Source: Winogradskya consettensis (GTDB lineage Bacteria > Actinomycetota > Actinomycetes > Mycobacteriales > Micromonosporaceae). Taken from it: DNA of 64,000 bases. Of the stretch, positions 1 to 64,000 are shown piece after piece. The notes below the pieces were generated by a model. The model was given only the letters and a program-made list of their open reading frames with translations, ran no database searches and was not told the DNA's origin. Each line of letters begins with the position of its first letter. Position 1 is the first letter of the stretch. Made by a program: the position numbers and the translations under genes. The stretch is taken from positions 1 through 64,000 of the forward strand of contig NZ_BOQP01000027.1 in assembly GCF_018332715.1 (NCBI RefSeq). Reading direction: 5' to 3'.

Positions 1-1
1 G

Positions 2-2818
2 CTGCACGTCGATGAGCCGTCGCCGCACGTGGACTGGTCCTCCGGCGCGCTGCGCCTGCTGACGGAGCCGCGACCGTGGCCGGCCGGGGACGCCCCGCGC
101 CGGGCAGGTGTGTCGTCGTTCGGGATCAGCGGCACCAACGCGCACGTGATCATCGAGCACGCCCCGCCGGAGGGTACACCCGAAGCGCCCACCCCAGTCC
201 CGGCCCCGCCTCTGATCCCGTGGGTGGTCTCCGCCCGCGACGATCGCGGTCTGCGGGCGCAGATCGAACGACTGGGGGAGTTCGCCTCCGCGTACCCGGA
301 GCTGGATCCCGTGGACGTGGGCCGGTCGCTGGTGTCCACCCGGGTATCGCTGGAACGCTCGGTGGTCGTGCTGGGCCGCGATCGTGCCACTCTGCTGGAC
401 GGTCTGTCGAAGGCGACCCCGGGGGTGCGCTCTGCGGGCCGGACGGCGTTGCTGTTCACGGGTCAGGGCAGCCAGCGCCTCGGCATGGGCCGCGGACTGT
501 ACGAGGCGTTCCCGGTCTTCCGGGCGGCGTTCGACGCGGTGTGTGACCTTGTCGACGGTGAGCTGGATCGTCCGTTGGCGTCGGTGGTGTTCGCGCCGGT
601 GGATTCGGCCGAGGCGGCGCTGATTGATCAGACGGTGTTCACGCAGGTGGGTTTGTTCGCCCTGGAAACGGCGTTGTTCCGGCTGGTGGAGAGCTTCGGC
701 GTGGTCCCGGACATGCTGTTGGGTCATTCGATCGGTGAGGTTGTGGCCGCGCACGCCGCCGGGGTGCTGGATCTGCCGGATGCGTGCCGGCTGGTGGTGG
801 CCCGGGGCAGGCTGATGCAGTCGGCGCCGGACGGTGGGGCGATGGTCGCGGTCGAGGCCACCGAGGAGGAGATCCTCGCCGGGCTGCCTGCGGGGGTGTC
901 GATCGCGGGGGTGAATGGACCGCGGTCGGTGGTGGTGTCGGGTGACGCGGACGCTGTGCTCGGGGTCGAACAGCAGTGGCGGGCGCAGAGCCGTCGTACG
1001 AAGCGGCTCGTGGTCAGCCATGCGTTCCATTCGGCGCACATGGACGGTGTCCTGGAGGAGTTCCGGTCGGTGGTGGCGGATCTGTCGTTCGCGCCGGCGC
1101 GGATTCCGGTGGTGTCCAATGTGACGGGTGTGACGGCGACGGATGAGCAGTTGAGTTCGCCGGATTACTGGGCGCGGCATATCCGGTCCACGGTGCGTTT
1201 CCACGATGGTGTCCGCCATCTGGAGAGCGAGGGGGTGACCCGGTTCGTCGAGCTCGGCCCCGACGGCGTACTGACCGCCCTGACGGGTACGGACGCCGTG
1301 GTGGCCGCACCGGTGCTGCGCGCGGGGCGTCCCGAGTCCGGTCAGCTGTGTGCGGTACTCGCCCAGCTGCATACCACGGGTGTGCCCGTGGACTGGTCGC
1401 CGCTGCTGGTCGGCGGTCGGCGGGTGGAGCTTCCGACCTACGCGTTCCGCCAGGACCGCTACTGGCTCGAGTCGGCCGGTACGCCCGGAGTCGCATCACC
1501 GGGCTCGGTGGCGACGGGACATCCGTTGGTGAGTGCCGCCGTGCAGCTGGCGGGATCGGGTGAGGTGGTGCTGTCGGGCCGGTTGTCGGCGGCGGACCTG
1601 CCCTGGCTGTCCGGGCACCGGATCGGTGACGCGCTCGTGGTGCCGGCGGCCGCGCTGGTCGAGGCGGTGATCCGGGCCGGTGACGAGGTCGGCTGCCCGG
1701 TGATCCGGGAACTGGTGCTGACCGCGCCGCTGGTCCTGCCCGCGAACCGGGCTCTCACGGTGCAGATCCGAGTCGGTGCCGACGACGGCGACGAGCGTCA
1801 GGTGTGGATCCACGCCCGGCCGGAGGGAGGCGTCCCGTCCGGCTGGACCCACTGTGCGGACGGCCGTATCACCGCGGCGCCGGACGAACCCGAACCCGAA
1901 CCCGGCCCCGGACCCAGCCCTGCCGGCGCTGACGGTGTCGATGTCGCCCTACCGGAGGAACTGCATGCCGACGCGGCCCGCTACGGGCTGCACCCCCTGC
2001 TCTTGAGCGCGGCGACGCTGGCCGTCGCCGGCCCACCAGCCGGTCCCGGCCTGGTCCGCGTCCCGCTCGCCTGGCGCGGGATGCGGTTGCTGGCAGGCGG
2101 GGCGATCGCGGTGAAGGTGATCGCGACGCCGGTCGACGACCGGGCGGTGTCGCTGGTGCTGCTCGACGCGACGGGGTCCCCGGTGGCGGCGGCGGACGCC
2201 GTTGTCTTCGAGGATCAGCCGCTGGCGTCGTTCCGGGCGGCGCAGGACGGGCCGCCGGCCGAGCCGGTCGCGATGCCGGTCCGACCCGTCGCACGGATCG
2301 CACCGGCCCCGGCGCCTGCCGAGCGGCTCACCTCCCTGCCCGTGCCCGAGCGCCGTGAGGCGGTGCTCGACCTGGTCCGCGCGGAGGTCGCCGCCGTCCT
2401 GGGGCACCCGGACCCGGACGCCGTCGACCTGGACCGCTCGTTCCAGGAGCTCGGGTTCGACTCGCTCGCCGCGGTCAACCTGCGCAACCAGCTGGGCGCG
2501 GCGACCGGGATACGGCTCGCCGCCACGGTGGTGTTCGACCATCCCACACCGACGGCGCTCGCCGGTCATCTGGTGGCGCTGGCCGGGCCGGCCGTCGAGC
2601 ACGGGTCACCGCTCGCGGAACTGGACCGCCTCGAGTCGGTCCTCGCCCGGATCGGCCCCGACGACGGTGAACGCGCGCGGATCTCCGCGCGGCTGCAAGC
2701 GATCGCCTCCCGCTGGCAGGACCAGCCGGACCCGGATCTCACCCGCGACATCGGGTCGGCCTCGGCCGCGGAGATCTTCGACTTCATCGACAACGAGCTG
2801 GGTCGCACCGCGAACTGA
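2..2818 (+). CDS. Modular type I polyketide synthase, C-terminal part (KS end-AT-DH*-ACP-docking), 5' end outside window
   Basis: The reading frame is open from the window edge, so the gene starts upstream. Visible order: the last stretch of a ketosynthase (ending GTNAHVIIE), an acyltransferase with active-site Ser codon at 728 in GHSIGE, a dehydratase-like region from about 1520, an acyl carrier protein with GFDS (Ser codon 2462) and a C-terminal docking tail. The AT has the HAFH motif, which in this family indicates malonyl-CoA. The dehydratase keeps the catalytic His (HRIG) but the usual Asp of the LHPxLLDAA motif is Ser (codon 2006). There is no ketoreductase between DH and ACP, so the module should leave a beta-keto group and the DH is vestigial. 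It probably hands its chain to the next PKS, whose N terminus is a coiled-coil docking segment. Confidence 0.95.
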
Positions 2819-2850
2819 CGGCGCCGCTCCCGGAAAGATCGTGGGTAACC

Positions 2851-5800
2851 ATGTCCGAGCAGGAAAACAAACTCGTCGACTACCTCAAGTGGGTCACCGC
2901 CGACCTCCAGCGCACCCGCCGGCAGCTGAGCGACCTGGAGGAGAGCCGGAGCGAGCCCATCGCCATCGTCGCGATGGCGTGCCGCTACCCCGGTGGCATC
3001 GCGTCCCCGGAGGACCTCTGGGACCTGGTCCTGGCCGGGCGCGACGGCATCTCGCCGTGGCCCGCCGACCGCGGCTGGGACGTCGACCGGCTCTACGATC
3101 CGCAAGGGTCCACGCCCGGGACGTCGTACACCCGGGAAGGGGGTTTCGTTGACGACGCGACCTCGTTCGACGCGGGTTTCTTCGGCATCTCCCCGCGTGA
3201 GGCGCTGTCCATGGACCCGCAGCAGCGGGTGCTGCTGGAGACCGCGTGGGAGGTCTTCGAACGCGCCGGGATCGACCCCGCCACCCTCAAGGGCAGCCGG
3301 ACCGGGGTGTACGCCGGGGTGGCCGGGCAGACCTACCTCGACCTCGACGGCCCGCAGGAACTGGAGGGCTACCTCACCACCGGCCGGCTCGGCAGCGTCG
3401 CGTCCGGCCGGATCTCGTACTTCTTCGACCTCGACGGCCCGGCGGTCTCGGTGGACACCGCCTGCTCGTCGTCGCTGGTCGCGCTGCACCTGGCCATGAA
3501 CGCGCTGCGGGCCGGCGAGTGCGACCTCGCCCTGGCCGGCGGAGTCACCGTCAACGGACACCCCGGCGGCTTCATCGACTTCTCGCGGCAGCGGGGCCTG
3601 GCGCCGGACGGGCGGTGCAAATCGTTCGCGGCGGCTGCCGACGGCACCGGGTGGAGTGAGGGCGCCGGTCTGCTGCTGGTGGAACGGTTGTCGGACGCGC
3701 GCCGGCTGGGGCACGAGGTGCTGGCCGTGGTGCGCGGCTCGGCGGTGAACCAGGACGGTGCGTCGAACGGTCTGACGGCCCCGAACGGCCCGTCGCAGGA
3801 ACGCGTGATCCGGCAGGCGTGGGCGAGCGCCGGCCTGACCGCCGCGGACATCGACGTGGTCGAGGCGCACGGGACCGGCACGCGGCTGGGTGACCCGATC
3901 GAGGCACAGGCGCTGCTGGCCACGTACGGCAAAGAGCGTTCCCCCGACCAGCCGCTGTGGCTCGGCTCCCTGAAGTCCAATATTGGGCATTCGGTAGCGG
4001 CCGCAGGAGTGGGCGGGCTGATCAAGATGGTGATGGCCATGCGCCACGGCATCCTGCCCAAGACCCTGCACGTCGACGCGCCCAGCCCGTTCATCGACTG
4101 GGATTCCGCCCCGGTACGACTGCTGACCGAGGCCCGGACCTGGCCGTCCACCGACCGTCCCCGCCGAGCCGGCGTCTCGTCGTTCGGAGTCAGCGGCACC
4201 AACGCCCACGTGATCCTCGAACAAGCCCCCGCACCTGTCCCCGCCGAACCGCCCTCGGCGAACCGGGCAGCGTCCCCACCGGTTATCCCGTGGGTCATCT
4301 CGGCGCGGGACGAGCGGGCCCTGACGGCACAGGCCGTCCGGCTGCACGACCATGTGACGCGGCACCCGGAGCTCGACCCGGTCGACGTGGCCTGGTCGCT
4401 GGCGTTCTCCCGGCCGGCCCTGGAGCACTCCGCGGTGGTACTGGGCCGCGATCGGCGTACGCTGCTCGACGCCCTGCCCACGGTCACGAGCCGCGCCCCG
4501 GGTGGTCGCACCGCGGTGCTGTTCACCGGTCAGGGCAGCCAGCGCCTCGGCATGGGCCACGAGCTGTACGAGACGTTCCCGGTCTTCCGCCAGGCCTTCG
4601 ACAACGTCTGCGAGCTCGTCGACGCGGAGCTGGACCGGCCGCTCGCGTCGGTGGTGTTCGCACCCGCGGACTCGATCACGGCGGCGCTGATCGATCAGAC
4701 GGTGTTCACGCAGGTGGGTCTGTTCGCCCTGGAAACGGCGTTGTTCCGGCTGGTGGAGAGCTTCGGCGTCGTCCCGGACATGCTGCTGGGTCATTCGATC
4801 GGTGAGGTCGTGGCCGCGCACGCCGCCGGAGTGCTGGACCTGCCGGACGCGTGCCGGCTCGTGGCGGCACGGGGCCGGCTGATGCAGTCCGCACCTGACG
4901 GTGGGGCGATGCTGGCCGTCGAGGCCACCGAGGACGAGGTGCTCGCCGTCCTGCCCGCGCGGGTGTCGATCGCGGGGGTGAACGGCCCGCGGTCGGTGGT
5001 GGTCTCCGGCGACGCCGACGCCGTGCGGCAGGTGGAGCAGCTGTGGTCGGCGCGGAACCGCCGGGTGAAGCAGCTGGTCGTCAGCCATGCGTTCCATTCG
5101 GCGCACATGGACGGTGTCCTGGAGGAGTTCCGGTCGGTGGTGGCGGGGTTGTCGTTCGCTCCGGCGCGGATTCCGGTGGTGTCCAATGTGACTGGTGTGA
5201 CGGCGACGGATGAGCAGTTGAGTTCGCCGGACTACTGGGCGCGGCATATCCGGTCCACGGTGCGTTTCCATGACGGTGTCCGCCATCTGGAGAGCGAGGG
5301 CGTGACCCGGTTCGTGGAGCTCGGCCCCGACGGCGTACTGACCGCCCTGACCGGCGCCGCTCCCGTCCTCGCCGCCCCCGCCCTGCGGGCCGGCAGGTCC
5401 GAGACCGACCAGTTCTGCTCCGTCCTGGCCCAGCTCCACACGAGCGGTGTCCGCGTCGACTGGTCGCCGTTGCTGACCGGAGGCCGCCGGGTGGACCTGC
5501 CGACCTACGCGTTCCAGCGCAGCCGCTACTGGCTGGAACCGGCCGCGGCCCGCCCGGCGAGCGGCCATCCGCTCGTCACCACGGTCGTGGACGTCGCAGG
5601 CTCCGACGAGACGGTCATGACGGGGAGGCTCTCGCTCGCCCAGCAACCCTGGCTCGCCGGGCACCGCTCCGGTGACCTGACCGTCGTCCCTGCCGCTGCC
5701 CTCGTGGAAGCGGTGGTCCGCGCCGGTGACGAACTCGGCTGCACGACCGTCCGGGAGCTCCTGCTCACCACACCGCTCGTGCTTCCCGAACGCGGAGCGC

Positions 5801-8800
5801 TCTCGCTGCAGGTCCGCATCGGCGCTGCCGGCGACTCCGGCGACCGGCAGGTCCTGGTCCACGCCCGCCCCGACGTCCCCGAGCCACCCGCCTGGGCGTT
5901 GTACGCCCGGGGAACCCTGTCCAACGATGACCACGAGCCCGGTTTCGAGCTGGACGAGGGGCACGACGAGGTACAGCTGCCCCCGGAACAGCAGTCGGCC
6001 GCCGCGTCGTACGGCCTGCACCCGGATCTGCTCGACGCGGCTCTGCGTGTCGCCCTGCCGGGTGCGGCGATCGCCCTGCGGGATGTGCGGCTGTGGGCGG
6101 GCGGTGCGACTGCTCTGCGCGTACGCGTCACTGTCACCGGTCCGGACACCGTCTCGCTGGACCTGGCCGACCACCAGGGCCGTCCGGTGGCTTCCATCGG
6201 CTCGCTGGCGACGCGCCGGACCGCGGCGGTGGAACTTGCCACCGCCCGCGTGGGACACGACGACGCGTACTTCGCGGTGGACTGGAAGCCGGTGCCGTTC
6301 GCCGACGCGCCGGCCCTGAGCTGGGCCGTGCTGGGCGACCATCGCGGGTTCCCGGGCGTGGCGGTCTTCGCCGAAGCGGCCGAAGCGGCCCGGTCCACCG
6401 ACCGGCCCGGGGCTGTCGTCCTCCTCGCCGGACGGCCGGACGACGCACTGCCCGCGGGTGTGCACGCCGCCACCAGCGACGTGCTGCGATCCGTTCAGCG
6501 ATGGTGCGCCGACGAGCGGCTGGCCGGGACCCCGCTGGTCGTGGTCACCCAGGGCGCTGTCGCGGTGGACGGTCAGGTCAGCGACCTCACCGGCGCGGCG
6601 GTCTGGGGGCTCGTCCGCTCCGTCCAATCGGAGATACCCGGCCGCCTGGTCCTGCTCGACGTCGATGACATCACCTCGGTGGCTGCGATCGTCGGCGAGG
6701 TGGCCGCGGCGGGAGTGCCACAGGCCGCCGTCCGCGACGGCCGGTTACTGGCGCCAGTCCTCGCCCGGACCGTGCCCGGTACTGCCGGGCCGGTATGGCC
6801 GACCGACGGCGCGGTGCTGATCACTGGCGGCACCGGCGGCTTGGGCGCGCTCATGGCCCGGCATCTGGTACGCGTGCACAACGTGCCGGAGCTGGTGCTG
6901 GTCAGCCGTCGCGGCGCCGACGCCCCGGGTGCCGAGGCACTACGCAACGAGCTGACGGACGCCGGGGCCCGGGTCCTGATCGTGGCCGCCGACGCGGGGG
7001 ACCGTGACTCGCTGGCCCGTGTCCTCGCTGACCTCCCGCCGGACGTCACGATCCGGGGCGTGGTGCACGCGGCGGGTGTCCTGGACGACGGCGTGCTCAG
7101 CTCCCTGAACGCCGGACGGTTGACCGGGGTGCTGCGGCCGAAAGCCGACACCGCATGGCACCTGCACGAGCTGACCCGCGATCTCGGCCTCACCGCGTTC
7201 GTCATGTTCTCCTCGATCGCAGGTGTCATCGGAGGTGCGGGCCAGGCGAACTATGCGGCCGCCAACGCGTTCCTCGACGGGCTCGCCGCGTACCGCCGGG
7301 CCCGTGGTCTGGCCGCCACGTCGGTGGCCTGGGGCATCTGGGACCAGGAGGGCGGCATCACCGCCGGCCTCGGCGATGCGGACCGGCAACGGATCGCCCG
7401 TGCCGGGTTCCCTGCCATCGACGCCGGCCGGGGACCGGCGATGCTGGATGCCGTCATGACCGCCGGCCGTCCGGCCGTGACCGTCACCCCGGTCGATCTG
7501 GTCGCGATGCGGTCGCGACCGGCCCAGGTCCCGTTCCTCTTCCGTGAGCTGGCGGGCCGGCCGCCCCGGCCGGCTGCCCGGGCAGCCGGCGACGTCGACG
7601 GCCCGTCCCTGGCACACGCGTTCGCCGGGCTCGAGCCGGCAGGGCAGGACCGGCTGATGCTCGATCTCGTCCGGCGCGAGGCGGCGGGCGTTCTCGGCCA
7701 TGCCGGCCCCGCCGCGATCGACGACCACCGCAGCTTCGCCGAACTCGGCGCCGACTCGCTGACAGCGGTGGAACTGCGTAACCGGCTCGCCGCCGAGACG
7801 GCGGTGCCGTTGCCCGCCACCCTGGTCTTCGACCACCCCACGCCGGTCGACCTCGCCCGGCACCTCGCTACCCAGCTGCGCATGGCGACCCCCGGCGCCG
7901 TGCGGGATACCGAGCACGACGTCGACTACGCGGCCGAGGTCCGCCTCGCCGAGGACATTCGCCCGGCGGCGGGCCACGGTCCGGTACCACCGGCGGAACC
8001 GGGGCAGATCCTGCTCACCGGCGCGACCGGTTTCCTCGGCGCGTTCCTGCTGCGGGACCTCATGCGCACGACCACCGCCACGATCCACTGCCTCGTCCGG
8101 GCCGCGGATGCCCGGCAGGCCCGGGACCGGCTCGAGGACAACCTGCGCTGGTACCAGGTGGCGGACCAGGTGGACGGGGCCCGGCTGTCGATCGTCGTCG
8201 GGGACCTCGCGGCGCCCCGGCTCGGGCTCAGCGAGGAGACGTTCGACGGACTGGCCCGCTCGGTGGATGTTGTCTACCACGCGGGGGCGACGGTCAACTG
8301 GCTACGGCCGTACACCGCGCTGAAGGCGGCCAACGTCACCGGGACCGAGGAAATCCTGCGGCTGGCGGCGCGGCACCGCACGGTGCCGGTGCACTACGTC
8401 TCGACGGTAGGCGTCTTCGCCGGCCCGGTGACACCGGGCCGCCCGCTCGCTGTCACCGACCCCACCGGCCCGGCCGAAGCACTGCCCAGCGGCTACCTGC
8501 GCAGCAAATGGGTGGCCGAGGGCCTGCTCGAACTGGCCCGCGAACGGGGCCTCCCGGTCTCCGTGCACCGCGTCGACGTGATCTCCGGCGACCAGGACCA
8601 CGGGGCCTGCCAGACCCGTGACTTCGTCTGGCTCAGCCTCAAGGGCCTGGTCCAGGCCGGCGCGGCCCCCGCCGACCTCACCGGCGCCTATCACCTGACA
8701 CCGGTCGACTACGTCAGCGCGGGCATTGTCGCCCTGTCGCAGCGCCCCGAAACAGTGGGAAAGACGTTCCACTTCTACAACAAGAGCTCCCTGCGGCTCA

Positions 8801-9135
8801 CCGACATCGTCACCCACCTGCGATCCATGGGGTACGCCCTCAGCGCCACCGACAGCGACACCTGGCACACCATCGTGCGTTCCGACCGGGACAACGCGCT
8901 GTTCCCGCTGCTCGACGCGTTCGCCATGATGCAGTCGGACAGCGGATCGTTCTATCCGGCCATCGACGTGTCGGCCACGGAGCGGGCGTTGCACAGCACC
9001 GGGATCGCCTGCCCGCCGCTGACCGCCGACCTGTTCCGCAAGTACGTCGGCTTCTTCGTCGGGGCCGGCTACCTCCCACCGCCCGGTAGCACGGGCCGGC
9101 CCGCCCTCGCCGGGCTGCTCGGGGACCCGTCATGA
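2851..9135 (+). CDS. Terminal modular type I polyketide synthase: KS-AT-DH-KR-ACP-thioester reductase
   Basis: This is one complete module of 2094 residues. Order: N-terminal docking coiled coil (1-33); KS (34-455, Cys205 in DTACSSS, plus EAHGTGT and KSNIGH); AT (about 550-890, Ser649 in GHSIGE, HAFH = malonyl type); DH (905-1125; His in HRSGD, Asp1062 in LHPDLLDAA, but Gly of HxxxGxxxxP is Asp); KR (1135-1545, GGTGGLG near 1321, an LDD motif of B-type ketoreductases, Ser-Tyr pair intact); ACP (Ser1636 in GADS); and a terminal SDR-type reductase (about 1718-2085, TGATGFLG and YLRSK). A reductase in place of a thioesterase means NAD(P)H-dependent release as aldehyde or alcohol. It starts 32 nt after the preceding PKS. 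A TTA leucine codon lies at 6745. DH activity is uncertain because the domain is short and the motif altered. Confidence 0.96.
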
Positions 9136-9878
9136 CCGGGGTGGCCCTCGACACGCGGTGGCTGCGGCAGCTGCATCCCGGGGACGACCAAGCCGTCACC
9201 CTGATCTGCCTTCCGCACGCCGGCGGGTCAGCCAGCTTCTTCTTCCCCCTCTCCCGGGCACTCGCACCGCAGTGCCGGGTGCTGGGTGTGCAGTACCCGG
9301 GCCGCCAGGACCGGCACCGCGAGCCGGTCATCGACGACATGCACACACTCGCCGACCGGCTCTACCCGGCCGTGGCAGCGGTCGCCCGGCAGGGTCCCGT
9401 CGCGCTGTTCGGGCATAGTATGGGCGCCGTGCTCGGCTACGAACTGGCGGCCCGGATGCGCGCCGACACCCTGCCGCCACCGGTACGGCTCTTCGCCTCC
9501 GGCCGCCGGGCGCCGTCACGCCATCGCGACGAACAGGTGCACACCCTCGACGACCCCGGCATCGTCGCGGAACTCCACAGGCTGGGCGGTCCGGGCAACG
9601 TCCCGGGCGACCCCGACCTGCTACGACTCGCGTTACCGGCGATCCGCGGCGACTACCGGGCCGTCGAGACCTACCGGGAGCGGCCCGGCACCCTGCTCGA
9701 CTGCCCGATCACCGTTCTCACCGGCTCCGGCGACCCGGTCGTCGACGCCGGCGAGGCCCGGCGCTGGGAAGCGCACACCACGGCAGCCGTCACCGTCCTC
9801 ACCTACCCGGGCGGTCACTTCTTCCTGGTCGACCACGCCGCCGATGTCACCGCCGTCATCCGCGAGGCCCTGCGGTGA
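9132..9878 (+). CDS. Type II thioesterase (editing thioesterase of the PKS)
   Basis: 248 residues of alpha/beta-hydrolase fold typical of free-standing TEII proteins: LPHAGGSAS near residue 24, nucleophile Ser96 in GHSMG, and the catalytic His in GGHFFL near the end. Such enzymes remove stalled or mis-primed acyl groups from carrier proteins. The start codon overlaps the PKS stop by four bases (ATGA), so translation is coupled and the enzyme belongs to this cluster. It does not act as the release domain in cis, because the PKS ends in a reductase. It contains a TTA codon at 9633, rare in such GC-rich genes. Confidence 0.93.
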
Positions 9879-9931
9879 CGATCTGCATGCAGTGAGCCGG
9901 TCGACGTCGGCCGCCGCCAACGCGGACGCGA

Positions 9932-9967
9932 CCGGTGCACCCATGAGAAGGGAAGTGGGTGCACCGG
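9932..9967 (+). terminator. Hairpin downstream of the PKS/thioesterase operon
   Basis: A perfect 12-bp stem (CCGGTGCACCCA with TGGGTGCACCGG) around a 12-nt loop lies 54 nt after the thioesterase stop. There is no T run, as is common for actinomycete terminators. The rest of 9879-10210 holds no gene that I can support. Confidence 0.6.
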
Positions 9968-10153
9968 GCAGGGGTGGCAGGGCGGCCCAGTGGGTCACGC
10001 CCTCCTTCGGGACGGGATCGTACGGTTTACAGGTCACCTGGTCGGAATCCCAGTAACGGCCGCGGCCAGGACCGGTACGCCGTCGGGCGGGTTCTCGAGC
10101 CGGGCATCGATCCATGTCATGGTGGCTCGTGCAGCGCCTGCGGCCCGGAACGG

Positions 10154-10188
10154 GCCTCGCCGTGGTGCGGGCTGCACCACGGCGAGGC
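10154..10188. terminator. Strong intergenic hairpin, possibly bidirectional terminator
   Basis: A perfect 15-bp stem (GCCTCGCCGTGGTGC paired with its complement) with a 5-nt loop is followed on the plus strand by a short T-rich tail ending in five T at 10203. It sits just beyond the 3' end of the minus-strand secreted-protein gene ending at 10211, so it may serve both directions. Confidence 0.65.
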
Positions 10189-10210
10189 CGGTTGATGTTT
10201 TTCGGATGTG

Positions 10211-10658
10211 TCAGCTGAAGGCGGGCTTGGTCGTTGCCGCCCAGTCGATGGTGGCCGGGGCTGCTGCCTCGACCTGGTTGGTGTCACCGATGCAGCGCTT
10301 GGTGGAGCCGTGGTCCCGGAGGTCGTTGTCGTTGACCCAGCCGCGGGTGCTGTCGGTGTCGGAGACCGTGACGACGTACGTCCAGGGTGTCGGCGCCGTT
10401 GATGTCGATCGCGTAGCAGTGGTAGTCGAGGCTCCAGCCCGTGATGTTGGTGGAGCTCACCGCGCAGCGGGTGCTCGAGCCGACCCGGGCGGTGGCGCCG
10501 TACCAGGCGACGTGGCCGCCGGTGGTGTCGATGTCGGCCGGGGCGCCGCGGCCGCAGCTCCAGTGGGCGGAGGCGGGTGCCGGGGCGGCCAGTGCGCCGA
10601 GGGCGACGGCGGTGATCGCCGAGGCGATGGCGAGCGGCCGGGATACCTTCTTGTTCAT
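10211..10658 (-). pseudogene. Small secreted SH3-like protein gene with a single-base frameshift
   Basis: Translation from ATG 10658, preceded by an AAGGAG site, gives a signal peptide (MNKKVSRPLA...APASA) and a mature part ending ...DINGADTLDV before it runs out of frame. Dropping one G of the GGG at 10385-10387 restores a sensible protein: ADTWTYVVTVSDTD, then STRGWVNDNDLRDHGSTKRC, ending ATTKPAFS at the stop 10211. The W-T-Y-V and GWVNDNDL pattern resembles bacterial SH3-like domains of secreted actinomycete proteins. The repaired product is about 148 residues. It lies 36 nt after the FG-GAP protein gene on the same strand. Either a true frameshift mutation or a sequencing error in a G run would explain it. 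Confidence 0.7.
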
Positions 10659-10693
10659 AGCTACTCCTTTGTTGGTGTGGCTGAGGGGAAGGG

Positions 10694-12310
10694 TCACCAG
10701 GCGCCGAGCGCGAGCCGTCCGCCGACCTTGTCGAGGTCGAGGGTGCCGCCGTTGTAGAAGGTGCCTGCTGAGGTGAGTCCGTTGCGGAAGACGTTGAGTT
10801 GCCAGTCGCCGGCGGGCTTCTGGTAGGCCATGACGATGTCGGCGCTGCCGTCACCGTCCACATCGGCCGCGTCGACCCGGTTGCCGACGTTGCTCAGCGA
10901 GAAACTGCTGTCGGCGTCGTAGTCGGTGGTGCGGCTGAACGCGGTGCCGGTCGAGGTCCAGCGGTAGATGTGCATGGTGCCGTTGTTGTTGTCGTACGCG
11001 AGGGCGGGTTCGGCCTTGCCGTCGCCGTTGAAGTCGGCGACGACGAGGCGGCCGGCGGCGTTGTCGAGGTTGAGGCTGCCGCCGTTGTAGAAGATGCCGG
11101 CGGAGGTGACTGCGCTGCGGAAGACGTTGAGCTGCCACTTGCCGTCGTTGTTCTGGTGGGCGGTGACGATGTCGTCGTCGCCGTCCCCGTCGATGTCGCC
11201 GGAGTCGACCCGGTCGCCGACCGCGGCGAGGGCAAAACTGGTCGACTCGTATTCGGTGGTGCGCTGGAAGGACGATCCGGTCGACAGCCAGCGGTAGATG
11301 TAGGTGTTGGAGCCTCCCTTGTCGTAGAGCAGGGCGGGTTCGGCTTTGCCGTCGCCGTTCCAGTCGCCGACGACGAGGCGTCCGCCGGCCTTGTCGAGGT
11401 TGAGGGTGCCGCCGTCGTACCAGATGCCGGCTGAAGTGACCCCGCCGCGGAACACATTCATCTGCCACTGACCATCGGGCTTCTGGTACGCGGTGACGAG
11501 GTCATCGACGCCGTCACCGTCGACATCACCGGATGCCATCCGGTCGCCGACGCTGGGGGCGTTGTAGCTGTTCCCGACGTACTCGGTCGTGCGGGCGAAG
11601 GCCGAGCCGTTCGACGTCCAGCGGAACAGGTGCGTGGAGCCGCCGCCGTTGTCGTACATCAGGGCCGGTGCTGATTGGGACTTGTCCACAATGGTGTTGA
11701 CGCGGACCGGTGTGTAGCGCGCCGCGTTCGACTGGCTCCACGTGTCCCGGATCGTGTTGCGTGTGCCGGTCTGCTCGATCACCTCCGGCTGGGTGTGTGC
11801 CGAGTCCGCCCAGCGGACGAACAGTGCGACGTGGTCGTCGGGCCGCAGCAGCGCGTCGCCGGGCTTCAGTGCCGAGCGGGCGATCTCCGTGGTGACGAGG
11901 TAGAGGTTGCCGGTCCAGTAGTCGCTGCCTTCGCCGCCGAGACCCCAGGCCATCGACACGAACCCGGAGCAGTCGGTGCGGTAGTCGCCCAGGCTGTTGC
12001 GGTAGCAGTTCTCCTGGCTGTAGGGGACGCCGACGTCGAGCCAGGTCTGCGCCCGGGCGAGGACCTGCTCACGGGTCAGATGCAGGGCCGGCCCGTTGTC
12101 GTCGCACCCCGCGAAGCCCGCCTGCACCGTCGCGGCCCGAGCCGTCGGGTTCGGCGCCTCCTGCGTCGACACGCTCGGGTAGGAAGCCAGTGGCGGGTCG
12201 GACGGTGGATCCGCCGGGTCCGCGGATGCGGCGGTGGCGCCGCACATCAGGATCAGTGGCGCGGCCACCAGGACCGCCGCCCGTCGGCGCCAGGATATCG
12301 AAGTGTGCAT
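10694..12310 (-). CDS. Secreted NlpC/P60-like protein with FG-GAP/VCBS repeats
   Basis: I chose ATG 12310 (GAGGA just upstream; protein MHTSISWRRR) because a signal peptide follows directly, ending near ASA at residue 30; the product has 538 residues. Residues 75-200 look like an NlpC/P60-type amidase/peptidase, with Cys114 in DCSGFV and His160 in DDHVALF as probable catalytic pair. Residues 215-538 hold repeated FG-GAP/VCBS units (D-x-DGDG-x-DD calcium-loop motifs, with runs such as VGDWNGDGKAEPALLYD), which are also visible as near-repeats in the DNA. Such repeats form beta-propeller-like modules in extracellular proteins. Role outside the cell, perhaps on cell wall or a protein substrate, is inference. 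Confidence 0.88.
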   Translation of the reverse strand: MHTSISWRRRAAVLVAAPLILMCGATAASADPADPPSDPPLASYPSVSTQEAPNPTARAATVQAGFAGCDDNGPALHLTREQVLARAQTWLDVGVPYSQENCYRNSLGDYRTDCSGFVSMAWGLGGEGSDYWTGNLYLVTTEIARSALKPGDALLRPDDHVALFVRWADSAHTQPEVIEQTGTRNTIRDTWSQSNAARYTPVRVNTIVDKSQSAPALMYDNGGGSTHLFRWTSNGSAFARTTEYVGNSYNAPSVGDRMASGDVDGDGVDDLVTAYQKPDGQWQMNVFRGGVTSAGIWYDGGTLNLDKAGGRLVVGDWNGDGKAEPALLYDKGGSNTYIYRWLSTGSSFQRTTEYESTSFALAAVGDRVDSGDIDGDGDDDIVTAHQNNDGKWQLNVFRSAVTSAGIFYNGGSLNLDNAAGRLVVADFNGDGKAEPALAYDNNNGTMHIYRWTSTGTAFSRTTDYDADSSFSLSNVGNRVDAADVDGDGSADIVMAYQKPAGDWQLNVFRNGLTSAGTFYNGGTLDLDKVGGRLALGAW

Positions 12311-12464
12311 ATTCCTCAGTTCCTCCCCGTGGACCGGGCGGGGGTTCGCCCGGCCTCGCTGAGGGAGAGTCTGCGGAGGATGGCTACCGGCCCGCTGGAG
12401 GGCTGCAACCCGTACCGATCCCGTACTACGGTGATCCTCCGATCCGGATCTACGGGGGTAGCAA

Positions 12465-15400
12465 ATGGACGAATCGGGGATGACGGTTGGCGCCCTGGTA
12501 CGGGACACGCGAACCCGCCTGGGCCTGACCCAGGGCGATCTGGCGAAGCGGGCCGGCGTGAGTCTCGGCAGCGTCCGCGACCTGGAGCAGGGCCGGAGCA
12601 GCTCGCCACGGCCACGGCTGCTCGACGCGCTCGGCGGCGCGCTCGGGATGGGCCACCAGGACCTGAGCCGCCTGCGTCAGCTCGCCCGGCCTGCCCCGCT
12701 CGTACCGGCACCCACGAACGGCGGCCCATTGCGGATCTCCGTGCTCGGACCCCTCGGACTGACCCGGGCCGGGCAGGAGGTGAGCATCGGCGCCGGCCGG
12801 CACCGGATCGTGCTGGCCCGCCTCGCGATGACCCCGGACCGTCCCGTCGGCCGGGACGAATTGATCCACCTGCTGTGGGCGGACGACGCGCCGCCGTCCG
12901 CCGCGAACGTCCTGCAGACCCACGTGAGCCGGCTCCGGCGGCTGCTCACGCCGGGGATGGTGGAGCTGGCGCCCGGCGGCTACCGGCTGCAGGCCACCGC
13001 CGCCGAGCTCGACCTGGTCGCCTACAGGGAACGCCTCGCCGGCGGACGTGACCCGCAGGTTCCGCCGTCCGTGGCGTTCGACCTGGTCCACGACGCGCTG
13101 GAGATGTGGCACGGTGACGTCCCGGCCGCCGGCGTGCCCGAGCTGGAGGACGACCCGCTGGTCACCGAGCTGGCCGACGAACGGGTCGAGGCGGCGATCC
13201 GGCTGACCCGGCTCGGCGAGACACTGCACCGGGAACCGCAGGTGCTGCCGGTTCTGCGGCGGCTGGCACCCCGGCACCCGTACCACGAGTCGCTGCACGC
13301 ACGGCTGGTCGTCGCGCTCGCCGCCTCCGGTCAGCAGGCGGCGGCGCTCGAGGTGTACGACGAGGTCCGCGCCCGCCTCGCCGACGAGCTGGGCCTCGAC
13401 CCCGGTACGGAGCTGCGCGAGGCCCGGCAGGCGGTCCTGCGTACCCGTCCCGACGAGGTGCGGGCGCCGGTCGTCCGGCCCTGGCAGGCACCGGCGCCGC
13501 CCCTGGACTTCACCGGGCGTACGGCCGAACTGCACGACGTCGGCCGTGCCCTGCGCTACCCGTCCGGGCCGTCGGTCGTCTGTGTGATCTCCGGGATGGC
13601 GGGGGTCGGCAAGACCAGCCTCGCGTTGCAGGCGGCCCGGTCGGTCCGGCAGGACTTCCCGGACGGACAGATCCACCTCGACCTGCGCGGTGCGGACCGG
13701 CAACCGGTGGGTACGCCGTACGCCCTCGCGCGTCTCCTACGCGCTGCCGGCGTGCCCGGCCGGGCGGTCCCGGTCGACCCCGACGAGGCGGCCGCCCTCT
13801 GGCGCAGCACGGTCAGCGACCGGCGGCTGCTGGTGGTGCTGGACAACGCACGCAACGCGGCCCAGGTGCGTCCGCTGCTGCCCGGACCCGGTGGCAGCGC
13901 CGTCCTGATCACCAGCCGCAACCGCTGCGCCGAGCTGGACGGCGCGCACCTGGTCGAACTCGGCACCCTCAGCGTCACCGAGGCGCTCGGCATGCTGGGA
14001 GACCGCGCGGCCGACGACGCGACGAGTGCCGAGGCGCTGGTCGAGGCGTGCGGGCTGCTCCCGGTCGCGTTGCGGGTCATCGCCAGCCGCCTCAAGGACG
14101 GTCGCGTCGCGATGCACGACCTGCTGGACCGGCTCGCCGACAAACGGTCGCGGCTGGCCCGGTTCAGCATCGGCGACATCGGCGTCCAGGCCAGCTTCGA
14201 GTTGAGCTATCAAGAGTTGAGTACGCCCGTCAGCAGCGTGTTCCGGGCAGGTGCTCTGATCCCTGGCGAGACGTTCCACCCCGCCGCGGTTGCCGCGCTG
14301 GCCGGCGTCGGCGAGCAGGACGCCACCGCGGCGCTCCACGAGCTGACCGCCGAGAATCTGGTGCAGTGCACCGAATCCGGCCGTTTTCGCTATCACGACC
14401 TGCTGCGGCTCTACGCGGCTCAGCGGCCCGGGGACGATCGGGATCCGGCAGCCCTCGGCCCGCTGTTCGACTGGTACCTGGCCCGGACCGCCGCCGCGAT
14501 GCGCCTGGTGTACGCCGAGATGGTCCGGCTGCCGCTGGACATCCCCGCCGACCCGGCGGGCTTCACCGACGTGAACACCGCCACCGCCTGGCTGCACGAG
14601 GAACTCACCGGCCTTCTCGCGGCGATCGACCTGGCCGCGGCCGGTCCGCACCGGGCCCGCGCCTGGCAACTGGCCGACCAGTTACGCGGCTACTTCTTCG
14701 TGCACCGCGACGTCGTGTCGTGGCTCGGTTCCGGGCAGACCGGGCTGGCCGCGGCGCAGGCTGCCGGTGACGACCTGGCGCAGGCCGCGATGCACCAGAC
14801 GATCGGGCAGGCGTACTGGGCGGCGGGCGAGACCCAGCGGGCCGGCGAGGCGTACCGCGCGGGCGTCGACGCGGCCCGGCGCGGCGGCTGGCTCATCGGC
14901 GAGGCGTACCTCTTGCACAACCTCGGCCTGATCCGGCAGGAACTGGGCCAGCCCACCGAGGCCGAGCAGCTGTACCGCCAGGCCCTGGAGATCAGCGAAG
15001 GCCCCGAGTTCAGCCACATCCGCGCCGTCACGTTGAACGACCTCGGCGCGATGTGCAACGAGACCGGCCGCCTGACCGAGGCCGTGGTGCACTTCAAGGC
15101 CGCTCTCGCCCTCAACCGCGGCGCCGCCCGCCGCCGCTCGGCGGTCGTCAACCTGGGCAACCTGGGTATGGTGCTGCGCCTGCTGGAGGAGTTCGACACC
15201 GCCCGCGAACACCTGACCGCCGCCCTCGACTACCACCGGACGACCGGCGCGCTGAACGGCCAGATGGCCACCCTGGACGAACTGAGCCTGCTCTACCAGC
15301 AGCAGGCCGAGTGGTCCGCCGCGCTCTCGGCGGCCACCGAGGCCGTATCCATCGCCGTTCGCCTGCGTGACCTGCGCTCGGAGGCCGGGGTGCTGGCCAC

Positions 15401-15782
15401 CCTGGGGTTCGCCCTGCTCGGCGCGCGCGCGATCGAGGACGCGGCCGAACGCTTCACCCGCTGCCTCCAGCTCTGCCGGGACAACGGCTACCTGTACTTC
15501 GAGGTGCAGGCCGGGGTCGGCCTGGCCGAGGTCCGGCTGGCGTCCGGCGACCCCGCCGAGGCCCGAGTGGTGGCCGAGGCAGCCCTTGACCTGGCCGACC
15601 GCAAGAAATACCGCATCTTCCAGGGTGACGCCCGCCTGGCCCTGGCCCGCACAGCCATGACAACCGGAGATCTCGCACGAGCCGAGCGGCTGTGCAAAGA
15701 GGCCGCCACCCTCCACGAGGGCCTCCCGGCCCGCCTGCGAGCGGGCCGGGAACTACTACTCGCGGCCGCCTGGCGTCACTGA
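12465..15782 (+). CDS. AfsR-like regulator: XRE HTH + SARP + NB-ARC + TPR
   Basis: 1105 residues. An XRE-type helix-turn-helix (about 8-70, LGLTQGDLAKRAGVSLGSVRDLEQ) precedes the SARP winged helix (from 89, ISVLGPLGLTRAG) and bacterial transcriptional activation domain (to about 330). An NB-ARC ATPase follows, with P-loop GMAGVGKTS around residue 380 and VVLDN Walker B, and then C-terminal TPR repeats (about 750-1060). SARP-family proteins activate antibiotic clusters, so the PKS just upstream is the natural candidate target. The extra N-terminal XRE domain is less usual than the plain AfsR layout. A TTA codon at 14682 suggests bldA-tRNA dependence. It is divergent from the FG-GAP gene, sharing a 154-nt intergenic region. 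Confidence 0.92.
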   Translation: MDESGMTVGALVRDTRTRLGLTQGDLAKRAGVSLGSVRDLEQGRSSSPRPRLLDALGGALGMGHQDLSRLRQLARPAPLVPAPTNGGPLRISVLGPLGLTRAGQEVSIGAGRHRIVLARLAMTPDRPVGRDELIHLLWADDAPPSAANVLQTHVSRLRRLLTPGMVELAPGGYRLQATAAELDLVAYRERLAGGRDPQVPPSVAFDLVHDALEMWHGDVPAAGVPELEDDPLVTELADERVEAAIRLTRLGETLHREPQVLPVLRRLAPRHPYHESLHARLVVALAASGQQAAALEVYDEVRARLADELGLDPGTELREARQAVLRTRPDEVRAPVVRPWQAPAPPLDFTGRTAELHDVGRALRYPSGPSVVCVISGMAGVGKTSLALQAARSVRQDFPDGQIHLDLRGADRQPVGTPYALARLLRAAGVPGRAVPVDPDEAAALWRSTVSDRRLLVVLDNARNAAQVRPLLPGPGGSAVLITSRNRCAELDGAHLVELGTLSVTEALGMLGDRAADDATSAEALVEACGLLPVALRVIASRLKDGRVAMHDLLDRLADKRSRLARFSIGDIGVQASFELSYQELSTPVSSVFRAGALIPGETFHPAAVAALAGVGEQDATAALHELTAENLVQCTESGRFRYHDLLRLYAAQRPGDDRDPAALGPLFDWYLARTAAAMRLVYAEMVRLPLDIPADPAGFTDVNTATAWLHEELTGLLAAIDLAAAGPHRARAWQLADQLRGYFFVHRDVVSWLGSGQTGLAAAQAAGDDLAQAAMHQTIGQAYWAAGETQRAGEAYRAGVDAARRGGWLIGEAYLLHNLGLIRQELGQPTEAEQLYRQALEISEGPEFSHIRAVTLNDLGAMCNETGRLTEAVVHFKAALALNRGAARRRSAVVNLGNLGMVLRLLEEFDTAREHLTAALDYHRTTGALNGQMATLDELSLLYQQQAEWSAALSAATEAVSIAVRLRDLRSEAGVLATLGFALLGARAIEDAAERFTRCLQLCRDNGYLYFEVQAGVGLAEVRLASGDPAEARVVAEAALDLADRKKYRIFQGDARLALARTAMTTGDLARAERLCKEAATLHEGLPARLRAGRELLLAAAWRH

Positions 15783-15844
15783 TCTGATCGCTGCCGACAG
15801 ACCGTTCATCGACAAAAAACGACCGTTGTCAATTTTTTAACGAC

Positions 15845-15859
15845 GACGATTTAATCGTC
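15845..15859. terminator. AT-rich palindrome in a convergent intergenic region
   Basis: GACGATT-T-AATCGTC forms a perfect 7-bp palindrome, preceded by a TTTTTT tract (15833-15838) and an AAAAAA tract (15814-15819). The 243-nt region 15783-16025 lies between two convergent genes and is strikingly AT-rich for this window. A terminator is the simplest reading; a protein-binding site is possible. Confidence 0.4.
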
Positions 15860-16025
15860 AAAGGATATCAGGAACGCGGCATCAGGTGAATCGTGGAGCG
15901 AATGATCGAGCGATTCGATGACCAATGGCGGCGGGATCGAGACGGCACGGTAACCCGCACCTCTGATCGAGATGCGGGTTATCGCTCAGGCGTCTAGTCC
16001 AAATCTATTGCGATTTCCTGGTCTG

Positions 16026-16682
16026 CTATGCGACCGACCAGATATTGGTAGAAGTGAGCGTCGCGGTCATCGAGAAGACGTTGGTCGGGAACTGAACCTC
16101 TGCCTTTTCCGTGATTTGAGTTACATCGAGTACGATGCCTTCCGTGTACGTGCCCGCAGTGATGTAGTAGACCGGCGTTGCGTCGAAGTTCGCGTGAAGA
16201 TTCGGTTCTGCCTGCAGGGCGTACACCGGCTTGCCGGACATCCCGAGGCCGATCGAGGCCTGGCCCGGCGGAATGGGGTTCTGCTGGTAAATGTAGAGGA
16301 TTCCGTCCTGTGGCGGCGGGTTGTGCTGACCCTTGCCGGTCTCGAAGGTGTACGTGTCGTTGCTCGCGTTGTAGGTGAGATTGACCTGATCACCTCCGAC
16401 AGTCGGGGTGCTCCAGGTGTTGCTGGCTGAGGGGTCGGCCGGCCAGGTCTGGCCGACCTCGAACGACACCCCGGGAGCCGGCGTTCCGGTCTCGTCCCAC
16501 ATGAAACTCCAGTCGACCGTCCAGGTGAACTTCCCCTGGCTGGTCGGAGCAAGGGTCTTCTTGAGCCAGGCGGTCGACATCACTTTCGAGTTGCTGATGT
16601 TGGGGTTGTCCTGGTAGAGGCAGAAATCCAATTCCTGATCGGACTGGTTCGTGATGGCCAGCTCGTACGTTGTTCCCGGCAT
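16026..16682 (-). CDS. RhiA-like protein (rhizosphere-induced protein family)
   Basis: 218 residues without signal peptide or membrane segment. The pattern TYELAITNQS near the N terminus, FCLYQ, the central W-rich segment (WTVDWSFMWDETG) and the end region QFPTNVFSMTATL recall the RhiA family first seen in Rhizobium leguminosarum; I recognise this from memory of the family pattern and could not run a search. The biochemical role of the family is unknown. Start ATG 16682 (MPGTTYEL) has a GAGGGGAAAG site upstream. It is divergent from the LAL-type regulator at 16978 over a 295-nt region that holds no other gene and must carry both promoters, so that regulator may control it. Confidence 0.6.
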   Translation of the reverse strand: MPGTTYELAITNQSDQELDFCLYQDNPNISNSKVMSTAWLKKTLAPTSQGKFTWTVDWSFMWDETGTPAPGVSFEVGQTWPADPSASNTWSTPTVGGDQVNLTYNASNDTYTFETGKGQHNPPPQDGILYIYQQNPIPPGQASIGLGMSGKPVYALQAEPNLHANFDATPVYYITAGTYTEGIVLDVTQITEKAEVQFPTNVFSMTATLTSTNIWSVA

Positions 16683-16977
16683 GATTCTTTCCCCTCTTTT
16701 GGCGATCCTTGTGGATCTCCGTCGTTTTCGGTTGCCAGTACACCGTCTTTGTCAATCGGGTGAGGCCGCAACGTGCTCGGAGGGTGATAGATGGGGCGGT
16801 TCAACCGTGATCCGGAACGTGTTTCGGAGTAAAACCGCCTCGGTTGAGCGCGCGGACCCGCTGTCAACCGCTGTCGCCTTCTTGACAAATCACCAAACGG
16901 CAGCGAGGCCATGCTGCGCGCCGCAAGATCATCGGTGCGGCCTGCAGTTCCGTCACCGTAGAAGAGGGACATTCACC

Positions 16978-19719
16978 ATGAGCATCAGTCAGGATCGGCG
17001 CCCTGTAGTCGTCATGGATATGCCCGCACCGACCCGGTTCGCCGTGCTCGGGCCCCTGGTCGTCGAGCGGGTTGGGTCGGCGAATGTGGGCGGGCGGCAA
17101 CGGGCGCTGCTGGACGCGTTGCTGGTCGATCTCGGCCAGATCGTCAGTGTTCCGCGCCTCACGCGGTGGATCTGGCCCGAGGCTGCGCCGACGAATCCGC
17201 GTAACGCCGTTCAGGTCCTCGTCGGACGGCTTCGGCAGCAACTCGGGCTGGGTATCCGCATGGCGGAGACTCCCGCGCTCATCACCGACGGAGCGGGATA
17301 TCGGCTCGTGCTCGATGAGAATTGCTGCGACCTGCTCCGCTTTGAGCGGTTGGTTCGCGATGCCTGCCGCACGGCGGATCAGGCCGTGCGGGCGGCGCTG
17401 GTCGCAGAGGCGATGGGGTTGTGGCGAGGCCGGCCCTTTGACGGGATGTTGTCCCCGGCTGGTGACGCGGCGGTGACCGCGGCTCGGCAGCGGGTGCAGC
17501 GGCTCTACACCGATATGGAGCGCCTCGACGTCGCCGCGACGACGATCCCTTTTCAGGGCCGGGCGGTTCCCCTTCGCGGCAAACTGCGAATTCCTCAGGT
17601 ACGCCCAGATGCCGCACTCCGTCCTAGGGTTACCGCCGCCTTGGCGGGCTGTGCCGAACTCGGCCAAGCCGTGCTTGTCCGGGCGCCGGCAGGTTTCGGC
17701 AAGTCCACGGCCTTGGCGCAATGGGCTGCTACCCGGCCGGCGGGTTCGGTGGGGTGGGTGTCGCTCGACGATGGTGACAACGACCCGTCGCGCCTCTGGT
17801 TGCACGTGGCACATGCACTCGGTGTGGGCGATGTCCCCGGCACCCAGCCCGGCAGCAGGCAGTTCCTCGACGCGATGCTCGATGGATTGGAGGCCGGCTG
17901 CGGGACGCGGTGGCTGGTGCTCGATGATTATCACCGCGTGACGAACCCTGACATTCACGCCGACTTGGCCCAGGTGCTCGATCTGCTGCCCGCGACGGTC
18001 GGCATGGTCATCGCGTCGCGTGGCGAGCCGGGGTTACCGCTCGCCAGGCTGCGGGCCAGCCGCCGGTTGCGAGAGGTCGGCATCGATCTGCTCCGTTTCA
18101 CCGCGCCGGAAGCCCTTGAACTGCTTGACCGAGGGTTCGGTGTGGATGCCACCGACAGCCGGGTGGCCCGGTCCGCCGATCGCGCGGACGGCTGGGCGGT
18201 GGGCCTCTGCCTGCTCGGGCTGGCTCTGCGGGACCGGGCGCCGGGTGAGGTCTCCGAGCCGGCGTTCGACTGCCAGAGCGAGTTTCTCGGCTATCTGGAC
18301 ACGGAGGTCCTGGACCGGCTCCCGCCTCGCATCCTGTCCTTTCTGCTTGCCACCTGTGTGCTCGACCGTCTTGCCGCTCCGCTCTGTGACGCGGTCGCGG
18401 CCATCGACGACGGTGCAGCCCTGCTCGATCAGTTGCGGCGGCTCAACCTGTTCGTCATCGACGTCAACCGGGATGCAGGCTGGTTCCGCTATCACCACGT
18501 GTTCGCGTCCGCCTTGCGTGCCCGGCTGGAACGTGACAATTCGGCGTTGATCCCGGTGCTGCACCGGCGTGCGTCGAGCTGGTACGCCGCGCATGGCCAT
18601 CCGGACGACGCGATCTCCCACGCCTTCGCGGGCGGCGATAACGCATCCGCCGTACGTCTCGTCTCCGGGGAGTTCGCGAACCGGTACCGGGCCGGTCACG
18701 TTGTCACCCTCGCCGCCTGGCTGCGTGCCCTGCCCGATGAAGCGGCTGTGGTGGATCCCGGTCTCGCCCTCGGAGCGGTCCTGTTGTTCCACGAGGTCGG
18801 CGATCTACGCGAACGGGAACGCTGGCAGCGCAACGAAGCCGCGCACGGTGCCGATGTGATGCCCATCGAGGACCGCGAGAAGTGGCACTTGCTCAACCGT
18901 ACGGTCAGGCGGCTCGAGACCGGTGACGTTCACGGGGCGGTCCGTGACGGTCAGGCGGCGCTGGCACTCGGCGCCCCCGGGGGCTTCGCCGACACCGCGT
19001 GGTGGCTGACCGCATGTCGCAGCATGCTGGCCCGGGCTCTGTTCTTTTCCCGGCGGCTCCCGGAGGCGCGCAAGCAACTCGTCGACGCCGGACGTAACCG
19101 AAGCGAACACTTCACGCACCGAGTGACCCTGCCGGCGCTGCGCGGCCTGATCGCCGGAATGCTCGGTGAGCACGAGGAGGCTGCCGCGCTGTCGGGTGAG
19201 GCGCAGGAGCTGCTCGATCGGCTGCAGACATCCGGGGTCTTCCGGCTCACTACAGAGGCACGCCTGCTCACCGCCGTGCTGAGCCTGGAGCGAAACGACC
19301 CCGCGAACGCCCGGCATATCCTGGCCCGGATCGTCGAGAGCCCGGCCTGGCCCCACCCCGATCTGCCCGTGCAGGCCCTCGTCGTCGGATTGCTCTGCCG
19401 AGCAGAGCATGCGCTCGGCAACGACGGACCAGCCCGTAGATGGCTCGCCGAGCTGGCAGCGACGCTGCAAGCCTGCCATGGAGCGGAGCTGCTGACTTCT
19501 CTGCACGCAGAGCTTGAGAAGCTCCTTGGCCCGGCCCTGACCGCCGGTGATCCGCTGACCGAACGGGAGCGATCCGTGCTCCGCCTGCTCCGGGGGACCC
19601 TTACCCTCCCGGAAATCGCGAACGAGCTGTGGGTCTCGCCGAACACGGTGAAGACCCATGTTCGCGCGATCTACCGCAAGCTGGAGGTAACTAGCCGCAG
19701 CGAGTTGCGGGACAGATGA
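16978..19719 (+). CDS. Hybrid regulator: SARP-like winged helix/BTAD + MalT-type ATPase + LuxR HTH
   Basis: ATG 16978 (MSISQDRRP) is chosen over in-frame upstream codons because of a GAGGG site and because homology begins right after it. The 913-residue product starts with a SARP-like winged helix (FAVLGPLVVERVG, about 20-120) and a short BTAD-like segment to about 190. A large STAND ATPase of MalT/LAL type follows (P-loop RAPAGFGKSTAL near 240, VLDDYHRV Walker B), then helical repeats and a C-terminal LuxR HTH (LTERERSVLRLL...SPNTVKTHVRAIYRKL). So DNA-binding domains sit at both ends. A TTA codon is present at 18034. Likely targets are the adjacent RhiA-like gene or the PKS cluster; neither is shown by the sequence. 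Confidence 0.88.
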   Translation: MSISQDRRPVVVMDMPAPTRFAVLGPLVVERVGSANVGGRQRALLDALLVDLGQIVSVPRLTRWIWPEAAPTNPRNAVQVLVGRLRQQLGLGIRMAETPALITDGAGYRLVLDENCCDLLRFERLVRDACRTADQAVRAALVAEAMGLWRGRPFDGMLSPAGDAAVTAARQRVQRLYTDMERLDVAATTIPFQGRAVPLRGKLRIPQVRPDAALRPRVTAALAGCAELGQAVLVRAPAGFGKSTALAQWAATRPAGSVGWVSLDDGDNDPSRLWLHVAHALGVGDVPGTQPGSRQFLDAMLDGLEAGCGTRWLVLDDYHRVTNPDIHADLAQVLDLLPATVGMVIASRGEPGLPLARLRASRRLREVGIDLLRFTAPEALELLDRGFGVDATDSRVARSADRADGWAVGLCLLGLALRDRAPGEVSEPAFDCQSEFLGYLDTEVLDRLPPRILSFLLATCVLDRLAAPLCDAVAAIDDGAALLDQLRRLNLFVIDVNRDAGWFRYHHVFASALRARLERDNSALIPVLHRRASSWYAAHGHPDDAISHAFAGGDNASAVRLVSGEFANRYRAGHVVTLAAWLRALPDEAAVVDPGLALGAVLLFHEVGDLRERERWQRNEAAHGADVMPIEDREKWHLLNRTVRRLETGDVHGAVRDGQAALALGAPGGFADTAWWLTACRSMLARALFFSRRLPEARKQLVDAGRNRSEHFTHRVTLPALRGLIAGMLGEHEEAAALSGEAQELLDRLQTSGVFRLTTEARLLTAVLSLERNDPANARHILARIVESPAWPHPDLPVQALVVGLLCRAEHALGNDGPARRWLAELAATLQACHGAELLTSLHAELEKLLGPALTAGDPLTERERSVLRLLRGTLTLPEIANELWVSPNTVKTHVRAIYRKLEVTSRSELRDR

Positions 19720-20057
19720 TGCCTGCTGGTGCTGACGGGGTTGCACACGAGGAGGCGCTCGGCGCGGAGTGTGCACGGGCGGGTCGTACGCGGGATCCGT
19801 TGTCGCTGGTGCTGTTCGACATCGACCATTTACGGCGGTGGGGAGTTCGCGGTGCTGTAGCCGCGGACAGCGCCGCAGGACGCGTGCGCGAGGCGATCGC
19901 GGAAGCGGTGATGGAGCTCGGAACGGCGACGGTATCGGTCGGGGTCGCTGCCAGTCCGGTGCATGCCCCGTCCGCGGAGGACCTGGTGCTCGCCACGGAC
20001 CGGCTGCTCTACGACAGCACGGCTGCGCCTACTAACGCATCACCGTCAGCGCGATGA
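19716..20057 (+). pseudogene. Decayed GGDEF-domain gene
   Basis: The frame starting at 19716 begins like the start of a diguanylate cyclase domain (DPLSLVLFDIDHL) and ends like the end of one (ATVSVGVAASPVH, LATDRLLYD). Between them about 35 residues are missing. The signature itself survives out of frame: codons from 19831 read YGGGEFAVL and then hit TAG at 19858. An internal deletion and frameshift therefore destroyed the active site. It overlaps the stop of the preceding regulator (ATGA), so it may once have been co-transcribed. Confidence 0.75.
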
Positions 20058-20079
20058 CCCACCTCGTCGACGAAACGCC

Positions 20080-20802
20080 CTACGGCAGCTTGAGGAGCAT
20101 GCGTCCCACGATCGCGTTCTCGTTCACCGGGCCGCTCTGCCGGGAGTCCTGCGACACGATCCGGTGGTCGCCGAGCAGGTAGAGCTGGTTCGGTGGGACG
20201 GTGACCGTAGTGCAGTCGGTGTAGGTCTCGTCGGGGTAGTCACTGGCCAGGTATGGCTCGTCGAGCGGGGTTCCGTCGACCAGCACCCGGCCGCCCGCGC
20301 AGGAGATCGTGTCGCCGGGCAGCCCGATCACGCGTTTGACGCGCAGCGAGGTGGGTGTGGTGAGCTCGACGATGTCGTCGCGGTGCAGGCCGGTGATGCG
20401 GAAGCTGACCTTGTCGACGAGGTAGCGGTCGCCGATCAGCAGGGTGTTCTCCATGCTGCCGCTGGGCATCGTGTGGACGGTCAGCAGCCATTGGTTGACG
20501 GCCAGGCCGGCGACGACGGCGATGATCAGTACGGATACAGCGCGGCGGGTGATGCGTACGTGCCGGGGGAGTTGGTGGATCCGGCGGCGGCGTTCGTGCC
20601 AGGCGGCGCGCAGGCCTCCCCAGGTCCATCGGATCGCTTCGAGGTTGCCGGTGGTCTCGGCGAACTCGGCGAGCACGGCTTCACCCCAGTCGCCGCCGCG
20701 GTCGCGTCGCCCGCGCACGGCGGCGACGAGGACGGCGTGGGCGATGCGGCGGGTGGGGGAGTTGGTGGCGCGGTGCGGCGTACTGATCAGCGGGCTTGTC
20801 AT
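20080..20802 (-). CDS. Signal peptidase I with an N-terminal cytoplasmic domain
   Basis: 240 residues. Residues 1-85 are hydrophilic and contain DWGEAVLAEFAETTGNLEAI, a pattern seen in cytosolic partner domains of PadR-linked membrane proteins. One membrane span follows (about 88-108), then the S26 peptidase: nucleophile Ser116 in MPSGSM, general base Lys156 in RVKRVIGLPGD, and the GDHR...DSRQSG box near the end. It removes signal peptides on the outer face of the membrane. ATG 20802 overlaps the PadR stop by four bases, so the pair is translationally coupled and this is a regulated rather than housekeeping peptidase. Confidence 0.9.
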   Translation of the reverse strand: MTSPLISTPHRATNSPTRRIAHAVLVAAVRGRRDRGGDWGEAVLAEFAETTGNLEAIRWTWGGLRAAWHERRRRIHQLPRHVRITRRAVSVLIIAVVAGLAVNQWLLTVHTMPSGSMENTLLIGDRYLVDKVSFRITGLHRDDIVELTTPTSLRVKRVIGLPGDTISCAGGRVLVDGTPLDEPYLASDYPDETYTDCTTVTVPPNQLYLLGDHRIVSQDSRQSGPVNENAIVGRMLLKLP

Positions 20803-21122
20803 GCGAGACCACCCGCCGGGCGGGTCTGTGCGATCGAGGCGCCGGAGGTTTTGCGGGCGGCGAGGCGTTGCCGGGCGAGGGTGGCGCCTTCGGCGGTCAG
20901 CCGGTAGATGTGGCGTGGTGGGCGGCCCGGCTCGTCGGAGGGCTCCCAGGCTGTCTCGAGTAGGCGCTGGTCGGTGAGGCGCATCAGGATCGGGTAGAGG
21001 GTGCCGGAGGCGAGCGCGGTTTCCCTGCTCAGGTCGTAGCCGTATCGCCAGCGCTGCGGGTCGTCGAGCAGCGCCTCGAACAGCTGCAAGGTCTGCGGAG
21101 ACGTGTGCGGGATCCTTGGCAT
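20799..21122 (-). CDS. PadR-family transcriptional repressor
   Basis: 107 residues from ATG 21122 (MPRIPHTSPQ). The winged helix is clear: QRWRYGYDLSRETALASGTLYPILMRLTDQRLLE, followed by the beta wing GRPPRHIYRLT. PadR proteins are usually autoregulatory repressors. A perfect 14-bp inverted repeat begins five bases upstream of the start codon, consistent with autoregulation of this gene and the coupled signal peptidase. An in-frame TTG at 21128 is an alternative start, but it would lie inside the repeat. Confidence 0.9.
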   Translation of the reverse strand: MPRIPHTSPQTLQLFEALLDDPQRWRYGYDLSRETALASGTLYPILMRLTDQRLLETAWEPSDEPGRPPRHIYRLTAEGATLARQRLAARKTSGASIAQTRPAGGLA

Positions 21123-21126
21123 GAGC

Positions 21127-21171
21127 AAACTCTACATAACCCGATATTGAATGTCGAGTTATGTAGAGTTT
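21127..21171. promoter_or_regulatory. Perfect inverted repeat, putative PadR operator
   Basis: AAACTCTACATAAC (21127-21140) and GTTATGTAGAGTTT (21158-21171) are exact complements separated by 17 bp. The left arm sits just before the PadR start codon, so bound repressor would block its promoter or leader. AT-rich paired arms of this kind fit PadR-type sites. Confidence 0.7.
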
Positions 21172-21172
21172 G

Positions 21173-21310
21173 ATGGTCAACCTCAGCAAGTACCACTTCC
21201 TGTGGATGTTCGCGAAGGCAACCGGAGTCACCCCGCACCGCTATCTCGTCGATCTGCGGCTGCAGGGCGGTGCCGACCAGCTGTGCACCAACCGGGCCAT
21301 GAGCGTCAAG
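21173..21310 (+). pseudogene. Fragment of an AraC-family DNA-binding domain
   Basis: Codons from 21173 encode SKYHFLWMFAKATGVTPHRY followed by LVDLRLQGGADQL. This is the second half of the first HTH and the linker helix typical of AraC-family regulators. The N-terminal domain and the rest of the second HTH are absent. The frame happens to stay open into the downstream SDR gene, so a naive call would fuse the two. Confidence 0.6.
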
Positions 21311-21457
21311 CAGCGTCCGGAGATGATCGATACCACCAGGGTATCGGTCGATAGGGAGATGGTTCTTCCTCCGGGACGGCAACCGTCGTTGACTGGATGT
21401 CGGTCCCGCCGCGACGTGGGTCTGCATCAAGATTTCGACAACACCAGGAGCCATCGC

Positions 21458-22171
21458 GTGAACGAATCCCTGAACGGCAAGGTCGTCATCGTCACCGGAG
21501 CATCGTCCGGAATCGGTGCCGCGACGGTACGACTGCTTCATGAGGCGGGTGCCCACCCTGTCCTGGCCGCGCGTCGTGTCGATCGGCTCGAGGCGCTGAG
21601 CAAGGAACTCGACGGGGCGCTCGCCGTCCCCACCGATGTAACCGTCCCGGAGCAGGTCAGGGCGCTGGTGCAGGCCACGATCGACCGGTTCGGCCGGGTG
21701 GACGCCCTGGTCAACAATGCCGGGGCGGGCGCCGGGTCGACGATTGACGGGACGACCCCGGAGGCTTTCCTGGACCTGCTGAACCTCAACGTGGTGAGTG
21801 TCGTGACCGGCATCCAGGCGGTGCTGCCGCACATGCGGGCGGCCGGGCACGGGCGGATCGTCAACATCAGTTCGGGTGCCACCGGGATGCCGATGGCGGG
21901 CAACGCCATCTACCCGGCCGCCAAGACGGCGGTGAACTGGCTCAGCCAGGTGGGCCGGATGGAACTCCTGGGCGAGAACATCCAGGTCACGTTGCTGTTG
22001 CCGTCGATGACCGACACCGAGTTCTACCCCGCGGGCAGTCTCCCGGCCGGGTTGGTCGCGCACTCACCCGAGTACGTCGCCCGGGTGATCCTGCGGGCCC
22101 TGCGCACCGGCGAGGAGCGGATCGACATCCCGCACGGCCCCGAGCAGCCGGACTTCCCCTCGGCCGCCTGA
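21458..22171 (+). CDS. Short-chain dehydrogenase/reductase
   Basis: I chose GTG 21458 (VNESLNGKVVIVTG), with AGGAG ten bases upstream, because SDR homology starts there; the frame is open further upstream through an unrelated AraC scrap. The 237-residue product has the cofactor motif TGASSGIG, NNAG, the catalytic Ser (NISSGATGMP) and the Tyr-Lys pair (YPAAKTAVN). It is an NAD(P)H-dependent classical SDR of unknown substrate. Arg in AARRVDRLE after the second strand suggests NADP(H). Confidence 0.9.
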   Translation: MNESLNGKVVIVTGASSGIGAATVRLLHEAGAHPVLAARRVDRLEALSKELDGALAVPTDVTVPEQVRALVQATIDRFGRVDALVNNAGAGAGSTIDGTTPEAFLDLLNLNVVSVVTGIQAVLPHMRAAGHGRIVNISSGATGMPMAGNAIYPAAKTAVNWLSQVGRMELLGENIQVTLLLPSMTDTEFYPAGSLPAGLVAHSPEYVARVILRALRTGEERIDIPHGPEQPDFPSAA

Positions 22172-22233
22172 GCGCCGGTGCTGCGTTCCGGGTGAAGTGA
22201 CTTCCGGACACCCACCCCTGCGGCGACTGGACC

Positions 22234-23097
22234 ATGATCGCTACCGTGGGTCGTGTGATTCAGCCGACGGACGGTCACGTACACACCGAATTCTCCTGGG
22301 ACGCTCCGGGCGGCTCCATGGAACGGACCTGCGCCCGCGCGGTGCAGCTCGGGCTGCCGGCCGTGGCGTTCACCGAGCACGTGGACTACTCCCGGTGGAC
22401 GGTCGACGAGGTGGTTCTGCAGAGCTCACCGCTGCGGCGCGAGCTGACCGGCCCCGACGGCGTGCTGGTCCCGCCCGAGCTGGATCAGGAGCGCTATCTC
22501 GCCTCGGTCGACCGATGCCGGGAGTTGTTCCCGTCGCTGCGTGTCATCAGCGGTGTCGAGCTGGGCGAACCGCACTGGAACGCCGTGCCGGTCGCGAAAC
22601 TGCTCGGCACCGGCCACTACGAAAGGGTGCTCGGCTCGCTGCACGCGTTGCCCGTCGACGGCCGTCTCGTCGAGGCGAACGCGCTCTACCGGCAGCGGCC
22701 CGCGGTCGAGGTGTTCCGGCTGTACCTGGCCGAGATCACCGAGCTGATCGCCCGTACGGATGCCTTCGAGGTCCTCGCCCACCTGGACTATGCGATCCGG
22801 GGCTGGCCCGCGGAGGCCGGGCCGTTCGATCTGTACGCCTACGAGGACGAGTTCCGGCACGCGCTGCGCACTCTCGCCGCCACGGATCGGATTCTGGAGG
22901 TCAATACCCGCATCCCGCTGGCTTCGGAGATCGTTCGCTGGTGGCGCGACGAGGGCGGCAAGGTGGTCACCTTCGGCAGCGACGCCCACGTGCCGGACGC
23001 CGTCGGCACCGGGCTTGCCGCGGCCGTGGACATGGTCGAGGCACACGGTTTCCGGCCGGGCCGTCATCCGTACGACCGGTGGACCCTTCCGGGGTGA
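22234..23097 (+). CDS. PHP-domain phosphoesterase (histidinol-phosphatase-like)
   Basis: 287 residues. The PHP metal motif DGHVHTEFSWD opens the protein, followed by FTEHVDYS, LGEPHW, GSLHALP, LAHLDY and FGSDAHVPD, the usual series of metal-binding His/Asp/Glu clusters. The family includes HisK-type histidinol phosphatases and other phosphoesterases. No histidine-biosynthesis gene is nearby, so the substrate is open. A GTG at 22255 (VIQPTDGHVH) is a plausible shorter start. Confidence 0.85.
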   Translation: MIATVGRVIQPTDGHVHTEFSWDAPGGSMERTCARAVQLGLPAVAFTEHVDYSRWTVDEVVLQSSPLRRELTGPDGVLVPPELDQERYLASVDRCRELFPSLRVISGVELGEPHWNAVPVAKLLGTGHYERVLGSLHALPVDGRLVEANALYRQRPAVEVFRLYLAEITELIARTDAFEVLAHLDYAIRGWPAEAGPFDLYAYEDEFRHALRTLAATDRILEVNTRIPLASEIVRWWRDEGGKVVTFGSDAHVPDAVGTGLAAAVDMVEAHGFRPGRHPYDRWTLPG

Positions 23098-23253
23098 CCG
23101 TCACCGCGGCCGCCTGATCACGACGCCGTCCTGGTCCCCGGGGTCAGGACAGTGCGAACTCGGGGTTCCGTGCCCGGCGCCGTTGCGGGGCCGGACCGGT
23201 CGGGGTGGGTGTGCACGGTCGGCGAGTTGCCGCGCAGGATCTATGGTGGCGAC

Positions 23254-24078
23254 ATGGACAACCGGGGTCTGACGCTGATGGCAGTGCACGCTCACCCGGA
23301 TGACGAGGCCACCAGCACCGGGGGCGTGCTCGCGCGTTACGCGGCCGAGGGCGTGACCACCGTCGTCGTGACCTGCACCGACGGGCGCTGCGGCGACGGC
23401 CTGGAGGGCGCCAAACCCGGCGACGCGGGCCACGACCCCGAGGCAGTGGCGGCGATGCGCCGGCGCGAGCTGGAAGCCGCTTGCGCCGTCCTGAAGGTCA
23501 CCCACCTGGAGACGCTCGGATATCACGACTCCGGGATGATGGGCTGGGCCACCAACACGGCACCGGGAGCGTTCTGGACCGTCCCGGTGGCCGACGCCGC
23601 GCAACGGCTCGCGGAGCTCATCCGCCGATACCGCCCGGACGTTGTCATCACCTACGACGAGAACGGCGGCTACGGTCACCCCGACCATATCCAGACCCAC
23701 CGCGTGACCATGGCCGCGGTGGAGCTGGCGGGCCACCCGGCCAAGGTCTACTGGAGTACGGTCCCCGAATCGTGGATGCACGACGTCGCGGCGCTGCTGC
23801 GGGATGCGGGCGTCGAATGGGACGAGGCCGAGGTCGCTGAGCTTCCCCCGATGGGGCTCCCGGCCGACCAGATCTCCACCTGGATCGACACCACCGGTGT
23901 CAGTGCTCAGAAGTACGACGCCCTGGCCGCCCACGCCAGCCAGGGCGACGGCGCCCTCTTCCTCGGCCTCGGCAAGGAACGCTTCGCCCGGCTCATGGGG
24001 ACCGAGACCTTCGTTCGTGTCCTCGACACGACCGGCGCCCCGACTCCGGAGGATGACCTTCTCGCCGGCCTCCGGTGA
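23254..24078 (+). CDS. PIG-L family deacetylase (MshB/Mca-like)
   Basis: 274 residues from ATG 23254 (MDNRGLTLMAVHAHPDDE). AHPDDE near the N terminus and GGYGHPDHIQTH in the middle are the zinc-binding and catalytic motifs of LmbE/PIG-L enzymes. Actinomycete members deacetylate GlcNAc-inositol (MshB) or cleave mycothiol conjugates (Mca). The LMAVHAHPDDE start is closest in feel to Mca/MshB, but assignment to either is inference. It converges on the LysR gene with a 13-nt gap. Confidence 0.88.
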   Translation: MDNRGLTLMAVHAHPDDEATSTGGVLARYAAEGVTTVVVTCTDGRCGDGLEGAKPGDAGHDPEAVAAMRRRELEAACAVLKVTHLETLGYHDSGMMGWATNTAPGAFWTVPVADAAQRLAELIRRYRPDVVITYDENGGYGHPDHIQTHRVTMAAVELAGHPAKVYWSTVPESWMHDVAALLRDAGVEWDEAEVAELPPMGLPADQISTWIDTTGVSAQKYDALAAHASQGDGALFLGLGKERFARLMGTETFVRVLDTTGAPTPEDDLLAGLR

Positions 24079-24091
24079 CGTTGGTACCCGG

Positions 24092-25036
24092 CTATTCGAC
24101 CGGGAGGCGTTCGGCTGCGGCCAGCAGAGTGTCGAGCGTGGCGCGGACAGCGGTGATCTGCTGTGCGTTCCTGCGGGTGAGGGCCAGCACCCGGCGTGGG
24201 GGGTGGCGCTTGATCGGATGGATGCTGACGTTCGTGTTGCGGCTGGCGCGCAGGGCGAGCGAGGGGAGGGTCGCCACCGCGAGGTCACTGGCGACAAGGG
24301 CCTGGACGACGACGTAGTCGTCGGTGCTGTGCCTGATGTCGGGGGTGAACCCCGCGGCCGCGGCGGATTCGAGCAGGTGCTGCCGGCAACTCGGGCATCC
24401 GCCGACCCATCGCTCGCCCCGCAGCTCCGCGAGCCCGAGAGCGCCCTGATCGGCCAGTGGGTGTCCGGGTGGAAGAACGAGCCGTACGGGGTCGGCCAGG
24501 AGCTCGATCCGGTCGAAGTCCGTGAACCGTTCCGGGGCCGCGGATGCGTGTGCGAAGACGATGGCGATGTCGCACTCGGCCGACGAGAGCGCGGCGGCCG
24601 CCTCCGGTGGTTCGAGTTGGGATAAACGCACCTCGATGCCGGGATGCTGGGCGGCCATGACGCGTACGCATCCTGCGACGAGCGTTGCGCTGGCCGAGGG
24701 GAAGGCGGCTATCCGGACGACGCCGGCGCGGGCGCGGGCATGGTCGTCCATCTCGCGGGCCGCGTCGCGCAGCGCGCCCGCGACAGCGTCGGCGTGCCGC
24801 AGTAACGCATGCCCCGCCTGGGTTATCTCGATGCCGCGGCCCTGCCGCACGGCGAGGGGAACACCGAGGACGCGCTCCAGGCGGCGCACGTGCTGACTCA
24901 CCGCCGGTTGCGTCCAGCCCAGGGCGTCCGCCGCGGCCGTCAGTGAGCCGAGCCGGCCGACCTCCCGGAAGACCAGCAAGGAACGCGGATCAACCGGTGG
25001 AAGGCTCTGATCCCCGGCGTTCTCCGCGCTGGTCAC
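24092..25036 (-). CDS. LysR-family transcriptional regulator
   Basis: 314 residues from GTG 25036. The N-terminal HTH reads FREVGRLGSLTAAADALGWT followed by QPAVSQHVRRLE. The effector-binding domain follows (VRIAAFPSASATL, VRLVLPPGHPLA). It is divergent from the racemase gene at 25150, with a CTTTGGT/ACCAAAG repeat between them, the classical layout for control of the neighbour. The effector is unknown; an acidic amino acid is a guess from the neighbour. Confidence 0.92.
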   Translation of the reverse strand: MTSAENAGDQSLPPVDPRSLLVFREVGRLGSLTAAADALGWTQPAVSQHVRRLERVLGVPLAVRQGRGIEITQAGHALLRHADAVAGALRDAAREMDDHARARAGVVRIAAFPSASATLVAGCVRVMAAQHPGIEVRLSQLEPPEAAAALSSAECDIAIVFAHASAAPERFTDFDRIELLADPVRLVLPPGHPLADQGALGLAELRGERWVGGCPSCRQHLLESAAAAGFTPDIRHSTDDYVVVQALVASDLAVATLPSLALRASRNTNVSIHPIKRHPPRRVLALTRRNAQQITAVRATLDTLLAAAERLPVE

Positions 25037-25060
25037 GATGTAGCCGATCCTCCCGTCAAC

Positions 25061-25079
25061 ACCAAAGCCCTGCTTTGGT
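25061..25079. promoter_or_regulatory. Inverted repeat between LysR and racemase genes
   Basis: ACCAAAG-CCCTG-CTTTGGT is a perfect 7-bp repeat with 5-bp spacer, centred in the divergent intergenic region. A LysR binding site is likely by position. Confidence 0.6.
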
Positions 25080-25149
25080 TCACCGGTAGAAGTATTGCAT
25101 TGTGCCGTGGTGACGGCGCCGCGAAAATGGTGAAGCGGAAGGAGCCGAT

Positions 25150-25854
25150 ATGCGTACGATCGGAATGCTGGGCGGAATGAGCTGGGAGTCGACAGCCGAG
25201 TATTACCGGCTTACGAACGAATTGGTGCGGGAGCAGCTCGGCGGTGTGCATTCCGCCCGCGTCCTGCTCGACTCCGTGGACTTCGCCGACATCGAAGCGC
25301 TCCAGGCGTCCGGGCAGTGGAGCCGCGCAGGCGAGCTGATCGCCGCCCGGGCCCGCGCCCTGGAGCTGGCAGGCGCCGACCTTTTGGTGTTGTGCACCAA
25401 CACCATGCACAAGGTCGCGGAAATCGTGGAGGGGGCAGTGTCCATCCCGCTGCTGCACATCGCCGACACCACCGCCACTGCCGTGCGGAGCGCCGGGCTG
25501 ACGCGCATCGGCCTGCTCGGCACCGCGTTCACGATGGAACAGGACTTCTACCGCGACCGGCTCGCGACACACGGGATCGCCACGATCGTCCCCGACGCGG
25601 ACGATCGTGCGACCGTTCATCGCGTCATCTACGACGAACTCGTCCGCGGCGTCGTCCGGGCCGGGTCCCGCGCCGCCTACCGCGAGGTCATCCAGCGGCT
25701 CGTCTCGCGCGGGGCGCAGGGCGTCATCCTGGGCTGCACCGAGATAGAACTCCTGGTCGGCGCGGACGACAGCCCGGTACCCGTCTTCGCGACCACCCGC
25801 CTCCACGTTCAGGCCGCGGTGGCACAGGCACTCATCGCCGAGCGCGCAGGCTGA
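25150..25854 (+). CDS. Aspartate/glutamate racemase family protein
   Basis: 234 residues with the family's two cysteine motifs: LLVLCTNTMHK (first catalytic Cys) and VILGCTEIELLV (second). The N terminus TIGMLGGMSWEST is typical of the YgeA-like branch, which interconverts amino-acid enantiomers without a cofactor. Start ATG 25150 has GGAAGGAG upstream. The last 16 codons belong to a repeat that recurs at 54996, next to the carbonic anhydrase gene. Confidence 0.92.
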   Translation: MRTIGMLGGMSWESTAEYYRLTNELVREQLGGVHSARVLLDSVDFADIEALQASGQWSRAGELIAARARALELAGADLLVLCTNTMHKVAEIVEGAVSIPLLHIADTTATAVRSAGLTRIGLLGTAFTMEQDFYRDRLATHGIATIVPDADDRATVHRVIYDELVRGVVRAGSRAAYREVIQRLVSRGAQGVILGCTEIELLVGADDSPVPVFATTRLHVQAAVAQALIAERAG

Positions 25855-25894
25855 GTCGTCAGACTCCGACGGCAACGGCAGCGGAGAACGGCTG
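25802..25894. repeat. Left copy of a 92/93-bp direct repeat bounding a 29.1-kb segment
   Basis: The segment covers the last 16 codons of the racemase plus a minus-strand remnant (25859-25894) that reads QPFSAAVAVGV-stop, the tail of a beta-carbonic anhydrase with no gene body. The right copy at 54996-55087 differs at about five positions, and there the carbonic anhydrase is complete and the racemase is only a tail. Both copies have the same orientation. The remaining 25895-26027 stretch shows no gene. Confidence 0.85.
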
Positions 25895-26027
25895 GTGACG
25901 GCGTCGACCGCGCCTGGACGCTCCGGACCACCTCGTCGACCTCCCCGCTTGTCTGACCGGGCGCTGCCACCTGCTCGTTCATGCCGGTCTGGCTCGCCGA
26001 ACGCTCTGCCCGGCCCGGCGGGGGTGT

Positions 26028-26615
26028 TCAGCGGGCGGCGCGGATGTCGATGAGCCCGTTGATGCCGCGGAGGAAGGTTTCGGCGATGATCTCCGGGTCG
26101 AAGAGGCAGCCGGCGGTCATGGCGCCGTCGCGCAGCATGACGAAGTGCCGGGCGGCCGGAGCGGGCTCTGCCTCGTTGATCCCCGCCATCAGGGTGGTCA
26201 CGGTGTCGAGGAACCATTGCCGGTGGGCGAGGACCAGCTGGTGCACGGGGTGGGCGGGGTCGGGGTATTCGGCCACCGCGTTCAGGAAGGCGCAGCCGCG
26301 GAAGCCGGGGGTCCGGATGCTCTCGGCGATCGAGGCGGCCACCGCTTTCGCCGACTCGGCAGGGGTCGCGCCGCCGGCGATGGCCGCTTCCGTCTGGTGG
26401 CGGATGCCCTGGTCAGCGGCGTTGAGATACGCGAGGACAAGGTCTTCCTTGCCGGGGAAGTGCCGATAGAAGGTCGCCCGGGTGATCTTGGCTTCGGCGA
26501 TGATCCGGTCGACGCCGACCGCGTGGATCCCCTCGGCGTAGAAGATCTTGCTCGCCGTGGTGAGGAGCCGCTGCCGTGCCTCGGACGGCCGGGTCTCGGT
26601 TGTGCTGCGCGTCAT
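26028..26615 (-). CDS. TetR-family repressor 1 (paralogue of the gene at 29147)
   Basis: 195 residues; HTH at 15-60 with ITRATFYRHFPGKEDLVLAY. The C-terminal half (RGCAFLNAVAEYPDPAHPVHQ, RDGAMTAGCLFDP) is shared closely with the second TetR 2.5 kb away, also 195 residues. It is divergent from a small membrane-protein gene, with three AGAACGTTC-type sites between, so it probably represses both its own gene and the 26769-29111 operon. The ligand is unknown. Confidence 0.92.
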   Translation of the reverse strand: MTRSTTETRPSEARQRLLTTASKIFYAEGIHAVGVDRIIAEAKITRATFYRHFPGKEDLVLAYLNAADQGIRHQTEAAIAGGATPAESAKAVAASIAESIRTPGFRGCAFLNAVAEYPDPAHPVHQLVLAHRQWFLDTVTTLMAGINEAEPAPAARHFVMLRDGAMTAGCLFDPEIIAETFLRGINGLIDIRAAR

Positions 26616-26632
26616 GATCCCATAGTAATGAC

Positions 26633-26754
26633 AGAACGTTCATTCTTGCTATCCGCAGGCCCCGGGCCATTGCGACCGGCAGGTGGGTAGAACGTTCGGT
26701 CTTGACAGCGGGGCATGGTGGCTGCGATGGTTCTCGGGACAGAACGTTCGTTCT
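26633..26754. promoter_or_regulatory. Three operator copies upstream of the first membrane-protein operon
   Basis: Sites AGAACGTTCATTCT (26633), AGAACGTTCGGTCT (26689) and AGAACGTTCGTTCT (26741) share AGAAC-GTTC-NNTCT. The third is a perfect AGAAC-N4-GTTCT repeat. The second abuts TTGACA at 26702, a good -35 box, so bound repressor would cover the promoter. The same arrangement occurs at 31210-31275. Confidence 0.75.
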
Positions 26755-26768
26755 ACAGGAGGATCGCC

Positions 26769-27329
26769 GTGAGCACCATCGCTGCTTCGCCCGGGATCTG
26801 GCAGACCGCCTCCGCCCTGCGGCGGCTGTACTTCATCCGAGCCGTGTTCGCCCTCGTCTGGGTGGGCCCGGCGATCGCGGTCAGCAAGGAGATCGGCCCG
26901 CTCACGGTGGTGCTGTTCGTGCTGTATCCCCTGGTCGACGCAGGCGCCGCGATCTACGACCTGCGATCGTCGCGGACGGGTGCGTCGCCGGCCCTGCTCT
27001 ACGTGAACATCGCGGTCAGCACGATCACGGCCATCGGGCTGGGCGCCGCCGCCGCGTCCGGGATCCCGGCGATGCTGCGGGTGTGGGGCGCCTGGGCCAT
27101 CGTCGCCGGTCTGGTGCAGCTGGTCGTGGCGCTGACCCGCCGGAAGATGGGCGGCCAGTGGGCCATGATCCTCAGCGGCGGTCTCTCGGTCGTGGTGGGC
27201 TCGACGATCCTCGCCGGCGCTTCCGCGGCCGACCCATCGCTGAGCAGCGCGGCCAGCTACTCCATCGGTGGAGCCATCTTCTTCCTGGTCTCGGCGTTCC
27301 GCCTGGGCCGCGCCGCGAAGGGAAACTGA
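26769..27329 (+). CDS. Small multi-span membrane protein of unknown function, copy 1
   Basis: 186 residues from GTG 26769, which follows AGGAGG. Five or six hydrophobic stretches are visible (for example FALVWVGPAIAVSK, VVLFVLYPLVDAGAAIYDL, VSTITAIGLGAAAASG, WAIVAGLVQLVVALTRR, IGGAIFFLVSAFRLG). A paralogue of exactly the same length lies at 31299. I do not recognise a named function. It is the first gene of an operon with the disulfide reductase and EthD genes, two bases apart from the next, so a role in stress or detoxification is only contextual. Confidence 0.85.
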   Translation: MSTIAASPGIWQTASALRRLYFIRAVFALVWVGPAIAVSKEIGPLTVVLFVLYPLVDAGAAIYDLRSSRTGASPALLYVNIAVSTITAIGLGAAAASGIPAMLRVWGAWAIVAGLVQLVVALTRRKMGGQWAMILSGGLSVVVGSTILAGASAADPSLSSAASYSIGGAIFFLVSAFRLGRAAKGN

Positions 27330-27330
27330 C

Positions 27331-28770
27331 ATGAGCAGCACGGAATACGACGTCGTCATCATCGGTGCGGGTCCGGTCGGGGAGAACGTCGCCGACCGCC
27401 TGGTCCAGGGCGGTCTCACCGCCGCGATCGTCGAGCGGGAACTGGTCGGCGGGGAGTGTTCCTACTGGGCCTGCATGCCGACCAAGGCATTGCTGCGCAG
27501 CACCGCCGCGCTGCGGGCCGCCCGGCAGGTGCCGGGTGCGCGTGAAGCGGTGACCGGCACCGTGGACGCGGCCGCGGTCCTGGCCCGCCGCGACGCGTTC
27601 GCGTCGCACTGGAAGGACGACGGTCAGGTCAGCTGGCTGGAATCGGCCGGGATCGTCCTGCACCGCGGCCAGGGCCGGATCGTGTCCACCGGTGCGGTCG
27701 AGGTGACCGGTGACGACGGTGCCACCACGACGTTGACGGCGCGGCACGCGGTGGTCATCGCGACCGGGAGCAGCGCATTACTGCCTGACATTCCCGGTCT
27801 GCTCGAGGCGTCACCCTGGACGAGCCGGGAGGCGGCCGCGGCGAGCACGGTTCCCGGCCGGCTCGCGATCATCGGTGGCGGCGTGGTGGGGACGGAGATG
27901 GCGACCGCCTTCTCCGCGCTCGGCTCGGCGGTGACGGTACTGGCTCGCGACGGCGTGCTGCCCCGGTCGGAACCGTTCGCCGGAGAGCGGGTCACCGAGT
28001 CACTGCGGGAATCGGGTGTCTCGGTACGCCTCGGTGCCGAGGTCGCCTCCGTGAAACGCGACGACGCCGGGACGGTGCACATCACGCTGACCGACGGCGA
28101 CCACGTCGAGGCCGACGAGATCCTGGTCGCGATCGGGCGTACGCCGAACACCCGGGACATCGGCCTCGACCGCGTCGGGCTGAAGCCGGGAGACTGGTTG
28201 AAGGTCGACGACACCCTGCGCGCCCTGGACGGCGACGGCGTGCTCGCCGGTGAGGGCCGGCTCTACGCGGCCGGCGACGTCAACCGGCGGGTGCTGCTGA
28301 CCCATCAGGGCAAGTACCAGGCCCGCGCCGTGGGCGACGTGATCGTGGCCCGGGCGAAGGGCGAGAAGGTTGAGGACGGCCCGTGGGGCCGGCATGTCGC
28401 CACGGCCGACGAGCGCGCGGTGCCGCAGGTGGTGTTCACCGATCCGGAGGTCGCTTCGGTGGGCCTGACCGCTGCCGCAGCCATGGCCGCCGGCCTGCGA
28501 ACCCGGGTCGTCGACTACGACCTGGGCGGGGTGGCAGGCTCCTCCCTGCACGCCGAGGGCTACAAGGGACACGCGCGGATGGTCGTCGACGAGGACCGCA
28601 AGGTGATCGTCGGCTTCACGCTGGCCGGTCCGGACGTCGCGGAACTGATCCACGCGGCGACGATCGCGGTCGTCGGTGAGGTTCCGCTGGACCGGCTCTG
28701 GCACGCCGTTCCGGCGTTCCCCACCATCAGTGAGGTCTGGCTGCGGCTGCTCGAAGCGTACGGCCGCTGA
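27331..28770 (+). CDS. FAD-dependent pyridine nucleotide-disulfide oxidoreductase
   Basis: 479 residues of the lipoamide dehydrogenase/mercuric reductase type. It has the FAD motif VVIIGAGPVGENVA, redox disulfide GGECSYWACMPTK (Cys-x4-Cys), the NAD(P) motif AIIGGGVVGTEMA, the second FAD motif LYAAGDV, and the C-terminal dimerisation domain ending FPTISEVW. The usual HPT of dihydrolipoamide dehydrogenases reads FPT here, so the base His is missing or shifted, and a quinone or mercury-like substrate is possible. ATG 27331 lies two bases after the membrane-protein stop. It contains a TTA codon at 27778. Confidence 0.93.
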   Translation: MSSTEYDVVIIGAGPVGENVADRLVQGGLTAAIVERELVGGECSYWACMPTKALLRSTAALRAARQVPGAREAVTGTVDAAAVLARRDAFASHWKDDGQVSWLESAGIVLHRGQGRIVSTGAVEVTGDDGATTTLTARHAVVIATGSSALLPDIPGLLEASPWTSREAAAASTVPGRLAIIGGGVVGTEMATAFSALGSAVTVLARDGVLPRSEPFAGERVTESLRESGVSVRLGAEVASVKRDDAGTVHITLTDGDHVEADEILVAIGRTPNTRDIGLDRVGLKPGDWLKVDDTLRALDGDGVLAGEGRLYAAGDVNRRVLLTHQGKYQARAVGDVIVARAKGEKVEDGPWGRHVATADERAVPQVVFTDPEVASVGLTAAAAMAAGLRTRVVDYDLGGVAGSSLHAEGYKGHARMVVDEDRKVIVGFTLAGPDVAELIHAATIAVVGEVPLDRLWHAVPAFPTISEVWLRLLEAYGR

Positions 28771-28808
28771 GTTCTGCAATGAGTACTTCGACCCGTAAGG
28801 AGAGCACC

Positions 28809-29111
28809 ATGCCCACCAAGATCACGCTGATCATCGACAATCCCGCGGATGCCGGCAGGTTCGAGGCCATCTACGCGGAGGTGAAGGAGGCCGCTGCGAC
28901 CCTTCCGAAGCTCCAGCGGCTCGAGTCGGCCAAGGTGTGGCCGAAGGAGGACGGCACCGAGACCCCCGCGTACCGGACGCTCGACCTGTACTTCGACAGC
29001 TACGAGGACGCCTCCGCCGCGGTCACCACGCCCATCGCCGGCGCGTTCTTCGGTGCGCTGGTGAAGTCGCAGGTGCCGTTCAAGGGGCTCTTCTGCGACA
29101 TCGAGAAGTAG
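28809..29111 (+). CDS. EthD-family protein
   Basis: 100 residues from ATG 28809, preceded by AAGGAG. Patterns ITLIIDNPADAGRFEAIYAEV and the C-terminal PFKGLFCDIEK match the ferredoxin-like EthD fold, found with oxidative degradation or quinone-type pathways. Its exact job is unknown. It closes the operon controlled from 26633-26754. The next gene is the second TetR on the opposite strand, converging at 29147. Confidence 0.8.
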   Translation: MPTKITLIIDNPADAGRFEAIYAEVKEAAATLPKLQRLESAKVWPKEDGTETPAYRTLDLYFDSYEDASAAVTTPIAGAFFGALVKSQVPFKGLFCDIEK

Positions 29112-29146
29112 CCGGCCGCGATCGAGAAGTGGCCGGACGGGCCTGG

Positions 29147-29734
29147 TCAGCGCTTGGAGTGGGTGCTGACCAGGCCCTCGATGCCGTCCAGGAAGGTCTC
29201 GGACACCAGCGCCGGATCGAAGAGGCAGCCGGCGGCCATGGCACCGTCGCGGAGCATCACGTAGTGGTGGGCGGCCGCCTCCGACCGCTCCTGTTTGACC
29301 TGCGCCAGCAGGGAGTGGAGCGTGTCCTGGAACCACGTCCGGTGGGCGATGATCTGCTGGTGCACGGGATGGTCGCCGGCGGGATATTCCGCGGCGGCGT
29401 TCAGGAAGGCGCAGCCGCGGAAGCCCGGCGACTGTATCTGGTGCGCGATCGACCCGGCGATCGCGAGGAGAGCGTCGGCGGGTGCGGGGTTGGCGGCGAT
29501 GGCCGCGTCGATCCCCTCGCGATCCATCCGGTGGACTTCGCGCAGGTAGGCGAGGACGAGATCCTCTTTGCCCGGGAAGTGCCGGTAGAAGGTTGCCCGG
29601 GTCACCTTGGCCTCGCTGATGACCCGTTCGACGCCGACCGAGTGGATGCCCTCCGCGTAGAAGATCTGCGTGGCGGTGGCGAGGAGTCGAAGTCGCGCCT
29701 CGGACGGGCGGGTGCCGGGTGCGGCGTGGGTCAT
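29147..29734 (-). CDS. TetR-family repressor 2 (paralogue of the gene at 26028)
   Basis: 195 residues from ATG 29734 (MTHAAPGTRPSEA). The recognition region VTRATFYRHFPGKEDLVLAY is identical to that of repressor 1 except I to V, so both should read the same DNA site. The ligand part is also similar (GFRGCAFLNAAAEYPAGDHPVHQ). Only a weak half-site (GGAACGTT, 29752) lies in front of it. It may cross-regulate both membrane-protein promoters. Confidence 0.92.
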   Translation of the reverse strand: MTHAAPGTRPSEARLRLLATATQIFYAEGIHSVGVERVISEAKVTRATFYRHFPGKEDLVLAYLREVHRMDREGIDAAIAANPAPADALLAIAGSIAHQIQSPGFRGCAFLNAAAEYPAGDHPVHQQIIAHRTWFQDTLHSLLAQVKQERSEAAAHHYVMLRDGAMAAGCLFDPALVSETFLDGIEGLVSTHSKR

Positions 29735-29771
29735 GCCGCCATGGTAACGAGCGGAACGTTGGGCGTACCTG

Positions 29772-29941
29772 TCAGCGCACTTTGCGGATCCGGGTGACGC
29801 TGAGGGCGTCGAGGATGCCGAACAGGGCGCCACTGAGGAACAGGCCGGGGTAGCCGAAGGCCGCGATGACTCCGGGGGCGTCGGCGGGCAGCAGCACCTG
29901 GGGAGTGACTGCGCGAGGAAGGCGGCGCCGACGATCCTCAC
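29772..29941 (-). pseudogene. Frameshifted tail of a small membrane protein
   Basis: On the minus strand one frame gives RIVGAAFLAQSL and, after a frame change, the next reads VLLPADAPGVIAAFGYPGLF then LSGALFGILDALSVTRIRKVR and stops at 29772. The join makes one sensible hydrophobic C-terminus, so this looks like the broken end of a lost gene. No 5' part is present before the next gene at 29950. Family unknown. Confidence 0.5.
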
Positions 29942-29949
29942 CCTGAGGA

Positions 29950-31146
29950 TCAGCCCGGCTGCCTGACCAACGGTGCCTCCGTGGTCGCTTCGGTTTCGCG
30001 CGTGCGCCGGGGACAGGTGGCCAGGAGGCGGGCGCTGGTGCGGGGGCCTCTCCGGTGGCTCGGCGCCACGTGCCGCCGGGGGAGGGCTGCGGCCGGGCGG
30101 CCGGGGCGGAGCCGGAGCTGCAGCCAGAACAGCCAGCCGGCGCCGATGATGAAGCCGAGGCTGACGATCCGGTACAGCACGATGACCGCGATCGCCGCGG
30201 GCAGCGTCGCGCCGCCCGCCATAAGGCCGATCAGCAGGGCGCTGTCGATGACGCCCAGGCCACCGGGCACCACGGTCACCGATCCGGCCGCCATCGCCGC
30301 GCAGAAAGCGAGCAGGACCGCCAGGGGTGACAGCGACTGCTCACCGGCCGCCCGGAAGCACAGCCATAGCGCCGCGGCGTCGAAGAGCCAGTTGAGCAGG
30401 GCGTCCGCGCCGGCGGCCACACCCGCGGCCGGGCGCAGCTTCGCGGCCCCGAGTTGGTCGACGAAGCCGGCGATGCGGTCGTGCCCCTCACCGGCCGGAC
30501 GCCGGCGCAGGCGGTTGACGGCCGCGATCGGGCGGCGCACCAGTGACTCGGCCGCTCCCGGGTGGGCGACCAGGTGCCGTACGCCGGCGATGATCGCCGC
30601 TGCGGTGCCCAGCAGGACAGCGAGGTTGACCCACGAGGCCGCACCGCCGGACACGAACGCGACCCCGGCGGTGATCGTGGCCAGCGCGGCGGCGGACAGG
30701 ATCCCGGAGAGCGCGATGGCCCAGGAGGCGACGGCGGGGCTGGCACCGAAGCGGCGCATCTGCTGGTAGTTGAGCCGGGTGGAGAAGGCCGGGCCGCCGG
30801 GCAGGGTTTCGTTGAGGGAGTGGGCCGCGTAGGCGAGCCGCAGGTTGTCGCCGTAGGAGGAGCGGACCCCGGCCGAGTGCAACAGCCGCCGTTGCATTCG
30901 GGCGTACGCGCTCATGGCGGCCACTTCGGCGAGGATCACCAATGCGAGCCAGCCGAGGTGCGGCATCCGCAGTTGCTGCAGGGCCGCCGCGAGTGACGAG
31001 CGGCCGATCACGAGCTCGGCCGTGACCAATGCCGCTACGGCCCCGATCCCGATCGGCCGCAGCCATCGGCGCCACCGGATGCTCCCGGCGGGCAGTTCGA
31101 TCGTCGTCACGTGCGGCTCCTGACCTTGACCAGCAACGGTGATCAA
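29950..31146 (-). CDS. LPG-synthase/AglD-type integral membrane protein
   Basis: 398 residues with about eight hydrophobic segments. Conserved features of the lysylphosphatidylglycerol synthase TM (UPF0104/AglD-like) family are visible: LNETLPGGPAFSTRLNYQQMRRFG in the first half, and GSVTVVPGGLGVIDSALLIGLM plus ALIVLYRI-type helices (VIVLYRIVSLGF) near the end. Members move or modify lipids or glycosyl carriers in the membrane. The charged C-terminal tail is cytoplasmic by composition. Start is uncertain: GTG codons downstream of ATG 31146 are possible. Confidence 0.82.
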   Translation of the reverse strand: MITVAGQGQEPHVTTIELPAGSIRWRRWLRPIGIGAVAALVTAELVIGRSSLAAALQQLRMPHLGWLALVILAEVAAMSAYARMQRRLLHSAGVRSSYGDNLRLAYAAHSLNETLPGGPAFSTRLNYQQMRRFGASPAVASWAIALSGILSAAALATITAGVAFVSGGAASWVNLAVLLGTAAAIIAGVRHLVAHPGAAESLVRRPIAAVNRLRRRPAGEGHDRIAGFVDQLGAAKLRPAAGVAAGADALLNWLFDAAALWLCFRAAGEQSLSPLAVLLAFCAAMAAGSVTVVPGGLGVIDSALLIGLMAGGATLPAAIAVIVLYRIVSLGFIIGAGWLFWLQLRLRPGRPAAALPRRHVAPSHRRGPRTSARLLATCPRRTRETEATTEAPLVRQPG

Positions 31147-31209
31147 GAACGAACTGCGGCGATGTATTCCCTGATCAGCGCTGTGTCGTAGCCCACGCGC
31201 GTGGGGGAT

Positions 31210-31275
31210 AGAACGTTCGGTCTTGACAAGCGGCTCGCCGGGTCGACATGCTTTGTGCGACAGAACGTTCCGTCT
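31210..31275. promoter_or_regulatory. Two operator copies upstream of the second membrane-protein gene
   Basis: AGAACGTTCGGTCT (31210) and AGAACGTTCCGTCT (31262) match the sites at 26633-26754. TTGACA at 31223 again abuts the first site, with a -10-like element 18 bp on. The first site is identical to the 26689 copy base for base. Confidence 0.75.
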
Positions 31276-31298
31276 TTGTAGGGATCGAGAGGGTCATC

Positions 31299-31859
31299 GT
31301 GACCATCACTGCTGCTTCGCCCGGCATCTCCCAGACCGCGTCCGCACTTCGGCGGCTGTACTTCGTCCGGGCCGCGTTCGCGATCGTGTGGGCCGTCGTG
31401 ACGACGGTGACCACCAAGGACGTCGGCCCGCTCTCGGTGACGCTGTTCGTCCTCTACCCGCTGTTCGACGTCGGCGCCGCCGTCTACGACGCGCGCTCGT
31501 CACGCAGGACCGGCTCGCCGACCCTGCTGTACGTGAACATGGCGGTCAGCACGCTCACCGCCATCGGCCTCGCTGTCGCCGCGGCGTCCGGTGCGGCGGC
31601 GATGCTGGGCGTATGGGGTGCGTGGGCGATCGTGGCCGGCGCGGTTCAGCTGGTCGTGGCCATCACCCGCCGCAGCATGGGCGGCCAGTGGCCGATGATC
31701 ATCAGCGGCGGCATCTCGGTGCTGGCCGGTGCGAACTTCCTCATCCGGGCCGCCGGGGAGAACCCGCAGCTGGGTCAGGCCGCCGGCTACGCGGTCCCGG
31801 GCGCCATCTTCTTCCTCATCTCGGCCATCCGGCTCGGTCGTGCCGCGAAGGGCAACTGA
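31299..31859 (+). CDS. Small multi-span membrane protein of unknown function, copy 2
   Basis: 186 residues from GTG 31299 after GAGAGGG; same length as the copy at 26769 and alike throughout (ITAASPGISQTASALRRLYF, LYVNMAVSTLTAIGLAVAAASG, MGGQWPMIISGGISVLAGA, RLGRAAKGN). Unlike copy 1 it stands alone, with no oxidoreductase behind it. Function unknown. Confidence 0.85.
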   Translation: MTITAASPGISQTASALRRLYFVRAAFAIVWAVVTTVTTKDVGPLSVTLFVLYPLFDVGAAVYDARSSRRTGSPTLLYVNMAVSTLTAIGLAVAAASGAAAMLGVWGAWAIVAGAVQLVVAITRRSMGGQWPMIISGGISVLAGANFLIRAAGENPQLGQAAGYAVPGAIFFLISAIRLGRAAKGN

Positions 31860-32031
31860 CGCCGCGGCCTGGACGTCCGGCCGGTGCCGCTATCTCGTCG
31901 GCGAAGAACCGGCCGATGCGACTGATGAGCTCGCCTTGAAGACCATGACCGCCCATTCCTTGCCGGGCCTCGACAGTGGCACGGGGTGACCGGCACCGGC
32001 AGGGATTGACACTCCTTCCTAAAGTGGCCGG

Positions 32032-32109
32032 GTGAATCGCGCAGAACTGGCCGACTTCCTGCGCCGGCGGCAGACGTTGCTGGTCCTCATACCAGGGAGC
32101 CAGGCATGA
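32032..32109 (+). pseudogene. N-terminal scrap of an XRE/MmyB-type regulator
   Basis: GTG 32032 encodes VNRAELADFLRRRQTLL, which is how many actinomycete HTH regulators of the MmyB type begin, then nine unrelated codons and a stop at 32107. The HTH itself is gone. The stop overlaps the start of the next gene. The stretch 31860-32031 shows nothing else. Confidence 0.45.
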
Positions 32110-32543
32110 GGACCTACGACACCTCGCCAAGGTCTCGCAACTGGAGCCAGATAGCGATCTTCGTGGTGCCGGCCTTTCTGGTGCTGGGCACCGTCGCTTA
32201 CGGCATCAACTACGTCGCGAACAAGCGCCTGCGCCCGACCGCTGCCTCGGCCGCGGACTGCCGGCTCGCCCAGAAGATGTTCGACAAGGCCGCGGCCTTC
32301 CCCGTCGGTGACGCCGCCGCCGCCGAGGTCTGGGAGACGCAGATCCGTCAGTACGCCCCCGGCCGGTTCGAGAACGACGGCGTCGCCACGCAGGTCCTGC
32401 GCTACACGATGTGGGCGCGGACCGAGGCCGCCGGGGGCACCGACCGGCCCGAGGCGGGCGTACTGGACGACATCGACAAGGAAGCACACGGCCACTGCGA
32501 CGACAGCGGTGTCGAGATCACCATCAAGAAGCTCACTTTCTGA
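32106..32543 (+). CDS. Hypothetical single-span membrane protein
   Basis: 145 residues: a short basic N terminus, one membrane helix (about 15-37, IAIFVVPAFLVLGTVAYGIN), then a soluble domain outside with two cysteines (ADCRLAQ and GHCDDSG). No family recognised. The two Cys could form a disulfide. It ends 22 bases before the end of the convergent GGDEF-EAL gene. Confidence 0.7.
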   Translation: MRTYDTSPRSRNWSQIAIFVVPAFLVLGTVAYGINYVANKRLRPTAASAADCRLAQKMFDKAAAFPVGDAAAAEVWETQIRQYAPGRFENDGVATQVLRYTMWARTEAAGGTDRPEAGVLDDIDKEAHGHCDDSGVEITIKKLTF

Positions 32544-32564
32544 GGTACGTCGTCCACTCTCTCG

Positions 32565-34916
32565 CTAGGGACGAGAAAGCCGCATCTCGGGTTCGCTGAG
32601 CCGTGCTGACAGATCCGCGGCCGGCATCGGCCGGTCGTAGAAATAGCCCTGGGCGTACCGGTAGCCCAGCCGGTACAGGGCATCGGCCTGCTCGGCGGTC
32701 TCCACCCCTTCGGCGACCGCGCGCAGGGAGAGCCCGTTGCTGAGGTGGATGAGCGCCTCGGCGACCACGGCCTGCTGGCCACCCTGGGTGACATCGTCGA
32801 CGAATGACTTGTCGACCTTCAAGGTGTCGACGGGACAGGTGCGCAGGAGCCCGAGGGACGAGTGCCCGGTGCCGAAATCGTCCAGGGCGATGGTGACCCC
32901 GAGGGCTTTGATCGCGTGCAGCTCGTTCAGCGCGGTGCCACCGTCGAAGACAGCGGTCTCGGTGACCTCGATGGTGAGCCGATCCGGTGCCAGACCGGTC
33001 TGCTGCAACACGGCGGCGACGTCGGTGGCGAAGCCCGCCTCGCGCAGCTGACGGGCGGAGACGTTGACGCTGACGGTGTGCGGAGCCCGGTCGCCGAGTT
33101 CCTGCTGCCACCGGACGGCCTGGCGGCAGGCTTCGCCGAGGATCCAGGCGCCGAGCGGCACGATCAGCCCGGTACGTTCAGCGGCGGGAATGAAGTCGAC
33201 GGGGCCGACCGGGCCGCGCTGCGGATGGTTCCATCGGATGAGCGCTTCGACGCCGTACAGGTGACCGCCGGCCATGGCCACGATCGGCTGGTAGACCAGG
33301 TGCAACTGGCCGGTGTCCATGGCCACCCTCAGGTCGGCGGCGATCCGGGCCTGTTCGGCGCCGTGCCGGTCCATGTCGGGGGTATAGACGACGTAGCGGC
33401 CGCGGCCCTGGCTCTTCGCCTCGTACATGGCGACGTCGGCCCGGCGGAGCAGTTCATCCGCGGTACCGGCGCCGTTACCGGCCGGTGCGAGACCGATGCT
33501 GGCCTCGACGACCAGGTCGTGCCCGCAGGCCGAGACCGGGCGCCGCAGCTGCTCGGTGAGGCGGATCAGGGCGGCTTCGTGGTCGGCGGTGCTGCCGGTA
33601 CGCAGGAGCAGGACGTACTCGTCGCCGCCGAGCCGGGCCACGGTGGTGCCCGGCGGCACGTGCGCGCTGAGTCGGGCCGCGACGGCGGTGAGCAGGGCGT
33701 CCCCGACGGCGTGGCCGAGGTCATCATTAATGATCTTGAAGTTGTCCAGGTCGATCAGGGCGATGCCGACCGCCGCCGGGTCGGCGTCGAGGGCTTCGGC
33801 GGTGTCCCGATCGAGGGCGACGCGGTTCGCCAGCCCGGTGAGAACGTCGTGGGTCGCCTGATGGGTGAGCTGCTGCTGGTATTCGCCGAGCTCGTGCAGC
33901 CGGACGTCGAGATGCGTCACCAGGGCAGCGTTGTCACGAAGTGTCATCATCTGGCGGGCGGCGACCAGAACGGTCACGATGACCGCCCCGATCGCGACGG
34001 CGAACATGTCATCGGTACGGTCATGTGCGCTGATCAGCAGCAACGTCCCGGTGGACAGCACAGCGGCGTACGGCATGATGCTCGGGCGTCGCGACAGCGG
34101 CCTCGACGCCGGCGGGGGCTGGTGTGCCGCACGCAGTTGCCGGTCCACGGCCAGACACAGCACCAGACACACGATCGGGATCAGTACCGGCCCGTTGGCG
34201 ACCCCGGGAAACGCGGCGAGCAAGGGGGCGGTGGCCCCGCCGCCGGCGCCGATCGCACCGGTCAGCCCGAGCAGGTGCAGGGCGCGTCGGTCGATCGCCC
34301 CGGTGCCGGTGAAGGCGACCTTGACGAAGGCGAAGACGCAGATGAACCCGCCGCCGATGACGGCCAGCTCCGACCAGGTCCCGGCGAGACCACCGGCCAC
34401 CCAGGTCGGGTAGAGCAGGTGCCAGCTGAACGTCAGCACGGTGACGATGACCGTGGCGATGTCCAGTCCGAAGCGGGTCCATTCGGCGCGCGAGCGGCGG
34501 GTGCCCGGGATGCGGAGCAGTCCGATCATCATCACCAGCAGCCCGGCCAGGTAGATGCCCGACGTGAGCCCGCTGACCTGGTTGCTGTAGCCCGCGGTGA
34601 GGTAGTCGTAGCCGTTGCTCAGCGACCCGAGGCCGATGAGGGTCACGCCCACGGCGACGTAACGCCAGAAATACCGGCGTGGCATGTCCTCGGTCTGTGG
34701 GGTTCCGGCCCGCCAGGCGCCCCAGGCAGCGATGAGCACGGCTGTCATCGGCATCGCCCAGCCGATCGCCGGCGGATCGTGGCGCACCAGCGCGACGACG
34801 AACCAGATCACCGAGAGGCCGGCGACCCCGGCGGAGACCGCCACGTTGGTGGCCGGACGCCATCGGGGCGCGGTGAGCGGGTCCTGATTCGTCGATGGGG
34901 GCTCCGCACCGTTCAC
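32565..34916 (-). CDS. Membrane GGDEF-EAL protein (cyclic-di-GMP turnover)
   Basis: 783 residues. About nine or ten hydrophobic segments (25-330) form a membrane sensor region. The GGDEF domain (about 355-515) has RLGGDEYVLLL, a D-E-Y variant of the active-site motif compatible with activity. The EAL domain (about 525-775) keeps the catalytic set: EALIRW, SVNVSARQL, EVTETAVFD, DDFGTGHSSL, DKSFV and AEGVET. So it could both make and cleave cyclic di-GMP. It is monocistronic. A decayed GGDEF gene lies 13 kb away and is unrelated in position. Confidence 0.94.
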   Translation of the reverse strand: MNGAEPPSTNQDPLTAPRWRPATNVAVSAGVAGLSVIWFVVALVRHDPPAIGWAMPMTAVLIAAWGAWRAGTPQTEDMPRRYFWRYVAVGVTLIGLGSLSNGYDYLTAGYSNQVSGLTSGIYLAGLLVMMIGLLRIPGTRRSRAEWTRFGLDIATVIVTVLTFSWHLLYPTWVAGGLAGTWSELAVIGGGFICVFAFVKVAFTGTGAIDRRALHLLGLTGAIGAGGGATAPLLAAFPGVANGPVLIPIVCLVLCLAVDRQLRAAHQPPPASRPLSRRPSIMPYAAVLSTGTLLLISAHDRTDDMFAVAIGAVIVTVLVAARQMMTLRDNAALVTHLDVRLHELGEYQQQLTHQATHDVLTGLANRVALDRDTAEALDADPAAVGIALIDLDNFKIINDDLGHAVGDALLTAVAARLSAHVPPGTTVARLGGDEYVLLLRTGSTADHEAALIRLTEQLRRPVSACGHDLVVEASIGLAPAGNGAGTADELLRRADVAMYEAKSQGRGRYVVYTPDMDRHGAEQARIAADLRVAMDTGQLHLVYQPIVAMAGGHLYGVEALIRWNHPQRGPVGPVDFIPAAERTGLIVPLGAWILGEACRQAVRWQQELGDRAPHTVSVNVSARQLREAGFATDVAAVLQQTGLAPDRLTIEVTETAVFDGGTALNELHAIKALGVTIALDDFGTGHSSLGLLRTCPVDTLKVDKSFVDDVTQGGQQAVVAEALIHLSNGLSLRAVAEGVETAEQADALYRLGYRYAQGYFYDRPMPAADLSARLSEPEMRLSRP

Positions 34917-35011
34917 GATGGGTTTATCGACCCGAACCGGTCCCAGATGAGGCCGGTTCCCTAAGGGATCTGACTAGCGGTGCTCGTGGGGCCCGATGGC
35001 GCCGGCCACGA

Positions 35012-35551
35012 TCAGCTCGGGGAACTGGTCGCGGGGGTAGAAGCGACGGTGAGAGCCTCACTTCGGCCATCGAGGTCACCGGCGTTCTTCGGCCGGCGAG
35101 TCGGTGCTGCGGGTGACGATTGACGCCATCTGAGTAGTCCTGTGAGTTCCTGCTCGACGCCCTGCGCCCACTGCGCGCCGAGTGAGCCCGGCCCCGGCCA
35201 AGCGGAAATTGCCGCTGACAATGCGGCGGCCTGGCTTTCGGTGACGCGCCGTTGGACGATCTCGTCGATCCACGCCGCGACGTCGATGCCGGCAGCGACA
35301 TCGCTACCGGCGAGCAACCATAATTCGACGAAGGTGCCGGCGAGGACACCCGCGAGGCGATGCCGGTCCGCCACCTGACGTCGTAGAACGGATGACACCC
35401 GGCCGGAACAGCGGTCGAACAACTCGGAGGACGCGTCACGGTCGTTGTCGGCGATCCTGCGGATCAGCCACCGCAGTCGCTGCGGGTCACTGTCCGGTTC
35501 GCAGGACCGGGGAACACGGAAATCGGAACGACAAGCCAGCATTGGCACCAA
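35012..35551 (-). CDS. Sigma-70 region 2-like protein lacking region 4
   Basis: 179 residues. Residues about 25-120 (LIRRIADNDRDASSELFDRC, RLAGVLAGTFVELWLLAGSD, AAWIDEIVQRRVTESQAA) follow the helix pattern of ECF sigma region 2. The rest is low-complexity and has no region 4 HTH, so it cannot act as a normal sigma factor. It could be a decayed sigma gene or a regulatory mimic. Start is uncertain (GTG 35551 or ATG 35545). Flanking 34917-35011 and 35552-35746 show no gene I can support. Confidence 0.5.
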   Translation of the reverse strand: MVPMLACRSDFRVPRSCEPDSDPQRLRWLIRRIADNDRDASSELFDRCSGRVSSVLRRQVADRHRLAGVLAGTFVELWLLAGSDVAAGIDVAAWIDEIVQRRVTESQAAALSAAISAWPGPGSLGAQWAQGVEQELTGLLRWRQSSPAAPTRRPKNAGDLDGRSEALTVASTPATSSPS

Positions 35552-35746
35552 GAACTCCCGGGCGACGTAAGACGTACGCCGCCGGGGTCTGAGGCGACCG
35601 ACCGCGGGCTTTGGGCCCGCGCTGCCGGAAACGCTACGACATCACCGACATGGGCAGTAGTCCTGCCACGAACGAGCGACTTGCCCCGCGAAACCCCCTG
35701 TGCGGCTGGTCGACGAGCCTCGCCGGTCATTACGCCGGGTGAGCGG

Positions 35747-36751
35747 TCAGGGTGAGGCGATCGTGATCACGTCGGCTGCGTCGCGGCGGGGGACTGCGGG
35801 AAGCAGGGGGCTCGACACCGGGTAGCCGAGTCGTACGGCGAGGAAGGGCACGCCGAGGTCGGACAGCATGCCGCGGAGCAGGTGCCGGGGCCAGGTCACC
35901 TCGACGGCCTCGCTGAGCGGGGCGGTGGCCAGGCCCTCCGCGGTGGCCAGCAGCAGGAGTGCGGAGACGGCTTCGCCGCCGCGGAGCAGGTCGAGGGGCT
36001 GGTCGTCGGTGCCGAAGACGATGACGTACGCCGCGCCCTTGTCATCACCGGGCCCGGCGGTCAGGCCCGCGGTCGCACCGTCGGGGGTGAAGTCACGGAC
36101 CGGGACCCGCCGGGCGTCCGGCTGGACCATGGATGCGGGCGGAACACCGTCGCTGCGCCAGATCGGGCGGCTCGTCCACCGGTCGAGCTCGGCCTGATAG
36201 GCGGGGTCCTCGTGCTCGGCGCGGGCGGCCCGCTCGGTCGTCACGGCCAGCATCGGGATCTGATCCGCCGGGACGACGTGCAGGTAGGCGCCCTCGAACT
36301 CGACGAATCGGCGCAGCCGGGTGAGCATCTGCTCGGACACGACCCGGTCACCGAACGCCCGCCTGTCGGTACGGCGGCGGTGGATCGCGGCGGCCATCCG
36401 CTGGGCCTGCGGGTCGGCCGGGATCTCGGCGCCCAGGTGGATGCGGGCGAGCAGGTCCGGCTGGTCCGGGCCGGGGAACCTTTCGACGGTGACGGCGAAG
36501 CCGGCCGCGGCCAGCGCGGTGCGCGCGTGGTGCAGCGCGATGCCGCAGCTGATCAGGAGCAGCCGCCCGTCGGCGTCGACGGTGCCGAGGTGCCGGCTGC
36601 GGTCCACGCAGAGTTCCAGGGTGTCACCGGCGGTGTGCCAGGTCCACGGCTGGGTGTTGAACACCGAAGGTGCCCGCAGCGATGCCTGCGCGGCGGCGGT
36701 GAGGACAGCGGTCGTCTCTCCGCTGGTCAATCGCCTGGATGCGACGCTCAT
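35747..36751 (-). CDS. Acg-type nitroreductase family protein
   Basis: 334 residues with the N-terminal RAPSVFNTQPWTW motif and central HRRRTDRRAF typical of the Acg/nitroreductase-like proteins of actinobacteria, which resemble flavin enzymes but often have altered FMN pockets. In mycobacteria these genes belong to the DosR dormancy regulon. A DosR-like palindrome lies between it and the divergent universal stress gene. Actual catalysis is unproven for this family. Confidence 0.85.
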   Translation of the reverse strand: MSVASRRLTSGETTAVLTAAAQASLRAPSVFNTQPWTWHTAGDTLELCVDRSRHLGTVDADGRLLLISCGIALHHARTALAAAGFAVTVERFPGPDQPDLLARIHLGAEIPADPQAQRMAAAIHRRRTDRRAFGDRVVSEQMLTRLRRFVEFEGAYLHVVPADQIPMLAVTTERAARAEHEDPAYQAELDRWTSRPIWRSDGVPPASMVQPDARRVPVRDFTPDGATAGLTAGPGDDKGAAYVIVFGTDDQPLDLLRGGEAVSALLLLATAEGLATAPLSEAVEVTWPRHLLRGMLSDLGVPFLAVRLGYPVSSPLLPAVPRRDAADVITIASP

Positions 36752-36809
36752 GGTGGAGACCTCAATTCTCGTCGTCCTCCACGGTGCCCGTTGCGGCCCG
36801 GACCGGGCA

Positions 36810-36823
36810 GGGACCTAAGTCCC
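36810..36823. promoter_or_regulatory. DosR/DevR-like box
   Basis: GGGACCTAAGTCCC differs at one position from the core GGGACTWWAGTCCC of the mycobacterial dormancy regulator box. It lies 59 bp before the nitroreductase start and 87 bp before the stress-protein start, shared by two gene types that are classical regulon members. Confidence 0.7.
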
Positions 36824-36909
36824 GTCCGGTGGGGCTGGACGGCCCGGCCTTTTCCGCGCGGCGGGGGCGATGGTGAGGGTGCCTCACCCCCCATCGTCAG
36901 GAGCTCGTC

Positions 36910-37359
36910 ATGACCGATCAGCAGTACGACCGGCGCATCGTCGTCGGAGTGGACAGCTCATCCGGCTCGAAGGCGGCGCTGCGCTGGGCACTGTCGCAGG
37001 CCGCACTGTCCGGCTCGACGGTCGAGGCCGTCGCGGCGTGGCAGGACCCCGCCATGACCACCTACGCGTACGGATGGTCGCCGGCCGAGTTCGACGACAG
37101 CAACATCCGCACCCTCACCGAGAAGGCGCTGGCAGAAACGGTCACCGACGCGATGAACCCGCAGAACCAGGTCGTCGAGGTCAGGACCACCGTGGTCCAG
37201 GGACTCGCATCGCAGGTGCTGCCCGCCGTCGCCGCTGGAGCGCAACTGCTGGTGGTCGGCAATCGGGGACACGGTGCCTTCGCGGGGATGTTGCTGGGAT
37301 CGGTCAGCCAGCACTGCGTACACCACGCCCCCTGCCCTGTTGTTGTCGTTCCGGAATAG
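36910..37359 (+). CDS. Universal stress protein (UspA family)
   Basis: 149 residues, single domain. VVGVDSSSGSKAALRWAL opens the fold, and the ATP-binding signature GNRGHGAFAGMLLGS is complete (G-x2-G-x9-G-S). It is likely an ATP-binding stress protein for hypoxia or dormancy, given the shared DosR-like box upstream. The multi-span membrane-protein gene follows after nine bases and may be co-transcribed. Confidence 0.93.
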   Translation: MTDQQYDRRIVVGVDSSSGSKAALRWALSQAALSGSTVEAVAAWQDPAMTTYAYGWSPAEFDDSNIRTLTEKALAETVTDAMNPQNQVVEVRTTVVQGLASQVLPAVAAGAQLLVVGNRGHGAFAGMLLGSVSQHCVHHAPCPVVVVPE

Positions 37360-37368
37360 GCGCACCGG

Positions 37369-38229
37369 ATGAGGACGAACGGGCGCCTGCTCGGCGCCGG
37401 GCTCGTGGGACTCGGTGTCGCTGTCGCCACGGTGGCGACGCTGGGCCCGCTCGTCCTCGGCGTGATCCGCTACCGGATCTCGCCGACAAGCCTCAACCAG
37501 GTCGTCGGGGGTAACGCGGCCGCGTTGTGCGTCGTGGCCCCGATCGCTGCCACAGTCGGCGTTCTGGCGATCCGTGAACACCCGGCGGCGCCGGTGCTGG
37601 CCCTGGCGCCGGCCACCTTTGTCGTCTACACCTACGTCCAGTTGATCGTCGGCAACGAGTACCTGCGGCTACCGGGCAACGTGGAGCGCTACTTCCCGCT
37701 CCTGCTGGGCGTCTTCCTGCTCGGCGCCGCCATCATGATCAAGGCCTGGAACAGTGTGCCGGCTGCGGATTTACCGGTGGCTTCAGCACGCGTCGAGCGC
37801 GTCGCGGGGCTGCTGCTGCTGGGCATCGCCGCGTTCGTCGTGGTGGGGCTGCACCTGCCGACCTTCCTCGACGCGATGCGAGACTCCCCGCAGTCGGAGC
37901 AGTACCTCACCAGTCCTACGGCGTTCTGGCTGGTGAAGCTCATGGACCTGGGCATCGTCGTCCCCGCCGCGATCACCGTCGGTGCCGGGGTGCTGCGTCA
38001 CCGGCCCTGGGCCCGCAAGCCGATGTACGCCCTGCTCGGCGCGTACACCCTGATCGGTGCGTCGGTCGCCGGGATGGCGATCACCATGGGGATTCGGCGC
38101 GACCCCGACGCGTCCACCGCCACGACCATCGGGTCGGTCCTGGTCGCCACCGCGCTGGCAGCCGTCACCGGATATGTCTACCGGCCGCTCTTCTCACGGG
38201 CCGGGTCCCGGTCCAGCCCGCGGCGATGA
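37369..38229 (+). CDS. Multi-span membrane protein, function unknown
   Basis: 286 residues with about seven or eight hydrophobic segments, such as LVGLGVAVATVATLGPLVLG and LLLLGIAAFVVVGLHL. No family recognised. It starts nine bases after the universal stress protein gene, so probably shares its DosR-like control. It contains a TTA codon at 37771. Confidence 0.75.
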   Translation: MRTNGRLLGAGLVGLGVAVATVATLGPLVLGVIRYRISPTSLNQVVGGNAAALCVVAPIAATVGVLAIREHPAAPVLALAPATFVVYTYVQLIVGNEYLRLPGNVERYFPLLLGVFLLGAAIMIKAWNSVPAADLPVASARVERVAGLLLLGIAAFVVVGLHLPTFLDAMRDSPQSEQYLTSPTAFWLVKLMDLGIVVPAAITVGAGVLRHRPWARKPMYALLGAYTLIGASVAGMAITMGIRRDPDASTATTIGSVLVATALAAVTGYVYRPLFSRAGSRSSPRR

Positions 38230-38255
38230 CCTCACCGCGGGCTGGATCCGGCCGG

Positions 38256-38957
38256 TCAGCAGGCCCGTAGGCAGCGCAGGAAGATGTGCGGGATGCCGTC
38301 GGCCGGGTCGGGGCCGAGGTCGGTCGCGGTGGACCGGAGGACGACGCGGCTGCCGGGTGGTTGTGCCGGACGTCAGGTCGATCCCACTGCCCAGGCCGGA
38401 GCCGTCGCCGGCGTAGTCGCCCGAGGCGGTGAACGCGATGTGGTCGCCGCTGCCCGAGATCTCCGCCTCGTAGACCGTGTTGCCGAAGTCGTCGTCGGCG
38501 GGCGTGGCCAGCCGGGTCGTGTCGTTCAGGAGGTCGCGTACGTACGCCTGCTGGCCGTACAACCAGTTGCCCTCGTCGTCCCTGCCGGTGAAGGCCGACA
38601 CGACGAACGCGACGTACTGCCCGTCGTCGGAGATCGTGCCGCCGTCGCTGATTCCGGGGATCTGCCGGTCGCCGGCGAAGACGCTGGCCCGGGTCGTCGT
38701 GCCGGTCTCGAGGTCGCGGACGAAGACGTCCCGGTCGTTGTTGGTGTCGCCGGGCACGAGATTCGACGCGTACGAGGTGAAGACGACGTACCGGCCGTTA
38801 CCGGAGATCGCAACGAGCGTGGAGGCGTAGCTGTTGGCAGGTTGCCCGGCGTGCCGTCCGGGGTGGCGTCGATCAGGACGGCGTTACCGGTCGGGGCGGC
38901 GGCCAGGGCGGGCGCCGGGGCGAGAAGGAGGACGTTCGATTCAGTAGAAATCCACAT
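38256..38957 (-). pseudogene. Broken TolB/PD40-type beta-propeller gene
   Basis: The minus strand holds pieces in different frames that join into one protein. The first has the end of a signal peptide (LLLAPAPALAAAPTG) and AVLIDATPDGTPGN. The second, after a shift near 38840, reads NSYASTLVAISGNGRYVVF, then TSYASNLVPGDTNNDRDVFV and similar WD40-like (PD40) repeats. The third, after a shift near 38355, reads RVVLRSTATDLGPDPADGIP and ends HIFLRCLRAC at 38256. Two frameshifts and a missing N terminus mean no intact product, unless the assembly is wrong. Confidence 0.75.
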
Positions 38958-39028
38958 CGGATGGATAGGTTCCCGTCGACGGGAGACCGTTCGGTGCTTC
39001 TCGGGAGACGAAGAGTGGGGACGGGATC

Positions 39029-39247
39029 TTGAACAGGTTCAAGCGGGTAAGTGCGGCGCTGGCTCTCACCGTGGCGGTGACCGCCGGACTGACCGTGGCC
39101 TCACAGGGGTCGGCGATGGCGGCTACGACCAAGTTTGTCGGGGCTTTTGCGAACCCGACGGAATGCGCTGTCCAGGCCGCCTTCCGGTCCTGGGTCGATG
39201 GACACACCTACTGGTGTGACGGGGCGTACCTCTACACCTACGCCTGA
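39029..39247 (+). CDS. Small secreted protein
   Basis: 72 residues from a TTG start. A clear signal peptide (basic MNRFKR, hydrophobic core, cut near AMA-A) leaves about 41 residues, with two Cys (PTECAVQ, TYWCDG) likely in a disulfide. Small secreted peptides of this design are common in actinomycetes and of unknown function. A hairpin 18 bases past the stop ends the unit. Confidence 0.65.
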   Translation: MNRFKRVSAALALTVAVTAGLTVASQGSAMAATTKFVGAFANPTECAVQAAFRSWVDGHTYWCDGAYLYTYA

Positions 39248-39264
39248 CCGCATCGCGTGGCGCG

Positions 39265-39291
39265 CGGCCCGCCGACGAGACCGGCGGGCCG
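39265..39291. terminator. Convergent hairpin terminator
   Basis: CGGCCCGCCG and CGGCGGGCCG form a perfect 10-bp stem around a 7-nt loop, exactly between two convergent genes. Confidence 0.65.
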
Positions 39292-39304
39292 TGCGCGGAG
39301 ACGT

Positions 39305-40117
39305 TCAGTTGAGCGGGCCTCCGGAGGGCTGGGAGTCGGTGACCTTGCTGAGGTCGCACAGTGCGGCGACTTCGGTTTTGGCCAGGTTGGCGTTCTTGGG
39401 GACCGCTGAGAATGCGGTGATGAAGCTGTTGTCGAAGCGGTTTTCGTCGGTGTCGCAGCCGGAGTCCTGGGGTTCGGCGCCGATGCCGCCGCCGAGCAGG
39501 GTGCCGGCGGTGTCGCGCAGGACGTACGACGAGCCGCGTGAGACGAGGTCGGTGCAGTTGGCTGATCGGGTGCGGTAGGTGATGGTGCCGATGCCTTGCG
39601 GGTCGGTGCTTGTCTTGGCGGGGACCAGCGTCGTGGTGATCGGGGCCAGGCCGTTGGTGGCGTCGCCGGCGGGCAGCCATTGGGATGGCGCGAAGGTGAT
39701 GGTGACGTCGGTGGCATCGGTGCCTTTGATGGCCAGGGTGGTGCCGACCGGGACCTTCGTCTTGGGGAGCAGGATCGGGACCTCGATCACCTGGTAGCGG
39801 TGGAAGGTGTCCTGCACCGTGCTGGTGCCGTCCGCGCCGAGGGCGTCGAAGGTGACGCGGGTGTGGTAGGCGACCTTGTCGGTGGTGTTCTCCAGGATCG
39901 CGCCGATGGTGACGGTGCTGAAGTTGGCGGCGTGCAGTGTGGAGTGGCCCTGCTCCGCGAGGCTGATGCCGGTCGGGTCACCTGCTGCTGCGGGATCCGG
40001 TGGCGGGGTGAGCAGGCGGCAGGAGGCTTGCGGGGGCGTGTCCTGTCCGGTGCAGGCTCCGACGGTGCCCGTTATGGTGACGGCCGCGACGGCGGCCAGC
40101 CAGATCCTGCGTCGCAC
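39305..40117 (-). CDS. Lipoprotein of an ESX-like operon
   Basis: 270 residues. The signal ends in a lipobox (TVGAC, Cys22), so it is anchored on the outer membrane leaflet. The rest (TLHAANFSTVTIGAILENTT, YQVIEVPILLPKTKVPVG) looks like an all-beta domain with four or five Cys, of no family I recognise. It is the last of four same-strand genes from 42010, 18 bases after the previous stop, and so may receive or anchor the ESX-like proteins encoded before it. Confidence 0.75.
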   Translation of the reverse strand: MRRRIWLAAVAAVTITGTVGACTGQDTPPQASCRLLTPPPDPAAAGDPTGISLAEQGHSTLHAANFSTVTIGAILENTTDKVAYHTRVTFDALGADGTSTVQDTFHRYQVIEVPILLPKTKVPVGTTLAIKGTDATDVTITFAPSQWLPAGDATNGLAPITTTLVPAKTSTDPQGIGTITYRTRSANCTDLVSRGSSYVLRDTAGTLLGGGIGAEPQDSGCDTDENRFDNSFITAFSAVPKNANLAKTEVAALCDLSKVTDSQPSGGPLN

Positions 40118-40135
40118 CTGGGGGATCCTCTCGGG

Positions 40136-40648
40136 TCAGCGGTCGTTGCCGTAGTACTTGTTGGAGAGCTCGGCGATCTTCGCGAACTGGTCCTGGACGA
40201 GTTCGGCGGCTGCCTGGGCGACGGCGGCGGTGAACTGGTGTTCGTCCAGCGCCCGGACCGTGCCGGGTGCGATGTCGACCTGCCACTGTCGCATTCCGAC
40301 GGCTTTGACGGCGATGCGGCCGTCGGTGGAGTAGCCGCGGGCGACGATCTCGTCGCGTTCGGCGCGCCAGTCGATGTCGCGGGCGCTGACCGGGGTGTCC
40401 TCCCCGGTGACCTGTCGGCCGGTGTGGTCGCTGAAGGTGCGCCAGTATTCGCGGGTACGGGCGACCCAGAGCAGGCCGGCCAGCGCGGTGAGACGCCGTT
40501 CGAGGTCGGATTCGGTGCACCGCTCGTAGAAGCCCTGCGGGAAGTGCAGGGTGAGCCGGTCCCGGTCGGTCAGGTCGGCGGTGATCGACCCGTCCGGGGT
40601 GGAGGCGCGTACGCGTATGGCCTGGATCCGGTCGGCGAGTTCACCCAT
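40136..40648 (-). CDS. Hypothetical protein of the ESX-like operon
   Basis: 170 residues from ATG 40648 (MGELADRIQAIRV), with AAGGGTG upstream. It is soluble, mixed alpha/beta, with a helical C-terminus. The FPQGFYERCTESDLERRLTA segment and TPDGSITADL start resemble YbaB/EspG-like proteins seen beside ESX substrates, a weak match. Seven bases separate it from the upstream gene. A chaperone for the neighbouring helical proteins is a guess. Confidence 0.65.
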   Translation of the reverse strand: MGELADRIQAIRVRASTPDGSITADLTDRDRLTLHFPQGFYERCTESDLERRLTALAGLLWVARTREYWRTFSDHTGRQVTGEDTPVSARDIDWRAERDEIVARGYSTDGRIAVKAVGMRQWQVDIAPGTVRALDEHQFTAAVAQAAAELVQDQFAKIAELSNKYYGNDR

Positions 40649-40655
40649 CAGCGGT

Positions 40656-41612
40656 TCACCCTTCCGCGGTGCCGAGCCCGGTGGGCCCGTTGCCGGTGAC
40701 GGTTGCCGCGGTGGCATCCGCCAGCGCCGGTCGCCGGGGGGTGAATGCCTCCGCGTTGCCCTGCAGGTAGCCGTGGGAGCCGGTCATCGCGTCGGCGATC
40801 ACGCGTTCCTTGCCGGTGATGTCGGAGGCGAGCTCTTCGAGGCCCTTACGGATCTGCTCCACGACGTCATGGGCGTTCTTGCCGTCGAACTTCACCGGTT
40901 TCGGATCGTCGCCGGTGAACGACGCCCCGGACGAGGCCGCCTCCCCGACGATGGTCAGGCCCAGCGCGACCGAGGCGCCGGCTGACGGCCCGGCGGCGGC
41001 GATCGCGAAGATCGACCCGACCACGGTCAGCAGGCACGAGGTCTCTTTGGGGTTGCAGTCGAGCAGCACGTCCAGGGAATCCTGCGCGGCATGGGCCAGC
41101 TCGTCGACACTCCTGCGGGCCTCACGCCACAGGGCGCGCTCGGCCTCCATCGCACCTTTGAGGGCGAGGATCAGGGAGAACTGGTTGGCGGTCACCCCGG
41201 TGAACCGATCCATGAAGTTGGTACGGAAGTTGGTCGCGGCGGGCCCTCGCCAGTCCTCGATGAGGGTGCCGACCCGGGCGAACCCGCCCAGGGCCGGGTT
41301 GACGGTCACCGCGTCGGTGTTGACCTTGTCCTGGCCGGTGCCCTCGTTCAGCGTGCTCGCCGCACTCGCCAGCACCGTGATCGCGGGAGTGAAGACGTCC
41401 GGGTCCGGCATGCCCAAAAACGGGGTGAACATCTCCGCGACCCCGGCGAAGCGTCCCACGGTCCCGTCGACGGCGAGCTGAACCTCGTGGTCACTGCCGC
41501 CGCCGTACCATTTACCGTCGTCTTTTTTGTTGAATCCGCGTTGTTTGAGGTCCATCTCGATGGCGGACGTCTCGATCTTCGCGGCGTGCTCGGCCAGCTG
41601 TTCGTAGCTCAC
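40656..41612 (-). CDS. ESX/WXG-type helical protein
   Basis: 318 residues from GTG 41612, overlapping the upstream stop by four bases. The centre (VGTLIEDWRGPAATNFRTNF, then a long helical stretch with SVDELAHAAQDSLD) has a W-x-G turn between helices like WXG100/ESX substrates. Residues 200-240 are glycine/alanine-rich and hydrophobic. No signal peptide. It is probably a type VII secretion substrate or partner; no EccC ATPase is in the window, so the machinery must lie elsewhere. Confidence 0.65.
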   Translation of the reverse strand: MSYEQLAEHAAKIETSAIEMDLKQRGFNKKDDGKWYGGGSDHEVQLAVDGTVGRFAGVAEMFTPFLGMPDPDVFTPAITVLASAASTLNEGTGQDKVNTDAVTVNPALGGFARVGTLIEDWRGPAATNFRTNFMDRFTGVTANQFSLILALKGAMEAERALWREARRSVDELAHAAQDSLDVLLDCNPKETSCLLTVVGSIFAIAAAGPSAGASVALGLTIVGEAASSGASFTGDDPKPVKFDGKNAHDVVEQIRKGLEELASDITGKERVIADAMTGSHGYLQGNAEAFTPRRPALADATAATVTGNGPTGLGTAEG

Positions 41613-42010
41613 TGCGGTGTCCCGTCCTGCGGGTGCGCGGCTTCCACGGCGGGTTGCAGCTCCTGGAACTTCTTCGCCGCGACGTCGTCGGTCCGGGCGT
41701 ACTCGTCGGCGGCCAGCACCATGGCGTCGCCGGTCAGTTCCAGGTTTTCCGCTGTGGTCCGCAGGATCTCGAAGACCGCGTCCCGGAAGTCGTCGAACGC
41801 CGGTTTCGCGGGGCCGTACGGGCCGCCGAGCTTGCCGTCGCGATAGAAGTTGTGGCCGACACTGTCCGTGAGCAGGAGGTTGCCGGCGGCGAGCCGGAAC
41901 TGCTGTGCGACGGGTTTGAGCTGGTACTGGCCCGCTTCCCACAGGTCGACCAGGTCGGCGCCCAGTTCATCGCCACTGTGCGGCATCGTCGTCTCCCCCG
42001 ACATCGCCAT
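41609..42010 (-). CDS. Small helical ESX-associated protein
   Basis: 133 residues, helical throughout, with ENLELTGDAMVLAADEYARTDDVAA near the C terminus, the pattern of small WXG100-like partners. It starts the four-gene operon 42010-39305. Start ATG 42010 or the internal ATG of MPHSGDEL are both possible. Confidence 0.7.
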   Translation of the reverse strand: MAMSGETTMPHSGDELGADLVDLWEAGQYQLKPVAQQFRLAAGNLLLTDSVGHNFYRDGKLGGPYGPAKPAFDDFRDAVFEILRTTAENLELTGDAMVLAADEYARTDDVAAKKFQELQPAVEAAHPQDGTPQ

Positions 42011-42150
42011 ATCGAGACCGATCAGTCGCTCACGATAGCCCAGCGACGCACCCGCCGCGGCCCCGCGACTGTGTTGATCAGCTCAAACGCACGCCGGCGA
42101 CGGTCGCGGCAGCAGGCTGTCCGAGGGCCGGCAGCCGGCGGCTTCGTGGC

Positions 42151-42771
42151 TCAGGCCGGACGGGCCGGGCGGGACTGGGTGTCGAGGCCGGCGACGAGCA
42201 GCGTGATGCCCAGGTTGAAGGCCTGTGGCCCGCGCGGGAGGTCGGCGGGGTCGAGGGAGTGCGGGGCGGCGACGACGCCGAGGCTGTCGGCTTGGAGGCG
42301 TTGTTGCTGGTGGAAGGCGTGGCCGACGAGGAAGAGGACCATGGTCTCCGCGGCGAGGCCGGTGGTCTGCGGGTCGAAGCCGCCGGCGCAGATCGCCCGG
42401 GAGAGGCGGTGGGCGAGACCGTCGGCGCCGAGGCCGAGGGCGAGGGTGCTGGAGACGACCTCGGCGCCGTCCTTGTAGGCCAGGAGTGCGTCGTGCAGTG
42501 CTGCGGCCTCGTGACGCACCTGGTCGCGCCAGTCGCCGGTGCCGGGGTCGGCGGGGCGGGCGCTCGCGATGATCTGGTCGGAGACGGCTGCCAGGAGGGC
42601 CTGCTTATTGGGGAAGTGCCAGTAGAGCGCGCTGGGCTGCACGCCGAGGGTGGTGGCCAGGTGCCGCATCGTGAGGTCGGGCAGGCCCTGCTCGTCGAGG
42701 ATCCGCAGGGCGGCGGCCAGTACGTCCTCGCGGCTGTTGCGGGCGTACCCGGCGCTTGAAGGTCTCGGCAC
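42151..42771 (-). CDS. TetR-family repressor, probable BioQ-type biotin regulator
   Basis: 206 residues from GTG 42771. HTH: LTMRHLATTLGVQPSALYWH followed by FPNKQALLA, and a TetR C-terminal domain of the tetracycline-repressor type (HEAAALHDALLAYKDGAEVV). It is divergent from bioY. Two TGAAC-N3-GTTCA boxes, close to the published BioQ box of actinobacteria (TGAAC-N3-GTTAC), plus a long palindrome lie between. Control of biotin uptake is therefore likely, though not proven by the protein sequence alone. Confidence 0.82.
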   Translation of the reverse strand: MPRPSSAGYARNSREDVLAAALRILDEQGLPDLTMRHLATTLGVQPSALYWHFPNKQALLAAVSDQIIASARPADPGTGDWRDQVRHEAAALHDALLAYKDGAEVVSSTLALGLGADGLAHRLSRAICAGGFDPQTTGLAAETMVLFLVGHAFHQQQRLQADSLGVVAAPHSLDPADLPRGPQAFNLGITLLVAGLDTQSRPARPA

Positions 42772-42792
42772 GCCGTCACTATAGTGACGGCG
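42771..42792. promoter_or_regulatory. Perfect 22-bp palindrome at the TetR start
   Basis: CCGTCACTATAGTGACGG forms the core of a perfect 22-bp palindrome that touches the GTG start of the TetR gene. It differs in sequence from the TGAAC boxes next to it, so it is either the autoregulatory site or the site of a second regulator. Confidence 0.7.
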
Positions 42793-42798
42793 GTGTCC

Positions 42799-42826
42799 TG
42801 AACGTTGTTCAGGTGAACGGCGTTCA
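42799..42826. promoter_or_regulatory. Two tandem BioQ-like boxes before bioY
   Basis: TGAAC-GTT-GTTCA (42799-42811) and TGAAC-GGC-GTTCA (42814-42826) are perfect repeats, 15 bp centre to centre. The second runs into the bioY ribosome site AGGAGG, so occupancy would also block translation start. Confidence 0.75.
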
Positions 42827-42838
42827 GGAGGGGTGCGG

Positions 42839-43396
42839 GTGGAGCGGTTCGACACGCGGGATGTGGCGAGGATCGTGGTCTTCGCCGCGATCATGGCTGT
42901 CCTGGGGTTACCGGGTGCGATCACGTTGTTCGGTGGCGCGGTGCCCATCACCCTGCAGTCGATGGGCGCCATGCTGGCCGGTGCTGTGCTGGGGCCGTGG
43001 CGCGGTGCCACCTCGATCGTTGTCTTTCTCGTGCTGACGTTCGCGGGCCTGCCGTTGCTGTCCGGTGGGCGCGGCGGAGCCGGGGTGTTCGTCGGCCCGT
43101 CGGCGGGTTACCTGGCCGGCTGGGTCCTCGGGGCGTTCGTCGTGGGCGTCATCGTGCGGTTCCGGGGCCGGCCGCCGGTGTGGTGGCGGACGGCGTTGGG
43201 CTGCCTCGTCGGTGGGATGGCCGTCGTGTACGCGATCGGCGTCCCGGTCCAGGCCGCTGTCACGCATCTCCCACTGGGCAAGACCGTGCTGTCCGCCCTG
43301 GTTTTCGTGCCGGGGGATCTGCTCAAAGTGGTGTTCGCGACGATCGTCACGATGGCGCTGTGGCGGGCGTACCCGCGGGCTTTCGAGCTGAAGTGA
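42839..43396 (+). CDS. bioY: Biotin transporter substrate-binding subunit BioY
   Basis: 185 residues from GTG 42839, five bases after AGGAGGGG; the earlier GTG at 42833 overlaps that site. Six hydrophobic segments and the BioY marks are present: VFAAIMAVLGLPGAITLFGG, VPITLQSMGAMLAGAVLGP, GLPLLSGGRGGAGVFVGPSAGYL. It is the S component of an ECF transporter, and bioM and bioN downstream supply the ATPase and T subunit. A TTA codon is at 42908. Its stop overlaps the ligase start. Confidence 0.93.
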   Translation: MERFDTRDVARIVVFAAIMAVLGLPGAITLFGGAVPITLQSMGAMLAGAVLGPWRGATSIVVFLVLTFAGLPLLSGGRGGAGVFVGPSAGYLAGWVLGAFVVGVIVRFRGRPPVWWRTALGCLVGGMAVVYAIGVPVQAAVTHLPLGKTVLSALVFVPGDLLKVVFATIVTMALWRAYPRAFELK

Positions 43397-44637
43397 CCGC
43401 GGCCTTGATCTGCGGCGATGGTGAGCTGACCGGGAGCGAGCTGGCTCGCCGGATCGCCGCGACGGATCCGGCCGTCGACGTGCCCGGCCGGGTGGTGCCC
43501 ATCGTGGACTCCGACCGGGTCGCCGCGCTGATCCGCGCGCTGGCCGTCCGCGATGCGGGTGGCGTGCCGCTGATCGGCGACGACCGCTGGAACCCCGCGT
43601 ACTGGGCCGGGTTGCGCGATCGGGTGGAGGCGGCGGCGCCCGTGCCCGAGATGGCGTGGGCCACGTTCACCTCGGGCAGTTCCGGCGCGCCACGGACCGT
43701 TCTGCGTACCGAAAAATCCTGGTCGGAATCTTTCGCAGCCGTGACCCGGCTGACCGGTCTCACCGCCGTGGACGTCGTCTACCTGCCGGCGCCACTGGTC
43801 TCCTCGATGACCGTCTTCTCCGTCGCCCACGCCCGGCACCTCGGTGCCACCGTCCTGCTGCCGCGCACCCACACCGTTTCCGCCGCAGACCTCGGCGTTG
43901 CCACGGTGCTGCACGGTACGCCGTACGCGCTCCGCGACGTGCTCGAACGGATCGAAGGCGGGGCAGCGCACCGGCTACGGGTTGCCCTGATCGGCGGCGC
44001 CCGGCTCGATCCGGACCTGCTCGCGCGCGCCGGCACCGCCGGGATCCGGGTGGTCAGCTATTACGGAGCCGCCGAACTGTCCTTCGTGGCGGTGGACGCG
44101 GACGGGCACGGACTGAGCCCGTTCGACGGAGTTGAGCTGCGCGTCGACCAGGAATCGGTGCTGTGGGTGCGATCCTCGTACGTGGCCGGCGGTTATCTGG
44201 CCGACACCGCAGGCCCGTTGCGACGCGACGCGGACGGCTGGGCGACGGTCGGTGACCTGGCCGCCATGACCGGGGCCGGACGGTTGCGCCTGCTCGGACG
44301 CGATGACGGCGCGATCCTGACGGCGGGCGCGACGGTCATCCCCGAGGACGTCGAGGCGATCCTGCCGCGCGTCGAGGGCATCGCCGACGCGGTGGTGTTC
44401 GCGTTTCCGCACGCCCGCACGGGAGACCTGCTCGCCGCGGTCATCGAGCTCGAACCGGGACATCGGCCCCCGTCGGCCGCGGAACTGAGGGCCAGGACGG
44501 AAGCCCTTCTGACGGGTACGCATCGGCCGCGCCGGTGGTTCTGGACGGACCGGCTCCCGCGTACGCCCACCGGGAAACCGGCCCGTGAGCAGATCCGCCG
44601 CGACGCCCTGGAGGGCCGGGTGTCCCGCATTGTCTGA
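43393..44637 (+). CDS. AMP-binding acyl-CoA ligase-like enzyme in the biotin operon
   Basis: 414 residues from GTG 43393 (GTGA overlap with bioY). Adenylation motifs: TFTSGSSGAPRTV (P-loop), YYGAAELSFV, DGWATVGDLA, and LPRTPTGKPAREQI with the C-terminal catalytic Lys. The enzyme is about 100 residues shorter than typical ligases, missing part of the N-terminal subdomain. It should activate a carboxylic acid as acyl-AMP and pass it to CoA or another thiol. Position inside a biotin operon suggests pimelate or another biotin-related acid, but that is inference. Confidence 0.85.
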   Translation: MTAALICGDGELTGSELARRIAATDPAVDVPGRVVPIVDSDRVAALIRALAVRDAGGVPLIGDDRWNPAYWAGLRDRVEAAAPVPEMAWATFTSGSSGAPRTVLRTEKSWSESFAAVTRLTGLTAVDVVYLPAPLVSSMTVFSVAHARHLGATVLLPRTHTVSAADLGVATVLHGTPYALRDVLERIEGGAAHRLRVALIGGARLDPDLLARAGTAGIRVVSYYGAAELSFVAVDADGHGLSPFDGVELRVDQESVLWVRSSYVAGGYLADTAGPLRRDADGWATVGDLAAMTGAGRLRLLGRDDGAILTAGATVIPEDVEAILPRVEGIADAVVFAFPHARTGDLLAAVIELEPGHRPPSAAELRARTEALLTGTHRPRRWFWTDRLPRTPTGKPAREQIRRDALEGRVSRIV

Positions 44638-45778
44638 GTACCCCGTCATCGTGGCGGCGCGGCGTACCCCGATCGCCGCGTCCGGCGGTGCCCTCGCCGG
44701 CCTCGGCGCTGCCGAACTCGCCACCCCGGTCGTCCGGGCCTGCGTCGACGATGCCGCCCGGGCGACGGGCTCGTCCGGCCCGGTCGGGGACGTGGTGCTG
44801 GGCAACTGCATGGGTCCGGGTGGCAACCTCGCCCGGGTCGCCGCGCTGGGAGCCGGTCTGGGACACGCCGTGCCGGGGATGACCGTCGACCGGCAGTGCG
44901 GCAGCGGCCTGGCGGCGATCATCAGCGCCGCCGAGACGATTCGCGCCGGCGACTCCCGGCTGCGCGTGGCGGGCGGCGTGGAGAGCTGCTCCACCGCACC
45001 CACCCGGGCGATCGGCGGCGTGGTCTACCGCCGGGCACCGTTCACGCCCGCCGGACATCCCGACCCCGACATGGTCCGCGCCGCTCAGGATCTCGCCGTC
45101 CACGACGGGATCAACCGCGACCAGCAGGACGCGTACGCCGCCCGCAGCCACCGCCTGGCGTTGCGTGCCCAGGAGTCCGGCGGGTACGACGCTGAACTCG
45201 TACCCCTCGAAGGCTTCACCACCGACACGAACCCGCGCCGGCGGCTGCCCGCGATGCTCGCGCGTTTCCCGGTGCTGTTCCCGGACGGTGGCACGCTGAC
45301 AGCGGGCAACTCGTGCCGCGACAGCGACGGCGCGGCCGCAGTCGCCATCGTCGCGCCCCACCTGCGGGGGAGTGCACCCGGCCTGGCCGTGCGCGCCACC
45401 GCGACCGTGGGCTGCGATCCGGCTCTGCCCGGCCTCGGCGCGGCCGTCGCGGTGCGCGACCTGTTGGCGCGTAACGGGATCGGCGTCGCGGACCTCGCCG
45501 CGATCGAGATCGTGGAGGCGTTCGCCGCGCAGACCCTGGCATCACTGACCAGGCTGGGACTCGCGGACGGCGACGACATCGACGACCGGGTGTGCGCGGG
45601 CGGCGGCGCCCTCGCGCTGGGTCACCCGTGGGGTGCGAGCGCGGCCGTGAGCGTGGTGCGGCTGTTCACCCGGCTGGTACGCGCGGGCGCGCCGGCCGGC
45701 ACCCTGGGCCTCGCCACCGCCGCGGTCGGCGGAGGACTCGGTGTGGCAGCCCTGTTCGAGGTTGTCCGCCATGACTGA
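44630..45778 (+). CDS. Thiolase-family protein with altered active site
   Basis: 382 residues from TTG 44630 (SEYPVIVAARRTP), overlapping the ligase end. The nucleophile Cys90 (DRQCGSGLAA) and His332 (LGHPWGAS) are present. The NEAF loop reads VEAF (Val295 for Asn) and the CxG loop reads AVG (Ala365 for the second Cys, in LATAAVGGG). Canonical acetyl-CoA acetyltransferases need all four loops, so this protein either has another acyl-transfer or condensation chemistry or is weakened. It follows the ligase, so may act on its acyl-thioester. The bioM start overlaps its stop. Confidence 0.88.
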   Translation: MSEYPVIVAARRTPIAASGGALAGLGAAELATPVVRACVDDAARATGSSGPVGDVVLGNCMGPGGNLARVAALGAGLGHAVPGMTVDRQCGSGLAAIISAAETIRAGDSRLRVAGGVESCSTAPTRAIGGVVYRRAPFTPAGHPDPDMVRAAQDLAVHDGINRDQQDAYAARSHRLALRAQESGGYDAELVPLEGFTTDTNPRRRLPAMLARFPVLFPDGGTLTAGNSCRDSDGAAAVAIVAPHLRGSAPGLAVRATATVGCDPALPGLGAAVAVRDLLARNGIGVADLAAIEIVEAFAAQTLASLTRLGLADGDDIDDRVCAGGGALALGHPWGASAAVSVVRLFTRLVRAGAPAGTLGLATAAVGGGLGVAALFEVVRHD

Positions 45779-46466
45779 CCGCGTCATCGGGTTCGAGCAC
45801 GTCTCGGTGCACTTCGCCCGGCACACCGCGCTGCGTGACGTATCGGTGCGACTGGACCAGCGGCGCATCGCGGTCATCGGGTCCAACGGTTCCGGAAAGT
45901 CGACCTTCGCCCGTACGCTCAACGGTCTGATCGTCGCCTCCGAGGGCGGGATCCGCGTCCACGGCATAGATCCGGCCCGCGAGCCCAAACAGGTGCGCCA
46001 GCGGGTCGGGTTCATCTTCAGCAACCCGGACACCCAGATCATCATGCCGACCGTGGCCGAGGACGTCGCCTTCTCCCTGCGCCGGCGCGGACTGCCCCGG
46101 CAGGAGATCCGCGACCGGGTCGCCGCCGCGCTGGACGACTTCGGCCTCACCGCGGAGGCGGACTCCCCGGTGCACGAGCTGTCGAGCGGGCAGAAGCAAC
46201 TGCTGGCCCTGTGCGCGGTGCTCATCGGCGAGCCGGGCCTGGTCGTGGCCGACGAGCCCACCGCGTACCTGGACGCCGCCAACAGCCGGCGGATCGCGGG
46301 TTTCCTGCTCGACCGGATGCCACAGCAACTGGTCCTGGTCACCCATGATCTGCGGCTGGCCGCCCGCTGCGACGTCGCGCTGCGATTCGAGGGCGGCCGG
46401 CTGGCCGACCACGGCGAACCCGGCCCGGTCATCGCCCGGTACGAGAAGGACCAGGACCAGCCATGA
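45771..46466 (+). CDS. bioM: ECF transporter ATPase BioM
   Basis: 231 residues from ATG 45771. Walker A GSNGSGKST, Q-loop FSNPDTQI, signature LSSGQKQ, Walker B LVVADEPTAYLD and switch His VTHD are all there. It drives biotin uptake with BioN and BioY. Overlaps of 8 bases with the thiolase and 4 with bioN show one tight operon. Confidence 0.93.
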   Translation: MTDRVIGFEHVSVHFARHTALRDVSVRLDQRRIAVIGSNGSGKSTFARTLNGLIVASEGGIRVHGIDPAREPKQVRQRVGFIFSNPDTQIIMPTVAEDVAFSLRRRGLPRQEIRDRVAAALDDFGLTAEADSPVHELSSGQKQLLALCAVLIGEPGLVVADEPTAYLDAANSRRIAGFLLDRMPQQLVLVTHDLRLAARCDVALRFEGGRLADHGEPGPVIARYEKDQDQP

Positions 46467-47059
46467 TCTCGCTCTACCGGCCCGGCGACAGCCTGCTGCA
46501 CCGCATGCCCGCCGGGCCGAAGCTGGTCGTCGTGGCGGGCCTGGCGACGGCGATCTCCCTGCTCCCGGCGAACCCGTTGCTGCTGGCCGCGGTGCTCGTG
46601 GCCGTCGCCGGCTGCTACTTGCAGGCCGGCACCGGGATCGCCGAGGCCGGCCGGCAACTCTGGCGGCTGCGCTGGGTGCTGCTCGTCGTGTCGCTGAGCC
46701 AGGTATTTTTCCTGCCCGTGCTCACCGTGGCCGCCAACGTCATCCGGGTCGGTGCGGTGGTGCTGCTGGCAAACCTGATCACTCTGACCACCCGTACGGA
46801 CAGGCTCATCGACGCCCTGGAACGCGCCCTGCGTCCACTGCGCAGGGTCGGCGTCAACTCGGACCGGGTAGCCCTCATGCTGTCGATGACGATCACCACC
46901 ATCCCCGTCATCGCCGGCTTCGCCGCCCGGATCCGCGAGGCCCAGCGCGCCCGGGGCGTGACGGTCTCCCCGTTCGCGGCCGTCGTACCCCTGCTCGTCA
47001 TGGCCCTCAAACACGCCGACGACCTGGCCGACGCCCTGGTCGCCCGTGGCGCCGACTGA
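46463..47059 (+). CDS. bioN: ECF transporter transmembrane subunit BioN
   Basis: 198 residues, CbiQ/EcfT family. It has four to five hydrophobic segments and the two ATPase-coupling ARG motifs (AQRARGV and ALVARGAD). It ends the operon that starts at bioY. Confidence 0.9.
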   Translation: MISLYRPGDSLLHRMPAGPKLVVVAGLATAISLLPANPLLLAAVLVAVAGCYLQAGTGIAEAGRQLWRLRWVLLVVSLSQVFFLPVLTVAANVIRVGAVVLLANLITLTTRTDRLIDALERALRPLRRVGVNSDRVALMLSMTITTIPVIAGFAARIREAQRARGVTVSPFAAVVPLLVMALKHADDLADALVARGAD

Positions 47060-47079
47060 CCGGCCGCCGGGCGGTGAGG

Positions 47080-47118
47080 TTGACAGAACGGCATTGCATT
47101 GATTGTGTTCGATGCAAT
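47080..47118. promoter_or_regulatory. Promoter-operator region of the GH2 gene
   Basis: TTGACA (47080-47085) is a -35 candidate. ATTGCAT (47093-47099) and ATGCAAT (47112-47118) are a perfect inverted repeat with 12-bp spacer, placed over the expected -10, 22 bases before ATG 47140. A sugar-responsive repressor site is likely; the repressor is not in the window. Confidence 0.5.
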
Positions 47119-47139
47119 ACCTACTGACGGGAGCCCCCG

Positions 47140-50100
47140 ATGTCGTGGATCTCCGTAGCCGCTGTTGCGGTCGCGCTGGTCGTGCCGGGTCAGGTTCCTG
47201 CGGCGGCGCCGGTGGAGCCCGTGCCCGGTGGGCCCCGGACGGCGGCGGAGGTCTACCGGTATCTGGAGGATCCGCAGCTCACCGGCGAGGGTCAGGAGGA
47301 GCCGCACGCCGACCTGCGGCCATACCCGGATGCCTCCTCCGCGGCCGCTGATGTGACCAGCCACGACGCCGCGAATCCGGAGGTGCGTTCGCTCAACGGC
47401 GATTGGCGGCTGAAGATCTTCGACCGGCCCGATGATGTGCCCGCGGCGTTCCACGACGCCGGGTTCGACGCGAGCAGGTGGCCTGCCGCGCGGGTGCCGC
47501 ACACGTGGCAGTCCGACTTCATCGACCACCCGATGTTCCGCAACATTCCCTCGGAGATCGTCCCGGACGACCCTGCCAAGGTTCCGCACGACGTCAACCC
47601 GACCGGCGCCTACCTTCGTACCTTCGACCTGCCGAAGGACTGGTCCGGTGACCCTGTCTTCCTCCGCTTCGAGGGTGTGACCAGCAACTATCTGGTCTGG
47701 GTGAACGGCGGCTACGTCGGCTACGACCAGGGCGGCTACACCCCGGCCGAGTTCGACGTCACCGAGCGCCTGCACCCGGGACGCAACACGATCGCGGTGC
47801 AGGTGCACCGCTGGGGTTCCGGTGCCTACCTCGAGGACTTCGATCAGTGGCGTTACAGCGGCATCTTCCGCGACGTGTGGCTCTACCGGACCGGGCCGAC
47901 CCGGCTGCGGGACGCGTACCTGACGACTCACGGTGACACTCTGAGCGCCCGGGTGGACGTCGCCGGTGTCGCCGGCAGGTTCACCGTGCGCGGCACCCTG
48001 CGCGACGCGAAGGGCCGGACCGTCACCACCGTCAGCGCGTCGACGGGCACCGGCAGGGTCACGCTCACCGCACCCGTGGCGAACCCGGCACGGTGGAGCG
48101 CCGAGGAGCCGAACCTCTACACGCTGGTGCTGGAACTGCTCGACAGCCGCGGCAGGTCGTTGCACACCACCGCGCAGCCCGTCGGCTTCCGCGACGTCGA
48201 GGTGCGTGACCGGCAGATCCTCGTCGACGGCAAGCGCATCCTGATCAAGGGCACCAACCGCGCGGAGACCGATCCCGACACCGGCCGGCACGTCAGCCGC
48301 GATGCCCAGCGCGACGATGTGTTCCTGATGAAGAAACTGCACTTGAACGCCGTACGGACATCGCATTATCCGTCCGATCCTTATCTTTACGACCTGGCCG
48401 ACCGGCACGGTCTGTGGATCGACGACGAGGTGGACATCGAGACGCACAACCACGAGTCCTGCCCGTCGGTCTGTCTCGCGGACCGCCCGGAATGGCAGGC
48501 CGCTTTCGCCGACCGGTTCCGCGCGATGGTGGAGCGCGACAAGAACCACCCCAGCGTCATCTTCTGGGACACCGGCAACGAGGCCGGGCTCGGCGCCGCG
48601 CACTACGCGATGGCGGCGTGGGCCGACGCGAACGAGCCGACCCGGTTGCTCTATCACCAGTCCAACAGCCCCGACGGCGACGCACCGTTCGCCGACGTCG
48701 ACGGCCCCCGCTATCCGACCCCGGCCCGGCTGGAGAGCCGCACGCTGAGCAGCACCAAACCGATCGTGATGGGGGAGTACGCCCACGCGATGGGCAACGG
48801 GCTGGGCAACTTCGACCAGTTCTGGGCCCTTGCCCGTGAGTATCCGCAGATGCAGGGTGGCTTCATCTGGGACTGGGCCGAACAGAACCTGCGCCAGCCG
48901 CTCGTGGTCACCCCCGACACGGCGAACGGGATCCAGGCCTTCCTGGTCGGCAAGCCCGGCACCACCACCGGCCACCGCGGCAACGCCGTCTCACTGTCCA
49001 GCCTGGACGACTTCGTCGACGTCTTCCGCGACCCGCGCCTCGACCTGACCGGCCCCCTCACCCTCGACGCATGGGTCCAGCCGGGGGAGTGGGCCGGCAG
49101 CTTCCCGATCCTCACCAAGGGGCAGTCGTACGCCCTGCAGATGACCGATCGTGACACGCTGGAATTCAGGGTCGACGGGAAGGCCGTCACCGCGGACGTC
49201 CCCGCCGACTGGTACGGCAGCTGGCACCGCGTCACCGGCGGCTACGACGGCACCACCCTGCACCTGCTGATCGACGGCACCGAACGGGCCACGACACCCC
49301 GCAGCGGCGCGGTCGACCCCGGTCTGTGGGAGGTCAACCTGGGCCACAACGCCGAGACGCAGCAGGACAACGACCTGTGGAGCGTACGTCTCGGCCGCGG
49401 CCTGATCGACGATGCCCGCATCTACGCCAGGGCACTGACCCCGGACGACCTGGCCGCCGACCCGTCCGGTACCGCCGTCCTGGCCCTGAACTTCGACACG
49501 TTCCAGCGTCGTGGCGACTTCCTCAGCCTCGGTATCAGCCTCTCCGGCACCGACGGCCTGGTGGGCTCGGACCGTTACGTGCAGCCCGAGACCGCCGAGA
49601 TGGCCTGGGCGCAGGCGCCGATCCGGTTCACCCGGGACGGCGACATCATCCACGTGCACAACGAGCAGCAGGCCGGCGCCTTCGCGGTCACGCTGCGCTG
49701 GAAGCTCACCGAACAGGACCGTACGCTGCGCAGCGGCAGCCGTAAGGTCCGGCTGGAACCCGGCGCGACCTACGACCTCGACCCGGGTCCGCTCCCGGCG
49801 AATCCCGGCGACCGGGAGCGTTTCCTGAGCGTCGAAGCGGCCGGCGACACCGATCACGCGTGGGCGCGTCGCGGCTGGATCGTCGGGCACGACCAGTTCG
49901 CTGTCGGCGGTCACGCGGTGCCCGGCATCCTGCCGCTTCCCGTCGCGGGGGCCCCGGCGCTGTCCGGCAGCGGCGACCGGATCACGGTGTCCGGCAAGGA
50001 CTTCACCTACCGGTTCGACGCGGGCCTGCTCACCTCGATGCGCGCGACGGGTCGTGAGTTGCTGCACGGCACCCCGGCCCTGGACGTCTACCGGCCACCG

Positions 50101-51621
50101 ACGAGCAACGAGACGTACGACTGGGGCACCGACGACCGCCGCATCTGGCACGAGACCGGTCTGGACGCCCTGCGCACCACGGTCACCGGCGTCACGACCC
50201 GCACCGAGGCCGACGCCGTGGTGGTCGAGGTCCGCAGCACCGCGGCGGGAACCGGGATCTCGTTCGGCCAGACGATGCGCTACCGCATCGACAAACGGGG
50301 CACGATCACCCTCGCGCACGACGTCGTGCCCTCCGGACCGGGGATCACCTCCCTGCCGTACCTGCCGCGGGTCGGGATCTCGTTGCAGGTGCCCGATTCC
50401 CTGCACCGGTTCGCCTACTACGGCCGGGGCCCGCAGGAGAGCTACAACGACCGGCGCAGCGGCGCCCCGATGGGGGTCTACACCAGCACCGTCGACGACC
50501 AGTACGTGCGCTACTCGCGGCCCCAGGCCAACGGCAACCACACCGACACCCGCTGGGCCGCCCTCACCGACGGCCGCTCAGGGCTGCTCGTCGGCGGCAC
50601 TCAGGACGTCAGCGTCACCGCCTACGACAACCTCGACCGCGCCGAGTACGACCATCAGCTCCCACTCGTGCGCAACCGCGGCTGGGTCACCCTGCACGCC
50701 GAGGCCGGCGAGACGGGCATGGGCGAGACACCGAACTCGGTCCTCGCGCCCTACCGGCTCTCCCCGACCCAGCCCTACCACCAGGAACTGGTTCTGCGCC
50801 CCCTCACCCGCGCGGAGGCGGCGGCCGGTGGCGTGCCCGATTCGGACGTCCCGGCGCCCTGCCCACCCGCGGTCTCCGTGCAGGCGCCGGCGCAGATCCA
50901 GCCCGCAACCCCCGTCGAGGTCCAGGTCCCGGTCCGGTCACGCTGCGCGCCTGGTCTGCGGGATGCCTCCGTACGCCTGGGAGCGCCCGAAGGCTGGACG
51001 GTCTCCCCGGAATCGGTCTCGCTGGGCGCCGTAACCGACCGCGAAACGGCCACTTTCACCGTCACCGCTCCGGCCGGCACCGACATCGGAAAGTACCCGC
51101 TGACCGCCACGGCCGTCACCACTACCCCGACCGGATTCCGCTCCACCACCACCGCGACCACGACGGTCGCCGTGCCGCTGCCCGCCGGCTGGTCGTGGCT
51201 CAGCGACCGGCCCTTCACCCCGGTCACGAACGGCTGGGGCCCGGTCGAGAAGGACCGCAGCAACGGCGAACAGGGCGCCACCGACGGCAACGCCCTCACC
51301 ATCGCCGGAACCGTCTACGACAAGGGCCTCGGCGCCCACGCGACCTCGTCGATCGAAGTGCCCCTGGGCGGCTCCTGCACCCGGTTCCGCGCCGACGTCG
51401 GCGTCGACGACGAGACCGGCAGCGGTGGCACGGTCGATTTCGAGATCTGGCTGGACGGCGAGCGCCGGTTCGCGTCCGGCACCCGCACCGGCACGGACCC
51501 GGCCCAGCCCCTCGACCTCGACGTATCCGGCGCCACCACCATGAACCTCAGGGTCACCGACGCCGGTGACGGCAACGGCAACGACCACGGCGACTGGGCG
51601 TACGCCCGCCTCGACTGCTGA
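47140..51621 (+). CDS. Secreted GH2 beta-galactosidase-like enzyme with LamG, NEW3 and NPCBM domains
   Basis: 1493 residues. A short signal peptide precedes a LacZ-type core: jelly roll (SLNGDWRLKIF, WVNGGYVGYDQGG), immunoglobulin-like part and TIM barrel with acid/base Glu481 (DTGNEAGLG) and nucleophile Glu546 (GEYAHAMGN). A LamG-like insert (about 592-787, GPLTLDAWVQPG, YDGTTLHLLIDG) splits the barrel from the C-terminal LacZ domains. After these come a NEW3 domain (about 1250-1345) and an NPCBM carbohydrate-binding domain (about 1350-1493, DKGLGAHATSSIEV). It probably removes beta-galactosyl residues from polysaccharide outside the cell; the exact substrate is open. Confidence 0.92.
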   Translation: MSWISVAAVAVALVVPGQVPAAAPVEPVPGGPRTAAEVYRYLEDPQLTGEGQEEPHADLRPYPDASSAAADVTSHDAANPEVRSLNGDWRLKIFDRPDDVPAAFHDAGFDASRWPAARVPHTWQSDFIDHPMFRNIPSEIVPDDPAKVPHDVNPTGAYLRTFDLPKDWSGDPVFLRFEGVTSNYLVWVNGGYVGYDQGGYTPAEFDVTERLHPGRNTIAVQVHRWGSGAYLEDFDQWRYSGIFRDVWLYRTGPTRLRDAYLTTHGDTLSARVDVAGVAGRFTVRGTLRDAKGRTVTTVSASTGTGRVTLTAPVANPARWSAEEPNLYTLVLELLDSRGRSLHTTAQPVGFRDVEVRDRQILVDGKRILIKGTNRAETDPDTGRHVSRDAQRDDVFLMKKLHLNAVRTSHYPSDPYLYDLADRHGLWIDDEVDIETHNHESCPSVCLADRPEWQAAFADRFRAMVERDKNHPSVIFWDTGNEAGLGAAHYAMAAWADANEPTRLLYHQSNSPDGDAPFADVDGPRYPTPARLESRTLSSTKPIVMGEYAHAMGNGLGNFDQFWALAREYPQMQGGFIWDWAEQNLRQPLVVTPDTANGIQAFLVGKPGTTTGHRGNAVSLSSLDDFVDVFRDPRLDLTGPLTLDAWVQPGEWAGSFPILTKGQSYALQMTDRDTLEFRVDGKAVTADVPADWYGSWHRVTGGYDGTTLHLLIDGTERATTPRSGAVDPGLWEVNLGHNAETQQDNDLWSVRLGRGLIDDARIYARALTPDDLAADPSGTAVLALNFDTFQRRGDFLSLGISLSGTDGLVGSDRYVQPETAEMAWAQAPIRFTRDGDIIHVHNEQQAGAFAVTLRWKLTEQDRTLRSGSRKVRLEPGATYDLDPGPLPANPGDRERFLSVEAAGDTDHAWARRGWIVGHDQFAVGGHAVPGILPLPVAGAPALSGSGDRITVSGKDFTYRFDAGLLTSMRATGRELLHGTPALDVYRPPTSNETYDWGTDDRRIWHETGLDALRTTVTGVTTRTEADAVVVEVRSTAAGTGISFGQTMRYRIDKRGTITLAHDVVPSGPGITSLPYLPRVGISLQVPDSLHRFAYYGRGPQESYNDRRSGAPMGVYTSTVDDQYVRYSRPQANGNHTDTRWAALTDGRSGLLVGGTQDVSVTAYDNLDRAEYDHQLPLVRNRGWVTLHAEAGETGMGETPNSVLAPYRLSPTQPYHQELVLRPLTRAEAAAGGVPDSDVPAPCPPAVSVQAPAQIQPATPVEVQVPVRSRCAPGLRDASVRLGAPEGWTVSPESVSLGAVTDRETATFTVTAPAGTDIGKYPLTATAVTTTPTGFRSTTTATTTVAVPLPAGWSWLSDRPFTPVTNGWGPVEKDRSNGEQGATDGNALTIAGTVYDKGLGAHATSSIEVPLGGSCTRFRADVGVDDETGSGGTVDFEIWLDGERRFASGTRTGTDPAQPLDLDVSGATTMNLRVTDAGDGNGNDHGDWAYARLDC

Positions 51622-51856
51622 CTGTCCCGTGTAGATAGCGACGGCCGGACTGCCCACGTAAGCGCGCTCACCACCCGATTCGGGGCCCGGAACGCAGCTG
51701 GCGTCAGCGCTTCGTAATATTCTCATGCGTCGATGCCGGTTAGGTTTGTCTCCTGCCTTACCGGCCGCGAGGATCCGCCGAACCGGGTGTGTGAGCAGAG
51801 GCCGGAAGTCGACGGATGAGCGCTCCCACGGGCCTCTCCCGGGCGAAGGAGAAACA

Positions 51857-54804
<2,948 letters not shown>

Positions 54805-54828
54805 CGGTGAGCGCCGCACTGTAGGGTG

Positions 54829-54992
54829 TCCCCGGGTTCCAGCAGCACGGTCGTGACCAGTGTCAGGCCCTGCTGGGATCCGGTGGTGACGAGCACGTCC
54901 TGCGCCCTGCTCGGCAGTCCCCACCGGCTCATCCGGGTGGCGATGTGTTCCCGCGGCGCCGGGTCACCCTCGGTGGGGGAGTACTGCAGCAC
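54829..54992 (-). pseudogene. Internal fragment of a fold-type I PLP aminotransferase/MocR-like gene
   Basis: The minus strand from 54992 reads LQYSPTEGDPAPREHIATRM, then SRWGLPSRAQDVLVTTGSQQ and GLTLVTTVLLEPGDTL. This is the region around the substrate/PLP-proximal helix in class I aminotransferases and MocR regulators. Nothing before or after it matches. It is jammed between katG and the racemase-tail repeat, so it is debris at a recombination junction. Confidence 0.7.
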
Positions 54993-54995
54993 CTC

Positions 54996-55087
54996 CCACG
55001 TTCAGACCGCGGTGGCACAGGCACTCATTGCCGAGCGCGCAGGCTGAGTCGTCAGACTCCGGCGGGAACGGCAGCGGAGATCGGCTG
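54996..55087. repeat. Right copy of the 92/93-bp direct repeat bounding a 29.1-kb segment
   Basis: It contains the last 16 codons of an Asp/Glu racemase (HVQTAVAQALIAERAG-stop) with no gene body, followed by the 3' end of the intact carbonic anhydrase on the minus strand. It matches 25802-25894 at all but about five positions, in the same orientation. Confidence 0.85.
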
Positions 55088-55672
55088 CACCTCGGTCACC
55101 GTTCCGGCGCTCAGGCTGTACTGCGTGGGCAGAACGGCCAGCTCACCCCGCCCCATGGCCTCCCGCACGATCGCGGAACGCCTGCGCAGCGCCTGCACGG
55201 TGAACACCGAGTGCTGGCCGCCGATCTCCACGGCGTTCCCGGCGCCACAGGAGCGGGCTCGCGACACGTGCGGGGCGATCTTTTCGGCGATCTTGCGGAT
55301 GTTGCCGGGAGGAGCGGGATTACCGTCAACCATGCTGATCGCCGCGGCGACGGCGCCGCACCCGTCATGGCCGAGCACCACGATCAGAGGTACGCCCAGC
55401 ACCCCGACCGCGTACTCGACGGATCCGAGCACCGCCGTGTCGAGGGCGTGCCCCGCCGTGCGGACCACGAACAGGTCACCGACGCCCTGATCGAACAGGA
55501 TCTCGGCCGGCAGCCGGGAGTCCGAGCAGCCGAGGACGAGAGCGAACGGCCGCTGCGACAGGCTGGTCTCGGCGCGGCGGTCCGCTCCCCGGCCCGCGTG
55601 CGCCGTGCTGTGGCCTTCGACCCAGCGTCGGTTGCCGTCCTGCAACCGTTCCCACGAGGGGTGTACAGACAT
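55052..55672 (-). CDS. Beta-class carbonic anhydrase
   Basis: 206 residues. Zinc and active-site residues: Cys49, Asp51, Arg53 in GCSDSR, and His102, Cys105 in GHDGCGA. It interconverts CO2 and bicarbonate. Cytosolic by sequence. It starts 3' of the chemoreceptor gene in the minus-strand order and ends in the direct repeat. Confidence 0.93.
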   Translation of the reverse strand: MSVHPSWERLQDGNRRWVEGHSTAHAGRGADRRAETSLSQRPFALVLGCSDSRLPAEILFDQGVGDLFVVRTAGHALDTAVLGSVEYAVGVLGVPLIVVLGHDGCGAVAAAISMVDGNPAPPGNIRKIAEKIAPHVSRARSCGAGNAVEIGGQHSVFTVQALRRRSAIVREAMGRGELAVLPTQYSLSAGTVTEVQPISAAVPAGV

Positions 55673-55689
55673 CTCAGGTTCTCCTCGTG

Positions 55690-57243
55690 TCAGTTGAGCA
55701 GGGCGCCGGTGACGGCGATCTGGTCGGCGAGGACCCCGCCGATGAGCTTCTGCGTCTCGTTGATCTCCTCCACCGCGGTGTGGATCTCCGACAGCGACGC
55801 GGTGACGGCGTCGACCCGCGCCTGGATGGTGCTGACCTTCGAGCTGACCTCGGTCGTGGCGCGCTCGGTCTCGCTCGACAGCTCTTTCACCTCACCGGCG
55901 ACCACGGCGAACCCCTTGCCGGCCTCGCCCGCGCGGGCTGCCTCGATCGTCGCGTTGAGCGCCAGCAGATTGGTCTGGGCCGCGATCGCCTGGATGCTCC
56001 TGACCACCTCGTTGATCTCCGCGCTTGCCTGACCGAGCGCCGCCACCTGCTGGTTGGCCTCCTCGGTGAGCTGTTCACTGCGGGCCGCCACGGTTGCCGC
56101 GGAGGTGACATTGCGCTGGACATCGCCGATGGAGTCGAGCAGCGTACGGCCGGCATGATGCAGTTGCTCCGTCGACGCGAACCGCTCCAGTGCCTGCCCG
56201 ACCAGGAACGCCGTGTTGCGCAGCGCGCTCTCCCGTCCCGGGTACATGATCAGCGTCCGGGTCGCGAAGAAGTCCATGGTCCCGACGATCTGCCCCCCGA
56301 CCAGGATGGGAAGGCACACCCCGGACTTGACGCCCGCGGCCTGCGCGGCCGGACGGCGTACGCAGTCGGTCAGCTCCCCGAGGTCCTCGACGAAGACCAG
56401 GTCGCCCCGGGCCCAGGCACGTCCGGACAGCCCCACGCCCTTGGCGAAGGAGGCGGACATGGTGACCCGCCGGAATTCCGCACCGGCGTCACCGGACTCG
56501 AGCGCGAAACGCAGCTCGCTCCCGGCGTCGTTGAGCTGCCAGAACGAGCCGTACTGCCAGTCGAAGTCGGCGCGGATCGTTTCCAGCGCGACCCGCAACG
56601 CCTCATCCCGGCTCTTGACCTGCGTCATCTTGCGGATCACCGTGGAGACAGCCTCCACATCCTGAGCCGCCTTCTCCTGACGGACGGCCTCGTGCAGCCG
56701 AGCCATCGCCCCGGAGACCAGTTGACCCACCGAGCGCAGCACCGACAACCTGCCCTCGCTGGGATCCAGCTCCTCCATCGCGAAGAAATCCAGGGTCCCC
56801 ACGACCCGGCCGTCCTCAACGAGCGGGAAACACACCCCGCTACGGACACCTGCCCGCGACGCCACGGGTGCGCGGACACAATCGGTCAGCTCGGCGAGGT
56901 CACGGACGAACACCAGGTCCCGGCTGCGCCAGGCCCGGCCGGACAACCCGACGCCCTCGGCGAAGGACGCCTCCATGGTCACCCGGCGGAAATCGTCGTT
57001 GACGCTGCCGCTCTCCTGCGCGAAACGCAGGACCGCGGCGCCCCGGTCCAGCTGCCAGTACGACCCGTAGGCCCACCCGAACAGCTCTCGCACCAGCTGC
57101 AAGGCGGTGTCGATCGCCTCTGCGGGAGAGGTGGCGCTCTCCATCTTCCGCATGATCGTGGTGATGGCCCGGACATCGGCCCGGGCCTCCGCCAGATCGG
57201 CGTCGAGCCGCTCGGCGACACCCCGTTTGCTGGAACCGAACAC
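55690..57243 (-). CDS. Soluble methyl-accepting chemotaxis protein-like receptor with tandem GAF domains
   Basis: 517 residues, no membrane span. Two GAF domains (about 20-190 and 195-360) are clear internal duplicates, sharing [32 protein letters not shown] and GV-SGVC-P, including conserved Cys in each. The C-terminal signalling domain (370-517) has the hairpin [21 protein letters not shown] and [13 protein letters not shown]. The GAF pair should sense a small cytosolic ligand or redox state. No cheA or cheW is near, so the output may not be motility. Start ATG 57243. It is followed 17 bases later by the carbonic anhydrase gene. Confidence 0.9.
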
Positions 57244-57439
57244 CGGTACCCCTCTCGCTAGACGAGGAGACTGTCGGCTGCCGGTCGGCTCACATGAGAA
57301 AGTTTCCCGATCACACGCGCTTCGTCGCTACGGTTTGAGGACTTGCCTGGCGAAGCGCGTGCGGGCGTTCGGTCTCCGAGCGCACAGCCTGTTTCACCCT
57401 GTCGTACGCGGCGATGTGCGCGCCGCCGTGGTCGGCTTC

Positions 57440-57615
57440 ACTGGTGTGTGGCCGGCCCGTTCAGCCATCTGCAGCCGGTACGGCTCCTTGTCGATGGCGA
57501 TGACCTTCGCGGCGCCGAGCACCCGGGCACTGTCCATGGCGAACTGACCGACCGGACCGGCGCCCCACACCGCCACGACGTCACTGGGCTGGATGTCGCA
57601 CATCTCGGCGCCCAT
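57440..57615 (-). pseudogene. Fragment of a zinc-dependent alcohol dehydrogenase
   Basis: The minus strand from 57615 reads MGAEMCDIQPSDVVAVWGAG, then PVGQFAMDSARVLGAAKVIA and IDKEPYRLQMAERAG: the cofactor-binding start of a GroES-like alcohol dehydrogenase (VWGAGPVG). The catalytic part and the remainder are gone. It abuts an SDR scrap on the other strand. Confidence 0.75.
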
Positions 57616-57619
57616 GTAG

Positions 57620-57799
57620 GCGCCCTACCTGCTTGTGGGTGCCTTCGCCCCGGCCATGGCCGCCCGTGGCACGGGAGCGATCGTCAACGTCGGCAGCCTC
57701 GGTACCAGCATGGCGGCGTCGGGGACCAGCGCCTTCCAGGCCGCGCTGAGCATGCTGGCCAAATCGTGGACCGCCGAGTACGGGCCACGGGCGATGTGA
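57620..57799 (+). pseudogene. Fragment of a short-chain dehydrogenase
   Basis: Reads APYLLVGAFAPAMAARGTGA, then IVNVGSLGTSMAASGTSAFQ and AALSMLAKSWTAEYGPRAM-stop. This is the middle of an SDR (INxGS, then the helix that normally carries Tyr-x3-Lys), but Tyr and Lys are replaced by Phe and Leu, so it is a dead remnant. The 220 bases to the next gene hold no other gene. Confidence 0.7.
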
Positions 57800-58020
57800 C
57801 CGGCCACGGCCCGCCGACGCAGGGGCCAGGGGCCTTCGGGAGTCCGAAACTTCCGGGTTCATAACGAGCGGGACAGAGTTTGCATTCTCCCATTTCTTTA
57901 CGGTGCTCCTCAGGCGTACGTTGACCTTCCGAAGCATGCTTCGTCCGAAGTAGATGATCTTCCGGGCCTGGTCACATGGTCTGGATTTGCCGAGGACCGA
58001 TCAGGGGAGGGGGCGTCGCA

Positions 58021-59142
58021 GTGGCTGGGAAAATCCGCGCACTCGCCGCTTTTGCCATGACTGCGGTGTTGGCCGCAGGGGCAACAGCGTGCAGCAGCAC
58101 CCGTAGCGACACCGAAAGTTCCGAAACGAGCTCGGGCTCGAAACTCATCGGCATCGTGATGCCGACCAAGAGCCTCGAGCGGTGGAACAACGACGGCGCG
58201 CACCTGGAGGACCTGCTGAAGAAGGCGGGCTACACCACGACGCTGCAGTACGCCGACAACAAGGTCGATCAGCAGATCACGCAGCTGCAGAACATGATCA
58301 ATCAGAATGCGCAGATCCTGGTCGTGGCGTCGATCGACGGCACCGCGCTGGGGCCGGTCCTGGACAAGGCCGCCCAGCAGAAGATCAAGGTCATCGCGTA
58401 CGACCGGCTGATCAATGCCACGCCCAACGTGGACTACTACGCCACCTTCGACAACTACCAGGTCGGCAAGCTGCAGGGTGAGTACATCGTCAAGCAGCTC
58501 GGCCTGGACGCCGGCAAGGGACCCTTCAACCTCGAGCCGTTCGCCGGGTCGTCCGACGACAACAACGCCAAGTTCTTCTTCGCCGGCGCCTGGGACGTGC
58601 TCAAGCCGTACCTCGACAGCAAGAAGCTGGTCATCCCGTCGGGCAAGAAGCTCGCGAGCGACGCCGACTGGAAGAACGTCAGCATCGACGGCTGGAGCTC
58701 GCAGAAGTCCCAGGCCGAGATGGACAACCGGCTCAACTCCTTCTACACCGGGGGGAAGAAGGTCGACGCCGTGCTCTCGCCGAACGACTCCCTGGCGCTG
58801 GGCATCGAGCAGTCGCTGGAGTCCAAGGGCTACCGGACCGGCGCGGGCTGGCCGATCATCACCGGTCAGGACGCCGACCTGGCGAACACCAAGAACATCC
58901 TGGCCGGCAAGCAGTCGATGACCGTCTGGAAGGACACCCGGGCACTGGGCGACCAGGTGGCCAAGATGATCGACCAGATCGTGAAGGACCAGCCCGTCGA
59001 GACCAACGACACCAAGACGTACGACAACGGCGTCAAGGTCGTCCCGGCGTACCTCCTCCCGCCGGTCGTGGTGACCAAGGACGACGTCAAGTCCAAACTG
59101 GTCGACTCCGGCTTCTACACCGCGAGCAAGCTCGGCCTCTAG
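58021..59142 (+). CDS. Sugar ABC transporter substrate-binding lipoprotein (ChvE/xylose type)
   Basis: 373 residues from GTG 58021 after AGGGGAGGGGG. The signal peptide ends in a lipobox (AGATACSS). The mature part is a periplasmic-binding protein of the pentose/hexose family: IGIVMPTKSLERWNNDG, ADNKVDQQITQLQNMI, VIAYDRLI, LEPFAGSSDDNNAKFF, LSPNDSLALG and TGQDAD. ChvE-like relatives bind xylose, arabinose, glucose or galactose. With a xylanase gene nearby, xylose is the leading guess. Confidence 0.93.
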   Translation: MAGKIRALAAFAMTAVLAAGATACSSTRSDTESSETSSGSKLIGIVMPTKSLERWNNDGAHLEDLLKKAGYTTTLQYADNKVDQQITQLQNMINQNAQILVVASIDGTALGPVLDKAAQQKIKVIAYDRLINATPNVDYYATFDNYQVGKLQGEYIVKQLGLDAGKGPFNLEPFAGSSDDNNAKFFFAGAWDVLKPYLDSKKLVIPSGKKLASDADWKNVSIDGWSSQKSQAEMDNRLNSFYTGGKKVDAVLSPNDSLALGIEQSLESKGYRTGAGWPIITGQDADLANTKNILAGKQSMTVWKDTRALGDQVAKMIDQIVKDQPVETNDTKTYDNGVKVVPAYLLPPVVVTKDDVKSKLVDSGFYTASKLGL

Positions 59143-59151
59143 GCGGAACGC

Positions 59152-59182
59152 CGGCCGGGCCCCGTCCGTCGGGGCCCGGCCG
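59152..59182 (+). terminator. Intercistronic hairpin between binding-protein and ATPase genes
   Basis: CGGCCGGGCCCC pairs with GGGGCCCGGCCG around a 7-nt loop, nine bases after the binding-protein stop. In such operons a hairpin here commonly stabilises the upstream mRNA or lets only part of transcripts through, giving excess binding protein. Confidence 0.65.
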
Positions 59183-59202
59183 CTTGCGGGAAGGAACCGG
59201 TC

Positions 59203-60756
59203 ATGACCACCGACACGAACCCGATCCTGCGGATGCGCGGGATCACCAAGACCTTTCCCGGCGTCATGGCGCTGCAGGACGTCACGATGACCGTGGCCGC
59301 CGGGGAGGTGCACGCCGTCTGCGGTGAGAACGGTGCGGGCAAATCCACCCTGATGAAGGTGCTCAGCGGGGTCTACCCGCACGGCAGCTACTCCGGCGAC
59401 ATCGTCTTCGAGGGGCAGCCGTGCCAGTTCCGGACCATCCGCGACTCGGAGGAGCGCGGCATCGTCATCATCCATCAGGAGCTGGCGCTCAGCCCGTACC
59501 TCTCGATCGCGGAGAACATCTTCCTCGGCAATGAGCGGGCCTCGCGGGGTGTGATCAACTGGACGCAGACCAACAAGCAGGCCGCCGCGCTGCTCGCCCG
59601 GGTCGGCCTGGACGAGCAGCCGGACACCAAGGTCATGGATCTCGGCGTCGGCAAGCAGCAGCTCGTCGAGATCGCCAAGGCGCTGTCGAAGCGGGTGAAG
59701 CTGCTGATTCTGGACGAGCCGACCGCTGCGCTCAACGACGAGGACAGCGCGCACCTGCTCGACCTGATCCGTCAGCTTCAGCAGCAGGGGATCACCAGCA
59801 TCATCATCTCGCACAAGCTGAACGAGATCGCCGCGATCGCCGACACCACGACCGTCCTGCGTGACGGCCGGAGCATCGAGACGCTGGAGATGAACGGGCC
59901 CGAGCCGGTGACCGAGGACCGCATCATCCGGGGCATGGTCGGGCGCGACCTGGCCCACCGGTTCCCCGGGCACACGCCGACGATCGGCGCGGAGATCCTG
60001 CGGGTCGAGGGCTGGACCGTGCATCACCCGATCGATCGGCACCGCACGGTTGTCGACAACGCCGCACTGTCCGTACGGGCCGGTGAGATCGTCGGGCTGG
60101 CCGGCCTGATGGGCGCCGGGCGCACCGAGCTGGCGATGAGCATCTTCGGGCACAGCTACGGCAGTTCCATCTCCGGGCAGCTCTACCTGCACGGCAACCC
60201 CGTGACGATCAAGTCGGTCGACGTGGCGATCGCGCACGGCATCGCGTACGCCACCGAGGACCGCAAGCACTACGGCCTGAACCTCATCGAGGACATCAAA
60301 CGCAACACCACGGCGGCGAAGCTGCAGCGGATCGCCCGCTTCGGCGTCGTCGACACGGCGCAGGAGATCACCACCGCCGACCGCTACCGCCGCGAGATGC
60401 GGACCAAGGCGGAGAGCGTGGACGTGCCGGTCGGCAAACTGTCCGGCGGCAACCAGCAGAAGGTGGTCCTCAGCAAGTGGCTCTTCGCCGAGCCCGAGGT
60501 CCTCATCCTCGACGAGCCCACCCGCGGCATCGACGTGGGCGCCAAGTACGAGATCTACGAGATCGTCAACCGCCTCGCGGACACCGGCAAGGCGATCCTG
60601 GTCATCTCCTCGGAGCTGCCCGAGCTGCTCGGTATCTGTGACCGGATCTACGCGATGAGCCAGGGCCGGATCACCGGCGAGATCCCCCGGGCCGAGGCGA
60701 CCCAGGAGGGCCTCATGCGCCTCATGACCATGGACAAGAGCGGAGCAGTGCGGTGA
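59203..60756 (+). CDS. Sugar ABC transporter ATP-binding protein (two ABC domains)
   Basis: 517 residues. First ABC: Walker [17 protein letters not shown], Walker [13 protein letters not shown]. Second ABC: degenerate Walker [20 protein letters not shown] and [13 protein letters not shown]. This is the MglA/XylG/GguA layout. Its end overlaps the permease start by four bases. Confidence 0.96.
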
Positions 60757-61982
60757 GCGCATCGACGACGGTGGAGCAGCAGCAGCCACCGGCGAAGAAA
60801 CCGTCCGGGAACGGCAGCGGATCGCTGAGCGGCTACCTGGGCCAGAACCTGCGGCAGTACGGCATGGTGGCGGCGCTCGTCATCATCGTCGTGCTGTTCC
60901 AGATCCTGACCGACGGCAAGCTGTTGTACCCGAACAACATCGCCGCGCTGATCCAGCAGAACGCCTACGTGCTGATCCTCGCGATCGGCATGGTGATGGT
61001 CATCGTCGCCGGCCACATCGACCTGTCGGTCGGCTCGGTGGTCGCCTTCATCGGCGGCATCTGCGCGCTGCTGATCAGCGACCACAACGTGCCGTGGCTG
61101 CTCGCGGTGATCGTGTCGGTGCTGATCGGCGGGATTGTCGGCTGCTGGCAGGGATTCTGGATCGCGTACGTCGGCATCCCGGCGTTCATCGTGACGCTCG
61201 GCGGCATGCTGCTCTTCCGCGGCCTCGCCATCGTCCTGGTCGGCACCACGGTCGCGGGCCTGCCGGCGGGCTTCAACAACATCAGCAACGGCTCCCTGCC
61301 GAGTGCGCTCGGCTTCCTCGCCGATCTCGACGGCCTGACGCTGCTCATCGGGGTCATCGCGATCGCGGGGCTGGCCGTCGCCCAGATCCGGGCGCGGCGC
61401 TCGCTGCTGCGTAACGACCTGAGGACCGAGCCGTTCGCCGCGTTCGCCGGCAAGCTGGCCGTGTCGGCCGTGGCGATCGGCTACATCACCTATTTGCTGG
61501 CCAAGAGCGCGGGCGGCACCCCTGTCGTGCTGATCATCGTGGGCGTGCTGGTGCTGCTCTACACGTTCATCATGAACAACACCGTGTTCGGCCGGCACAT
61601 CTACGCGCTGGGCGGCAACCTGCCGGCGGCGGTGCTGTCCGGCGTGAAGACCAAGCGCGTCAACTTCATGATCTTCGTGAACATGGGCCTCCTCGCCGGA
61701 GTCGCCGCCGTGGTCACCACCTCCCGCGCCGGCGCCGCCGTGGCCGCCGCGGGCAACAACTTCGAACTCGATGCGATCGCCGCCGCCTTCATCGGTGGCA
61801 CCGCGGTCAGCGGCGGCATCGGCAAGGTCACCGGCGCCATCATCGGTGCGTTCATCATGGGCGTGCTCAACATGGGACTGTCCATCATGAACGTCGACCC
61901 GTCCTGGCAGATGGCGGTCAAGGGCCTGGTCCTGATCGCCGCCGTGGCCTTCGACATCCTCAACAAGCGCCGCGCGAAGTAG
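60753..61982 (+). CDS. Sugar ABC transporter permease (XylH/GguB type)
   Basis: 409 residues from GTG 60753 with a cytoplasmic N-terminal tail (residues 1-30, Gln/Pro/Gly-rich) and about ten or eleven hydrophobic segments. Typical stretches are [20 protein letters not shown] and [24 protein letters not shown]. It forms the membrane channel for the two proteins before it. Confidence 0.95.
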
Positions 61983-61998
61983 TGGGTCACGCACGGGT

Positions 61999-63681
61999 CT
62001 ACAAGGTGACGACGACGGTGGAGATGCTGCGTGCGGGAAGGCTGACGGTGACCTGCCCGCCGTTCACGGTGGCCGGCTGGCCGGCGGCGTTGCTGAACTG
62101 CGAGGTGAGGTAGTCCTCGGCCTTGGTGACGCTCTGCGGGACCTGGATCACGGCGTTGCTGACCGCGCTGGTCGAGCGGTTCAGGATGACGAGCTTGATC
62201 TTTCCCCCGCCCTGGTAGGCGGTCACCTCCAGCGGGTTGGCCTTGGTGCTCTTGGTCAGGGCGATCCGCTGGTCACCAGGGCGGACATACTTGGCGTACT
62301 GCGAGAATGCGTAACCCCGCTTGAGCGGGGCGCCCGTGCCGGTACCGGCGCTGCCGTCGCCGATGAAGGAGTAGAAGCGCTTGCCGTACCACCAGATGTA
62401 GGCGCTCCAGTTGGCTTCCATCGACTTGTTCACCGTACGCATGACGGTGTCCAGGGTCTCGTCCCAGACGGCCTTGTTGCTCGCATCGCCCCACGCGGTG
62501 GAGGTGTCGCCGGCGGCCACGTGGTAGTTCCACTCGGTCATCCACACCGGCTTGTCGTACTGGGCAGCCAGCGCGTACGGCTTGAGCCGGCCCGCGTCCT
62601 CGGTGCCGTACAGGTGGCCGCCGATGTAGCCGATGGCGTTCCGGGCGGCCGCGTCGTTCAGGGTCGGGTCGGTGTATCCGTAGTTCAGGTTCACCGCTTC
62701 GGCGACCATCAGCCTGGTGTTCTGGATCTTCGAGCCCTGCTCGCGGACGAACGTGCTCAGTTCGCTGCCGCTCCAGTCCATCGAGTCGTAGTCGGGGTGC
62801 CAGTCCGGCTCGTTCTGAATGGACACGACGTCGATCGGCACGCCCTGCCCGCGCATGTACTGCACGTAGCTGCTGAGGTGATTGGCGTAGTCGTCGTAGT
62901 AGTCGGTCTTCAGCTTCCCGCCGTTGATCCGGCTGTTGTTGGTCTTCCACGCCGCGGGTGCCGTCCACGGCGACGCGAGGATCTTCACCCCGGAGCCGGA
63001 CGATTTGGCAGCCTTCAGGGCGTTCACCTGGGTCGGCCATTCGCTGGAGACCGGGGAGATGCCGGTGCGCACGATCGACAGCCCGAGCTGGTTGGTGCCG
63101 GTCCCGACCAGCGTCTGCGTCTCGGCGGTGGACCAGGCGCTGCCCCAGACCGACACCGCCGAGCCGAACCCGTCGATCGTCTGGTACTTGGTGGCGCTGT
63201 TCACCGTGATGTCCGGTGCGGCGCCCGGCGGGGTGGTCGGGTTCGAGGTGGGTGGGGTCGCCGACGGGGTGGTGGGTGTTGTGGTGCCGGTGCAGGTGGT
63301 GCCGTTGAGGGTGAAGGTGGTCGGTGTGGGGTTGGTGGTGGTCCAGGTGCCGTTGAAGCCGAATGCGGCGGTGCCGTTGGTGGCGATGTTTCCGTTGTAG
63401 GTGAGGTTGGTGGCGGTGGCGGTGGTGCCGTTCTGGGTGAGCGTGGCGTTCCAGGCCTGGGTGACGGTTTGCCCGGCGGTGTAGGACCAGGTCAGTGCCC
63501 AGGTGGTCAGGGGGTCGCCGAGGTTGGTGATGGTGACGTCGGCGCCGAAGCCGTTCTGCCATTGTGATGACACTTTGTAGTCGACCGCGCAGCCAGCGGC
63601 CGCAGCATCGGCCGGCAGGGCTACCGCGGCCGACACCACCAGCACGGCCGCGGCAGCGCCGGCGACTCTGGATTTCCTCAT
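61999..63681 (-). CDS. Secreted GH30 xylanase-like enzyme with N-terminal CBM2
   Basis: 560 residues from ATG 63681. A signal peptide precedes a CBM2-type module (about 35-140: VSSQWQNGFGADVTITNLGD, WNATLTQNG), a Thr/Pro linker (140-170) and a GH30 catalytic barrel plus beta domain (175-560). Acid/base Glu lies in VSIQNEPDW and the nucleophile Glu in VWMTEWNYH. GH30 enzymes of this kind cut glucuronoxylan. It converges with the sugar transporter; a common role in xylan use is inference. Confidence 0.9.
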   Translation of the reverse strand: MRKSRVAGAAAAVLVVSAAVALPADAAAAGCAVDYKVSSQWQNGFGADVTITNLGDPLTTWALTWSYTAGQTVTQAWNATLTQNGTTATATNLTYNGNIATNGTAAFGFNGTWTTTNPTPTTFTLNGTTCTGTTTPTTPSATPPTSNPTTPPGAAPDITVNSATKYQTIDGFGSAVSVWGSAWSTAETQTLVGTGTNQLGLSIVRTGISPVSSEWPTQVNALKAAKSSGSGVKILASPWTAPAAWKTNNSRINGGKLKTDYYDDYANHLSSYVQYMRGQGVPIDVVSIQNEPDWHPDYDSMDWSGSELSTFVREQGSKIQNTRLMVAEAVNLNYGYTDPTLNDAAARNAIGYIGGHLYGTEDAGRLKPYALAAQYDKPVWMTEWNYHVAAGDTSTAWGDASNKAVWDETLDTVMRTVNKSMEANWSAYIWWYGKRFYSFIGDGSAGTGTGAPLKRGYAFSQYAKYVRPGDQRIALTKSTKANPLEVTAYQGGGKIKLVILNRSTSAVSNAVIQVPQSVTKAEDYLTSQFSNAAGQPATVNGGQVTVSLPARSISTVVVTL

Positions 63682-63722
63682 GAGTCTTCTCCTGAGCGGG
63701 GGGAGGGGAATCAAGATCCGTC

Positions 63723-64000
63723 TCACGGTGCGGTCACCGACATCCGGTTGACCGTGACCGCGCCACCGAGGGCCGTGGTCGCGTAGTTGAAGATCCCGAA
63801 CCGGTAGCCCATGAAGAACTGCCAGTCGCTGTTCAGCGTGAAGGCCGGACCGAGGTTGCTGAACGTCGTGCCGTTGGTGCTGTAGGAGAAGGTTGCTGTC
63901 CTGCCGCTGCCGGGCTGGATGTTGGCGGTCACCCGCAACCAGATCTTGCCCCCGGTGACAGTGGCGCCGGCCTGTTCGGTGCCCGTTCCGGTGGTCGTCC
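63723..64000 (-). CDS. C-terminal end of a GH43-like glycosidase (rest outside window)
   Basis: The minus-strand frame reads through the window edge. The visible 92 residues (GGKIWLRVTANIQPG, TATFSYSTNGTTFSNLG, FTLNSDWQFFMGYRFGIFNY and GGAVTVNRMSVTAP) match the concanavalin-like C-terminal domain that follows the five-blade propeller in GH43 xylosidase/arabinofuranosidase enzymes. It lies 42 bases upstream of the GH30 gene on the same strand and is probably the first gene of that pair. Confidence 0.7.
   Translation of the reverse strand, partial: TTTGTGTEQAGATVTGGKIWLRVTANIQPGSGRTATFSYSTNGTTFSNLGPAFTLNSDWQFFMGYRFGIFNYATTALGGAVTVNRMSVTAP

What the first reader, a model, noticed from the sequence alone, without database searches (positions are those of the whole stretch)
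42771..47059. Biotin-uptake operon carrying an acyl-CoA ligase and a thiolase with altered catalytic loops
bioY, ligase, thiolase, bioM and bioN overlap by 4 to 9 bases and sit behind two BioQ-like boxes. The ligase is about 100 residues short. The thiolase keeps Cys90 and His332 but has Val for the NEAF Asn and Ala365 for the second Cys of CxG. A matched pair lodged between transporter subunits suggests an undescribed step on biotin, a biotin vitamer or a pimelate-like precursor, such as activation and acyl transfer or chain condensation.
Basis: partly seen in the sequence, partly recalled or inferred. Interest (0 to 1): 0.8.

Follow-up and report, generated by a model that had tools for sequence, protein, structure and literature searches.

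The report
Biotin-uptake operon with acyl-activating enzyme pair
Some bacteria carry, inside the operon that imports the vitamin biotin, a conserved pair of enzymes of unknown purpose that look able to activate and extend or transfer an acid, and in this bacterial family the pair turns up mainly in species that lack genes to make biotin.

Summary
In detail: bioY, ligase, thiolase, bioM and bioN overlap by 4-8 bases behind two exact BioQ-type boxes. The pair is homologous to the biotin-repressed yhfT-yhfS genes of Bacillus and Staphylococcus, whose role in biotin metabolism is unknown. Found here: (1) the pair thiolases form one clade (100/100) that keeps the nucleophilic Cys and the His but has lost the second catalytic Cys (0 of 34 against 26 of 26 ordinary thiolases); the Asn-to-Val change marks one subclade only. 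(2) Of 121 genomes in the window's family 11 have the pair, all with bioY; 10 of the 11, the window's included, lack bioA and bioB, so pimelate supply cannot be the general role. (3) Elsewhere an enoyl-reductase-like protein with a thioesterase (six loci), a ketoreductase (five Bacillaceae) or a MaoC hydratase (one) sits beside it: together a two-carbon elongation set. Best guess (0.35): salvage of a side-chain-shortened biotin by activation and C2 extension without the lost cysteine. Main rival (0.25): biotin-sparing fatty-acid use, backed by reported fatty-acid activity of YhfT. No substrate is shown.

The parts
42151..42771 (-). Divergent TetR-family regulator (probable GTG start at 42771, about 206 aa)
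   Evidence: PF00440 and PF02909; divergent homologues beside bioY in Micromonospora (68%) and Mycetocola (49%)
42799..42811 (.). BioQ-type box TGAACGTTGTTCA
   Evidence: predicted BioQ site TGAAC-N3-GTTCA as quoted in a passage of PMC3398298
42814..42826 (.). BioQ-type box TGAACGGCGTTCA, just upstream of the bioY ribosome-binding sequence
42756..42785 (+). sigma-70-like promoter match (TTGAAG, 18 nt, TATAGT)
   Evidence: 1 found, 0.2 expected; a consensus match only
42833..43396 (+). bioY, biotin-binding S component of an ECF transporter (GTG start)
   Evidence: PF02632, 118.8 bits, cut-off 25; the only BioY match found in the genome
43393..44637 (+). Acyl-activating (ANL) ligase, YhfT-like, 414 aa, short N terminus, ATP-binding loop and Lys395 kept
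   Evidence: PF00501, PF13193; best NCBIfam model PRK07638, 129.6 bits, below its cut-off of 518; motifs; AF2 pLDDT 89.1 and ANL fold
44630..45778 (+). Thiolase-fold enzyme, YhfS-like, Cys90 and His332 kept, Val295 and Ala365 in place of Asn and Cys (TTG start)
   Evidence: AF2 pLDDT 95.0 and thiolase fold
45771..46466 (+). bioM, ECF transporter ATPase
   Evidence: PF00005; nearest NCBIfam TIGR04520, 175 bits, below its cut-off of 315
46463..47059 (+). bioN, ECF transporter T component
   Evidence: PF02361 CbiQ

Best explanation
The pair is a biotin-regulated salvage module attached to the biotin importer. Shown: gene order, BioQ-type boxes, ligase motifs kept, a thiolase fold with nucleophilic Cys and His but no second catalytic Cys in the members examined, and, in the window's family, enrichment in genomes lacking bioA and bioB. 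Inferred: in biotin shortage the ligase adenylates a carboxylic acid that comes in beside biotin and loads it on CoA or ACP. The thiolase-like enzyme takes the acyl group on Cys90 and joins it to a two-carbon unit. Because the proton-handling Cys is gone, the donor is more likely a malonyl than an acetyl thioester. Ketoreductase, hydratase, enoyl reductase and thioesterase, encoded beside the pair in some lineages and supplied by fatty-acid synthesis in others, finish the cycle, so R-COOH becomes R-CH2CH2-COOH. For a cell that cannot make biotin the product worth having is biotin, so the proposed substrate is biotin shortened by two carbons (bisnorbiotin).
For: One clade of pair thiolases, 100/100; CxG Cys 0 of 34 against 26 of 26; Gly there in 8 of 8 Bacillaceae thiolases that have the ligase beside them. 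Ligase beside thiolase in 28 of 30 best relatives and bioY, bioM or bioN in the locus in 26 of 30; BioY and BioN in 0 of 50 ordinary-thiolase loci. Pair with bioB absent: 10 of 11 against 11 of 110 genomes, p 2.8e-8; among bioY genomes 10 of 11 against 8 of 29, p 7e-4, both uncorrected for kinship. Ligase directly before the thiolase in 11 of 11 of these genomes. Own genome: no bioB or bioA over cut-off, no bioW, biotin-protein ligase present. MECR-like reductase and 4HBT thioesterase together in 6 of 37 loci; SDR directly after the thiolase in five Bacillaceae genomes; MaoC after it in Microvirga; bioB, or bioB with bioD, beside the cassette in G064 and Streptomyces albireticuli. The extra enzymes suit reduction and release rather than beta-oxidation.
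Against: No substrate is known; bisnorbiotin is an inference. B. subtilis YhfT is reported to adenylate fatty acids (passage in the review PMC10988940). The window operon itself carries no ketoreductase, hydratase, enoyl reductase or thioesterase. Fourteen of 32 pair genomes have bioB, so the pair is not confined to auxotrophs; 7 of the 18 without bioB still have a BioD-like match over cut-off, the own genome included. Eight bioY genomes of the family without bioB lack the pair. The window clade also lost the NEAF Asn, which weakens any condensation, decarboxylative ones included. The reductase and thioesterase links fall within one clade of the thiolase tree, so they may be one old association. 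The bioB association rests on few independent events.
Confidence: 0.35

Rival explanations
1. Biotin-sparing lipid supply: when biotin is short, acetyl-CoA carboxylase fails, so the cell activates external or recycled fatty acids and lengthens or channels them. The pair is a lipid-supply response that shares the biotin switch.
For: YhfT of B. subtilis is reported to form acyl-AMP from fatty acids, to pass the acyl group to ACP and to aid surfactin synthesis (review passage). A ligase, ketoreductase, hydratase, enoyl reductase and thioesterase set is equally a fatty-acid elongation set. Biotin control is reported in Staphylococcus and Bacillus.
Against: Elongation without malonyl-CoA would need acetyl-CoA deprotonation, normally done by the Cys that the clade has lost (mechanism recalled); elongation with malonyl-CoA would not spare biotin. 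It does not explain why bioY accompanies the pair in 11 of 11 genomes of the family.
Confidence: 0.25
2. Acyl transfer without C-C bond formation: the ligase makes a biotinyl or vitamer thioester and the Cys-His thiolase relative moves it to another carrier, as a trap for imported biotin or towards a biotin derivative.
For: The Cys and His needed for acyl transfer are kept in 35 of 35 tree members; the window clade has lost both other catalytic residues.
Against: Biotin-protein ligase is present in 32 of 32 pair genomes, so no extra route to biotinylation is needed; 17 of 35 members keep the Asn; it does not explain reductase and dehydratase neighbours.
Confidence: 0.12
3. Pimelate supply: the pair makes or activates a pimeloyl precursor for de novo biotin synthesis.
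For: Many pair genomes have bioB (14 of 32); biotin-controlled expression and BioQ-type boxes.
Against: Ten of 11 pair genomes in the family, the window's included, lack bioA and bioB over cut-off, so pimelate could not become biotin by the known route; B. subtilis already has bioW (control).
Confidence: 0.1
4. Side-chain shortening: beta-oxidative trimming of longer biotin analogues, or biotin breakdown.
For: A CoA-ligase-like enzyme and a thiolase are the two ends of beta-oxidation.
Against: Thiolysis also needs the lost Cys (thiolase mechanism, recalled); no acyl-CoA dehydrogenase was recognised among the chosen neighbours scanned, while a reductase and a thioesterase are there in six loci; biotin-repressed expression makes breakdown unlikely.
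Confidence: 0.08

Closest known systems
yhfT-yhfS, co-regulated with bioY in the BirA regulon of Bacillus subtilis and Staphylococcus aureus
   Same: An acyl-activating ligase and a thiolase under biotin-responsive control together with bioY; best NCBIfam models PRK07638 and PRK06690 (that these names stand for YhfT and YhfS is recalled); Bacillaceae copies also lack the CxG Cys
   Different: Here bioY, the pair, bioM and bioN are one operon (in S. aureus bioY and yhfT-yhfS are described as separate regulated units), the boxes are of TetR/BioQ type, the ligase is shorter, NEAF is VEAF, and both proteins score below the curated cut-offs
bioYMN biotin ECF transporter operon of Corynebacterium glutamicum (PMC3398298)
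   Same: bioY, bioM and bioN together; predicted BioQ sites TGAAC-N3-GTTCA upstream of bio genes in corynebacteria
   Different: No ligase-thiolase pair in the passages seen; the word thiolase does not occur in that paper's main text
Biosynthetic and degradative thiolases (PDB 3ss6, 1ulq, 5cbq, Zoogloea type)
   Same: Fold (TM about 0.87-0.88 by query length), nucleophilic Cys, GHP His
   Different: Second catalytic Cys absent in the clade; NEAF Asn absent in the window's subclade
BioZ (KAS III-like condensing enzyme of alphaproteobacterial biotin synthesis; recalled)
   Same: Thiolase-superfamily condensation serving biotin
   Different: BioZ feeds de novo synthesis; this pair occurs in genomes without bioA and bioB, and it comes with its own ligase

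Membership tests
Biotin ECF transporter BioMNY | BioY, ATPase and T-component genes together | tested here: met
   PF02632, PF00005, PF02361; bioY, bioM and bioN in one overlapping run with the pair between bioY and bioM
BioQ regulon of Actinomycetota | TGAAC-N3-GTTCA box upstream of a bio gene | tested here: met
   Two exact boxes; exact box before bioY in 7 of 7 Nocardiaceae pair operons; exact plus one-mismatch boxes in Micromonospora L046, Mycetocola L047 and G088
BioQ regulon of Actinomycetota | Cognate BioQ repressor responding to biotin | not testable with these tools
   Divergent TetR found; binding and ligand need an experiment; a paralogous TetR with its own tandem boxes sits at C17
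YhfT (PRK07638) curated equivalog | Score over the curated cut-off of 518 bits | tested here: not met
   129.6 bits, but the best of 82 models
YhfS (PRK06690) curated equivalog | Score over the curated cut-off of 498 bits | tested here: not met
   272.4 bits, the best of 33 models, hardly ahead of the general thiolase model TIGR01930 at 271.4
bioY-yhfT-yhfS class in the broad sense | Ligase and thiolase adjacent, linked to bioY, thiolase in one clade | tested here: met
Acetyl-CoA C-acyltransferase family TIGR01930 (thiolases) | Score over cut-off; thiolase fold | tested here: met
   271.4 bits against 240.55; fold
Catalytically classical thiolase | Cys-Asn-His-Cys catalytic set | tested here: not met
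   Cys90 and His332 present, Asn replaced by Val295, second Cys by Ala365
ANL acyl-activating enzymes | ATP-binding loop, YGxxE, GD, catalytic Lys near the C terminus | tested here: met
   fold
De novo biotin synthesis gene set | bioA and bioB in the same genome | tested here: not met
   Own genome: best bioA-model match 307 bits under the cut-off of 405; best bioB-model match 33 bits under the cut-off of 225
De novo biotin synthesis gene set | bioD in the same genome | tested here: inconclusive
   One BioD-like match of 105.5 bits over the cut-off of 83.3, with no other bio gene recognised beside it

The most novel reading that the evidence does not exclude
A previously undescribed vitamin-salvage pathway: bacteria, in the window's family mostly ones without bioA and bioB, rebuild biotin from its two-carbon-shortened breakdown product (bisnorbiotin) with a dedicated ligase and a thiolase-family condensing enzyme that has dropped the classical acid-base cysteine, helped by a ketoreductase, hydratase, MECR-like reductase and thioesterase.
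Probability: 0.25. Interest if true: 0.87.

Novelty: new variant of a known kind. Interest (0 to 1): 0.62.

Why it matters
yhfT-yhfS belongs to the biotin regulon of model bacteria, but the papers found here give it no role in biotin metabolism (listings and passages); YhfT is tied to surfactin only. The catalytic signature of the thiolase, its enrichment in genomes of one family without bioA and bioB, and the extra elongation enzymes turn a vague 'putative fatty acid ligase operon' into a small set of testable reactions. If the salvage reading is right, growth on bisnorbiotin would be a new way to meet a biotin requirement, and calls of biotin auxotrophy from genomes would need another test.

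Tried and rejected
Pimelate supply as the general role: rejected for the window because bioA and bioB are missing. Pair as a replacement for biotin-protein ligase: rejected, that ligase is in 32 of 32 pair genomes. Short ligase as a dead enzyme: rejected, catalytic motifs are kept, and a curated short acyl-CoA ligase model of 362 positions (PRK07824) exists. Val substitution as the family signature: rejected, it is a subclade trait. BioQ boxes as exclusively biotin-related: weakened, the other tandem pair lies before a TetR gene and a siderophore-interacting-protein gene. A lone BioD-like gene as proof of synthesis: not accepted.

Rows dropped or read with care: L058, L066, L067 and L070 were left out of the tree (broken or partial frames); L075 has no letter at the CxG column there, hence 34 and not 35; only 26 of the 50 ordinary-thiolase loci were put in the tree. 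L035 was left out of the ligase comparison, and only loci present in both alignments were used. In one search a weak generic ATPase match in L064 was not counted as bioM. In one search, 18 genomes are counted as without bioB because nothing is over the cut-off; one of them (G146) has a partial bioB-like match of 99.8 bits. One search returned 12 loci in 11 of 36 Bacillaceae genomes; 4 of them (L149-L152) have thiolases without the ligase and were not counted as pair; the motif was printed for one of these (L150), which keeps the Cys. My own gene caller put shadow ORFs in several loci; for those I used tblastn, annotated genes or ORF lists.

Literature not seen: Rodionov 2002 (PMC187538, not held). 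Statements about BioZ, bisnorbiotin as a natural breakdown product, the thiolase mechanism and the equation of PRK07638 and PRK06690 with YhfT and YhfS are recalled. PMC12642757 holds none of the terms asked for.
Full report
1. What is there. The window is part of a 10.6-Mb, 112-contig genome rated 100% complete. Five genes run on the + strand: bioY 42833-43396, an acyl-activating ligase 43393-44637, a thiolase relative 44630-45778, bioM 45771-46466 and bioN 46463-47059, with overlaps of 4, 8, 8 and 4 nt. A divergent TetR gene (42771-42151) faces bioY, and two exact TGAAC-N3-GTTCA boxes lie between them. This is the predicted BioQ site as quoted in a passage of PMC3398298. The genome holds 8 such sites and the reversed control pattern none. 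No terminator-like site was found between 42700 and 47200.

2. It is a known but unexplained kind of gene pair. The best NCBIfam models are PRK07638 for the ligase (129.6 bits, cut-off 518) and PRK06690 for the thiolase (272.4 bits, cut-off 498; the general model TIGR01930 gives 271.4). Both scores lie below the curated cut-offs, so the proteins are homologues, not certified members. That these models are the YhfT and YhfS proteins is recalled. A search with PRK06690 in 36 Bacillaceae genomes gave 12 loci in 11 genomes at E up to 1e-90; in 8 of the 12 (L141-L148) a YhfT-like ligase lies next to the thiolase, in 4 it does not. Passages in PMC7235819, PMC6391492 and PMC11089781 describe yhfT-yhfS as repressed by BirA with biotin together with bioY, as a separate unit in S. 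aureus and as 'downstream genes' of bioY in the review, with putative annotations only. A passage in the review PMC10988940 says that B. subtilis YhfT yields acyl-adenylates but no CoA thioester, passes the acyl group to ACP, and that its loss lowers surfactin.

3. How widely the arrangement holds. A scan of named genomes gave 80 loci out of a larger, capped set of candidates. In the 30 best, L046-L075, the ligase lies next to the thiolase in 28; the two exceptions are cut by contig ends (L049, L070). At least one of bioY, bioM or bioN is in the locus in 26 of 30, the exceptions being L058, L063, L064 and L070; L063, L066 and L070 are contigs under 6 kb. In the other 50 loci, ordinary thiolases, BioY and BioN appear in none. 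The five-gene order of the window is seen in 12 of the 30 (L046, L047, L048, L050, L052-L056, L061, L067, L073) and in Nonomuraea gerenzanensis L032. Other orders are bioM-bioN-bioY-ligase-thiolase (Azospirillum L033, Sinorhizobium L035, Microvirga L036, Shinella L068 and L072, Streptomyces albireticuli L074, Marinimicrobia L059) and pairs facing bioN-bioM-bioY or bioY-bioN-bioM (Arthrobacter L062, L065, L071; Geodermatophilaceae L051, L069; L075). Ligase and thiolase diverge in step: Mantel r 0.90 over 25 loci.

4. The thiolase. A tree of 35 pair thiolases and 26 ordinary ones (26 of the 50 loci) puts the pair on one side of a branch with support 100/100. The nucleophilic Cys and the GHP His are kept in all 61. 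The CxG Cys is kept in 26 of 26 ordinary thiolases and 0 of 34 pair thiolases (A 20, G 8, S 6; one row has no letter). The NEAF Asn is kept in 26 of 26 ordinary ones and in 17 of 35 pair ones; V (8) marks the clade of the window, its relatives and Mycetocola, Cellulosimicrobium, Nonomuraea and Microbispora; T (8) the Nocardiaceae and G033; M (2) Microvirga and a Rhodobacteraceae. Eight of 8 Bacillaceae thiolases with the ligase beside them have Gly at CxG (L141-L148; L148 is the L057 copy again). The AF2 model (pLDDT 95.0) matches solved thiolases at TM about 0.87-0.88. In the thiolase mechanism as recalled, that Cys moves the proton of acetyl-CoA in both directions, so neither ordinary condensation nor thiolysis is expected to be efficient; a decarboxylative donor or plain acyl transfer would not need it. 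That is an inference.

5. The ligase. Rows with intact frames keep the ATP-binding loop, a YG(A/S)(A/S/T)E motif and the final Gly-Lys; the GD motif is kept in all of them but Kocuria L058 (HD). The L035 row is frame-broken. The model folds as an ANL enzyme (pLDDT 89.1). Six of the seven Nocardiaceae operons show a second ligase in the operon after bioN in both scans and the seventh (L056) a shorter reading of it.

6. Regulation. Exact boxes lie before bioY in 7 of 7 Nocardiaceae pair operons; Micromonospora L046, Mycetocola L047 and G088 (L138) have two or three exact or one-mismatch boxes. None stands before the operon in Nonomuraea gerenzanensis L032, Microbispora L073, the Arthrobacter and Geodermatophilaceae loci, S. 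albireticuli L074 or G064 L140; in L048 and L060 the upstream region is not held.

7. Association with loss of biotin synthesis. In the same 121 genomes of the window's family, drawn evenly by the tool, the pair-type thiolase is in 11 (E below 1e-77; the next best match is 9e-52), and in 11 of 11 the ligase lies directly before it, with bioM and bioN after it in 10 (all but G064, where they stand before the pair). bioB is over cut-off in 100, bioA over cut-off in 99 and bioY in 40. All 11 pair genomes have bioY, within 2.5 kb of the thiolase in 10 and on another contig in G033. Ten of the 11 lack bioB, against 11 of the other 110: Fisher p 2.8e-8; among bioY genomes 10 of 11 against 8 of 29, p 7e-4 (one of the bioB-less genomes, G110, follows by subtraction from the call's lists). 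The same ten have no bioA over cut-off. These tests ignore kinship: six of the ten belong to one genus (g19). Contrasts within genera do exist: the window's genome has the pair and no bioB, while the other seven sampled members of its genus have bioB and no pair; in genus g25 two pair genomes lack bioB and the third sampled member has bioB without the pair. Across 32 pair genomes from several phyla, 14 have bioB over cut-off and 18 do not, one of the 18 with a partial match; 7 of these 18 have a BioD-like match over cut-off; all 32 have biotin-protein ligase; bioW is in 0 of 20 examined. The BioD-like gene of the own genome stands without other recognised bio genes.

8. Extra enzymes beside the pair. 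A thioesterase of the 4HBT type and a zinc-ADH-like reductase occur together in 6 of 37 loci and in no other of them: Rhizobium L034 (where no bioMNY is in the locus), Sinorhizobium L035, Shinella L068 and L072, S. albireticuli L074 and G064 L140 (weak 29-30% reductase matches in L073 not counted). The nearest characterised PDB relatives of the Sinorhizobium reductase are mitochondrial trans-2-enoyl thioester reductases, after an uncharacterised putative quinone reductase. A short-chain reductase directly follows the thiolase in 5 of the 8 Bacillaceae loci; FabG-type models are among its best matches, below their cut-offs. A MaoC-type hydratase follows the thiolase in Microvirga. In G064, a member of the window's family, bioB, thioesterase, bioM, bioN, bioY, ligase, thiolase and reductase run in one direction. 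In S. albireticuli bioB, bioD and the reductase stand divergently from thioesterase, bioM, bioN, bioY, ligase and thiolase. The six thioesterase-reductase loci fall in one clade of the thiolase tree (96/94, together with Arthrobacter, where neither was found), so they may count as one old link.

9. Reading. An activating enzyme, a condensing-type enzyme, a ketoreductase, a hydratase, an enoyl reductase and a thioesterase are the parts of one two-carbon elongation round; no single locus seen here holds all of them. A cell without bioA and bioB can gain biotin only from biotin itself or from something that needs no ring synthesis. Bisnorbiotin is recalled as a breakdown product with a side chain shorter by exactly two carbons. 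Hence the proposed salvage. The main rival is that the pair serves fatty-acid supply when acetyl-CoA carboxylase is starved of biotin; the YhfT data favour it and the lost Cys speaks against it. Plain acyl transfer fits the window's stripped active site best of all but leaves the neighbours unexplained. No call here shows a substrate or a product.

10. Verdict. The conserved loss of the second cysteine, the enrichment in genomes of the family without bioA and bioB, and the elongation neighbours were not met in the listings and passages of the ten paper searches; the library holds open-licence papers only.

Noticed in passing
L140:6843-14118 (G064): One-direction run of bioB, thioesterase, bioM, bioN, bioY, ligase, thiolase and reductase in a genome that has a second bioB elsewhere.
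   Followed up: partly
L074:1469-10170: Streptomyces albireticuli: a bioB and bioD set with the reductase, divergent from thioesterase-bioMNY-ligase-thiolase; the genome has two bioB and two bioD matches over cut-off.
   Followed up: partly
L052:11485-12888, L053:11397-12806, L055:11397-12785: Nocardiaceae operons add a second, full-length ligase after bioN, while the first ligase is shortened to 370-382 aa.
   Followed up: partly
L126:9948-10607 (own genome C17:22948-23607): Another tandem pair of TGAAC-N3-GTTCA boxes before a TetR paralogue (33% identical) and a siderophore-interacting FAD protein, facing an HTH gene and an MFS gene.
   Followed up: partly
L136:8687-10267 (own genome C43): BioD-like domain in a long proline-rich open frame, without other recognised bio genes around it; in G088 (L137) the BioD-like gene also stands among unrelated genes.
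   Followed up: no
L035:3358-4855: The ligase frame beside the thiolase on pSymB of Sinorhizobium meliloti Ak57 is interrupted and not annotated as a gene.
   Followed up: no
window 47140-51621: Large secreted glycoside-hydrolase-like protein (beta-galactosidase type, judged by eye) starting about 80 nt after bioN without a recognised terminator between.
   Followed up: no
window 40656-42010: Genes on the - strand beyond the TetR gene that look like WXG100/ESX-type proteins (judged by eye).
   Followed up: no
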